Part shown: piece after piece, positions 1-64,000 of the stretch
Layout of the letters: the number at the start of each line of letters is the position of its first letter
Position numbering within the stretch: the stretch's first letter is position 1
Source: Branchiostoma floridae
Taxonomy: Eukaryota; Chordata; Leptocardii; Amphioxiformes; Branchiostomatidae
Length of the DNA: 64,000 nt
NCBI RefSeq assembly: GCF_000003815.2
Contig: NC_049991.1
Location: 4,016,437-4,080,436, forward strand
Direction of reading: 5' to 3'
Position numbers and translations under genes: made by a program
The notes under the pieces: generated by a model
Databases searched by the model: none
The model's input: the letters and a program-made list of their open reading frames with translations, nothing else
What the model was told of the DNA's origin: nothing

Positions 1-131
1 ATGTATCTTTTAAAGAAACATCTCGATTGTAACAGAGAAGCCGGTTAAACTATCAATAAATTCAGGCATTTTGTGACTTTTTTTTCAAACAAGCAAATAA
101 ACAAATAAAGAAATAAGGAAATACGTATACG

Positions 132-302
132 TAGCCTCCAAAGCAGGCTCTTTGGGGCCTTTTTTGCCCATAATACAATTTTCCTGTACTGTGTCGCCGA
201 TTGCCAGCCATCGCTGATTACTGGCGACCTAGTAAAACAGAAATGGCCTGCAAACGTGTATCATGAGCCAAAAAAGGCCCCAGAGAGCCTGCTATGGAGG
301 CT
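132..302. repeat. Short inverted-repeat element (MITE-like)
   Basis: Two arms of about 32 bp are inverted copies of each other: 136-167, rich in GGGGCCTTTTTTG, and 269-300, with its complement CAAAAAAGGCCCC. The spacer is about 100 bp and there is no reading frame. It lies 38 bp downstream of the last sulfotransferase exon in the window, so it sits in an intron or the 3' flank. The superfamily is not determined. Confidence 0.7.
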
Positions 303-339
303 AGTAATACATAAGTTTACAGAAAATCAGTGTACTTAC

Positions 340-3300
340 TTGGCAAAGTGGGCAATAATCAGAAACCAGCGCCCAGTGCTCATTATTTTGCCATCTATCT
401 GTGTCGTCTGTTACAGCTCTTATGAAGGCCAAAAATGGAACTAGGTGATATGTTCCATTTTTGGATTTAAAAAAGCCGTAGTCCTCGTCGTATGGAAGCT
501 GCAAAATCAGATTAGTAATGGTTTGATGCAATAATTGATAAAAAGAAAAAGCCATTGACATAGACATGAATAGATAATAATTTTCGAGGACATAAGTGAC
601 CGCTTATCTAAGCCCCCATATCATATGCATATCAGCTTTCACTATCAATCTAGAAAATATAGATATTACACTTTTAAAAAGTTCTGATTTGAACCGGAAA
701 CGTTTCTTGAAAAAATCGCAATTGTATATGATCTCTTTCTTGTTGTAGTATACTTATAAGTCATCTAAAACCTTACATAGATCGAGAAATTTGCGTTCAG
801 GAATGGCGAAAAACATCGCGTACATTAGCGGCAATGACAGCCATTTAGTGGACTCATGAAAGATCTCAAAATGTCGCAACCTCTCGCGGGATCTGTGTGA
901 CGTCAAGGCAAGGGAAGCTAGCGTATGATTGGTTTAGATATAAAATGTGGGTCGCAATTTTTTTTATCAAGACAGCCTCTGCTTGCGTCCAAGCCGGCAA
1001 AAACAAAGTGAGACCGCCATTTGACGAGTGGGCAACCTTCTGGCGGAAAAGCTGTACATTAACCCTATTCAGACCGGGCTTCTTTGGTCATCCCTGGACG
1101 GGGGGGCGGGGGGTGTGGGGTTTGGGGGGGGGGGCTTTTGAGGCCGTCCTTTTCTAAGTTCTATAACTCTTGAACGACGTGCCGTAGGGCCACCAAAATT
1201 TCAGGACATGATGTCGACATAATATTTAACAAGTACCTGACGTTTGACGTTACACTAACGTAAGATGACGTAATTATGACGTCATCAATTTGATTATATT
1301 GGCCGGATCCATGAAAAAAAGGGTATTCTCTGAAAACTTCAAGTTATGCTACAAAAATGTAACAACAAGTGCAGATAACAGAAAAGAAATGGAAAATTAG
1401 TCAAACTTCGTAAATTTGTTGCCAACAATATTTTAGGAAAACTCACCAAATTTGGTGGCTCTAGCGTAAGGCGTTCTGGCGTAATAGGACATCGAAGTTG
1501 GCGCAGGCCTCAAAGCCCCCCCCCCCGGTCTGAATAGCCCGGGTTAAATGTATTACTAGACTACCCATGTAGTCCCATATAGTGTTCTTTTACCATTTTC
1601 AATGAGTAAGAAATACATGCAGACTAAAATTTCCCCACCTTTGTTGTTGATGCGTTCCAACCAATCGTTTCCAGCATATCTTGGTACTTCATATTGTCAC
1701 GGACTTGTCTTCCGTTTGAGACGAAATGTTCTTTTCCTCCAAAGAAAAATAAGTAATCCGAGACCAATCTACATAATAAGATACAAAACGTATTGTCAGC
1801 TTTCTTTGAACCACTGCTATATTCATTATGACACATATATGTTGCGAAGATTATGCATACAAATACTAATTTATTTAGTATTCATTTCTACACATTTCAT
1901 CTTTATCTAACGAAAAGTAGACTTTGGGGCATCAGCGAAATACATGAAAACACATAGAAGTCACATAACATCATAAATTTCGTGTCATGCCACTTCCGTT
2001 CCCATTGACTCTGGAAAAGAAAAAAGCCATATTTTCGATGTAAATATAACAAACTGATTTTTTTTCTTGAAAAAGTTAAACTGTAAATTAAGCAGTGGAT
2101 TGCAAGTTGAATGAAGTCTATGGCGCCCACCGTCAGTCGAAAATTTGGGTGAGTCCAATTTTTGTGCTGGATATTAGTTTAACTATTTCAATAATGACTT
2201 CTACCAACACAGATGAACTTTTTAAGTTAAAGCTGTGATTTCTACGTACCTCTCAAGAGGATTACGCGCCACTACGAGTTTTCTGTAAGTGTTCAGACGT
2301 AGCCTTTGTTCGTCCTTCGTGTAAGACGTCAGCCTTTTCATCGGTGCGGTAGCCTGGTGTTTCCAGTACTCTTCTTCATTGGAGTTTGTCCCGAACTCCA
2401 AGTTGTAAAGCAGAGCAGAGGTTGTGGTGCTACCGGTTTTGCCGACTTTGCAGTACAGCACTTTATATCTATCACTGACGAAGAAATTACCCATGGGTAT
2501 ACGACGGGAAAGCTGAAAAATAAATAAAAGAAATGCTATGATAGAATATTCTCATTGAATATGCAAATAAAAATTATTATTTTGCGTAATTGGTATTTCA
2601 TTTTGTACAACGTACCAACATTCGTTGTTCCCTTCTTGAGTTATCCTCTGCAGAAGTTTTTGACAAAAATGCCCCTGCTGTCCCAAAACTAGCCGCTAGG
2701 GGGCCCAAATTTATGTTACTTCTTCCTGAGCACAAGAGCTATCTAACACATAGAAATCGTGAGCATAGCTTATAGATATAGTTAGTTAGAGATAGCAAAA
2801 CCGGACGTTGTGCTGCAGTGCCAAGGGAAGCCGCTAGAGGACCCAAATCTAATAATTTTGAGCTTTCAACACACCCTACTAACACACAAAGTATGAACCC
2901 AATCCGCTTAGCCATTCTTGAGTTATCTTGTTGACACACAGACAGACAAACGCAGGGTAAAACATAACCTCCGTGACATTTCATTAATCATATCAGACGG
3001 ATAGAAATTCACTATGGCCCGAGTCGGTATGTTTGCATCGAACAAGTAAAAAGGCGATTGCCAATGTCTCCTTTGCGTTCAAGAAAAGCAAAACTTTTCT
3101 AATGTTAAAATACATACCAGCTTAGCCCTACTGTTGTGCAAAATTGAGAAATATCATATTTAGATTAAAGTCACTAACCATGTTGGATGAAGATTTGTTT
3201 TTGCAATATTCTTCCACTAGTTCCTTCCTTCTGGTCTGTTCTTGATCTTGTTCGTTTTGTTTACCGCTTAACTTCACAAGGAGTGGTTGTGGGGGTGACA

Positions 3301-4737
3301 TGTTATTTTTATCCCAGTGACCTATGGATTGATAGAGATACATGGTAATTAGTGCTATAGGTCACAAATAGTGGTGCGTACCTAAAGCCCGGACTTGGAA
3401 TTGGACCTAAAATGTTTAGGTCCAAGTCCAAAAAAAAACCCCTAAATGTCCGGAGCTAAGTCCGGACTTGCAAAAAGCTATCTGTCACTTATGTTCCCTT
3501 TTCTTTGTCTAAACCGTCTAAAACCTTCCATAGACAGTGAAATTTGCACTGGAAAAAGACAACAACAAAAAAAAAAAACATTTCATGTTTACACTGACTG
3601 AATATGATTTGCATGTATTTTTCACATTGCATCTCAATCCATGCTAACACTCAGAAAAGAAAATTTCTAGTGCACATAATATGCAATGATGGGTTCAGGT
3701 CCGGACTTAAAGTCCGGACCTGAACCTTTTAAGTCCGGACCTGAACCTGAACTGCCGGACCTGAATCCGGACCTGAACCTTAATATGAGTTTAGGTATGC
3801 ACCACTAGTCACAAAGGTTCATTTCAGTACTACCTCCAGGGTAGAAACGCCCAACCTCTGCATAGCCCCCAGTGATGGAACTTATAAATAGAAACAAAGC
3901 TTTAATCGAACAACTTAAAAGCCTTTTTTTGGTGGGCTGTTTTGTGAAATCTGGGCATTTTGGAGTGGCTGCGGTAGGAATGACCCAATACGTGTTGAAT
4001 TAGTTGTAAAAACTTACCTTTCTCCATCTCGGGGGGGGGGGGGGTTCGCACCCCCCTGAAATAGTGGTATCATCGCCAGATAGCTGTTTTGAGCTATACG
4101 GGCCAATCCAAGGGTACTGATTAGGGGGGTCTATATAAAGAATAGTTGTACATATATAAATTCTTGCAAATTAGTTTAATAAGGACATGATAGTAGGGTA
4201 AGTTTGTATGACTTGAACTTTTGATTCTTAAGATAATTTCATATTTGTTTTCTCAACTTTCCCATTGAACTACATGTAATTGTAATTAAAGTTATAATTG
4301 TTGTGGTACCCCTAGTGTTCTTAACGCCTTTTCAATGAGTACGAAATTGTAGTATTCCCCACCTTTGCTGTTGATGCAACGTTCGACCTTTTCTTGAACC
4401 ATCTATCGACAAACAATAGTACAGTGTTTCACATCCAAACATGTTGTACCCCCGCCCTCCCCATTTCGTGCTGGGCGTTACCATTTTATTATGACATTCA
4501 CAAAAACAAAAGGAATTCCATAGTATGTATACATTGTATACAGATATACAGATACACCGACGAAAGAGTAATATTTAGTAGCCTACCCGCAACAACGGTA
4601 CCAAGGCGAAGTAGGGGCGGATGCAAGTTTCCGACCTCCGTGCTCTGTATTATATAGCCAAAAATCAGTACAGCTACTCCGCCAACCAAAATGTACTGGG
4701 CTGCTTTTGAGCTTCTAAGCCATTCACGAACGTCCAT
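340..4737 (-). CDS. Carbohydrate sulfotransferase (HNK-1/CHST8-14-like), 3' end beyond window
   Basis: Five exons join in phase on the minus strand: 4737-4587, 3321-3179, 2512-2250, 1768-1639 and 498-340 (282 codons, ending in phase 0 at a GTAAGT donor). The protein looks like a type II Golgi enzyme that moves sulfate from PAPS to a glycan. Residues 1-11 are a short cytosolic end and about 12-33 a signal anchor. A charged stem follows, with the predicted PAPS-binding loop at 119-128 (CKVGKTGSTT) and the 3'-phosphate motif at about 178-186 (VVARNPLER), which continues in exon 4 as LVSDY. Exon 5 ends near SDYCPLCQ, the usual Cys pair before the C-terminal region, so one or more exons lie left of base 1. 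A good acceptor just upstream of the ATG (about 4788) suggests an untranslated first exon. The substrate cannot be told. The phosphosulfate loop departs from the common PKVACTN form. Confidence 0.85.
1059..1547. mobile_element. piggyBac-like non-autonomous DNA transposon
   Basis: TTAA is present at both ends (1059-1062 and 1544-1547). Immediately inside are inverted repeats that start CCC and end GGG and share CTATTCAGACCGGG. TTAA targets with CCC...GGG ends are the hallmark of piggyBac elements. The 489-bp interior has no transposase frame, so it is a MITE-type derivative. It lies in the sulfotransferase intron between exons 4 and 5. Confidence 0.75.
2640..2990. repeat. Dispersed repeat fragments
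   Basis: The stretch holds phrases that recur elsewhere in the window: the ATGCCCCTGCTG...GGGGGCCC block resembles 9528-9590 (inverted) and 24465-24500, and the TTGAGTTATCTTG...CAGACAGACAAAC block recurs at about 44250 and 61065. No frame with coding character is seen. The family is not identified. Confidence 0.5.
3371..3806. mobile_element. Inverted-repeat element with GTGGTGCRTACCTAAA ends
   Basis: The ends 3371-3386 and 3791-3806 are near-perfect inverted copies (GTGGTGCGTACCTAAA and TTTAGGTATGCACCAC). The interior carries many copies of the words TCCGGACTTG and GGTCCGGAC in both directions, at 3390-3475 and 3697-3780. It has no protein frame and sits in the sulfotransferase intron between exons 1 and 2. 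It resembles non-autonomous hAT-type elements, but the superfamily is inference. Confidence 0.6.
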
Positions 4738-5248
4738 GGCGCCACCGTTTAGGGTCGTGTGAAAGAGTTGGATGTTTTAAACCTCCTGTGAGAAACAAAG
4801 AAAATAGGACTTAGACACAAACGCTAAATTTTATGGATGACATACTCTTTGGACTGCAAAATAAAGAGATGGGGCTAGAAAAAAAACAAGATGGCTAACG
4901 AAAAACAAGATCGCTAATTTTGACAATTATAACACACCATAAACGTTGTAACAAGAATTGAAGCGACAAAACATGGTGTCACAGTCTCAGCCATTCCTGT
5001 AGTGAATATGTAAAAGAGCACGAGTGTGGTAAAAAGTGGCACTAGTGTTGTAAATTGTAACACTTACCAAGTTGACAACTTGACTTATGGCTTCCTTATT
5101 GATGCCACCAGTACAACTAGTATGACGACAACGAATTATTAATTGTTTAATCGCCCGTGCTGAGCTGCCCGGGTTGTTGACCGAAATTCTACTCACGATC
5201 ACCCGAGTACGAAGGCCCCCTGGCACAAAAATGTTTTTAGCGAAGGAT

Positions 5249-5352
5249 CTGTGTCTGTGCAGCGAAGGAGCTGTGTGTGCGCAGTGAAGGTGCTGTGTAT
5301 GCGCAGTGAAGGAGTTGTGTGTGCAGCGAAGGGGCTGTTCGTGTGCAGCGAC
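5249..5352. repeat. Short tandem repeat, period about 25 bp
   Basis: Roughly four imperfect copies of a unit containing GCTGTGTGTGCGCAG and GAAGG follow one another directly, immediately 5' of a tRNA-derived SINE. No coding signal. Confidence 0.6.
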
Positions 5353-5394
5353 GTTCCGGGGATGCCGAATTCTAATGTATACGTTTGACTATAG

Positions 5395-5712
5395 TGAGAC
5401 TGCGTTGCGTAATCGGCGGCGCGTTCGGCTCAGGCCCAAGAGGTCCTGAATTCGAACCCCGCTGTGCCACCGATCTCGTGCCATTGGGAAAGGTACTTTA
5501 TAGGACTTTCCTCACTTGACTCAGGTGTAAATGAGTATCTAGCTGCGACTAGTGGCAGTGGCAGGCCTTTCTGACTGAGACAGGCCTTAGGGGCATGTTC
5601 GGGCATGACGTACGAGTCCCCCTAGGCGACGGAAACTCCAAACAATAAAGCTGCCTCTGCTGGGGCCGTCTCACACGTGGCATATTAAGTTCTGTCCCTG
5701 TGAGACGAAATG
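5395..5712 (+). repeat. tRNA-derived SINE, family A, sense copy
   Basis: The first 75 bases are tRNA-like, with a box-B-like ATTCGAACCCCG near 5452 followed by GTGCCACCGAT. The body contains GGAAAGG...ACTTTCCTCACTTGACTCAGGTGTAAATGAG and ends near CACGTGGCATATTAAG. The same body occurs in reverse at 6725-6975, 11895-12150 (more diverged) and 57945-58205. Confidence 0.7.
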
Positions 5713-6724
5713 ATAGAAAGTAAGGTTAAAGGTCCCAGGATATGAAAAGGCTGCAACAATTTCTGTCTTCAATATTTTCTCTATATCATCGCATGCCTCT
5801 TTCATAACCTATGACAGCTTAAGCGGTGAGCTTGACTCAGCATACAATTTACCATATTGAATAGACTAGGAAATTCCATGAAACTAAATTTTACGTAGGT
5901 ATGACATGTTCAAACCATATTTCATTAATCTTATGTCCCTTGCCATTCCAGGTTCGTCATTTCTTTACCAGAGTATGACTCAAACCTTGATTCTTATCGT
6001 GCAGGTTGTTGGCCTTTCTGCGTTAAGCATTACTGCACACCCCATGCAGACCCTCTTCTAAATACGCTCAGAGAGATGAGGGTTCACGAAACGTTCGTCG
6101 GCATCTGCGTCTAAGAGCTGGGAACAGTCCTTGTCATTTCCTTGTTTTGTGTCGACAACTTTTTCTTGGAATATTTGCCAAACCCTTGTTTCTTATCTTC
6201 TGAGAGCCCAGGGTTTACAAAACGTCCTCGTCTCTACTGGCCTTATTTCCTTGTCAACTCACTGACTAACTCCTTTTCTAGGAATTAGGATATTTACATA
6301 GAGCCTTTGTTGTCATCTGTCACATATGATCTAAAAGATTTATGTTCTTTCACTGAAAGATAGTGACACTTATGTTTAGCCCCAGCTGATTGTATGGAGG
6401 CTTTCGTATTATCCTATGTCCTTCAGTTAGTAGAGTTTTAATTACGATTTATTCTGTATCCAATGATTAGAGTGTCCTTTTTTTGTAGTTTATATTTGAC
6501 CATACAAAAGCGACTGTACTTTCTGTTGTCATGCCAATAAAGCTTGTCTTACGAAAGGTCTTTTTGACAAGCTTCAGGGGAATTTGATGGTCTTTGTATA
6601 TAGTACCTGGTAAACTGCCTCATGGCGTAAAACACAGGTTTTGTAATGAACAGTAACTTTTTATAAGTATCAAAAGTGTATTGATATTTATTTGATCCTC
6701 TCTTGCCGGGAAGAACCCCTACTC

Positions 6725-6975
6725 TTTTCTGCACGTGTGGTGAGTTCTTTTACGTGCTCGAGGTGTGACTCTCCCCAAACATTGGACCTTCATTTGACGT
6801 CCTATACAAGGGACGTCCCTAACCGAAGCTAGGTACTCATTTTTCACCCGAGCGAAGAGAGGAAAGTCGTGTGACGTGCCTTTCCCGGGGACACAACGTT
6901 AATGGGGCATGTTAGGAGATTCAAACCCAGGATCTATAGAGTCTGGGATAAGAACCCTACCATAATGCCATGCCG
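6725..6975 (-). repeat. tRNA-derived SINE, family A, antisense copy
   Basis: Read on the minus strand it starts with a tRNA-like head (box B GGGTTTGAATC) and continues with the family-A body; AACCGAAGCTAGGTA and GAAAGTCGTGTGACGTGCC on the plus strand are its landmarks. Confidence 0.65.
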
Positions 6976-7812
6976 ACATAATATATTTTCAAGTGTCACT
7001 CAAGTCCAATATACTGCCCATTACTGCGTAAAAATCGGTCATGATCAGGTGTGACGCATTTTGCTATTCAAGAAACATATAACGTTACACAGTTAACCCT
7101 TAGGCCACACCAATTTTGTTTGTCGTTTCTCGTATTTCCTGACCCTATGTTTCCGATTTGAAAAAAAAAACCCTTTCAAATTGTGTTGACAAAATGTCAC
7201 TGCCTATCATCACTCAAATTAATTATATGGGCTTCAAATTCCAGTAGCTGTACGTGCCTATTTTGGACGGTACATTTATCATTTTTCTTCAAACTTTGGA
7301 GTTTGCTACCAGGGACCCCCTAAATGTTGAAAGTTTAGGTTTCCTGTCCGATCTCTCCTACCCCCGAAGATTTTTTAATTTTTTTTTCGACCGACCGACC
7401 CAATTTGTTTCTGAAAAAATCCGAGAAACAAAAAATAAAATTTGTGTGGCTTTAACACCCCTATTAAGTCCTACAGGACACAGTTTATGTTCATCATAAA
7501 CGATAGTGGTATATAAATTTACATATATTGCCCCAATGATAAAAGCAAAAAGGGCGAAACATTTACCGAAACACCTGTATAAGGTCACACGTGACGTAAT
7601 ACGTTGAGTCTTAGTCATACCAGGAAATATATTGCAGTAATAAACTTCCTTTAAGGAGAATTTCTTCAAACTTTATACGTCGTACAGGTCGCTGCGTGAC
7701 GTATTTCCATGCCGTCACTATCTACCCCAGTCCACACTATGCAAACATACGACACAACAAACAGCTGATAACAACCAGAGTTCACACGTGTGTCGCACAG
7801 GAAATGGGAGAG

Positions 7813-7821
7813 TATATAAAA
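7813..7821 (+). promoter_or_regulatory. TATA box of the cysteine-rich gene
   Basis: TATATAAAA lies 82 bp upstream of the ATG at 7903. A start of transcription about 30 bp downstream would fall near CAGTCATTCA (7841-7850), giving a 5' leader of about 55-60 nt. Confidence 0.65.
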
Positions 7822-7902
7822 ACGCACCCGTTTGCTGCAACAGTCATTCACAACCTCACGTCACATAGAAGAAGTTTACATTTTCAAAGAAGAGCCGACA
7901 GC

Positions 7903-10900
7903 ATGTATTCTACAGTCGTCCTCTGCCTTTTGGCTGTTAGCGGTGCACTGGCCATGCCTGTTACGGACTCACTCGTAGCAACCGTCGTCATGACAACAGG
8001 TAACGCTAGGTCACCTCTGGGTAACCTATATCTTTTAAAACAAGGTATTAAGGGATCTATAGGTATTAAGTCGACGAGCGGTAAACGGTGCAATATTGTC
8101 TAGATATTGCGTGTATGTATATATGTGTGTGTGTGTGTGTGTGCGTGTGTGTGTGTGTGTGTGTGTTTGTGTTCATGTGCGTGTGTGTTTATTGCGTGTG
8201 TGTGTGTGTGTGTACACTATGCGTGTGTGTGTTTGTGACTGTGGTAAATCCGTGCGTGTTTGTGTGTTGTCTGTGTGTATAGGTGTGTAAGTTTGTGTGT
8301 GTATGTTTATGCCCGTGTGGTTGGTGTACCCTATGAAGAATTTGTGGGGGTGGGGGGTACACTGGCCCAAAGGGGCGGGGGGTTTTGGTTTTTNNNNNNN
8401 NNNNNNNNNNNNNNNNNNNNNNNNNNNNNNNNNNNNNNNNNNNNNNNNNNNNNNNNNNNNNNNNNNNNNNNNNNNNNNNNNNNNNNNNNNNNNNNNNNNN
8501 NNNNNNNNNNNNNNNNNNNNNNNNNNNNNNNNNNNNNNNNNNNNNNNNNNNNNNNNNNNNNNNNNNNNNNNNNNNNNNNNNNNNNNNNNNNNNNNNNNNN
8601 NNNNNNNNNNNNNNNNNNNNNNNNNNNNNNNNNNNNNNNNNNNNNNNNNNNNNNNNNNNNNNNNNNNNNNNNNNNNNNNNNNNNNNNNNNNNNNNNNNNN
8701 NNNNNNNNNNNNNNNNNNNNNNNNNNNNNNNNNNNNNNNNNNNNNNNNNNNNNNNNNNNNNNNNNNNNNNNNNNNNNNNNNNNNNNNNNNNNNNNNNNNN
8801 NNNNNNNNNNNNNNNNNNNNNNNNNNNNNNNNNNNNNNNNNNNNNNNNNNNNNNNNNNNNNNNNNNNNNNNNNNNNNNNNNNNNNNNNNNNNNNNNNNNN
8901 NNNNNNNNNNNNNNNNNNNNNNNNNNNNNNNNNNNNNNTAGCGTATACTGGGTGCTCTACTTTTGTGTGTATGTGTATACTGTACAGTAAATGGATTTTC
9001 TCCTTGTATACCTACTGAAAACACGTATACTTAGCCTAAACCATAGTCCATGACCAAAGCAGCAAGGAGCACTTACCTAAATGCATCAAAACTAACCTTT
9101 TACAGCCGTGAGCAGGCCCTGCGACCCAGGCTACATCTGCTTCCCGAACTCAACCGTGCCCAACCCGACCGATGGTATCATGGGATACATCTGTCCTGTG
9201 GGGCACTTCTGTCCCACTGGTGCCCTGGAGGAAATTCCCTGTCCGATCGGTTAGTTATCTAGTTAATGAGTGATAGTAAAATTTAACGTATGGTTTGCTC
9301 GACAGTGCACGGTGACTGAACCAGAATTTGTTTTTCTAATGAAGACAAAAAAGTGTGAAGAAAAAGTTTTCGCGAAATGATTCAGTTTATCTATCAGAAT
9401 AACGAAGTTTGAAAATAATGCAGGTGCATCAAAGTGACTGAATGTATCATACATTGTACTTTGTGTAGGTTCTGTTCAAATAGCAGATAGCATGTGATAT
9501 AATGAAGAGGTGGTGTTGGTTTGGGTCCCCTGGCAGCTTGCTCTGGAACTGCAGGAGCATTTTTGTCAAAATCTCCCAAGGAGCATAACGGAACATAGGA
9601 ACGATGGATTTCCATGATATTCAGTATGCAGGTACCGTTAGCAAAGATGTCCACAATGAAGTTCAGATTATGCAAATTGGGACTTAATTTGCATGCTTAA
9701 TGAGGAAAATCTTGAATTTATTTATTCTTACAGGATCCTACAGCAACTTAATTGGCCTGGCTGATGCATCTGAATGTGTGCAGTGCCCAGCCGGTTACTA
9801 CTGTAGTTTGCCCGGACTGCAGGCCCCACTCGGACTTTGCGATCCCGGCTACTTCTGCATACCTGGGTCCCAGTCGCCCACGCCCGTCGATGGCACATGC
9901 CCAGAAGGATGCTACTGCCCAACAGGTAATGATTTGCATCTGTGTTGATGAATAACATTATGAGTAAAGACTGAATTTCGTAAAGCAAAAACGAGTAAAC
10001 AATTAAACAGAGACGGGGGGCGACACAGGTTATCTGACACTTCTGTCAAACAGGTAATGCTTGTTACGAAACTGCATCTGTGTTGATAAATGACATTATG
10101 AGTAAAGACTGAACTTTAAAAAATGTGACGATTGAACAGAGACGGGGGGCGACACAGGTTATCTGACACAACTGCCCAACAGGTTGGCACGAAATAGGAT
10201 GTTTGACACCGAAATTGATGAATATCTAAATGCCATCATTCTGATCTGGAAACAAAACTGGAATATAACTTGTAATGATAACTAAACGCTACTTATACTT
10301 AAAGGGTCTGCCGCACCTATACCGTGCCCGGTTGGTACAATGAACCCAGTCAGCCACGGTTCAAGTGTGTCTGAATGTGTGCTATGTCCGGCTGGTCAGT
10401 ACTGTAGTGGGGCCGGATTGCAGACCCCAACTGGACACTGCAGTGCCGGCTACTTCTGCATACCTGGTTCCCAGTCACCCACACCTGTCGATGGCACATG
10501 CCCAGAAGGGCACTACTGTCCAACAGGTAATGCTTTGCATCTGTGTTGATAAATGACATTATGAGTAAAGACCGAACTTTAAAAAGCAAAAAAAAAAAAA
10601 AAAAAAAAATGATTGAACAGAGACAGGGGACGAAACAGGTTATATGACACTACTGCCCAACAGGCAATGCTTTGCAAGAAACTTCATTTGTGTTATAATA
10701 CATATAAGTGACATTATGAGTAAAGACTGAACTTTACAAAACCAACAGTGTGAAAAATTGAACAGATCAAGACGGGGGTGACACAGGTTATCTGACAAAA
10801 CCTGCCCAACAGGTAATGTTTGGCACGAAACTGCATCTGCGTTAATAAATGACAGTATGAGTAACGATTGAACTTTACAAAACCAATAGGGTGAACGATT

Positions 10901-13360
10901 GAACAGAGACGGGGACGACGCAGATTATCTGGCACTTACGACCCACTTCATGTAAATACGGGTCTCTATCGTAGACTGGTCCATTCTGTTAACAAATTTA
11001 GGCTTAACTCATAAGTCTCCATGTCTCATTTAGATCACATTGATCAATAAGAATTAAAACTAAATATGCTTTTATGTAGTTTTATGGCTATAGAGCTAAC
11101 AGTAATCATTGTTTGCTTATTACAAGCGACTAGAATTGTTGTGATGTCTTTTAAACCTATAGTAGTAGTGACAGTCCGATGCAATTTTTGGCATTCTTCA
11201 GGAAAGTTGACCCACTTGCTTCTAACACGTGACCCTATGGTGATATTCTGACTAAAACGGTGCCATGCATTGGTAAATATATGGAAGGATGTTTGTCACC
11301 GAAATTGATAAATATGCCATGGTACTGATATGGAAACAAAACTGGAATGATAACTATTTGTTGCTTATAATCATAGGGTCCGCCGCACCTACACCGTGCC
11401 CGGTCGGGACAATGAACCCAGTCAGCCTCGGTACAGGTGTGTCTGAATGTGTGCTGTGTCCGGCTGGTCAGTACTGTAGTGGAGCCGGACTGCAGACCCT
11501 AACTGGACCCTGCAGTGCCGGCTACTTCTGCATACCTGGTTCCCACTCACCAACACCCATCGACGGCGCATGCCCAGAAGGACACTACTGTCCAACAGGT
11601 AATGCTTGATACAAAACTTTGTCTGTGTTGGGCTAAACGGCATTATGAATAAAGATGGGAATTTACAGAACAAACAGGGTGAACAAAATTGAACAGAGAC
11701 GGGGGGAGACACAGATTCTATGACTCTAACGTACATGCCCAGAAGGGTACTATTGTCCTGAAGGTAACGTCTGGGTCGATATATGATTTATGTTCTACAC
11801 AATCTTTGTTTGTTTGCTTGCTTCTCCCGAATGGTAAACAAACTTTAAGCACGACACACTTGTTTTAAACAGTAAGTACACAGCTACATGTAAGCTGCTC
11901 ACACTGGGAAGGACCTCTACACTTTCTGACATGTTGGTGGTGGTTTCTTTAACATGCATGAGGCAGCGTGCCTATCCTTATACACTAGGACAGGCTTTAC
12001 ATCCCATCCGAGAGGACACCACTATAAACTGAAGCTTAGGTGCTCCTTTTTACCATGAGTTGAGTAAGGAAATAGGTGAAACGTGCATTTCCCAGGGGTA
12101 CAACATAACACTGGGGCCTTGTTAGAACCTACAGTCTCAAAGTCGTTGACCCTAAAGGTGCACTCTCACCGCACTTGCGTCAAGCTTGCGTCACCACGTG
12201 GTTCGTTCACTGCGTCACTGTTTTGTTATTTTCTTTCCGATTTTTTATAATTTTGATATTGCGCTATACGTAAAAATATGACTTAGAAGCCGACAGAATA
12301 CACCAAAAGGAAGAAAATTCGTTCTTTATCTCTGAAATTCGATGAGTATCATTTGAACCCCGCAGTGACGCAAGCGTGACGCAAGTGCAGCGGGAGTGCA
12401 CCTTTCTTTACCATTGATCAAGTCGGGATATGGGTATAATGTGCCTTTCTCAAGTGCATAACATTAAAGCCAGTTCGGGATTCGATCTCAGAACGTGTAG
12501 AATGAAAGTCAACAATTCTATCAGCACTACATTGGGGAAACGTTTGATTATACACCTTTCTCACGCGGCGGCCATGATAGATCGAAGAAGAGGTCAATGA
12601 GGCAAACAGACAAAAGTTATTTCTAAAATCAGGTCCCATTTAGTTTTCCCCCAAACCACACGAATTTTCATGATATAAGATAGAATAATAGATATTACAA
12701 GAAGTGTTATGCACCGAAAGATGTAGCAATTTAGAGTAGTGTAGACTGACCCCATGGTCCCCTAAGAGATGCAAAATAAAAACATAATAATGCAAATTTT
12801 TAACGAATTTGCAGCCATTCACTTATTGGTCGATTTCCTAATTGGCAGGCTACCATTGGTCGAACTGCTGATTATGATGGACAGCCTTTTGTTTGCCACA
12901 TTGAACTCGTTTTAGATCTATCATGGCCGCCGCGTGAGAAAGGTGTATAGAGTTATAAAGTATGATTGTTACTTACAGGTTCTGCTGTACCTTCACCATG
13001 CCCTGTTGGTACGATGAACCCAGACAGCCACGGAACAAATGTGTTAGACTGTCGTCCTTGTCAGGATGGTAAGTGAAACGCCCTTTGCCTACTGACGCCA
13101 AACTTATTCAGTTTTCTTTTAGTCTGTAAACTTTAAACTTAATCTTTGTATGTTTTAGATTATTTACCTGTTTTCAATCATCACTTCATGTATTTGAATT
13201 TGTTCACTTGCAATTAGCCCCATGGGCATGAATTTGCAATAAAACCTATGTTTTCAAAATCACATCGTTTAATTGCAAAAATCAGTTTGCTTATGCATCT
13301 TAATTGATCCTATCACATAATGTTCTGATCATTTGGTTTTGCTTTTTTTCTACAGAATAA
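7903..13360 (+). CDS. Secreted cysteine-rich repeat protein (Ephrin_rec_like/GCC2-GCC3-type modules)
   Basis: Exons: 7903-7996, 9106-9249, 9734-9925, 10305-10526, 11377-11598, 12979-13068 and 13356-13360 (TAA at 13358). All internal exons begin and end in phase 1, and the joined frame gives 322 aa. Residues 1-17 are a signal peptide ([13 protein letters not shown]). Modules follow the pattern CPAGxYC...CxxGYFCxPGSxSPTPxDGxCPEGxYCPTG, as in proteins with Ephrin_rec_like or GCC2/GCC3 domains. Exons 4 and 5 are near-identical 222-bp duplicates, and exon 6 is a shortened version. The last coding exon adds only Glu and stop. Because every module exon has the same phase, extra exons could lie in the gap at 8394-8938 without breaking the frame, so the protein may be longer. 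No membrane anchor is seen. The function is unknown; it is probably extracellular. Confidence 0.75.
8117..8393. repeat. GT-rich microsatellite flanking an assembly gap
   Basis: Almost pure GT/TG with scattered A and C runs up to about 8320, then G-rich sequence up to the Ns. It is in the first intron of the cysteine-rich gene and probably caused the gap. Confidence 0.9.
8394..8938. other. Assembly gap (545 N)
   Basis: An uninterrupted run of N. Its true length and content are unknown; it may hide exons of the surrounding gene. Confidence 0.99.
9500..9600. repeat. Dispersed repeat fragment
   Basis: GGGTCCCCTGGCAGC...GCAGGAGCATTTTTGTC is an inverted relative of the sequence at 2650-2705. It sits in the intron between exons 2 and 3 of the cysteine-rich gene. 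Confidence 0.5.
9926..10935 (+). repeat. Intronic tandem repeat of about 120 bp carrying the exon-end/splice-donor sequence
   Basis: Five diverged units run from one CCCAACAG|GTAATG to the next, each with TGACATTATGAGTAAAGACTG, GATTGAACAGAGACGGGG and ACACAGGTTATCTGACA. Exon 4 (10305-10526) interrupts the series. A further unit after exon 5 (11599-11763) ends in a fragment that would read [10 protein letters not shown], a relic of an exon 3' end. The repeat thus reproduces the end of the coding module together with its donor. Confidence 0.75.
11895..12150 (-). repeat. tRNA-derived SINE, family A, diverged antisense copy
   Basis: It shares TTTACCATGAGTTGAGTAAGG and ACGTGCATTTCCCAGGGGTACAACATAAC with the other family-A copies. 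A further fragment lies at about 12415-12510, in the same orientation. Confidence 0.5.
12154..12405. mobile_element. MITE with AAAGGTGCACTC ends
   Basis: The left arm (AAAGGTGCACTCTCACCGC, then TTGCGTCA) and the right arm (its inverse, ending GGGAGTGCACCTTT) pair over about 40 bp. The interior is AT-rich with no frame. It lies in the intron before exon 6 of the cysteine-rich gene. The ends resemble those at 17219-17442. Confidence 0.75.
12549..12949. mobile_element. MITE with nearly perfect 35-bp inverted ends
   Basis: Arms 12549-12583 and 12915-12949 are inverted copies containing ACACCTTTCTCACGCGGCGG and CCATGATAGATC. Both ends are flanked by TA. The right end is only 30 bp from the acceptor of exon 6 of the cysteine-rich gene, so that intron now takes its polypyrimidine tract from sequence next to the insertion. 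Confidence 0.85.
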
Positions 13361-13655
13361 TGGACAGCGAGGGGATCGTAAGCGAAGTTTCCAGACCCAA
13401 ACAACATATATCTTATGATTTGGGTCACCCAATAAGAAGCGAGCTGATAGTTTGTCTTTCTGATACGACTGAAAGTTGATAGATCACTTCAGTCGTCATT
13501 TATACTTCTGTTGCACAGGATTTTACATATACGAGTATTAGTATATCAATATGCACATATTTCTAAATGATGATTCTTGTAAATTACTATTTGCCTGTAT
13601 TGCACAGCATTTATGATATAAAGAAATAAAAATTGAAAGTGTCAAGTGTGTGATA
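13361..13655 (+). other. 3' untranslated region of the cysteine-rich gene
   Basis: AT-rich sequence after the TAA at 13358. AATAAA at 13625-13630 is a good polyadenylation signal; a second AATAAA at about 14355 could serve a longer transcript. Confidence 0.55.
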
Positions 13656-14814
13656 CCATATCAAATAGACGTCCACAATGGGTTCTCATACTCATGCTGA
13701 GCCATTAGAACAAATATCTAATAAACACCAAACTGCTGTTAAACTATGTTTAATACATAGCCTCATGATTACAGTGTTCCAAAAGTTGATGTACTTCTGT
13801 TGTTTCTCTGTCGATAATTATGTCTTTTCCGGATTTGACATCAAATTTGACCATATATTTGGTTTCAGGGAATCTTGTATTCAAGACATTATACATTCGT
13901 ATTATTGAGTGGTTATTTAATCACAAATCTGTTTGAAAGGATAATTTTAGACAAAATAACGACTAAGGGAAATAAAACATATACTTATTTCTACTGTCTG
14001 ATCTGAATGAACAAAATTGAGAAGAAGGAATTTCTATGAATGTCAGCGTACTACCATTTCAATCACTACATTTCTATTGCACGTACATAGCAAATGTATT
14101 CCTATTAATTATTCCATGACAATTGTGGCAATCATGTGGTGTATAGTGGTCATACATATAACCTGTTACTGTATAAGTACATGAGAGAACTGCTTATATA
14201 GACGAAGATTCCTTTTCCATGCGCTTTACCATTTGTGCCAAAGAAAGGTACTCTTACTTATACGACAGTGGACACTAGTACTTCGAATTACTCCATGTAC
14301 AATAGTAGCTTAGATACTCTGTTTTTTTTTACAAATGTACTGTTTGTTTTACGAATAAAGCCTTGAAAAAAAATGTATTTTTGGAACATCAGGTCAGTGG
14401 CTTACGATGTGACCAAATTCTACAGAAAATGTTCACAATTTGAACTGCGGAAGCGCGGGGTCAAAGGGTGAAGGCCCCTTATTTTTAAACAGTTCTTGTC
14501 TAGTCCGTGTTTCATAACATCCCTAGAGATATTTTGTTTAGGTATCAAGGGCATTCACCTTTGACATATTACCCATAATACATCAACTATGCATTCCTAG
14601 TACGCATGCGGTGACAGGAATTGTGGGTAATATGTCAAAGGTGAAGGCCCCTGACTTGTAAACAGTTCTCCTTATAACCATTGTCACGATTTACAGAACA
14701 TTGTCCAGACGTGTTCTGTTTATATCTAAAGGGTTTTCACCTTTGAAATGTTACCTACGTATCCTGTCGCCGCGTATGCGTATTCGTAAGTGTGAACGAG
14801 CCTATTATATGGCT
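13656..14814. other. Intergenic region between two convergent genes
   Basis: This separates the 3' ends of the cysteine-rich gene (plus) and carboxylesterase A (minus). No coding exon is seen. A hairpin at 14551-14649 pairs CACCTTTGACATATTACCCA with TGGGTAATATGTCAAAGGTG around a 50-bp loop, and a third diverged arm lies at about 14738. Confidence 0.6.
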
Positions 14815-17800
14815 TCAAAGTGAGGTGTCAATATTTCCATTGTGGTAAGACATTGTCTTCTCATCACTCGACTTTGTGACGAGCTTCTTTGTGGTTCCGA
14901 GTCGCCTGCCTACAATACACACTAACCCGGACAAAACCATAACCAAGGCGATGATAATGCCAACCAACGCATACTGGGTCCCTTGGAGCTGCTGCAGTAG
15001 CGCTGCAATTCCGCCAGGTGGCGTGGTACTCCTATGGCTGTCAACAGTCGTCGCAGGTTCTTTCGTTGGCGTCATGGCGGGTGCTGCCTTGTGACTGTGC
15101 GAAATCATGGCAGGGATGACTTGACCCAAGAAGAACCTCTGTCTAGGATACAAGTCGGACGTGACACTGCTGAGCGACATGCCGCCGAGTTGCAGATATT
15201 GGCGGCCAAGTTCGTCGTAGGCTGGCCATGTCACCGGTACGGCGTTTGGGCGATTGGGGTTTCTGGAAAAAGCAAAGCTCAGTCATACAGTAGACACATA
15301 CCGGGCACTTTTATATTGTGATTCCAATGTATGACTGAAGGAGACACATGTGAAACCTAATGGAAAACATAGCTAGTAATATCCATGACCAATTGCTCCA
15401 CCCACAGAAACACATTAGGACCTGTCACCCTGCTGTCGGCTATGCTCTCCTCCTAGGAGTGATTGATTACCCCGAAACTCATGACAAACACATTGGAATC
15501 ACAGTCTCCAATTGGCGATAAGGATATATATCCTCCAAAGCAAACATAACAAACCCTCTGACTAAGGAAAAAATTGAAGATAAACACAGAAGATATCTGT
15601 TCTGCTGGGTATGTTTCTTTAGTGTTACACCTGAGTTTCGACTATTGAACTGAGCTTTGAGAGGAACCTTTATCGCAAACTTACCCAGTCTTCATGAAAT
15701 TCGAAAAGTATACCATCATCCGGGTACTGAGCTCCACCTCCACTGACGTCACGGTCTTTCCGTTATACTCCGGCCCAAACAGGAAGTACTTCTCGTCCCC
15801 ATGTGCCGCCTGGATGTAGGAGGGTCTGCTGGAGAAGGACGGCCGGGGGGCGAACTGGAAAATGTCGTCACGTGATTATGACGTAGTCTAGTGTCCGCCA
15901 TGTTGGTTGGTTGAATATATCTTGTTTTATCCTCTTTTTTTTTTCTTTTGCACTACAGTATAGAGTTTTTTATATCCCGCGGTAAAAGTCGCGGGATTTT
16001 GCTGGATAGCTTTCGATAATATTGCGCGGGATACCTTGCGTGATTTTGCGTGATACCTCTCAGGATTTCGTGAAATATCTCGCCATATATTGCATGATAT
16101 CCTACAGCTCTCCTGAAAAATAGTTACCGTGAGCTATATATCCTGCAAAGTCTCTAGACAGACACCACATTATGCTGCGGGACTTTGGTGCATATCCCGA
16201 AGCATGTACTGTGTTGTTCTTTCTTAACGACTTTGCATATGCTAGACAATGAATAGTCGTTTACGCTACTAAATGACCGATCGCCATCTTGGATTTACAA
16301 ACTCAAGCAACATGGCGAATGCATCTGACGTCACAAGTTCTGACGTAACATACAGGTGCCCTGTAAACTCAGATTCGATATTGAGTAGGGTGCATCTGAC
16401 TCACGTAGTAGAAGTAGGTGCCCCCGTGGTAGCGGGAGTAGTCCGCGGCGTCCTCAATAGGCGGGACGGCGAACCGCCAGTCACCGTAGAACCTGGCGGC
16501 GCGCTCGGCGTAAGAAATGCCGTGGTTACCGTGACCGTCCGAACCGTACTCGCTAACCACGGTCTGGGTCACCTAGTGAAAAAAGTTCAACTTAAAACCA
16601 TGAATATTGACAAGTCACTGGAGATTTATCGAATAAAAATGTTCACCAAAATCAAGCGAATAAACTGCCTAATTTGGGATTGGTCACATTCGTAATACAA
16701 CAGTCGTACGATTGCCGTACGACAGCAAATCGAGGGTAGTCTTTGCAATGGATAGTCGTGTCGTACGAAGAATTCAACCGTTTTTTTTACTGCAAATGCT
16801 GTTTTAGCTCCTTGTTGGTTGACGGTATAGGACGAATGTAACAGCAGCGTTAGTTTGCAATATGATTGTTGTAAGAACTACAAACAAATGAAGTACGTTT
16901 TGAGTACATTCAGGGCGTTTTTTGTAATACATTTGAAACCTGCATAAAATAAAAGAGACTTTCAGTTTTTACCCGTGCAGCATTCTCTTCGAAAATTCTT
17001 AGTTTGTCAGCTGCCACGGCTTCGAAGTCCGCTTGAGTGTGAATGGAGTTGAGTGTGGAGGTGCCCAACACCGAACCCTCACTGCTGACAATACCCAACA
17101 TGTAGTCCCGCCTCTCAAAATTTCCTTCGAGGAGCAGCTCTTGAGGAGTCTTAGGAAGGAAGACGCCGTCTACGGTTGGCACAAACCTGAGACATCCGGA
17201 CAACAGGAGAAGGTAAATGTGGTATCTCACTGCGCTTGGGGAACCGGTGCGGCACTGCGGGGTTCCAAAGATACTCATCCAATTTCAGAGAACGAATTTT
17301 CTTACGTTTTGTGTATTTTGTCGTCTTTTAAGTCATACTTTTACGTATTTCGCAATATCTAAATTATAAAACATCCGAGAAAATAACAAATTGTGCCGCA
17401 GTGAGCGAACCCCGCAGTGTCGCAAGTGCAGTGAGATACCACCTTAAGATATGACGTCACATGACGTCATTTGACCCGCAATGGGTGCTGAACTGGTAAT
17501 CACTGGTAATCTGTGACCGCGTTGGCCAATAGGAGCAAAGTATCGCCAGGTCACCCGAATCCTCACGAGGTTTGGCAAAATGACTTACAACAACTTATTA
17601 CGTGTACGTGTAATAACAACTTCACTGATTTAACACGTGCAACCTTAGATGAGAGAATTGTCTATTTTGTCCATTGCTTTGTGAACGACAAATGCACACT
17701 GGTATAATCTTACTCAGTTGTAAGTTAAAGAATAAAGGTACGTGAGTACAATGAGGTACATGTAGTCCGTCGATTAAAGTAAGACATATAGGTAACAAGA

Positions 17801-18455
17801 TATGCAAAGTTACAGTTACTGAAGCTATTGGATAAAATTTGGACACAGAGGTTTCAGACAGCTTCCACTCTCTTTCCACGGTGGCCTTTTGATGGCGTAG
17901 GGTCATTCCGTTGTTATCCATTGTTTCAACTGCTTGGTACGGGAAGGCTAAGCCCATTCTTTTGCTTCCATAGTCTTAATTACCTCCCCGACAGAAATCA
18001 GGTTCCCATTTCTACAACTTGGTAGGGTGAGGTAAGCCGTAAAAAGTGTCTTTATTCAAATTTTTGGCGAGCCTAATGTTTATAGTGTGCGACCGTTTGA
18101 CAAGAATTCCCAGAATTCCGCAGGCATGCGTGGAATTTTTCCATAGGCATGCGTGGAATTTTTACATGAGTATTCCCTATGGAATTGGTTTTTCTGTGTG
18201 ACCTTTATTCTGTTAGTAATGGCAGGATTCGAACCCTCGATCTAGTGTCCACTATCCTTACTAAATCTGTCAGTCGACGCCACAAAGTTAAAAGAATTTT
18301 ACGTACTTGTAAATAGAATCTGGTGGGGCCGAGATGTCCCTGGACCTTGAAGCAGAGTAGACGGTGTTCGTGTCCTTACTGCGTATGCACTCCACCATTG
18401 CGGCGGTGTTGCTAGTGTCACAGCCCAAAGCTGCACCTAAAGCCATCGCGGTGTC
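14815..18455 (-). CDS. Carboxylesterase A (cholinesterase-like), exons 5-9
   Basis: Exons 18455-18307, 17186-16973, 16572-16405, 15854-15685 and 15262-14815 (TGA/TAA-side end at 14815) continue the frame of exons 1-4 at 32124-35915; the phases 0, 2, 0, 0 and 2 all fit. The acidic member of the triad is Glu324 in SSEGS (exon 6) and the catalytic His is His433 in AAHGDEKYFLFG (exon 8). Exon 9 begins at the typical NPNRPN...TWPAYD stretch of cholinesterase-family proteins, then has a Thr/Pro stalk and a transmembrane helix at about 568-590 with a 30-residue cytosolic tail. The protein is therefore probably a type I cell-surface hydrolase of 620 aa rather than a secreted or GPI-linked enzyme. The substrate is unknown. 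Exon 5 follows exon 4 after 13.7 kb; continuity rests on phase and on colinearity with carboxylesterase B. Confidence 0.9.
17219..17442. mobile_element. MITE with GTGGTATCTCACTGC ends
   Basis: GTGGTATCTCACTGC at 17219-17233 is mirrored by GCAGTGAGATACCAC at 17428-17442, and the next 20 bp inward (GGGTTC/GAACCC) also pair. It is inserted in the carboxylesterase A intron between exons 5 and 6, 33 bp from the acceptor of exon 6. A half copy lies at 62588-62665. Confidence 0.75.
18205..18295 (-). repeat. tRNA-like SINE head fragment
   Basis: On the minus strand GTGGCGTCGACTG...GAGGGTTCGAATCCTGCC has the order of box A and box B. No cloverleaf can be built with confidence, and no family-A body follows. 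Intronic in carboxylesterase A. Confidence 0.4.
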
Positions 18456-19118
18456 CTAAAAGGGATAACGATAGTTAACTTAACCTTTATCTGCGGGGTA
18501 ACCTGAATCCGTTGTTTTTTTTAAACAGTTTATCTAGCGATATCAAAGCGATGAATGGTGGTTTAAAATTTGCCTTATCTTTAGTATTTCTTTATAGTTT
18601 TTGACATTGCAACTTGCGACATGAATGAATAAATATTGATTTTAGATAAAGGAATATATGTTAACCCACGGATAAAGGTCAACAGGAATTAACCAACATG
18701 TCGTCTCCCTCACCCTAGGTGAAAAGCTAGGTTTTTGGGACACAATTGCATAATACGTTTTTATCAATATCCAGCAATTTGGACCATCGTATCATCGCAC
18801 TTGTGGGGGGTCGTAAAAGAGTAAGAAAAAGGCCCGGTGTGCAAATCTTACTGTAGGCATATAGGCTATACAGAAGTCTTCAACAAGTTGAAATTGGTAG
18901 CCTCACAAGGAAAAGAAATTAAAAAAATAGGAAGACCTAAAAGCCTATTGCAACCTACACACTACCACAGGGGCAACAATGTCACAATTATCCTAAATTT
19001 CAAAGAAATTCTATATTTGCCAACCAATGTAAGTCGGGCATAAGTCGGGCGAACGTCTCCCGACTGACGTGCGTTCGCCATCTGAGTTGCACGACCTGCA
19101 CGATCTGCAGGTGACTTG

Positions 19119-19316
19119 GTTATACCCCCCTCACATTATGCCCGATTCCATCGGACGACGAGTCTGCGATCTCTAAATTACGAGGAGGCATGACCCTGAC
19201 GGGAAGGAGGGAACTCTGTCATTTCATCCACGGCATCAGGGTCATGCCTCCTCTTAATTAAGAGCTCGCAGACTCGTCGTCCGATCGATTTTCGCCTAAT
19301 GTGAGGGGGGTATAAC
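19119..19316. repeat. Large imperfect palindrome with GTTATACCCCCC ends
   Basis: The left arm (GTTATACCCCCCTCACATTA..., then GACGACGAGTCTGCGA, GGAGGCATGACC) is mirrored almost along its whole length by the right arm ending TGAGGGGGGTATAAC, leaving a loop of about 30 bp. A third, partial right arm lies at 19463-19515. Probably a fold-back MITE. Confidence 0.75.
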
Positions 19317-19708
19317 GAGCTCTGCGAACTCAGAGATCACCGGCGACTTGTCGCTTGTGTTAAGAACATGCTTCGTGCACTGCGACCATCGTACGACCCC
19401 TAAAAATCGCCGGCTAACCCGAAAAAAAAAACGGCAGACGTCTGACTCACGAAAATGTAATTTAGAGCTCGCAGAATCGTCGTCCAATGGATTTCGCGTA
19501 ATGTGACAGGGGAATTAGCAGAACACCATGGGAGTGGATACGGAGGTGACTTCGTGGATTTACACACAAAATGAGATGAAAAAACGATCCTTAACAAGAC
19601 ATAAAACAACTTAATTCCAATCTGACCAAAATTGCTACGCAATGTCAGAAAAATGTACATTTGCCTCCCAAAAAAGCATTCTGTACTGCACAACTGTACT
19701 GCACTAAT

Positions 19709-20147
19709 CAGGGGTGGGCACTGGTACAGAAAATTCAAGTCCGGTTCAGGTCCAGGGGATCAGGTCCAGGTTCGGACCTAAACCTGGACCTGATTCAGTC
19801 TGTGAGAAGTTGTAAATAGACGATACTCAAAACAATGGTCCATTTTGCCACAAAGAAATCTGTTTTGTGGAGTATTCGTCTCCCACTGGCATTTTGCCTC
19901 TGCGCCATTGGCATTGACTGTAAAACGTGGTAGAAATGACTGTAGACACTACTCTATTTCGCTCCTGTTATTTTTCTCGACCGCTAAGCCCCGAAACGTG
20001 TGGATGCCTGATCATATAACCTGTTCATTTTCAAATAGGTCCAACATCAGGTCTAAGCAATTTGTCATATCCGGTTTTTCTGGACCAGTCCAGTAAAAAA
20101 AAACGGTTTTGTACCGTTACACCGCACTGGTACCTAGCCCTAGTACC
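19709..20147. mobile_element. hAT-like non-autonomous element, tentative
   Basis: The left end CAGGGGTGGGCACTGGTAC has a degraded inverse at 20125-20146 (GCACTGGTACCTAGCCCTAG). Just inside the left end are several copies of GGTCCAGG/GGACCTG words. No clean 8-bp target duplication is seen, so the boundaries are uncertain. Confidence 0.4.
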
Positions 20148-20238
20148 AATCGTTCTGATTCAGCAAGTAAACAGTTCAGCGACCTTTATTGCTTTGACTA
20201 GTCATTAGCTACTTCATGAGATTAGTCTGAATATCAGG

Positions 20239-20423
20239 AAGCTTGATTCTGCGCAACTCTTGTACAATAACAACCCCTAACACATCAGTCGCAGTGCTTC
20301 CCAAGGACGTATATGAATAACCATAACACTAAGCTTGATTCTGCGCAACTCTTTTACAATAACAACCCCTAATACGTCAACCGCAGTGCTTCCCAAGGAC
20401 GTAGATACATAAACATAACACTA
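20239..20423. repeat. Two tandem 92-bp units upstream of the LRR gene
   Basis: Two copies, starting at AAGCTTGATTCTGCGCAACT (20239 and 20331), differ at only a few positions and end near CATAACACT. They lie about 0.25-0.45 kb upstream of the LRR start codon, in its likely promoter region. Confidence 0.85.
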
Positions 20424-20681
20424 AGCGAAGTAATAAGTCTGGTTAATAAACGCAGTGTACGTACTGACGCCGCCAACAGCCGGCGGTGCAAAGCTTGTTA
20501 CGTACCGACATTCACCACAAGGAGAGAAGAGCTGAGCAAACCGACAGCTCGTCACTGAGGCTTACCGACCTGTGGGCTAAGTACACAAACTACAGGTAAG
20601 TGAGAAATGGTCTCTCGGATGAAAGGCTTAGATCCAACCGACAGAATGTACCAAAGAGGCGGTGCGAAGGAGAGCGCAGCC

Positions 20682-23600
20682 ATGTTGTTCTTGCTTCTCT
20701 TGGTCTGTGGTGATTCAAATGGCCAGAGCTTGCCTGGTTGTAAGACCGCTGAATGGTTAGAGTGTGTGCCTGAAACAAGGAAGCCGGGAGGTTCGGTCAT
20801 GGTTACGCCTAGCACACATGCATGTGTCAAGTGTGAGATCCCAAACATGGGTATTGCCTCTGGAAGTCCCTTTTCTTGTCTTGTTGGGGCCAAACTGGCT
20901 GTGGCAATAAGAGGATACCCATTCTATGTCCTATCGACACAGAGCCTGACACCACTCAACAAGCAATCTCTGGTTCGCGCCTTGGCTTTGGTAGATGCCG
21001 AGGTCACTGATGTGGAGAACAGCACATTCGCTGGGTTTACCCATCTTCTCGATTTGTCACTAGATTCCAACAGGTTGACACATGTCAAGCAGGCCTGGTT
21101 CACTGGCTTGGAGAATCTCTTGTCGCTGATTTTGTCCAACAACCACATCGAGCAGATAGAGGCAGGGAGCTTTGCAGACCTAGATCGTCTGCAATTCTTG
21201 GATCTAGAGAACAACATGTTACAGGTTGTAGACCCTGTCTGGCTCTGGGGACTGAAAAGTACCAAATTCATGGACCTGGGGTTGAATAAGATCAATCGCA
21301 TTTTCCCTGGGTCCTTCCGGCACCTGCAGCTTTCCTGGTTGAACCTGAGGGGCAGCGATCTGTCGTGTTTGGATGGAGATGTGTTTCGGGGACAGTCTTC
21401 GCTGGCGAGGCTCCATATCAGCAGTGGCATGTTGTCCTCTGTGTATGTTGAAAAGCCACATGGAATGATGTGGAGCCTATGTCGGTTTGCCAATATGAGG
21501 AAAGGGTCAGCCACGTTGGTTGTTGAGGTACCCAGGTTCATCTTCTGTACCAGACACAATGGGGCAACTCGTAGGCTTTTGTTTGGGTGGATGTTTGATT
21601 CATCAAACAATATGCCTGGTAACATCGAAATGGGACGTGTCAACCCTGGCAAATCATGCGGTGCTTTGGATCGTTCTCTGAGCACTATCTCCGTCCAGGC
21701 ACCTGTAGTTGTCTTGGCTACTGACGACTCTCTGGCTGCCAAACTGGGCCTCAACACACTTGAGCAGTGCAGGCAGGTTTGGGAATACAGTAGAGGTATT
21801 GCTATAACAATGGGCCCGGTGGGAAGTCCGATCTTCCGACTGGTTTCCTTTGCCACAGGGAATACAGCTTTTGAAGGTGTTGCCATGTCATTTGTCCAGA
21901 CACAAGACACACTTACCACCACTGAGTCTGTATACAGACAAACGCACACCACCCATGCAAACGCCACCAATGACTATACAAAGAACATCACCTGCATTCT
22001 GCTCACCAAAGATGAACACACCGAGTTGTTCTTCACCGTTCCCCCGGTCCAGTACCAGACACACACAACCACTGACCACTCCAGCAGCCTGTTACACAAC
22101 ACCAAATACACACCATATTCAGAACAGGTAGATAACTCTACACTGCAGGTGAGTACCACACCTGGACCAGAGGTGCCTCCCGCAAAAGATCATGTTCTCA
22201 TCTCAGTTGTTGTCTCGGCAGTGGTCAGTCTGGTCGTGTTGTCCCTTGCAGTGTTGGCATGGAAGTTGCGGTTCTCAAGGTCAAACGTTGAAGGTGGGAG
22301 GGCCAGCGACGATGCACACATTTGGACAATCCCACCTGGGGTTGCCTTCCCCGGCTTGCTGAGGTCGGCTTCTCTACCTGCATGCTCAAACAAGATGGCG
22401 TCGGATGACGTAGCCTCTTGTAGGTCATTGCCAGCTGTACTGGATTCCATCGAGCCTACTTACAGCGAGATCCCAGATAACATAGCCACTGCTCAGAGGC
22501 CTCTGCCTGGTCTCCCCCACACATACTGGGAGATTCCAGATGACGTCATCTCCGGTGTGATTCGGTCAGCTTCTCTCCCTGCAGTAACATGCACACGCGG
22601 TGGGGACGCCCCAGATGACACGGCATCTTGCAAGTCATTGCCGGCTATTCTCCTGTCCATTGAGCCCACCTACACTGAGATCCCAGATCATGTAGCTGTT
22701 GCACAGCGCCCCCTGCCTGCTCTCCCGCACACAGCATGGGGGAGCCCAGATCATGACGCCGCTGCACAGCGCCCTCTGTCTGTCATGAGACATACTTACA
22801 GTGTGATCCCCGATGATGGGGAGAGTGGTCCCATGCCTTTCTACACTGATGCTGCAGAGCTCTCCCTCCATGTCGTCAGCAACAGGAGACCGCACCGACG
22901 GGCCTTCCGGGATAACAGCACTGGGGAGAGCGGTCACATACCTCTCTACGCTAATGCTGCAGAGAATTCCCTCCATGTAGTGAGAAGCAGACAGCACCGA
23001 CGGGCCTTCCGGGATAACACCACTGTTTCAACCGGACACCGATCCGGAAGATCCTTTGGCAAATATGGGTCGGCTGACCAGAGCAGAGCAGAGCTTAACA
23101 GCTTCTATAGACAGGGCCCCGAGGTCGAAGGCATAAGAGCCCGTAGACGGATGAGAACAGCTTTGGTATCCCAGCCTGCTGACCAAGGGTTGAGGACCTA
23201 CGTCAATGTCACAGATGCTATCCTGTCCAGTGGTCAAAATGTCACTGAGGCTCATATCGCCTTCCTCACATCGCCTGGTGCTTACGGTCCTTGGGAGATA
23301 TCGGAAGATGGAGCACGTATCACACCACGGCGTGCGTCCCTCCCTCTTGTCACACTGCCTAACACCTACTGGCCATGGGAGATTCCGGGCGATGGAAACG
23401 GTATGAGACAAAGGGGCGCGTCCCTCCCCCATGTCACACTGCCTAACACCTACTGGCCATGGCAGATACCCGTGCAGGAAACACGTAACACACCACGGCG
23501 TGCGTCCCTTCCCCTTGTCACACTGCCTAACACCTACTGGCCTTGGGAGATACCCGTGGAGGGAACACGTAACACACCACGGCGTGCGTCCCTCCCCCTT

Positions 23601-24089
23601 GTCACACTGCCTAACACCTACTGGCCTTGGGAGATACCCGTGGAGGGAACACGTAACACACCACTGCGTGCGTCTCTCCCCCATGTCACACTGCCTAACA
23701 CCTACTGGCCATGGGAGCTACCCGTGCAGGGAATACGTAACACACCACGGCGCGCGTCCCTCCCCCGTGTCACACTGCCTAACACCTACTGGCCATGGGA
23801 GATACCCGTGCAGGGAAGACGTAACACACCACGGCGTGCGTCCCTCCCCCGTGTCACACTGCCTAACACCTACTGGCCATGGGAGGTACCCGTGCAGGAA
23901 ACACGTATCACACCACGACGTGCGTCCTTCCCCCATGTCACACTGCCTAACACCTACTGGCCATGGGAGGTACCCGTGCAGGGAACACGTAACACACCAC
24001 GGCGCGCGTCCCTCCCCCGTGTCACACTGCCTAACACCTATTGGCCATGGGAGATACCCGATCATGGAACACCTTTTTCCGAGGGGTAA
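20682..24089 (+). CDS. Leucine-rich-repeat transmembrane protein with repetitive cytoplasmic tail
   Basis: One uninterrupted frame runs to TAA at 24087-24089. I prefer the ATG at 20682 (context GCAGCCATGT), which starts directly with a hydrophobic signal peptide (LFLLLLVCG); an in-frame ATG at 20607 would place 25 polar residues before it. Numbering from 20607: a Cys-rich N-cap at 41-91, about five or six LRRs at 125-275 (for example LLSLILSNNHIEQIEAGSF), a Cys-containing cap, a Thr/Ser-rich stalk to 525, a membrane helix at 530-553, and a tail of about 600 residues. The tail has repeated TYSEIPD-type motifs, two RSASLP motifs, and nine copies of a 28-residue unit (908-1155). It is probably a cell-surface receptor or adhesion protein; no TIR, death or kinase domain is seen. 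A strong donor (CTACAG|GTAAGT at 20595) just upstream suggests an untranslated 5' exon in some transcripts. The gene is antisense inside intron 4 of carboxylesterase A. Confidence 0.85.
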   Translation: MLFLLLLVCGDSNGQSLPGCKTAEWLECVPETRKPGGSVMVTPSTHACVKCEIPNMGIASGSPFSCLVGAKLAVAIRGYPFYVLSTQSLTPLNKQSLVRALALVDAEVTDVENSTFAGFTHLLDLSLDSNRLTHVKQAWFTGLENLLSLILSNNHIEQIEAGSFADLDRLQFLDLENNMLQVVDPVWLWGLKSTKFMDLGLNKINRIFPGSFRHLQLSWLNLRGSDLSCLDGDVFRGQSSLARLHISSGMLSSVYVEKPHGMMWSLCRFANMRKGSATLVVEVPRFIFCTRHNGATRRLLFGWMFDSSNNMPGNIEMGRVNPGKSCGALDRSLSTISVQAPVVVLATDDSLAAKLGLNTLEQCRQVWEYSRGIAITMGPVGSPIFRLVSFATGNTAFEGVAMSFVQTQDTLTTTESVYRQTHTTHANATNDYTKNITCILLTKDEHTELFFTVPPVQYQTHTTTDHSSSLLHNTKYTPYSEQVDNSTLQVSTTPGPEVPPAKDHVLISVVVSAVVSLVVLSLAVLAWKLRFSRSNVEGGRASDDAHIWTIPPGVAFPGLLRSASLPACSNKMASDDVASCRSLPAVLDSIEPTYSEIPDNIATAQRPLPGLPHTYWEIPDDVISGVIRSASLPAVTCTRGGDAPDDTASCKSLPAILLSIEPTYTEIPDHVAVAQRPLPALPHTAWGSPDHDAAAQRPLSVMRHTYSVIPDDGESGPMPFYTDAAELSLHVVSNRRPHRRAFRDNSTGESGHIPLYANAAENSLHVVRSRQHRRAFRDNTTVSTGHRSGRSFGKYGSADQSRAELNSFYRQGPEVEGIRARRRMRTALVSQPADQGLRTYVNVTDAILSSGQNVTEAHIAFLTSPGAYGPWEISEDGARITPRRASLPLVTLPNTYWPWEIPGDGNGMRQRGASLPHVTLPNTYWPWQIPVQETRNTPRRASLPLVTLPNTYWPWEIPVEGTRNTPRRASLPLVTLPNTYWPWEIPVEGTRNTPLRASLPHVTLPNTYWPWELPVQGIRNTPRRASLPRVTLPNTYWPWEIPVQGRRNTPRRASLPRVTLPNTYWPWEVPVQETRITPRRASFPHVTLPNTYWPWEVPVQGTRNTPRRASLPRVTLPNTYWPWEIPDHGTPFSEG
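23320..24076 (+). repeat. Nine in-frame 84-bp coding repeats
   Basis: The unit encodes RRASLP-x-VTLPNTYWPWEIP-VxGTRNTP with small changes. The period is exactly 84 bp (CACACTGCCTAACACC at 23351, 23435, and so on). Near-identity at DNA level indicates recent expansion or gene conversion. Because 84 is divisible by three, the other frames on both strands stay open too. Confidence 0.95.
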
Positions 24090-25574
24090 CCTATATCCGT
24101 TTTTAATTACCGTTCGTAACGTCAAATATTGACACGTACATTTGAATCCGTTTGTGGTTTGGCACACTATTGACAGGTTATCCTAAAAGACCTAGAAATT
24201 CTGTTTCAAGATGTCTACTTTTGCCACGTCAATATTGACCAATTCCAAAATCTAATAAGTCGCAAACCTTTATTCAACCTTTCTTGATCCTTTACAAAAC
24301 ATTTTGTTGAATCATGACCGATAGTAACCTTTACTTTTTCACCTCTGTTAAATTGAAGGTACTGATTTTGTGTGTCTGCCTATATTTCCGGAAATTTTGA
24401 CTAGCAATAATATAAAAAAACACTGTATGGAAAGTGATAATATTTGTTATGTGAGGAGTGTGGTGGCTCCTGGTGGCTTCCTTTGGAACAACAGCAGAAC
24501 TTCTGTGTTTTTTTTTTACTTCTTGTCCCTTACATTGTATGGTCTTTGCATGGAAGGGAGGGGGGTGGAGGGGTGGGTTTGGGCAGATACCCTTGATATA
24601 CAACATTGTATCAGCTACTGGGGACCTCTTGCAGTTCGTTCTGAAACTGCAGAGCGTTTTAATCAAAACTTTTCAAAGAGGATAAGTAAGAAACAATGAC
24701 TGATTTTTTTTATTTGGCGCATGCGGGTAATTCTAAAGAAGACGGAAACAATAAAATTCAAATTGTTAAAGCTTGGAATAACTCTGCATAATCAATGAGG
24801 TAATATATAATGATTTACCACGTCAATATTGACATCAATCCATAATCTTAGATATAGAAAGCGTAAGACAGTGATCTTTAACCATTCTGGAAAGCACGAC
24901 TTGGCCTGTTTTTCACTTTAGAAAATGATATTTAATACTATTATGAAAATCATATTTTTTAAATTTTTTTTCTAAACTTACATTTCATTCTTACAAAAAT
25001 TCTGTTGCACCTACAGTCGTCATATAACACGATTTTGTTGTACAAGAAAAGAAATCCTCTCCTATCTTTTACACTAAAATATTAAGTACTGCAGCAGTGT
25101 TTGGGCTGTAAAACTTTAAGTATAGACTATATGATTCAATACATAACGATGGCAGTGGCCATTCTGTTAAAAGCTCATCATGTAACATTTTTTCCTCGAA
25201 AATGAAAATATTCTGGAGAACAAAACGTTTATGTGAATGACATAAATAACCATTTTTCAGCATATTTGCTTCGTTATGTCCTAATTCTAAAGTTTTTGAA
25301 CTGCACAAAACAAGTTACACAAGGTCTGATAATTTTCTGAAACCAACTCAAACTAGACCATTCTGTTCTTTATAACAGCACACTAGTTTGAAGCATCAAA
25401 GTTTGTATGGTGTAATGATATTACCCCCCCCCCCAAAAAAAAAATTGGTCTGCAACTGGTCTGGTCTATAGTGTTCATCTAACTTACTATGAAAGAAATG
25501 GTAGGAAAATTTACTTTTTATTGTCCCCAACCTTACATAATGGACTTGTTAACTTCATACATGTAACGTTACCT

Positions 25575-26545
25575 TTAACCCTCAAACCACCGTAGCTTTT
25601 TTGTGACGTAGATTACCGTATGGGGTCAAAACTGACCCCAAAACGTTTTGTACAAATACAGTTTTTTGTGTGACTCTTTGTGTGATTTGTATATATGTAT
25701 AGTTTTATTAATCTATGTGGGACAGTCTGACATGATTAGGTGAGAATACTTCTAGCTCATTATCATAATTTATGCAAAAGATCATGAGGACCACATTTTG
25801 CACCAATGCTATTCAGACCGGGAAGGAGGTTTTTGATGCCTGTACCAACTTCAATGCCGTATAGCGCCTGAATGGCTTATGCTAGGGCCACCAAACTTGG
25901 TAACTTTTTAGAAAATGTTGAAAGCAAACATTTTCAGTGAACAAAGTATGTTCATTATTTTTCATGTTGCCATGGCAACGGAATTCTGACAGACATATTT
26001 ATTACGAAATTTTCTAATTTTGTATTAAACATTTAAGTTTTAAGGTTTTCTTGGCAAATAACAGTTGTTTATCACATCTTATGAAATTCAACGTAAATTT
26101 CATGACTCAATATTCATAATTTATGCTAATTTGATGACGTCATCAGCCAAAATCCAAGATGGCGCCCGAGATTACCTAGATGACGTCATAATGTCGTCAT
26201 ATAACATGATGATGGCACAAAAGTTGTTACAATAATTTTGACTTACATGTACATCATTATCTGAAAATTTCGTGATCCTACGATAAGTAGTTTAGGTGTG
26301 GGTCGCAAAAGTTTGTTTAAAAAAATGCTGGGGTCAGTTTTGACCCCACTGGACCATGCATAAACTTTCTAGGATAACTTAATCAACAATGAGCCAATCT
26401 CGGTAAAAACGTATAAGAAGTTATAGGACATATATACAAACAAACTCATGGAAGGAAATTAGTTTTCGACCAGAAATGCCATAATGGCACACATCGATAT
26501 ACGCCTGGGGTCAGTTTTGACCCCATACGGTGGTTTGAGGGTTAA
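25575..26545. mobile_element. piggyBac-like non-autonomous transposon (type 2)
   Basis: TTAA at 25575-25578 and 26542-26545 flank inverted ends CCCTCAAACCACCGTA and TACGGTGGTTTGAGGG. Subterminal repeats GGGGTCAAAACTGACCCC and GGGGTCAGTTTTGACCCC add further symmetry. The 971-bp interior has no transposase frame. An internal CTATTCAGACCGGG at 25809-25822 matches the end of the type-1 element at 1059-1547, so a truncated copy may be nested. Confidence 0.85.
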
Positions 26546-27090
26546 CAGACATACAGTATCATCCTGTTTAAAGTCACCTCATTCAATTACATTACAATCT
26601 CTTACTTTGACCTTCGTAAAAAAAAATTACCAGTATCTGACATATATTCGTAGATGGCTAAAAATCGTTTTGGAAAGAATTTCTTACTTGATGAAATGAT
26701 ATAACACACTTCCATGTATACTTGAATGAAAAAAAAAACACGCAGATATACTATATGGACATATATCAAACATACTTACAAATATGCCTAATGTCATGTA
26801 GCATATCATTCGATACACATCACGTAATAAAAAAAAGTCAGGTCACACATGTACAATATACCATGTACTCTCGAAGCTAGGGAATAATGTCATACTTTAG
26901 GGGTTAAGCCGCAAGTACACTGTACTTGCTGTTTACTGTATCTTGGTGTTTAGATTTAATAAGAAAACATTAACATATTCAAAAATGTCCTCTTGCGGGT
27001 CACATATTTCAATGACTACAAGTCACAGACTATCTGACCCTCTGAAGTGCCGGAGCATTATTCGTTTGAAAAAGTCCCAAAATCTGAAGG

Positions 27091-27490
27091 TCCTGAGAGT
27101 CTGTTTTTCTTTTTTGTTTAGAGAGGGGATGGGGTGGGTTGGCTTAGGTAATAGACATCATGGCCAAATGATTTGTTTTGTATCTGAACAATTATCATAA
27201 AAATGATGACAAGCAAAATATTCTATCAACTTACATATTCTGGTGACGTCTGAGAAAACCAAAACGTACATCATGACATTCTAAAATTATGGCGACCATG
27301 AGGGTTCTGAGAGTCTTTTTTTCTTCCTTTTTTAGAGAGAGGAGTGGGGGTGGGTTGGGCCATCCTGGCCAAGTGATTTGTTTTATATCTGAACATTTGT
27401 CATAAAAATGATGACAACCAAAAAAATAATATTAATGTACATATCCTGGTGATGTCTAAAAACAAAGCAGAGATCAAGAAATTTCAAAAT
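27091..27490. repeat. Direct duplication, unit about 214 bp
   Basis: GAGAGTCTGTTTTTC...GGCCAAATGATTTGTTTTGTATCTG...CATAAAAATGATGACAA...CTGGTGACGTCT occurs twice in succession, starting at about 27091 and 27305. Non-coding, within the carboxylesterase A intron. Confidence 0.75.
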
Positions 27491-28694
27491 AAAGACCATG
27501 GTCACAAAAATCAAAAAAAAAAACATAATGTAAAGAAAGGCAAAATTTCTCTATTATTGTCGTGCAATTAGTAGTGAAGTTGTTCTGTTGTGATGTAATC
27601 TTTATAACGCTAACATTTTTTCTTGAACATTAGTGTAAGGTACACATGTAAATGGAACCAGTATGCAGACACTTATGTTATGTTGCTAGGACATTAAAAG
27701 CAAGATTATGCGAGTAGCAAGAATGTTACGCGTGAAATGATATATCTGTATATATATTGAGCTTGTCTGCAAAGTGGGCGTCACTGGGAAAGCTTATTCT
27801 TTCTAACTGTTGTCAGGCTAAAGGGGGTGGGGATATTTTATAGTCAAACTGTTTGCTTGTATGGGGGGTGGGTCTAGCGTATTGATTTGACGTCTTGTGG
27901 TGTTAATTGTAGGCTCGTCAAACCAATAGGAATTATACGATTACTAAAAACTAATTTGTAAAAATAATCTAAAGAAAGGAGTTAGCTGAGTGTATCAATA
28001 GCGTTTAGTTTATCATTTTGTGGCAGATGTTTTATGGTAAACTTCTAAAACATTACCGACGCCCGCCGCCAAATCAAATTCCGCTGTTGCAAGCCGATAT
28101 GAATATGTACAAGATGTGTAACATTATAGTGGCACGTGAGAGCGACAGTCAGCGCAATGGGAGCATAATATTGTATCCGTTAAGCAAAGAATTTTCAAAT
28201 CTAAAACTTCGTGAACTAGTGAACCAATGAGCTGTGACTGTCAGGCCTCAACATATCGAAACAAAAGATAGATTGGCGTCATGTTGAGGGCAAATCGCAG
28301 AAGTTGTGTTGATTTCAAGTCGGCATCTCAACATTCGTCAAATCCAGAACTCACAACAATCATGGACTGAGCATAAATATCGTTATTTCGTGTTGCTTGA
28401 GGTGAGCAGATGAAGCTCAAAATACAGCCAAGGTATTCCTTCCAGTCAAGTTGGAAGACGGTCACATCTTTAAGACTTCATCATACGTCTGGAAGACAGT
28501 GTGACAGTCTGCTATGGTGACAATCTACCAGTTTTAAACTCAGACACAACTCACTCTGAACGGTAAAATCATCATTCATCTAACTACAGAACAGACGTGG
28601 TGTGCTCTATCCATATTCATCACTGCACTGGGACTCATTTACTCTCAAGGACACGTAACTATATACGTCCATGCAACTAGGCGCGAAAAGGCTG

Positions 28695-28995
28695 TAGGAA
28701 TCTGTTTGAGTCGTGCTCTATAACCAGTGCAAGAACCAAGTGGGTACAGTGTTCTCCCTGCATTCGGTAGGTCGTGAGTTCGATCCCCAGCCGAGTCATG
28801 CCAAAGACTTAAAAATGGTACATGCTGATTTGTCTGCGCAACGCTGAGCATTTGGGAAAGAGTATGGTAGCTGACAACACAGACCAGTGGGCTAGCCCAT
28901 TACTGTAGTGATTAAAAAAAAAAAAAAACTTGTGTGGCCCAAGGGCTACATGAAGAGAGATGGGCGCCGCCCTGTGGTGCGGGAAGGAACTTGAC
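28695..28995 (+). repeat. tRNA-derived SINE, second family
   Basis: The tRNA-like head has AAGTGGGTACAGTG as box-A region and GTGAGTTCGATCCCCAG as box B, followed by a body and an A15 run at 28914-28928. A final block (TGTGTGGCCCAAGGGC) lies after the A-run. Confidence 0.6.
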
Positions 28996-30121
28996 TAACT
29001 TTAACTTTGTGTTCTTGAGTCACCGGCAATAATACATCCGACCACAGAACCACAAATGTCTGTATTTTGGCATTGACTGCCTGGCTTACCTATGCCACGT
29101 ACAGTATATGTTACATATACAAGAATACAAAAACGCATCCGTCATAACAAGTAAATGCATCATATATTAGGTTCGAGCGTGATTCAACGCCGCTACATGC
29201 TGCATTTGAGCTGAGACATTATCTAAATAGATCCAACCTGTTTCTTTACCGACTAGATTGCACTATGGTTGGAAACGATGTCTACAAAACAAGGCGACGA
29301 CTGTAAAAACATTCGAGACACTCTGCTGTTTATTCTCTGATGCGCAAGATTTACAACAAGAAGACGACAACAAAAAACTGTTAACGCAAACTCTCATCAA
29401 CAAGACCAGGCTCTTACTCTAGTCTAACTTTGGCAAAAAGATCTATACTAAAGGCTCTGACATGTCACAGTTCATGGTCTTTATCCCCATAGATTTTATC
29501 TAGCCATATTCTCCTTTCGGTTGACTTGTGAAAAAAAAAAACGCTAAGCGACCAAAACTTATAGCCTCCATTGAACTGACGTCGTTTCTGGCATGCTAGC
29601 TGTTTAATAATGAATGCATTGTAGAACACGTTGTATTGTATGGTATACGGCAGATTCTCTTACAACGCCTATATCTCTTTGGAGATGGTCAACATGACGA
29701 GAAAGTACCGAAATGGGTCATTTTGTGCACATCTTGAATACAGAAATAAAAGACATGTTGGCTGTGATACCATGTTTTGTCGCTTCCATTCTTGCCAACG
29801 TTAACATTACAAAGTTTATGGTGTTTATCTTGAAAATTTAGATGTCTATCTTAAAGTTTATACATTTTTTGTCCCCCTCTCTTTATATTTGGAGTCCTCA
29901 GAGGATGTCACCCAGAACATTTGCTTGCTGTGACCTTATGTGAAAATGAGTCCAACCCTCTCCGATTCAATAGCAAAAAAGAACTATTTTTTTACAAGTT
30001 TTGTGGAGTATCGTACGAGCATTATTAAAATGGGTGTGATCAAATTAACGTTATAGCCTGTAGACTGTGACATGACTCCAAATTCAATGTGTGGGAGGGT
30101 TAGAATGGAAAGCAAACGTTA

Positions 30122-30186
30122 GGCACGTGCTTGGCACGTGTTGGGCACGTGTTGGGCACGTGTTAGGCACGTGTTAGGCACGAGTA
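30122..30186. repeat. 11-bp tandem repeat with five CACGTG boxes
   Basis: GGCACGTGYTK repeats five times with a strict 11-bp period, then decays (GGCACGAG). Each unit contains the palindromic E-box CACGTG. Confidence 0.9.
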
Positions 30187-30728
30187 CTCGAAAATGATAA
30201 GGACCAATTTTAACAATGGAGACATTGGTTTTGGTTGCACATAACGTTACAGCTTTACAAAACGATTGGAATTTTGGTTAGAACATAAGTCGGGACTAGC
30301 AAAGATTCAGGTCCAAAGAGGAACACTAATAATAGTTAACTGTTATATATTTCATATAAGACCATGTTGATGGCATCCACACGCACATCAATTTTCGGCC
30401 ATTTAAAAAAACAAAAACGTTTTCAGCCATACTGTAATTATAAATCGTACAAGGCAGCTTCAAAATAATAAGGATATATATGCCGTGGATTGAAAAAAAA
30501 GTATCAGAAAATTTATGCAAAAAATTGTCATAGTATAGAACTTCTATTTCCAAACATTATGTTACTTTCACAAAATTTACATTTCTGTGAGCAAAATTCT
30601 CTAATTCTATGAAAATAACATAATGCATATTTTAAAATTCGACAACTTCAAGGAAAAACCCTTATCATCGTATGTCACGTTCAAAGGTCATAAAGGAGTG
30701 TATTGTACTAGAACTACAGCAGCAACAA

Positions 30729-30950
30729 CAAGAAACTTGATATACAGCAGTGAGTTTGCCTTCTCAAAAATGAAATTTGCTTTCTCAACTCTGCCCTCCA
30801 TAAATGCGGATATCAGGGACAGTTTCCACTTCACACTTGCCCTCGGACAAGACGAACTCAAAGATGTCTCGAAAACGGACGAAGATTGGTACGAGGTGTT
30901 CGGCCCGAAAAGGGAACAAATGGAAGCTCTGCAAAAACTACGTATACCAG
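30729..30950 (+). CDS. Possible orphan exon, unrecognised
   Basis: An open frame with a coding-like composition (LALGQDELKDVSKTDEDWY, EVFGPKREQMEALQKL) ends at a canonical donor, ACCAG|GTAAGG at 30950, in phase 1. A weak acceptor (TTGATATACAG) precedes it. I find no partner exon on the plus strand and do not recognise the family. It could be a relic inside the carboxylesterase A intron. Confidence 0.3.
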
Positions 30951-31157
30951 GTAAGGTTTTTTTGTTTGTTTATTTGTTTGTTTGTTTTATTCAGATCCCC
31001 ATCAGTGTATACGTAATTATGTAATACTATTCCTCCTGTAGTCTATTTAAGTACAATAATGAAATTAAAAATTAAAACAACAATCTGATGCAGAAGCTAA
31101 ACGTAATCATACAGACATCAAACAAATCAAATGCGGTAAACAGAATTGTGAGCGGTG

Positions 31158-31310
31158 GTCATAGGTCAAATATCATATAGCCAGGCGCCGCGGACCAATC
31201 AGAAGGCCCCGTTCCACGTTGGTTATGGCGCCGTAACACATAGATTCCGGCCAGGCCGATGTGTATAGCTCCTTAATTCTGATTGGTCAGAATGAATCGA
31301 TATTCCGATT
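31158..31310. repeat. Dispersed repeat, copy 1
   Basis: GGCGCCGCGGACCAATCAGAA...CCACGT...TAGATT...ATTGGTCAGAATGAATCGAT matches, in reverse orientation, the stretch 56480-56625. No frame. Confidence 0.6.
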
Positions 31311-32123
31311 ATTCAGAAGGAGCGATACACACAAGGAAGTAATGGATGTGCAGGCATTGGCCAATCAAAAGAATCGAAACATATGCCGGAGCAGAGGGAA
31401 TAAGTACAGATTACAAGGGTGAATGGCTCATTCTGTTAACATGTTATAAAATCCATAGACCGCAATGTTTTGAATATTTTCTGCGGAAATTTGGGTTTCA
31501 AAATGCATTCTGTAATCTCCTTACAAATGTATGTATCAAAGAACAAATGTGAATTTTCAGAAATTCGACAAAGGAATTCACATGTATAGTACCAAGGGAT
31601 CTATGCGTCATACAGAAGTTTGCGAGTTTGCAATTGGGCGAACTATAGGATAATAACGTCAATGACCCGCCTGTTCCTCGATGTACATGTACGCTTCGCT
31701 AACTCGGTGGTTTTATTCGGTGGTTATAGCAAAGGAACAGGCGTTATGACACCATATACACCTCGGAACGTGTCTACATATCTAAGTCACAGCATTAAAA
31801 ATTTAATGTGTATTACAGTTTATTAAAATCTGTACACTTGCACTAATGACCGTTATCCATTGAGCTACAGAATCTGGCCGGTTATGGTCAATATGTCGTA
31901 AGAATGTGAACAGCTCGTTAATTCCCCCCTTTTTTAAAAACAGAAATAGGTAAATATCTATCTATTAAAAGATTTTGTCTACGCCTCCGGGGTGGAGCCT
32001 TTAGTAAATGTTTTTGTTGTTACTCACCAGTAGGTTGTAGCTAATGGAAGAGGGATCAGATTTCAAATTTTGATGTACCCGTGTTATATAGAGGTAGTTT
32101 TCCTACAGATATTTATGTCATAC

Positions 32124-35915
<3,792 letters not shown>

Positions 35916-35970
35916 CTTTATTTTCAGTGTCGTTCAATAGTATAAATTTGCCCCGTGACATCTACACTGC

Positions 35971-35980
35971 CCTTATATAA
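35971..35980 (-). promoter_or_regulatory. TATA box of carboxylesterase A
   Basis: TTATATAAGG on the minus strand lies 56 bp upstream of the start codon, leaving a leader of about 25-30 nt. Confidence 0.6.
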
Positions 35981-36723
35981 GATGTTTATTGACGTAGTAA
36001 ATTCAGCAAGCCCATGTGTGTATATAACTTCGCCGTATTGAATGCCATTATAAACATGTACAAAACAAACAACGAAAATGGTCGTGTATTTCAACTATAT
36101 TTATATGCTACAAATCCTTGAAAGGAGAACGTTTTCTGTGGCTGGACAAAACTTAATTGAACGTATAAAAACATTACATTAATTATGAGTATAATAAACG
36201 TTTTCAAATTAAGTATAGCTTTCAAAGAAGTGGAAATTAAAAAGAGTCAACAATATGCCACATCGGGTCAATTTGACATGGTCTTATGTAAAGGTCTTGC
36301 CGAAGCTAGTTTGTTCTTCAACTATAGTTTTAGCACACACGTGTGGCAGTTCGGTTAACCGTCATGTTTGCATTTGCGGGTAACCATATTTAAGTAAGTT
36401 AAGGGCCCATAATAAGGCCTTTTAGATGTTGCAGGGTCAATGGGTCTAGGACACAGTATTGGGAGGCGGGGCCCATCTCTTCTTTCACCACCTTTACCCC
36501 CCCCCCCCCCCCCAACGAAGCCAGGTAGCTATTACTACATGTACCTTGTTGGAATGAGGAAACTGTTGTTGTTTCCCTTTCTACTTTGTATTTTGTACCA
36601 AAGTAAATCAAAAGGCAATGATATAGCAGAGATATAGTTTCAAATCATGCCTATTTGCTCGACATCTGCCAATCCATCATGAAGAAAATGCCCGGGTACT
36701 GTTTGCTTGCTAAATCAAGAGGG

Positions 36724-36731
36724 TGACGTCA
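36724..36731 (+). promoter_or_regulatory. CRE-like palindrome upstream of carboxylesterase B
   Basis: TGACGTCA, the full cAMP-response-element palindrome, lies 84 bp before the ATG at 36815. No TATA box is evident for this gene. TGACGTCA occurs often in the window's transposons, so the site may be fortuitous. Confidence 0.35.
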
Positions 36732-36814
36732 CTTGTTTACAAAGACCAGGTGTTGACCTTTGGAAAATACACAGTGTGTACATATCTTGGTTCGACGTAC
36801 TGCAGTTTGCAACT

Positions 36815-39263
36815 ATGGCGAGAATCATTCAAGTTTTCCTTCTTTTCGGCTCACTTTCGGTAATCTTCGGCATCTGTCGGGCTGATCTCGTCAAGGTGAC
36901 GACCTCTGGGCTCATACGAGGGTTTATGAACACTCACAACGGCGTGGATGTCGAGACGTACCTGGGTGTACCATACGCCACGCCCCCTACAGGCCCCTTG
37001 CGACTCCGTAACCCGGTACCCCACCCGGAGTGGGACGGAATCCGGAATGCTACGGCAAATGGCCCAGACTGTCCGGACGCACGGCATTCCGTTTGGGACG
37101 AGGACTGCCTCTACGCGAACGTCTACGTTCCCCGGAAAACTCCGGACGACATCTTGCCCGTCTTGGTGTACATACACGGGGGAGGGTTTCAACACAAGGC
37201 CACTACTGCCGACCCTACGGCCTTCGCTGCAACTGGTAACGTCATAGTCGTCGCTATAAACTATCGTACCAACGTTTTCGGGTTCTTCAGCACCGGTGAC
37301 TATGTCGCTCCGGGAAATTTCGGACTCATGGACCAGCGTGCAGCGATTGTGTGGACGAAAGAAAACATCGCGGCTTTCGGTGGCAACCCGCATGCCATTA
37401 CCATCTACGGGCGATCTGCTGGAGGCGAGTCGGTGGGATTCCAGCAGTTATCCCCGATGAACAACGGGCTGTATCTACGGGCTATCTCCGGTAGCGCCGT
37501 GGCTATAACGCCAGGGATCCTCACCAAACGCCCGCAGGAAACCTCGACGTATCTGGTCGAGCTTCTGAATTGTACAGCGGATAACAAACTTGATGAGGTG
37601 GAATGCCTCCGCCATATTAGCGCCCAGGACCTTCTAACTTACGCTCTTCAAACCCCGCCAGCGTCGGACTCCATCTACACATGGCTACCTGTTGTTGACG
37701 GTACCTTTCTTACGGACACTCCGGAGAAACTCCTCCGCTCCGGAGCACTGGAGAACAGGGACTACCTCATGGGTAACGTCAACAGCGAGGGCTCCGTGGC
37801 GGGAGCTGCAACATATCGAGCCGTTACATCAGTTGAGGCCTTCGTTTCCACTGCTAGAGCTAAACTCTTTACAACATTTTCGAACAATTTCGAAAATGTT
37901 GTTCAGGCTACCAAGTACAGGTATTGTTATGACATTGCTAACAACGTCAGCCCGAATTTACCAGCTAGGTATGTAGATTTCTACGGAGAGTGGCGTTTTG
38001 TAGCATCAACTGTTCTTACGGCAGACATCTATGCCGAACTTGGACACAACACGTATTTCTTCTACTTCACGCGGCGGCCATCTTACTCCACAAGGGACGA
38101 TTTCATTGGCTGCGCACACGGAGAAGAGAAGTTCTTCCTCTTCGGCCTGACCAGAGTCGTCACTGATGACGAAATGGAACTGAGCACAAATATGATGACG
38201 TACTTCGCAAACTTCGTACGATCAGGGTACGTTTGCATATTTCTGAGCCAAGTATTATGTAGGGGCTTTAACCTACCTTTTCCATAACGATTTACCCCCT
38301 ACAATAAACTAGCCGTTGTTCAGGGTTCAGGGTTTATTGTGTATGTATGTTTTCACTTCTAACTAATGATGATCTTTTTGATGGATTCGTATGAATTTTG
38401 GTTTGTTGGTAGCTATTGAAGTCCCGACAAAACGCGGCGTTCCCTAGCGGTAATTGGAGGTAGTGCAGTATTACAGGCCTATACCCCTTTATGAAAGTAG
38501 TGGGGTATAATCTATTGGCACATCACCATTGGCTTCAGTTTTCTCTAGTATCCTTTCGTAGCACCTTTCAGCTCAAATTTGTTCATATAAACAAGTTTTG
38601 ACAGTTTTGACTAACATGGGAAAGCTTGAACGCTTGCCTGGTCGTTCTATTAAACCGAAGAAAAATATCGCGAAAAAAAATTCAAGAAAAAGAAAGGTTT
38701 TATGTAGCGCAACGCACATCTAAAGTTTGCCCATGATAGTAGAACTCTGGCATTGAGAAATTCATCTGAATATCTCAAACATTTTAAGGAGGATTGAAAT
38801 CTTCAATATTTTCCTGTTATCACACAGGGACCCGAACCATCCCGATCCGGTGCCCGTCGAGTGGCCGCGCTACAACACCAGCGATCGGCCGTACCTCGAG
38901 CTTGACGTCAACATGACGTCACAAAACGTCAAGACGAACCTCCTACCATCACAGATGTTCTTCTGGAACGAAGTCATCCCGTCAATCAACTCAGCAGGCA
39001 GCCCGCCGGATGTGGAGGAAGATTCGACTACATCGGCTCCTCTCCCGGACATGACGTCATCTCCAGAAGAAGCCGAAGATGGACAGTCGGGCACGAATGT
39101 TGCCGAGTTGCTCCGAAGCACACAGATCGTGATGTACGCCATGTTGGGAGTGTCGATTGCTCTGCTGTTGCTGCTTATTATCTTAGCGTTTGTTTACCAA
39201 CAGGGTCTAGGGAAGGTAAACAAAAATATTAAGACCGCAATGAACCAAAACGCAATGTTATAA
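36815..39263 (+). CDS. Carboxylesterase B (cholinesterase-like), intron-poor
   Basis: Two coding exons, 36815-38226 and 38828-39263 (TAA), give 615 aa. The frame is open upstream to 36707, but the ATG at 36815 starts directly at the signal peptide (RIIQVFLLFGSLSVIFGI). The oxyanion hole is HGGGF at 121-125. The triad is Ser201 (GRSAGG), Glu325 (NSEGS) and His435 (CAHGEEKFFLFG). A Glu/Thr/Pro-rich stalk follows, then a transmembrane helix at about 573-594 and a short basic tail, so it should be a surface-anchored hydrolase. Carboxylesterase A is colinear and has eight introns; here only the last is kept, at the same codon (G|DPN against G|NPN) and the same phase 2. The genes are divergent with start codons 0.9 kb apart. 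Substrate unknown. Confidence 0.93.
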
Positions 39264-41151
39264 AGCTCGTTTATCTGCGTGCCCAATGTACGGAACCGTA
39301 AACTTTTCATTAGCCAAAAAGATGTGAGTAATTCTACTGTTGTTCTTTGCTTTTACAGTGCATTTTCAGCACATGTCATCATCGGTTATAATCGATTGTA
39401 ATTGTGTCTCGGACTGCTGTGATTATCATATTGGCCGCCAGGTGTCACTCCTATCTTGCGGAGAATCTACTTCTGTGAATTGAAAACGAAGGCATTGCTT
39501 TCAGTCTGTATGTGTGTATGTCTGATCATCCTGATCTTTGTTCAAAGTTATCTAAAATTGTACAGTCATAAACAGGGAGAAAAATACAAAGACACAACAA
39601 CTTGAACAGTGGGAATGTTTGGCGACGCCTTATGTGCTAGCCTAACAATACAGTATTTTTCAATTGGCAAAAATTCTCGGAATTCTACAGCAATTTTTCC
39701 ACGGCTACGTAGTTGCATCATTTTTTTTGAGGGGAATAACTCGGGAAGGGGTTGACGATTCGTTATGATATTTGGAATTATAGATAGCTTCGGAGATGCC
39801 TTACATGATTAAATACTAAACATGGTTATCGGTGGCTATTTTGTATAAATAATGAGCAGAGTTTATTAATACACAACATTTCATAATAGGACCCTCAAAC
39901 TTATAGCATATGTAACTAAGAAAGAGAGAAATATCAATTATGCCATTTATTACCATTTACATGTACATAATTTGTGAGAAAAATGTTACAATAGACTTTC
40001 ATACATTGAACACATTGTCATTTAGGTTCTTTTTTAATACAAATGATCAACTGATATTTTAATGCAAATGAAGACCTCATTTACATAATAATTAAGAAAC
40101 ATTTATAATAGGTCACTCGTCACAGCAATGCTGAAATTGTTGACAGCAATGCCCTACGAATATTCATAGCATAGAACTATCATTATACATACAGTCAGGC
40201 GAATGGATAGAACGCAAATACTAAAACACACCTACAACCCAAAACATTATTTTATACTTATAAATAATAAAACCGTCACCATGACAATAGTTTTGTCACA
40301 CTTATTTTATTTTCATCGTGGAACAGGTTATCGAGAGTCAGGGTAATGGGCTTATTGGCTTTTGGTATTTGAATTATCTCCGAGAAGAGGTGTCGCCGTT
40401 TCTTTGATCCAATGACGTTTAATCGTTAAGGGGTGACGGAGACGTGTGCTGATACCGCCCTATAAATGGCGGTTGATATAAGAAACAGGTGACCAGTCAG
40501 TAGTTATACTGTTGCCTCTGTTTCTTCACCTCTATCTTAAACACACAGGTATAGAACGCTAGAGTTCAATGTACACTAATCTCCCCCAACCAGGCCAATT
40601 TTAGGAACGGTTTTGACAAAAGAGACATCCTATATGTTATAGACACACTGATAGGTAAATGTAAGTAATTTGAATGGATTAGAAACAGCAATTACTTAGC
40701 ATGTAGCCCCATAATAGGCAAGATTTCGATTTGACATAGTGATTTCCATCTGTCTTGTATTGGATACGTTTGACAAAAATAGATTTTGCTACACATCATA
40801 ACAATCTTACTACATGACTGCTCCTGCAAATGACGGCAGAAGAACATTCTTAAATGTAGCGTATTTGAATGTATTGGATACCCATATCTCTTGTGATAAT
40901 ATTGATAGGATATTTCTTATTAATGAAAAATAGGTATCTGTATATTGTTTATCTTTATCGCCTGTATATGGCCTTCCTGACTAAATTTCCATACTTTCAA
41001 TGTGCAAGTCTCCTCATTTCCTCTTACCAAGCCGGCATTGAGGAGTACAACTCAATGTAGAACAAACAGGGCTGAAGTTCTAAGGGAAATCTATACGATG
41101 GCATATATGTACATTTCTCTTTCACTGTGAAGCAAACAATTCATGTTTGTC
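39264..41151. other. Intergenic region between convergent genes
   Basis: The 3' ends of carboxylesterase B (plus) and the ankyrin gene (minus) face each other here. AATAAA signals occur on the plus strand at about 40265 and on the minus strand at 40306-40311. A TATAAAT at 40461 with a donor-like ACACAG|GTATAG at 40551 looks like a promoter and small exon, but no coding exon follows that I can support. Confidence 0.5.
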
Positions 41152-42913
41152 TTATTTTTTGTCTCGGGGCTTACTTTCCTTTACACTCTTCTTTGTGGAC
41201 TGAAGCGGGCACTCCAGATTCTGCAGTCTTGCATCTATATCAACCATCTAAAATCTAAAAGAATGGCATACAGATTATGGCATTTCTTTTAATTAGATTT
41301 GTAAGTTACAAGTAAGAGAGACACAAATGTGCATGCAAATAGTGCTACTATCCTCTTGCACTGGCGTCTGCAGGGGATATAGCCCCGGTCGGACTACAAA
41401 GCAACAAATTTTGTCACAGGGACTGCCGAATACCGAGAGGTCAAAAGGGGGTACCGCTCAGTGTTTGCGCGGGCAAGGCACACCTTATTGTTGAGTCCCG
41501 GGCACATTTTAATGCGGGTTAAGGTAGCATAATGCTGGAGCTTTTCACCTATACGGATTTCAAAATTAAAAGTAGGGTGTAATAGTTATTTACCAAAATT
41601 GTTGACACAAAATGAAATTCATGTATAAAAGTGCACGCAAAAAAATCGTTTGTGTACTCGTTCTGTTTTCTATTTACCGAAGATTCATATCTATAAGCAA
41701 CGCAAACGGTTGATACGAAAATCCAATGACTGCATGAATAGATAGATAGTCTAACCTTGTAGATAGCGCACTGATGATCTCTGGTATACTCAAGACAATT
41801 TACGTCTACGTGAAGGACAAATCTTACCATGGATGTTAACCTTTTCCTGTCTGACTTCCGTTTTTCAAACATGTCTTCGAACTGGTCTTCATTGTCCAAC
41901 CAGCACTCAGCCATGTGGAAACGATAGGCGTAGAAGTCTTCTTGCAGTTCTTCATGCTTCCTTTGCTGTTCTTTGATAATCCTGTCAGCATCCTGCAAAA
42001 TTATGCAGTATTCAAGTAGTGATTTGTTTTCCAATGGGTTTGATCAGCTGACAAAACTAAGAGCTTAAGAGGGAAGCACTTTATATTGTACGACCACAGC
42101 GAAACCCAAGGAAACCGAAACGCATATATAAAAGCACCCAAAAGTCTAAAATTTGAAACTATAAAATGATCCTATGCACATACCTGACACTGTTCTTTAA
42201 GGGCTTGGATTATCTTTTCTTGCTCCGAGATTAGATCCCCATGCCTAGCAGCCTCCTGTTTTATGTCAGTAATCTATTACGACAGTAAAGATGTGAAAAA
42301 GTAAAATTTGGATTGTGCCAATGTTAAAGGTTGCATTTATGGGTACCGATACTGGCCTATTCAATGTATGCTATTTGGCATTGTTCTGTAAGATATGATT
42401 TTGTCAAATTAAGAATCGATAACTTGTTCTTGTTTATTTATTCATTCATTCATTCATTCATTCATTCATTCATTCATTCATTCATTGTTTTCGTTTCATA
42501 ACAGCTGAGAAAGTGTTAAAGGGCCTTTTTATGTTATATATTCGATTGAACAATGACTCGAAGTGACGTCTTAAGTTTTCAAGGAGTGCAGGAGTGCTTC
42601 TTCCACAGTGAGGTACATGCCTTCTTCATCTTTAATTATTGTGTTATCAACTGTATAATACATCTAAAATTGTATTTACAGATTCAATAAGTTATGAATG
42701 AAGATTGAATTACATATCTATCTTTATTTGTCAATAAGCACTACTTATTGAATTGATAGTGTTTTTTTACCCGATCTTGTATCTCCTTGATCTCAATGTG
42801 CGCCCGATAGTACCAGTCTTTTGCCGTCTCCTCAGCGGTCGCAATTAGTTCATCCGTGATCTCCTGGACATCAGTCAACACTTTCTGAATGGCTTCACTC
42901 ATTGACCTGTCAT
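41152..42913 (-). CDS. Ankyrin/coiled-coil protein, C-terminal exons 21-24
   Basis: Exons 42913-42771, 42273-42184, 41992-41828 and 41247-41152 (stop TAA at 41154-41152) follow exon 20 (44803-44566) in matching phases 1, 0, 0 and 0. They encode a charged helical segment (AIQKVLTDVQEITDELIATA, IKQEAARHGDLISEQEKIIQ, DADRIIKEQQRKHEELQEDF) that should form a coiled coil, then end in a short basic tail (STKKSVKESKPRDKK). Such a tail suits oligomerisation or cytoskeletal contacts, which is inference only. Exon 21 uses the acceptor CTCTAAG|AT; the nearer GACAG would give a frameshift. Confidence 0.7.
42438..42487. repeat. (ATTC)n microsatellite
   Basis: About twelve ATTC units in an intron of the ankyrin gene. 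Confidence 0.95.
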
Positions 42914-44214
42914 CTTAGAGTACAAGGAGATCAAGAGAAACGCTAGTCTTAAAAACTACAAGACGCCCTCTGGACATTTTCAAAACTCTTAACGAACGCC
43001 ATCATGAAATGTTGGAATAAATAAATGAAACTAGAGTTCGGCGACATTATACCTCCATGAAATATTGAGTGTTTTTGTCGATTTTATGTTTGTTGATGAT
43101 GACTTGTATGTAATGATATTCGTGTCATTTCTACTATTTGTGTGGATAGTTATCACATGTTGAGTTGAGTTTATTATGATCCACATTTAGCCTCCTGAGA
43201 GGCTATTCTTCCTGTGGTGACATGCAACAGGTATGGGGAATCTTTATGATGTTTATATTATCACGTTATGATAGTACTGGCGACTTGCAAGGTAGAGAGT
43301 ATGTTCAGAATTCATAACAAATAACTGCGACACATCAGGATACAAACACATCTTCAACACAAGCAATAAGACACAAAATGTCCATCAACCCATATAGGTT
43401 ACGGGGAAAAGTTTATGCCATATATATGATAATCCAAGTACATACCAACACAACATCAGCGTAAGGCCACGTGGAGCACGAAACATCTAACAGCACAAAG
43501 TATAACACACCAGGTCCCCAAAGACACAAGTGGATAGATACAAAGTTAGTTATCATATTCAAATTCTCCAAGGTCGGCAAACAGTTGCTCTGAGGAGTCA
43601 ACTGTTACAGATACCCTAACCAGTTGCTATATGACGTTAACTGTTCAGATAAGGTAAGTCCAAACACATCCACGTAATAGATATGTAACAAAACTTCAGC
43701 GTGACGCAAGGTGGACCGCATAACATCTAACAACACAAAGGAAATATAATACTGCAAGTCCCTAAACGCAAAAGTACATTAATACAATTTAAGATCACTT
43801 TAAAAATTGTCCTGGTTCCCCCAAGCAGATGCTCTACGATGTCAACTGTATATCGGAAATATAGGGATGATTTCTGATATTATTACATCGATTATAACGA
43901 CAGATACGGGGCCCACACTCTAATCACTTCCAGCTATCATCACATCCAACAACACATCAAGTCGAGGCTATCGTTTCCCCCAAACAGTTGTTGTCAACTG
44001 ATAAAAAAAAAACATATGTTCATGGCTATCACTGGCAAAACAAATCACCCCACCACCTGCTTGGAGATAAGGTGATTAACAAAGAGGGAAACCACGATGC
44101 CTGTTCCAAAATATCGCAGATATAGGGGTGATTTCTTATATTATTACATTGATTATATCGACAGATACGCGGCTCAAAATCTCATCACTTTCAGCTATCA
44201 TCACACCCCATCAA

Positions 44215-44325
44215 CACATCAAGTATGAAACCAATCCACCCAGCCGTTCTTGAGTTATCTTGTACACAGACAGACAAACATAACAGAAAATATAACCTCC
44301 ATGACATTTCATGGAGGTAATAAAT
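44215..44325. repeat. Dispersed repeat fragment with CAGACAGACAAAC
   Basis: AACCAATCCACCCAGCCGTT, TTGAGTTATCTTG, ACAGACAGACAAACA and CATGGAGGTAA in order. The same order is seen at about 2895-2985 and 61045-61130, so this is one dispersed family with three copies. Confidence 0.6.
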
Positions 44326-44331
44326 ATAGGA

Positions 44332-44335
<4 letters not shown>

Positions 44336-44377
<42 letters not shown>
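44336..44377. repeat. (TA)n microsatellite
   Basis: Uninterrupted TA/AT run of about 40 bp between exons 20 and 21 of the ankyrin gene. Confidence 0.95.
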
Positions 44378-44379
<2 letters not shown>

Positions 44380-44565
44380 CTGTGTTAGGAAATGTCAGAC
44401 TCTGCAGAACACGATCGTTCATTTCGCATTCTTAGAAATGCGTTTGATTATCATTTGTAAGCAGTAAACTTAAGCTTGTAGGAATAGACCGGAGCAATTG
44501 AAACCTCTCAAACTGATTTGCTTACACCTTGTTAGAATGTTTTATGTTCGAAAAGGTCATCTCAC

Positions 44566-47500
44566 CGTCAACGAAGTACTTGCGATACGGAGGCACCGCT
44601 GTCCTAACTCGTTTCATTTTCCGGAGTTGTGCAACCTCATCCGTGCCGTTGTAGCACGCGTACTTAGGTTGTCCCGATGTCGTCCATTGTGTGTGCACCT
44701 CATGCTCATAAACGTCACCATGCTTGGTGACGAGCCCTCCTGCCGACAGGATGTGGTTGGGGGTAGTCCTCTCAAAGGCTTCTGTTCCGAGCCTCATTGA
44801 GACCTGTGTCATCATTAAAACAGATTCAGAATCCACGATGGTAAACTTTGGCCCCAAAATTTCCAGACTTCTATGTGGGGATTTAGAACACGAATCATCT
44901 TCCATCGAATAGAACGCAGGCGTGATCGAACAGAACGGGCGTTCTATTTGGGGTCATCCGAGGTCACCCGCAGGTTGTTACAGTAAACACGCAGCAAACA
45001 CCCTCATTTTTCCGGGTGCCGTGCGTCAGAAGAAAAACAAACATTTTCACAAATATAAACCATTATTTGGCAAGCTTAGTTTTGCTGCCGCTTAGTTTGG
45101 AACATGTGACATGTAACAAAGCTGCTGGCGTCATTATTGGTGACCTTGAATGTTACAACACTTGTTTACGGCGGTATCAATTACTCTATGTCACTATCAG
45201 TGCGACTCGACATAGGACCAAACATGGTATTTAAATCGCTTGCAAAACGCATGCAAATCAACTCTTTCAGGACTTATGTTGTCGACAACTAATATCTCCA
45301 GCTTTGTGTCTTAGGGATTTTTGGAACATGCAGGCAATTTTGAATTACGAGTCTTTGAGTGTGAAAACTTGAAAAAATGACGATTTTTCGACCTTAAATT
45401 GGCTATAAAAATAGTTTTAAGTAGAAGCTGAAAAATCCCTAAGACAGAAAATTTGATCTTAATATCATTACCAATATGAAATAAAAGATTTGGATTTTCA
45501 GTCGAATTTAGGACCAATCTAATTATGGTATTTGCTTTTTTGGCCCACCGAACACCCTTTCTAAATCAACCAACTATGCACATTTCAGAAGACATTGAGA
45601 CAAAACTGTGAAGCACACGTACACGGTAAGACTTAACGTGTACACACTGCCAGTTTTCATTTAATATCGACGAGGCACGTGCGAGAGGTTGTTTTTCAAA
45701 CTATCACGATATTTATATTTCAGCCATACATAGTATGGTGAAATATATTGTATTCGTAATGTTTCTTTCTTCTTTCTTCTTTCTTTCTCCTGTCAAATCT
45801 TCAAAGTGATTCATCTCCGCCGTTCCTGGACCGAATGACCTGAAATTTGGCACAGGGGTAGAATGGGCCAATACCTTGATCCTTTTTTCTCAGTTTTTTC
45901 ATATCTGCCTCTAAAATGATTTTATTGAGATTTTTTGGTCAATTTTAGACCAAAACTATATATTTTTGCCCCTGTACCCTGGTATTACAATCAAATGAGC
46001 TGAAATTTGACAGAGATGTGCCTTAATAATGCCCCCATATAAATTCGATAACACTTTTGGTGTACAGTACAACAAAATGCTTATTTTTGCGATTTTTTGA
46101 CCAATTTTTGACAAAAAAAGGACACTTTTGGCCCCTGTACCCTGGTATTACAACCAAATGAGCTGAAATTTGACAGAGATGTGCCTTGATAATCTCTTCA
46201 TATAAATTCAATAACACTTTTGGTGTACAGTACAACAAAATGCTTATTTTTGCGATTTTTGGACCAATTTTTGACCAAAAAAGGACACTTTTGGCTCCTG
46301 TACCTTGGTATTGCAACCGAATGAGCTGAAATTTGACACAGATGTGCCTTGATAATTCCTTCATATAAATTCAATAACACTTTTGGTGTACAGTGCAACA
46401 AAATGCTTATTTTTGCGATTTTTGGCCAATTTTTGACCAAAAAAGGACACTTTTGGCTCCTGTACCCTGGTATTACAATTAAATGACCTGAAATTTGGTA
46501 TAGATAGGCATTAGATACTTGGTAACAAGATTCAAGTAAAATTTTTGACATAAACAACTTTAAAATGATTAATTTTGGCACTTTTCTGAGGGGAAATTTG
46601 TTTTCTTTTGGCCTCCTGACGTGACCTTCCGTGACCCCGCACAGAGCCAAACCTGTGCGCGTCAGCCGGAGAGTTAATTGAATCAAAGACCTAGCCAATC
46701 AGCGAAGAGGAGGCCAAAGGCTAATTAATATTCATAAGCGGGGCCTCATGATCCCGTATATAGCAGTGTTCCCGCCAGGGGGAGCGAAGCCCGCCTAAGG
46801 CTCTCGCATTTTAGACTATTCAGAAGGCTTTATATTGTATCAGTTCTTAGGGGCATATCTATGATAATCGCAGCAGTCACTTAACTTCTCTTCAGGAGTT
46901 TAGCGTAACACTATTTCAGGTCAAACCGTCAAAGGCAACTAAAAACAAACTTTAACGTTACTGAGTTCAACAGTACTTATAACTTGTTATCCGAAGTTGA
47001 AACGCTAGCGATGGTATTTTCGCTGCGCTGTTAGCTCCGTGCGACTGTTGTTGACGGTCTTATAACGGTATATTTTGCACCCCTGTACCCTGGTATGAGT
47101 AACATTTGGTATAGATAGGCATAAGATAGTTGGTAAAATGATCCAAGTAAAATTTTTGGCATAAAGTACTGTAAAAGGCTTAATTACAGCACTTTTTTTT
47201 AGGGGAAATTGGTTTTCTTTCGTTCTCCATGCCATGACCTTTCGGACGTTCACCCCACAGAGCCGACATCTGCACCTGCTTCTAGCCGGCAGGAAGAGTT
47301 AATTCAATTAATGGTTCAGCCAATCAGCGAAGAGGAAAGTGAAGGCTAATTAATATTCATAAGCGGGACCACACAATACGTTAACTTGAAGACTCAGGCC
47401 GTACAGACTTCTCGCCAGGATTTTGTCAAAGCGTCGGACAGGGGTCCGGGGGCCGCCGAATGTCCCTGGCGGGGTCCAGGGGCAGGGCCACTGTGTGTGT

Positions 47501-50500
47501 GGGGGGGGGGGGGGGGAACCCAGGTGGGCGAAGCCCCTCCGAAGCTCTTGCATTTTAGGCTATTGAGAAGGCTGCTTTTATCAGTTTTTTTAGGGCCATA
47601 TCTACGATAATCGTAGCAGTCACTTACTTCTCTTCAGCAGTTTGACTTTAGAATATTTCGGGTCAAAGCTTCAAAGACAACTAAAACCTCATAAACAACA
47701 AACTTTACTTAGCTCAACAGTATACAAAAATATTGTATGGGTTGCCATCCTTAGTTGAAGCGCTTATTCATAGCGCTAGTATCTTCGCTGCGCCGTTAGC
47801 CGCCGTGCGACTTTTGTTCACGGTCTGATATCCCTACGTCGCCGCCTCGCTGATATTCCCACGGACATTTTTCAAGAAAAATACCCAGCAAAAACGCTGT
47901 CCTGCGTCAAATTCTATTCTATAAAACATGTGGGACTCGGTGTTACAGTCTAAATATTTTGTAGAAGCACCGCTGTAGGAAAGAAGGTCCAAGCAATGTA
48001 AAACATCACGTAGCATGAAGTTCGCTGTCAACTGGCACACAGCACATGACTGTTTGAAACTCTAAGTCTAATCAACAGCCGTGTTTGATTGATAGCCGGC
48101 GGTCCTTTGATGAAGTCGGCGAAAGGTGCGTTAGTTAGAAAATCTGCGTTTAGTTTTGATACATAATTATAAGTTAGACAGTGGCGAGAATGATTATTTT
48201 CTCATCAATATTTCTCTTCAGAATTATTTGAACTTAGTTGTACATCTAAACAATTGGCTTACCTGTGCAATGTTTATATGATTAATGATCAGTGTACTGA
48301 AATCATGTGTAACGTATGGCTCCTAGTCAATAGATCAGCATTTTCTCTATAGTGACCACCCGTCTATAGTGGCCACATTTCCTAGTGCTGTTGTTGTTTG
48401 ACATAAACTTTGAACATTTAAATTGTAAGTAACTTTAAACTGCCAGAGTTTCAGCCCAATAAAACACTCTCAGCGCCAGGGTATGAACAGACTGACCAGA
48501 CAGACGAAAATAAATCCTCGAACAAGGTTCAATCGTATCTTCCGGGTCTGGCAGGAAGTTGTTAAACTAAAATAAGAATAGGCTCGATGGCTGATTGCAT
48601 ACAAAGTAAAACAGTTTAACAGTTTTACAGCTTGAAGAAAACAAACGCTCCTACAGTACCTGCACCTGCTTGATAACTATTAAATCGTATGCCCTACTTG
48701 AATAAAAAAAGTTCACTGCAATAATAAATGTACCCACATCACAAGGAGCTTATACTTTTTTAAACTTACACCTAGTTATCGTACTGAAAATTGTTAATGA
48801 CATTACATGAAGTCATTCAACAATTTTCAGTCATGATGAAAATTTTCTGAATGGAAGGTGTGATTATTGTCATTTTCTGAAAAATAGAAGCAAGCTCTGT
48901 TTTTACCTGGAATCAATTCACAATACCAGTCCACTTTGGGGGATAATGTACTGTTAAGAGGATGTTCCATTTTTGCGCAGGGGTGATTTGGAACAGTCCA
49001 ATGTTGCGTGGGAAGGGGTATGGCTGAAATATGCTGTATTTGCTCTTAAGCAAATGTCGGCCTTTCTAGTTTAGAAGATGTTTCAGTCACCGTCAGCCCT
49101 CCGCGGGGGCCGCGCGGGAGCCCCGGTAACCCGATACTCTGCGTTCGAATGGAAACTTTTCGGCCAAATTCGACCATCGTGAATCATCTCTAAGAGTTGT
49201 AACATGTATTTCCTTAATCTTAATTTCATAGGAATAAATGATGAACTACATAATAAGATACTTATTATGTTAATCCACAGCTGTTTTGTATAATTGATGT
49301 CACATATGTAACTGAGAAAGAGAGAAATGTCAATAGATATAATTATGCAAATGAAAGCATTTTTTGCCTTTAGAACTGCAGGCACCGATTTCTTTTGAAA
49401 CTTTATAGGAGAATAACTAAAAAACGTGTTGACGGATCGTCATGATTTTTGGTAATGTAATAATTGATGTCTGATCTAAGTCTTATATTAAGGAGAACGT
49501 GTTAAGGAAAAAATAACCTCCACAATTCCAAGGTTGTACTTATTATTGGCTGCATCTGACTCCATTACACCAATGCTGTACTTCTCTCCGGCAGCACCGT
49601 GAAGATGCAGATCCTCCTCGTCTAGGGGTATCCACTTGACCACGTGATCAGCTAGCTGTCTCCCAAGATCCTTTTGTTCGCTGAACGTTTCAGCGTGGAA
49701 ACCGGAAATTATTCGAGCACAGCAGTACTCGGCCAAGGCAGCAGCTGGACACAGTTTATGCCGGTCCTCGTCTGTAAGAAGTGTAGAAATACTTACGCTA
49801 CAATTATAACATCTTCATGAAACATATTGCCGGGTGTAGGCACATACAAATAGATAGATACTGTTGTAAATACTTTGTTGTATTTTTTTAAAAATGTATG
49901 TATTCATGTTGAACCTTGGAAGATTAGCCCGTAAGGGCTAAAAGGTTTCTTAATAAACAACAATAAACAACAACAATAGATGGCATGCGCAGGGAGATTC
50001 TTTTTTAGGAATAAATAAATCAAAGGTGAATATTTTTAACTTGTAAAAACGTTCTTGTCTAACTTGTTTAAAGATTCTTGTCTGGACCATGGTTGATACA
50101 TTTCCATACGTGTTTTGTTGTCTTACGGACTTTGACATGCATCTCGATGCCCATGCAAACGTAGAACCACGACCGCGCTTATAGCCATCACCTTTTCGTT
50201 AGAAACTTCTCCCATGTACGTGTGTTGGGGAGAGAGGCCTTAAAACTCGACAAGCACGCGGATATTTAGGCTAAAACTCGATGTTTTGCTTGCCGGGCGT
50301 GCGGTACGCCGCCATTTTAACACTGAAGACTGGTGATGTTCTGCCGCGCGGGCGGCTTTTTTTCCAACATGCCTCAATTTTTAATAAAAAAACTATCCGT
50401 ACCTGGCGAGGTATGACGTTTGTCGAGAGCACTGACGGGATTAAAGTTTTGGATGTTGTGATTTAGATGAACTAGAAAGGGATTTGTCGGGTTAGCGGCC

Positions 50501-51124
50501 GATTCCACTGGCCGGCGGGGGTGTTGGAGGGACGTCCCCTATGCCCGATGACCATACCATTTCCGGAGGAGCGTCCCCTAATTGAGGGAGAAACATCCCC
50601 TTTCCAAGAGGAGCGCCCCCTTGAAAGTCGAGGAGTGTCCTATTTTCTAGAGGAGTGTGCACATTCGCGAGGGATGTCCCCATTCGATTGGTCGGGGTGT
50701 ATTTGCAACGAGTCGTAACAAACATTATCATTTTCTTATCTGCACTTGCTGTTAGATTTTTTTAGCATAGCTTGAAGCTTTCTGGAAATACCCCTTTAAT
50801 GGTTCAAGCCAATACAGACAAATTGATGACGTCATTATTACGTCATATTACGTTATGATAGCGTTAGATTTTCTAAGCTTTCAATTTCGAAAACATATTT
50901 GACACCGTACGGTTTGCTTTATTCAGGAGTTTGAAAGTATTAGAAAGAAGCACATAATTACCTGCAAGTTCACGGATTTGATTAGCGAACCACAGAGTCA
51001 ACTTGTATGCAGTGGTGGTTACGATGGTTTGAAGCTCCACCTCCGCAACTAGAGCTTCGAGCGTGTCACTGCTGTCCTGCGCCCGCACAGCCCGGTGGCC
51101 GGTCACAATCGCTCGGTTATAGAA
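44566..51124 (-). CDS. Ankyrin/coiled-coil protein, exons 18-20 (unrecognised module)
   Basis: Exons 51124-50962, 49771-49518 and 44803-44566. I chose these splice sites because the phases match neighbours (0 in, 1, 0, 1 out): the acceptor CACTACACAG before FYNRAIV, the weak donor GAG|GTTATT at 49518, and the acceptor GATGACACAG before VSMRLGTEAF. The encoded stretch of about 218 residues (LADHVVKWIPLDEEDLHLHG, GAAGEKYSIGVMES, TPNHILSAGGLVTKHGDVY) is not ankyrin-like, is only partly helical, and is not a domain I know. The frame at 44803 stays open 100 bp upstream to an ATG at 44905, so an alternative is a separate gene starting there. The 4.7-kb intron between exons 19 and 20 holds satellite-like repeats. 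Confidence 0.6.
45820..46600. repeat. Satellite-like array, unit about 163 bp
   Basis: The block CCCTGTACCCTGGTATTACAA...GAGCTGAAATTTGACAGAGA...TTTTTGACCAAAAAAGGACAC recurs at 45981, 46144, 46307 and 46469 (period 162-163 bp), with a more diverged unit before. Open frames on the minus strand over this array are a by-product of the repeat. Confidence 0.9.
46466..47830. repeat. Tandem duplication of about 0.6-0.7 kb
   Basis: The order TTTGGTATAGATAGGCAT, CCAATCAGCGAAGAGGA, GGCTAATTAATATTCATAAG, GCATTTTAG and CGCTGCGC.GTTAG occurs once in 46466-47082 and again in 47083-47830. A G-run of about 15 lies at 47501-47516. Non-coding. Confidence 0.75.
50525..50690. repeat. Imperfect GAGGAGYGTCCCC repeats
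   Basis: Five or six diverged copies of a motif of about 30 bp (GAGGAGCGTCCCC, GAGGAGCGCCCCC, GAGGAGTGTCC, GAGGGATGTCCCC) in the intron between exons 18 and 19 of the ankyrin gene. Confidence 0.6.
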
Positions 51125-51314
51125 CTGTGTAGTGGACGAGTAAACTACGGTTAACAACGTTCTGAAAACATCACGCAATCTCCTTAAATCTATAATTATG
51201 TGTAAGCTAGTGGTTGTCACACTTTCAATATGATAGAATATAGAGAAACCAATGCCATTGTTAGGATATTTACGGATACCTTTCATGGTGTATTTTTGTG
51301 CAGTTTTTACTTAC

Positions 51315-54038
51315 TTTCATTAAGTCGTCGGATGAGAAGACCTTCAATGTGACGTCCCTTTTGTCGTTTCCTTTCAAAGCCTTTAGGTTTTTAAACTGAA
51401 ATATTTGGTTTTCAGCATCGCTTTGGTCTGATTTCTCACAGCAGACCTGGATTACGTAAAATATTGGGTATTACACACAAGGATTTTCCATTTTGGTTCG
51501 AAATAGCATGCGTATCACACCTTATTCAGACTCATGTATTCTTATTCGAACCACATTTAAGCACTGAATATCTGTCGTTTGAAAGTCAAACTACTAGTAG
51601 GTATACCAGTTAGACGCAAATAAGAATTCAACCGATTAATTCATGTTGTGTTTTGTTCTATACAAAACACAGCTCAATATGATTATCAACAACTGTGCCG
51701 TCGCAGAAGTTTACCGTCTACGAGAGAACAGCAAAAATAGAGACATAGCAAAGAGTAATTTTACCCGCCAATTCAAGAAGAACTGATCCAGGGTGTTAAG
51801 GACTGTTTTGAAGAAGAATAAGAAATTGGCATTTTCCTGCTGCTCAAAGCCCAGCAACATGTCATGGCTCTTTGACAGAACGTCTTGTCTTTTGGTCAGC
51901 AGCTCCTGATATAAACCTAATACATTCATCTGTAGCAAAAAAAATAATAAGATTCATTCATACATTTCATGACAAATGGACAATCAGATATCTTGGACTA
52001 AATACGTTTAGACGTTAACAAAGATGTAATAACATTAGCGACAAAGAATTATTTTGTAGGACCAATTTTTCCATCTATTGGTAAACATCAAATGAATAAA
52101 CTACTAAGCCTATCAAACTCATTCCATCAAAACAGGAAAGATTTCAAGAAATTACAAGTTAAAGATGTTTGATACAATCTTATTTGAGTAGTACTCCATG
52201 TTTATGTTATATATGTCACCTTTTGTTTTAAAGATTCTTTCCCATTCGATAGCCCGGTCATTGTGGCTAGATCCTCGCTCTTTTTCGTTTGGTCAGTATA
52301 GTATGTTAGATCTTCGTGAATTTTCTTCATTTCCGAGTCAAGCCTGCTGCGTGTAGTGTTTATGTCTCTGAGTTGCTGGCTCAGCGTTTGCTTTTCCTTC
52401 TTTGTATCCTGACGAATAGAGCCTATGTCCTTTCTCATGGACATGGATAGGCTGTCTGTGTCTCCTTTTACCTAGACAAAATGGTATATAACATATAGAA
52501 TTTAAACAAATCACTCAAATTCACAAATTTAAAGAAATCTTTACAAGCATGTAATACATAAAGTTGCAAGTTGTTGTGGGCCTTGTGGGAATCTAATACG
52601 AGTCAGATACCACAAAATGATAAGAGTTTTTGTATGTAAAATTGCAGGTAACACAAAAATATGACATTCCAAGATTTCATTCAATCACAGTACCGTTCTG
52701 ATATTCTTGAACAGATCCAGTTATACTGTCCGTTCTTGATTTAAACCCACAGAAAACAAAATTGAATTTCCATGATGACGACACAGTTTACATGACAGCC
52801 GCCAGCTCGAAACCTACTAGTAAAAGCATGGCGGGCGAAAATGTTGAAAAACAAATATTGCTCGGTCATCGTGGTTGCATACAGTTGTAATTGAATATGG
52901 TGTTTGCTTTAATTGCTTTTGAAAACAACATGTCTCGTTAGCCGCGGTGGTAGGTTTCTAAACGTCTAGATATTCCATAAAGTCATCGTAAATTGAAATA
53001 ATTACTTGGTGAAAGAATCAAGAACTGGAATGATGAATTTCATGTACGATAACGTTAGATGATTATGCGTTTTGTACAAATGTCTGTATTCATTGAATAA
53101 TGAGGATTGTTATTGTTGCATATAATTAGAAAATTTGCATTTTGGTGCCAAAAGCACTTTAAACAAGAAAATGGTTGTTATTCATACCTTGCTTCTCACA
53201 CTTTCGAGGCTCTTTCCGAATTCCTCCACGCTGTCGACGTTAGCTATCTGTTTCACCAAGTCTCCTAGGAAGCCGTCCAGGACCCTCTGGTAGTCTTCGG
53301 ATCCTTCTAGCTTTCTTGCTGTAAGACAGATCAATCATTGGTATGTCTATAGTTGTTTTTTTCTATTAATCTATTTGTTAATTCTTAACAGAGTTTCAGC
53401 CATATAAAATGCTATCAATGCCAGGGTTGGCCGCTGACCGCCAAAAATAAACCCCCGAACAAAGCAGACGTCCCTAGCTCCCGGGGTTCGTGCGCTACAC
53501 GCGCGCAAAGCTACTACTTTGTTGAGCTAAGGACATGTATACTATGTTTGCCAGATATATCAGGGCATGGCAGTTTAAGGGTTAGGGGTCGTTCCTTCAT
53601 TTTTTTTCTGGTTGCAAACTATCAGAGACAGCTTTATGATTCCGGCTATATTTGTCGCGTCGTACAATTTTTTGGTGTTTCAGCAGATCAGCTTTGCTTT
53701 TTTTTTATTTTGAAAAAAAAAATCATATCTATCTTTGCTGAACGAAAGCTAACATTTTCTTATTTCTAAAAATTAGCGTGATGATGATATATGGATGGTG
53801 GTTTTGCTTTGTGTATAAGTAGTACCTGAATTATCCGTTTCCATCTCTTTCAGGTGTTTGTCCAGCTTTCTGATTATCTCAATGGCATCTAGTAGCCATG
53901 CAACATCCAGCATCTTTTTACACCAATCCAGCTTCATGCTTCGACTCTGGTAGGTCTCTTTGATGAAGTCATCAATCACGTCCATCTTCGCGCCCTTCAC
54001 AGCCTTTAGAAGATCGTCTAAAGTGTGGCTAGGTTTAT
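51315..54038 (-). CDS. Ankyrin/coiled-coil protein, exons 13-17
   Basis: Exons 54038-53826, 53318-53188, 52471-52220, 51929-51765 and 51446-51315 join in phases 1, 1, 0, 0 and 0. No ankyrin repeats remain here. Exon 13 carries a helical, hydrophobic-patterned segment (DWCKKMLDVAWLLDAIEIIR). Exon 15 is a strong coiled coil (IRQDTKKEKQTLSQQLRDIN, then SEMKKIHEDLTYYTDQTKK). Exon 16 is helical with aromatic clusters (NANFLFFFKTVLNTLDQFFL). All exons have canonical AG and GT borders. The segment probably mediates self-association downstream of the ankyrin platform; this is inference from composition. Confidence 0.75.
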
Positions 54039-54279
54039 CTTAAGAAAGAGATACGGGAAAAGGTTGGTGGATGACATTCTGGCCTACAGTTTGTGTATCT
54101 ATGGTGTTTAACAAAACAATCCAATGTGCATCTACAACAGTTACTGCAATTGGACTTTGAGGACGTAAAGATCTACGTGACAAATGTACAGGCATCGATG
54201 TGCGAGCTTTACGTCGAATACAAGTCATTGCCAGAGTCTCAATATAAGTGTGCTTATACTTGGTGTGGTTGATACTCAC

Positions 54280-55791
54280 CTGTTTTTGCTTCTTCGGGAT
54301 CGGGCTTTTTGCCGGTTTTGACGTAACTTGCAACTAAATCATATCCTGCCTTCCTTGCCGCATCAGCCACTGTCGTACCCTCCCCATTCACAACATTCCT
54401 GTTCACGTTGCAGCGCTCGATCAAGAACTCTACCGCGGGAAAATCCCCGTTGGCAGCAGCCAGCGTCAGCGGGTAGTCGCCGTTTCTGTTAGGGTGACTC
54501 ATGGGAATGTTGCTCTTGTAGAGAAGACGAAGCGCCTTAAAATCATGACACTTAACGGCCAGAGTGGCGGCGGTTTCCTCTTCCTTGCAAAATTTGGCTT
54601 CCTTCAAGCTGGCTCCAGAAATCTTAAGCAACTTGACAAGTGTGTCCGTGTCTCCAGCCTTAAGACAATCCTCAAAGCGAAGGTGAACCATGTGTTTAAG
54701 ATACTCGACCATGTCCTCATTCCCCAGCTTTTGTGCTTGCTGGATTATAGTGGGCTTCCCTGCGTTGCTGTGGATAACTGGGGCTCCTCTGCTCAGAAGG
54801 TAGTGCACCAGGCGTAGGTTTCCTGTCCTGACAGCAAGGCTGACTGGGGTATCACCGAAGCAATTTGCAGCGGTAAAATCTGCACCTTCAGCGTGAAGCC
54901 TCTTCACTCCTTCCAAATCCACAGCACGAATTGCTGACCTCAAATGCTGATCCTTGATCTTGGACTTGAGAAATTTCTCCATGTCAATCATGTTGTAACG
55001 GGAAGCCACTTCGACCAATGAGGTACCATTTTGATCACGCCCACCGGGATCGGATCCATTCTCTACTAACCACTTTGCAATGTTACTGTTCCGTTCGTGC
55101 AAGGCTAGGGACAAATTAGGCTCTTTGCTACCCGATATCTCCACCAATCCTCCAAGATGTTTGAATTTCTTACACATGTCTAAGTCGTTACTGGTAACCG
55201 CCTGATTGATTTGCAGGCTGTAATGACCTATCATGTACTTCACAACATTCTTGTGTCCCTTTGCTTTGGCCAGGGTAAGGATGGTTTGACCATTACTATC
55301 CTTGATAAACAAAGCGCATATGTTGTCTTTGCTGTCTTGGTCGACCTGGGTAAGGTACTCGATTATGTCTGGCTTGTCCTGGGACCGGGCAGCAAGCCCT
55401 ACAAGACCATGAGGGTCTTCCTGGTTACACTGATTAATGGTTCCACCACCCTCGTGGCATTTTTGCACGTCTTCTCGTGTCCCACTCTTAACAGCTCTAC
55501 GCAACTCCTCGTCTTCCAAACATTTATCTCTCCTCAGCGATTTATTGTAATGCTGATGACTACCGCCATGGAGACAAGAGTCGCAGTTTTTGTTGTGTTC
55601 TGTAAGCCATGGTCTTTCGTCAACGGATACTTCGGCTCGAGAAGGGTAATCAGTTTCCGTGTGTATATCAGGATCTTTGTTTCCTTCCTCGTTGTATTTA
55701 CCGCACACCTTGTCATACTCAAGGTTCTCCAAGATAGTTGAGATTTGATGGTCATCCTTGAGAACCCTGCGTGCGATTGTACGTGCAGTAT
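54280..55791 (-). CDS. Ankyrin/coiled-coil protein, large exon 12
   Basis: A 1,512-bp exon, phase 1 at both ends, between acceptor TTATTCAG and donor ACAG|GTGAGT. Its first 100 residues are a linker that includes a Cys/His cluster (HNKNCDSCLHGGSHQHYNK). The rest is a run of about eleven ankyrin-type repeats, many degenerate; the clearest are GDTPVSLAVRTGNLRLVHYL and NGDYPLTLAAANGDFPAVEF. The start DTARTIARRV continues the ankyrin helix begun in exon 11. That one exon holds so many repeats while upstream ones hold one each suggests local intron loss or repeat growth. Ankyrin repeats bind proteins; the partner is unknown. Confidence 0.9.
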
Positions 55792-56034
55792 CTGAATAAT
55801 GATGGAACAACGACAGATATAATTATCATCACAGAGCCATATGATGTTTACCAACCAGAAAACCAGCTCCATTTTACTATTGCCATATGTCATAATTATT
55901 AAAATTTACTAAATTTAATTACATTCTTAATTACATCACGCACTGTACTGTTACCATTACATGGGAGGGCGCTGTTTAATATGTAAGGAGCTTATATCTA
56001 CCTATCTATTTATCTACCTATCTGTCTATCTATC

Positions 56035-56061
56035 TATATGTGTCTGTCTCCCTCTCTCTCT

Positions 56062-56124
<63 letters not shown>

Positions 56125-56138
56125 CATATATATATGAA
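56035..56138. repeat. (CT)n(TA)n compound microsatellite
   Basis: CTCTCT with some TTT, then a TA run ending ACATATATATATG, in the intron between exons 11 and 12 of the ankyrin gene. Confidence 0.95.
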
Positions 56139-56479
56139 AAGTAAAATATAGATTTATCAAATACTTTGAAACCAATGTAGATAATTATAAGTTCTGTAAC
56201 TCATCAATACATAAATGAAAGCTAGGCGTCTACTAGTGGGTAAAAAGATTTCGTTCGCTCGGCAGTTTATTCGGTCGTTATAGGAATTGACCTTTTCTTA
56301 AAACATCGCACAAGGTTCAACAAAATTCAACAACTCTATGTTATTACTTTGGAATCAAAATTGTCAGATAATTGCTATTTTATTTTTTCGTTAATTTCGG
56401 CATAACTTTAACCACTAAAATGCTCTATTATGTATCGTATATGTTCTGATGATCTTTAATTAAGGGTTAATGACCGGCC

Positions 56480-56625
56480 CCGAAGTGCCGGTGTCGATTC
56501 ATTCTGACCAATGAAAAGGGTCGATGCACACCGGCAGGCCGAAATCTATGTCTTACGTCGTCATAACCCACGTGGAACGGCGCTTTCTGATTGGTCCGCG
56601 GCGCCTGGCTATATGATAATAAGTT
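56480..56625. repeat. Dispersed repeat, copy 2 (inverted)
   Basis: TCGATTCATTCTGACCAATG...CCACGTGGAACGG...CTGATTGGTCCGCGGCGCC is the reverse of the repeat at 31158-31310. Confidence 0.6.
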
Positions 56626-56962
56626 TTGAAATACGTGAAGCCACAGCAAGTAAATTCTTTGGATGAAATACCACCCACATTGATTTTCGCTTGGTACTTT
56701 GCCTGGTGTCGAAAAATCATTTTCTTTGGTGTGGTGGTCATCATGATGAGAAAATACCGAAACTCGGGATATTTTTTGTGCAGTAGCCATGAGGGTAGTG
56801 AAGTCGAATCGACTAGTGTAATAGACTTGTGTGTAGCACTTTGGAAATCAGGTTTTTTGCCCGTCATGTTTTTTTGTTCTCTCGCATTTGATTGTCAGTC
56901 TGTACGTCATGACATTTATAAAATGTAATTGCTGTGACCTACGAATAAATCACACTTCATAC

Positions 56963-59900
56963 CGCCAGCCTGGTTCACCACAGTCTCATCTGCACCATGG
57001 AGAAGGAGAAACCGAACCATCGGAACACTTTCACGTTCTGTTGCGGTCATTAATGGTGTAAAACCTAAAACACAAAGAGTACGCACATGATTGTATTTAA
57101 TTGATCATGTTAGAATGGACACCATGCTATTGAAATTCCAATGTAATAAACAAAGTGTTGAGTCACATGCTATTCACCTGTAAACGTATTCTAAAATGTT
57201 TTAAAATTTATCATATGTTAACATATAACATCGTAGTCTATAAAGACGCAGTGGTATCTATATTTTAAAGGAAATGAAGACATTTTGTTCTCTGTGCAGA
57301 AAGGTTTACGAACTGTTGTATCATTTATGTTCACCTAACTTAAACTTTCGACAGAACTGTAAAACGTTAATATATATACCATAATAATGATTGTAATGTA
57401 AAAATACTAACAATAACCGAGACTCTATTCCATTGTATGAAGAGTGAAGTGAAGGAAATGTTTTAGAGATGCTGCTTGGACACACGAAGACAGACAGTAA
57501 TACGAGCTGACTTACCAGCATTGTCTTGCACGTTGATACCCGCACCAAATGTGTGAAGCAGGGTTAGGATTTCCAGGGTGCTTCTGTGACATGCCAGGTG
57601 AAGAGGAGTGTTTCCGTGGGCGTCCTTTCCTTCCAGGTCTGATCCGAATTGATGCAGCATCTCTATCATTTTGCCATCACCTGTATATAAAATTGATATA
57701 GAGACCACACAAAATCATTCTAAATACTAAGTGACAGAATAAAAGATTAAGAAAAAAAGAAATATTTGTTTGTATCACCAACTCGTCTAAAGGCCTAACG
57801 CTCTTTTTGTCCACGTTTTCTCTAGTTCTTAGTTTAACAGCTGGGCATACAGTTATCACCTGCAAGGATTCTGAATCGCAGGCTGCCATTCGGCACTAAA
57901 TAAGGTGACCTTGATACGACAGGCTATTGAACTGGCCATTAAACTGCATGGTTTTGAGCCACTCACATTGGGAAGAACCCCTTCTCTTTTTAATAAGTTG
58001 GTTTTTCTTGAAGTGTGGCTATCCTCGAACAGGGGACCTCCAGTTCCATCGGAAGGATCTAACCGAAGCTAGGTACCCATTAACACATACATGAGTGAAG
58101 TGAGTAAAGTCGTGAAAAGTGCCTCTCGTAGAGGCACAGGATCGGTGACATCCTGGGATTCTAACCCAGGACCTCTTTGTCCTGAGCCAGAGACACCCAA
58201 CGATCTCTTTACAAGTTATCTGTGAAACATCAGAGTAATAAATTGAATCACAAGTTTTATTGGTTTCAGGTACCTTACGTATCCGAACCCAGAACCTTTA
58301 GATTCTAAACCAACCCTATCCACAAGATTGTAAGATTGACTGAAACAGGTCAACGTCAAATCAGGACACATAGTTGTGGAAAACTGATGGATTAAAATTC
58401 AGTAATTCTACGCACCGTGTTTAACAGCTCTGTGTAGAGGGCACCATCCCTCCATGTCATTCTCATCAGGATCAGTAGGGGTGAATTCCACATTCAGATC
58501 CGCACCTAAGTCATTTAATTCTTTGATCCTCTCAGTATCCTTTTCATCTATCGCTGTCCAAACGCAATTGTTCACTTCGTTTTGGAGAGGACGAGCCGCT
58601 TCTGGACGATTGTTTTCTGTAATGTAAAGGATATCAATTGTGTTCTGAGATCACATATTACTTCGTCGACAAATTTGTCTCATGTGTACTGATTTCAATA
58701 ATGGTTTCCGTCATTATGATAATTTCAATCTAACTTGTATGTACAACTAATTTGTAATACATACCGTTGACTATTAAGGTATTACAAAAGGCCTCATTAT
58801 CATGATTCACATCCATTGCTGACATGATAGGAGGCCCTTAATCCATAAACTATGTGCTCACATGCACGAACAATCTAATGCACCATCTATCATGTCACTA
58901 GGAAATACCTCAAAAGTGTATGTAAGGTAACCAAAATGTAATAGTTACTGCAATGTTGTCAAATCTTTGTTTCCAGATGGCACAGACCTAAAATCGCATT
59001 ATGTTGCATTACTGCAGTTTATTGTGGAAGGGAACGCCCTGTCATACCTGTTGCAAACTGCATCATCGTTTTTAGGTAGCTCGGATGTTGTTCTCTGTGG
59101 CTGAGAAGACATTTGATGACATCATGATCACGTGACAAAACGGCAGCCTCGAGTGCACCGGTCCCTTGTTCGTTGATAAGTTCCAGGTTCGCACTGTAAG
59201 AGCTGATTAGAATCTCGATGACCTCCACCGAACAGCCACATTGCACCGCTAGGATTAGTGGGCTGTTTCCTGTGCAAAACAAATCGCAAACATATCTAAA
59301 AATTCGGCTTAACATATGAACCTTTAGGCTAGTCTTTATTTCTTTGTAATCGGAAGTTGAGGATGTTTGTCATTATGATTTCTATCAACACAGTTGAACA
59401 GATGATGGCTCGTATACAATCAAGAAACATACAACAATGTTTTATGATAAATTGAGTATAATCCTCTATATGCTGGCAGACTACACATGCACATCGGTTT
59501 GGGGTGGTCATGGTTCCCAATTGGTCAAGTACACATAACCAATGCAAAGACGCTTGTAAGGAAAAAAGTTCAGTTATGACTACAACCGCCTTATGCTGTA
59601 ATGTGTATACCTCTACTATGGAAACGTGTTACATGTATCAGGTCGTTTCTAAAGTAGAAAGCAATTCATCATCGAGTTTTTTGCCGGTGCGTCAGCACCG
59701 GCTTTGAGACAGGAGAAGTGGGTGCATGGATCCATGGATGGATGCATGGATCGGTCACTTTAAACAAATAGCCCTTCTATACGTGCATTGCGTAATCAAG
59801 CCAGCATGGCCGAGCGGACTAACGCAGGGTACCTATCTTCCGCAGATCGCAGGTTCGAACCCCACTTGCTCAATTGTTTTTTTTCTTTGTTAGACAAATC

Positions 59901-62900
59901 TCATGTAGTTTTTTAATAGAAGAAAGACCAAGTCAGTAATTCGATGTTTAAAAACTCTTTTTTGCGTGTGACTTTGTTTAACATCCAGGCTTTTTCCAAA
60001 ATACGCACCGGCCAGCTTTTTTCAGAAGCTTTCGTGTTTCTTTATAAGTTTGCGTAGCTCATGGTTGCCTTTTTCTCCTTGTCAGGAATTTAAAGAACTT
60101 TAATAGGCATAGGAATCTTTGGGTTTATTTGATAAGAATTGGGTAATCTGCAACCTTACCATCATGATCCTGATAGTTAACGTTCGCTCCCTGTAGAAAG
60201 CACCTCTTAAGCATGTCGACGTCTAGATCTGTGCCCTGGTTCTTAATCATGCTGCACAGATTCTTGTTCTCATAAGCATGTTGCAGATATCTCTCAATTT
60301 CGGGCTCACTGAGAAGAAAAATATCAGGCATATAAATGCAGAAATTTTATCCGAAAACGGATTTCCTCAGAAAGTGACATTTTCGTCTTTCATTACAAAC
60401 TGTATGTATCAATTTCTAGAATTTGTTCAAATTTGTAGATTAAGAATTCTATATTCCGAGGACTTGGTGATCCATTCTATATCAGCTTAATTTTGTATTC
60501 TTTAATTCTATAGGTCAAATGTGAAGGAGTGTAGTACCTTGGGTCAATAGATGCAGCAACATCGAGGGCTGTGTGATTATTTTTGTCTTTGTGCTCAAGG
60601 TTGACACTCTGAAAAAAATGAAATAAGCAAACATCAAATATCACATTCTATTCACACATATGTCGTATAAATCCCCGGACCGGATATTTTGAAATATAGT
60701 TAAAGTTATGACAATGATGTAGATAAAACGTTTGAATTTAAATTGTTACCCCGTTCTTTACGATGCGCTTAATCATCTCCAGCTTTCGTCCCATGATGGC
60801 CTGAATCAGACAATTGTGGATCAGCTCGTGTTGGTCGTTGAAGTCGGATGGAATACGGAGTAACCTGTGTGACAATCAGGAAGAGCAAAAAAGACACTGT
60901 CGGATATAGATATCAATATTGAAAACTGCTATAGCTAATTTAAATCTCGTAAACCGTCGTAGTCTTTTGAAACGGTCTTCTTTCTAGTTTTAATAGCCCA
61001 TAGCAAAATCTATCCACACTGTGATGTTTCTTGTCCCAGTAGGAAACCAATCTACCTAGCCATTGTCGAGTTATCTTGCTCACAGACTACAGACAGACAC
61101 ACACAAAATGAATGTTTCATGGAGGTAACTTTTCAGTTAAGAATTAGGTTGTCTTTAATTCATTGTAAAACGTTTTACATGAGACGGAAGTACTAGTACG
61201 GTAAACATGTTGTTGCAAATAACAAATGATATGCGTCATTATGATAGATATCGGTACTTACTCCTGAATCATATCGTATTCGTGCAAATTTCCTTGCCCG
61301 GCAGCCGTCAACAGTTTATGTTTTAGTAGTACACATATGTATTCTGCGCATTTGATGTTTCCAGCTTCTTGCGCTATCACATGGAGTCTCTTGCCCTCTA
61401 GATTGCGGTGCTTCAATAACTGTTTAGGATAAAAAGTGAAATATGAACTACTCTATTTTCATATATCTCAGAGATTAAAATATAGTTCAACATTTTCATT
61501 CCCTCCATTCCAAATTCTCTTATTGTTTGATATTATCTTAGTGTTAATCTGCCTTTTTGCGATCAACAGATCTTTTTTATTTAAGCTATAGTATTTTTTT
61601 GTTTGCTGAACACTTGATTGGTGTGACAACACACTTTTTTTCATGGCTGGCTTGACCGTTAGAGTAATCAATCAAAGACATCAAGGCAACAAAATGTCTA
61701 CGCAATATGTAATCATGAACAAAGTTGTATATTGTGACTGAACAATGAGGCATGCATAATTAGAAAAAAAGTAAATAAAACTTGGCGAGCACCTTTTTGT
61801 TTTCCGCATCATTCTCCATCAAGTACTTTAACGTCTCGACGTGATCTCCGTGCGCTCCGGCCGTGTGCTCTGGCAGCCCGAGATCGTGTCTATCCAGGTC
61901 CCGCTGGTGGATGTCAGCACCTATCAGAGTTAATCAAGAACATTTTTCCCAAGAAAGCACGTCAGTATCGTATTTTTAAGTCATGAACCCACAGTGAACA
62001 ATGTTACCACCACCACTCTAAATCCCCCTACTTTAAAATTAGAGTAGTCCTGTTATCTCACTCTGGTGCTGAGTCCTGGACAACACAATAAAGTTTGAAA
62101 CTCTTCAAAGTCCAGTCTGCGACATGTTTGTTACAAGATATCAAGCACGAACTTATCAATGACGTCGCGGATTTGATTGTACTGGCGGTCGGCACGGTAT
62201 ATAGGAACATAACTGTATCCAATATTCTAAAACGCACAGCAGAGCTGAGGATTTCCAACATGTGCCAAGCCGCAGTGGGAGGGTGATATCGATTGGAACA
62301 CTCTGTCACTAGTATACATTAAGGACAAACCTCCAGCAACATTGCCGGATACCATAGATTGCAAATTTTTGATTGACACAACGTGGAGGAGGAATGTATC
62401 AAGTCTAAAACTAATGAAAGTCTGTCAAACTTATTTCTAACAAATGTAGCATGTATAATGCATTATCATATGAAAATCCTTTCATTACAAGTCTTATTTG
62501 TGGCCCATTTTCATGATAAATTGACAGTACTCTGGGCTAGAAACGCAACAGTATCGCACGTCAGTGCACGTCAGTGCAAGAAAAAATAATACAACAGTGC
62601 CGCAGTGAACGAACCCTGCAGTGCCGCACCAATGCCCAAAGTGCAGTGAGATACCGCCTTGAAAGACATTCAGTAAACAAAGTCTACTAAAATATGATCG
62701 ATCATTACCATTCTGATGGAGGTCTCGGACGCGAGACTCGTCCCCTTGTATTGCTGCCTCCCTTGTTTGTTCATCAATAGCCTGGATAAGAAGGTCCAAA
62801 ACGTCACGGAAGTTGGATGCTCCTCTTCGCTGAACATGTAAACAAATACGGAAATGTACGTTTACACTGTCATCTTGCAATTTAAGTTAGTGAAGTCACT

Positions 62901-63667
62901 CTCAATAGATGCGGTCTTCAAAGTTCGTTGATGGTTTGATAAGGATCTTCCTTCATGCCTTTGGTTGACGAGAATTGTCGTCTAATTTAAAAGGGCAGGC
63001 AATGGTTATCTGCAGGAAATCATTCGATGATCCCGAAAAAAAATTTGAACGCCAATTAAGAAAGGAAACTGTTAGTTATCGGGATTGCACCCATGAACCA
63101 CAACAATGCGATATTAACTGATAGTCAGCTAACAGCAGAAGTATTAGACCAACAAGCAATACGATTCAGTGTTTACAGAAAAGTCATAACCTTTATTTCA
63201 GACCTCACCCTGACATGCCTAGATAACTCTTACATTAGAAGGGGTTCCCAAACTGCCATAGAATGCATTACCTGGTCAAAATAACCCGAAGAGGGTTTTG
63301 ACCCTGATAGACTAAAGAATTGATGGACTTAAGGACGTGAAAATATTTTTGATAGATTGAAGGAAATATCATGATAGACAAGAGGATGTTGAAATATTAC
63401 ACGACAGGTACAAGGGAATATCACATACAAACCAATAGCATGGTGACGATTGAAATGTTTGTTTGTTTTAAATTAACGTTAATTCAGGACTAGAAAAATA
63501 AAACGAATTTCACGTTAAGCCGACCTGTGCCAGTTGCTGCCACTTTTCACGAGCAATCTCCAGCGGCGTTTTGTTAGAACTTGGGTTTCTGAAAATGATG
63601 TCCTTGCCGTCTTCCAGGTACTTCCTCACAGCTTGCAGGTCACCACATTCAGCGGCTTCATACAGGT
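56963..63667 (-). CDS. Ankyrin-repeat protein, exons 1-11 seen in the window (5' end beyond window)
   Basis: Exons 63667-63525, 62829-62709, 61920-61793, 61419-61262, 60864-60750, 60608-60538, 60308-60160, 59269-59048, 58616-58416, 57680-57516 and 57064-56963 join without a break; all phases fit into exon 12. The whole chain of 24 exons gives 1,708 codons before the stop, and the first exon needs at least one more upstream (it starts in phase 1). Ankyrin signatures are clear in GNSPLILAVQCG, GWCPLHRAVKHG, GNTPLHLACHR and GFTPLMTATER, and weaker at the 5' end. Several introns fall in phase 1 right after the Gly of the repeat turn (G|GADI, G|NSPL, G|DGKM), the usual sign of exon-by-exon repeat growth. 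Probably an intracellular scaffold. The donor of the first exon (CACAG|GTCGGC) is weak. Confidence 0.85.
57945..58205 (-). repeat. tRNA-derived SINE, family A, antisense copy
   Basis: On the minus strand GGCTCAGGACAAAGAGGTCC, then a degraded box B, CACCGATCCTGTGCC and GGGTACCTAGCTTCGGTTAG match the copy at 5395 in order. It lies between exons 9 and 10 of the ankyrin gene. Confidence 0.7.
59799..59884 (+). repeat. Degenerate tRNA-Leu/Ser-like sequence
   Basis: GCATGGCCGAGCGGACTAACGC resembles the D-arm region of class II tRNAs. GCAGGTTCGAACCCC has box B, and a T-run at 59876-59884 could end Pol III transcription. The T stem and acceptor stem do not pair properly, so it is a pseudogene or SINE head, not a working tRNA. 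Confidence 0.4.
61045..61130. repeat. Dispersed repeat fragment with CAGACAGACACAC
   Basis: AACCAATCTACCTAGCCATT, GAGTTATCTTG, CACAGACTACAGACAGACAC and CATGGAGGTAA in the same order as at 44215. Intronic. Confidence 0.55.
62588..62665. mobile_element. Half copy of the GTGGTATCTCACTGC MITE
   Basis: CCGCAGTGAACGAACCCTGCAG...GTGCAGTGAGATACCGCCTT matches the right end of the element at 17219-17442. The left end is missing. It lies between ankyrin exons 2 and 3, 44 bp from the exon 2 donor. Confidence 0.55.
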
Positions 63668-63903
63668 CTGCAAAATGGCTATTGTAAGATATGATGCTGC
63701 GTGCATATATTTGCTGATTTAACATTCAGGTAACTTTCACATCTTTGTAGCTAACCATGGATACAAAAGTACTAGTGGTTTGGACCCTTTGATGGATTTA
63801 ATGACATTTTGTCTTTAACATTCTCATCTCTCTCTCTTAATAATCATATCATTTCTAACCAGAGTTCTTCGACCTTTGCCACCAGGTATTTCAAGTGTAA
63901 TGA

Positions 63904-64000
63904 GTATCATATCATATCATATCATATCATATCATATTATATCATATCATATCATATCATATAACGTAAATCATCTATCATATATCATATTATATCATAT
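63904..64000. repeat. (ATCAT)n microsatellite at the window edge
   Basis: About ten pentamer units of ATCAT/ATATC with a few changes, continuing to the last base. Confidence 0.95.

Follow-up and report, generated by a model that had tools for sequence, protein, structure and literature searches.

A lancelet family of leucine-rich-repeat receptors with a candidate tyrosine docking tail and a tandem array of variable length

The closest precedent for the receptor described here is BbLcLRR of Branchiostoma belcheri, whose tail is reported to be bound and phosphorylated by amphioxus Lck at three tyrosines, one of them within HDYSEV; that receptor recruited SHIP1, less so SHP1/2, and had a damping effect on T-cell signalling in Jurkat cells (PMC8211107). 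Like the gene studied here, BbLcLRR is a single-pass lancelet LRR receptor with tail tyrosines, and its HDYSEV site resembles the HTYSEIPD motif of our tail; it is set apart, by that description, by its 699 aa, its WSC domain and its three phosphorylated tail tyrosines, and the portion of the paper on which we rely describes no tandem array (PMC8211107). A WSC domain is absent from the present gene among Pfam families at E<=0.01.

A further lancelet LRR receptor, FrLRR of B. belcheri, was found in a Grb2 complex but is reported, in the excerpted account, to be without a cytoplasmic tail (PMC10199209), whereas the present family has a Grb2-type motif, YVNV. The VLR-like LRR-only proteins of B. 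floridae form a large repertoire, with 948 gene models, that the consulted part of their description defines by LRR domains alone (PMC4731796), and the genes of the present family may sit unnamed among these models. In the open-access literature, judged by titles among the matches listed, neither the receptor family nor the array is described; six tail strings likewise returned no lancelet paper by title, in keeping with a first, sequence-only reading of this DNA, which knew of no described receptor with such a tail.

Tyrosine-motif tails are also familiar from ITIM and ITAM receptors, an ITAM being two Yxx[LI] spaced 6-12 residues. Here the nearest proximal pair (Y618/Y639) lies 21 residues apart, the ITIM pattern [SILV]xYxx[ILV] does not occur in the window tail, and an ITIM-type pattern with T allowed at -2 is not enriched, its nine occurrences, in 5/22 loci, falling below the 13.0 that shuffling gave on average. 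The 608-residue tail gave no Pfam match of any kind at E<=1, the TIR domain of Toll-like receptors included. The docking proteins FAK and p130Cas, which are cytosolic, pair an SH3 ligand with an adjacent Src-type SH2 tyrosine, and are to our knowledge unrelated in sequence to this receptor. As for the ligands themselves, RSxpSxP and RxxpSxP are bound by 14-3-3 (PMC3006207); pYEEI, pYE[ENY][IML] and pYxN types are the consensus targets of the SH2 domains of Lck, Src and Grb2, respectively (PMC2271153); and VSLARRPLPPLP, a canonical class I ligand for Src SH3, reduces the Km for a tyrosine close by (PMC4509517).

The receptor gene and its relatives

The window (the whole 64,000-nucleotide stretch of B. 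floridae DNA analysed) contains a single uninterrupted frame of 1161 codons, 20604-24089 (+), which includes the array and in which a hydrophobic leader, LRRs, a conserved domainless region, one TM segment and a 608-residue tail follow one another (Table 1). Its start ATG was picked by eye from the leader, MLFLLLLVCGDSNGQS, which is common to paralogs, and its single-pass topology, with one TM and a cytoplasmic tail, is read from hydropathy. With its LRR_8 match (E=1.9e-26), the gene is, as predicted from sequence, a single-pass LRR receptor, and the earlier assignment of the tandem units to a receptor tail is borne out. The post-LRR region had no Pfam match at E<=1 and its profile matched no PDB chain at E<=1; Rfam and tRNA scans gave no matches. 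An AlphaFold model of the ectodomain, built from the single window sequence, was set aside (mean pLDDT 29.9). Median dN/dS over 15 paralogs was 0.44 for the LRRs, 0.48 for the post-LRR region, 0.75 for the stalk, 0.58 for the TM segment and 0.39 for the proximal tail.

Table 1. Features of the receptor gene, in window coordinates
Feature	Position	Strand	Evidence or remark
5' flank common to paralogs, candidate promoter/5'UTR	20166..20681	+	blastn matches in 17/27 fetched loci
Receptor gene	20682..24089	+	unbroken frame, likely start ATG to stop; intronless
Best LRR_8 stretch of LRR domain	21042..21221	+	Pfam E=1.9e-26, residues 145-204 of P0001, 3 stretches
Conserved post-LRR extracellular region, no known domain	21420..22043	+	aligned in 5 loci
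Transmembrane segment, predicted	22194..22262	+	hydropathy and sequence
RSASLP, proximal copy 1, strict 14-3-3 mode-1 pattern	22362..22379	+	Ser column 14/15
TYSEIPD (Y618), Src/Lck-SH2-like	22458..22478	+	Tyr 15/15
RPLPGLP-HTYWEIPD, class I SH3-like ligand then Y639	22497..22541	+	motif columns pN/pS 0.31; Tyr 12/13
RSASLP, proximal copy 2	22563..22580	+	Ser column 13/13
TYTEIPD (Y688)	22668..22688	+	Tyr 13/13
RPLPALP, second class I SH3-like ligand	22707..22727	+	sequence
YVNV (Y864), Grb2-SH2-like	23199..23210	+	Tyr 10/12; pN/pS 0.39
Degenerate unit 0 (GAYGPWEIS)	23232..23315	+	decayed tenth unit ahead of the nine
Nine 84-bp units, RNTPRRASLPxVTLPNTYWPWEIPxxxx	23316..24071	+	TRF; units in one open frame

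Relatives were sought in a genome of 513,431,437 bases in 431 contigs, where the window occupies C13:4016437-4080436. The proximal tail has at least 188 matches (116 of 131 candidates scored), and those listed, with further pieces of the same loci omitted, merge into at least 81 loci on 18 contigs, of which 64 have open frames of at least 800 aa, one gap artefact excluded; the ectodomain has at least 87 matches (85 of 1576 candidates scored), and the 757-bp array matched at least 74 places (40 of 86 candidates scored) that merge into at least 40 array places on 14 contigs. A degenerate DNA pattern for PNTYWPWE gave 335 exact genome matches, against 0 for a reversed control. Twenty array loci were fetched; in 13 of them a frame of 1000-1315 aa stays open across the array or its first units, the remainder being shorter, interrupted, gapped or truncated by the contig, and in four loci read (L009, L017, L027, L032) the array is partly out of frame. 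Seven loci picked for divergence all have LRR_8, together with subsets of the proximal motifs. A 5559-aa open frame (C262), taken up as a possible giant array, was rejected: the 9.9 kb read there contain runs of N that had become X in translation, and the long frame of this stretch yielded no counted unit.

Parts of about 500 bp of upstream sequence are common to 17/27 loci, some blastn matches spanning only the stretch adjoining the start codon, and this sharing favours DNA duplication that took in the 5' flank over retrocopying. By sequence comparison, we take the window receptor to belong to a large family whose members are intronless, single-pass LRR receptors.

Motifs of the proximal tail

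Between the membrane and the array lie several short motifs, among them the two RSASLP copies correctly placed by the sequence-only reading, which passed over the conserved tyrosines, the SH3-like and Grb2-like motifs and the multi-locus family. A class I SH3-like ligand stands beside YxEI (RPLPGLPHTYWEIP), and the tail as a whole carries ten RxxSxP, the sequence pattern of 14-3-3 clients. Across the 15 near-full paralog rows used for column counts and pN/pS, and counting the letters present, tyrosine occupies 15/15 at Y618, Y745, Y819 and Y833 and 13/14 at Y730. Values of pN/pS were 0.25 for RSASLP, 0.23 for C[RK]SLP, 0.26 for WTIPPGVAFPGL, 0.31 for both TYxxIPD and RPLPxLP and 0.39 for YVNV, against 0.59 for other tail columns. 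The eleven motif segments, whose columns were chosen by match to the window sequence, gave a pooled value of 0.293, compared with 0.514 for random contiguous sets that control for size and contiguity only, none of 5000 being as low.

The same motifs recur across the family. In the pre-array tails of 22 loci (leaving out L010, L014, L015, L018, L019, L023 and the short L027 frame, and with a pre-array stretch for L032 that includes its out-of-frame array), and against 300 shuffles, there are 61 Yx[ED][ILV] (shuffle mean 4.1, maximum 12), 36 RP[LP]PxxP (mean 0.1, maximum 2), 22 YxN (mean 7.0, maximum 16) and 32 RSxSxP (mean 0.5, maximum 3). Yx[ED][ILV] is present at all 22 loci and RP[LP]PxxP at 20; the loci without a motif number two for RP[LP]PxxP, four for RSxSxP and six for YxN. 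From these sequence counts, the proximal RSxSxP, found at 18/22 loci, appear to be the stronger 14-3-3-type sites. By their pN/pS, the 14-3-3-type, Src-SH3-like, Src/Lck-SH2-like and Grb2-like motifs of the proximal tail form conserved islands.

Possible origin, and conservation, of the array

TRF calls an 84-bp array of 9.1 copies at 23310-24072 (score 1193), and the nine tandem 28-residue units previously noted do lie in one open frame. Ser and the +2 Pro are present in 9/9 units, as is VTLPNTYWPW. The predicted RRxS/RxxSxP chemistry also holds, RxxSxP occurring in 8/9 units (unit 5 has L at -3); with unit 2 reading RGASLP and unit 8 RRASFP, the nine sites, which had been described as identical, are alike rather than identical.

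The unit may have its source in the proximal tail. When the proximal module AQRPLPGLPHTYWEIPDD is set against the array unit ASLPLVTLPNTYWPWEIPGE, both strings being by-eye consensus sequences, the alignment needs a single gap of two residues and is equalled by 1 of 20000 shuffles; a second module, CRSLPAVLDSIEPTYSEIPDD, aligns much more weakly (364/20000). At L031, tandem HTYWEIPDHLAAAQRPLPGLPNTYWEIPDHLAAAQRPLP stands beside RRASLPLTIPNTYWPWEI units, which looks, in sequence, like an intermediate state. In sequence, the array unit resembles an RPLPxLP-HTYWEIPD module that has gained two residues and been expanded. Over the same 22 loci as the motif counts, with the same omissions, unit number ranges from 0 (L034) to 15, and the ectodomain tree has arrays, of 2-15 units, in each of its three deep clades.

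We collected 154 units, each with at least 12 matches to a by-eye consensus, from 16 of 21 loci (the window, L009, L011-L013, L015-L017, L019-L022, L024-L026 and L028; L010, L014, L018, L023 and L027 were left out for broken or fragmentary frames, and L030-L036 also lie outside the set). The tyrosine is kept in 152, TYWPW in 141, the +2 Pro in 136, S/T in 132, RxxSxP in 110 and RRxS in 98, such that Ser and +2 Pro conservation, on which the serine proposal depended, does extend to other copies. The W, P and W of the core are each 96-97% conserved. Bootstrapping over loci gave 0.968 (0.939-0.993) for NTY, 0.916 (0.856-0.974) for WPW and 0.714 (0.650-0.784) for RxxSxP, and at L035 WPW is replaced in 9/11 units with NTY kept in 11/11.

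Between loci, pN/pS was 0.22 for the tyrosine, 0.26 for VTLPNTYWPW, 0.36 for the +2 Pro, 0.43 for RRASLP, 0.55 for the whole unit, 0.61 for the Ser codon, 0.84 for the GEGT linker and 2.15 for RNTP; within loci it was 0.66 for the whole unit and 0.34 for the core. Constraint on the core is position-specific, with a third-position excess (0.073, 0.091, 0.196). Units differ by 0.183 per base within a locus and 0.244 between loci; this greater likeness within loci points to concerted evolution, so that any test in which each unit counts as an independent observation loses force. Taken with the L035 pattern, the constraint on tyrosine and serine marks the tyrosine as the best-kept feature of the array and the serine as secondary.

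A candidate docking strip and its alternatives

We tentatively propose, as a reading that falls a little short of an even chance, that the long tail serves tyrosine kinases and adaptors as a multivalent docking strip, to which basophilic Ser sites add a second layer. RPLPxLP and the neighbouring YxEI tyrosines would be expected to recruit a Src/Lck-type kinase that is then held by its SH2 domain, YVNV would add a Grb2-type site, and the two RSxSxP would add basophilic/14-3-3-type sites. In the C-terminal array, which would be a tandem expansion of the LP-(N/H)TYW-EIP module lengthened by two residues, the repeated NTY(WPW) tyrosine core would be the main selected element, RRASLP a second and less constrained serine layer, and copy number the determinant of valency. 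These partners are assigned by motif resemblance; among possible first partners for the proximal tail, the SH3 and SH2 ligand consensus, together with the amphioxus Lck precedent, makes a Src-family kinase the most likely. The analysis establishes the anatomy, the size of the family, the constraint and the enrichment of motifs; phosphorylation, partners, the sign of the signal, an immune role and disorder of the tail are things that we infer. Some observations sit uneasily with the proposal: RPLPxxP is missing at 2/22 loci and YxN at 6/22, four of the loci read have arrays partly out of frame, and, with WP/PW inserted, E and I come to lie at +4/+5, such that the array tyrosines no longer fit pYxEI.

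That loss of SH2-like spacing, with the strong conservation of W, P and W, would suit a different role for the TYWPWE core, as a peptide that docks an aromatic-binding trafficking or scaffold partner constitutively and without phosphorylation; L035, which has lost WPW from most units but NTY from none, speaks against this, and we think it unlikely. The sequence-only reading had instead made the RRASLP sites central: basophilic-kinase phosphorylation, taken here as PKA-type, would turn nine sites into a multivalent, phosphorylation-gated 14-3-3 platform. Multivalency stands, RxxSxP recurs in most window and family units and RRxS in 98 of the 154, RSxpSxP/RxxpSxP is the 14-3-3 mode-1 pattern (PMC3006207), and the proximal RSxSxP are strongly kept. 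The serine as focus of selection does not fare so well, the Ser codon being no more constrained than the unit as a whole and far less so than the tyrosine, and RxxSxP being retained less often than NTY. RRASLP matches the basophilic-kinase and 14-3-3 consensus well and may contribute a serine layer, but it is not singled out by conservation, and we regard a platform centred on it as distinctly improbable. Just as doubtful, to our minds, is a reading of the array as largely a spacer, prone to slippage and of little site-specific function, with the proximal tail doing the signalling: the range of unit counts down to none, the relaxed linker and RNTP block and the out-of-frame arrays are what such a spacer would produce, but the position-specific constraint on the core and the presence of arrays in all three deep clades are not.

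Extending the docking-strip proposal, we can imagine a lancelet superfamily of about a hundred intronless LRR receptors with its own tyrosine code, in which a Src-docking RPLPxLP-HTYxEIPD module was copied, gained two residues to become an NTYWPWE cassette with a reader absent from the known vertebrate partners, and was amplified to at most 15 copies, array length then tuning signal strength between receptors, as a lineage-private counterpart of the vertebrate ITAM/ITIM. This we offer as speculation, unlikely to hold in full.

Finally, studies of how vertebrate immune receptors arose commonly take amphioxus as their reference, yet the signalling of its many LRR proteins is little understood. 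The family of at least 81 loci, with its shared and conserved tyrosine/SH3/Grb2/14-3-3-type tail, provides a concrete candidate for how they signal, and because its tails naturally vary from 0 to 15 copies of a single motif, the effect of valency on signalling could be tested in them.

Reading frames of the array

The array at the C-terminal end of the receptor tail repeats every 84 bp, a length divisible by three, and for that reason is open in another forward frame and in frames of the opposite strand. The arrays of some paralogs, such as those at two related loci, L017 and L032, enter the alternative frame.

Flanks and neighbouring features

Parts of the receptor gene's 5' flank, where a 92-bp segment is duplicated in tandem, are held in common with distant paralogs. 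One element is bounded by TTAA and ends in inverted repeats that match perfectly over 20 nt, with 26 nt more just inside; it resembles a non-autonomous transposon of piggyBac type.

Features of the window
Feature	Position	Strand	Basis or detail
Post-LRR extracellular region	21420-22043		208 aa; alignment of five loci
Open frame across array	23407-24132	+	
Open frame across array	23028-23717	-	
Open frame across array	23718-24182	-	
Tandem duplication	20239-20426		92 bp, 90% matches
Carboxylesterase-family gene or exon	36683-38287	+	Pfam match
Carboxylesterase-family gene or exon	16910-17284	-	Pfam match
Carboxylesterase-family gene or exon	35511-35933	-	by eye
Separate exon near carboxylesterases	38757-39263	+	hydrophobic TM-like segment, short tail
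Separate exon near carboxylesterases	14815-15282	-	hydrophobic TM-like segment, short tail
Ankyrin repeats in long open frame	54254-55822	-	Ank_2, E=1.2e-31
TTAA-bounded element	25575-26545		
Near-perfect palindrome	19119-19316		arms 2 x 81 nt, 89% complementary, spacing 36 nt
Tandem repeat	45913-46497		163-bp period, 3.6 copies
Assembly gap	8394-8938		545 N

The post-LRR extracellular region

Between the LRR domain and the TM segment of the receptor lies a region that contains invariant Cys and Trp across the five aligned loci, with identity to the window copy as low as 35%; none of the Pfam models or PDB chains compared matched this region, which is possibly an undescribed domain.
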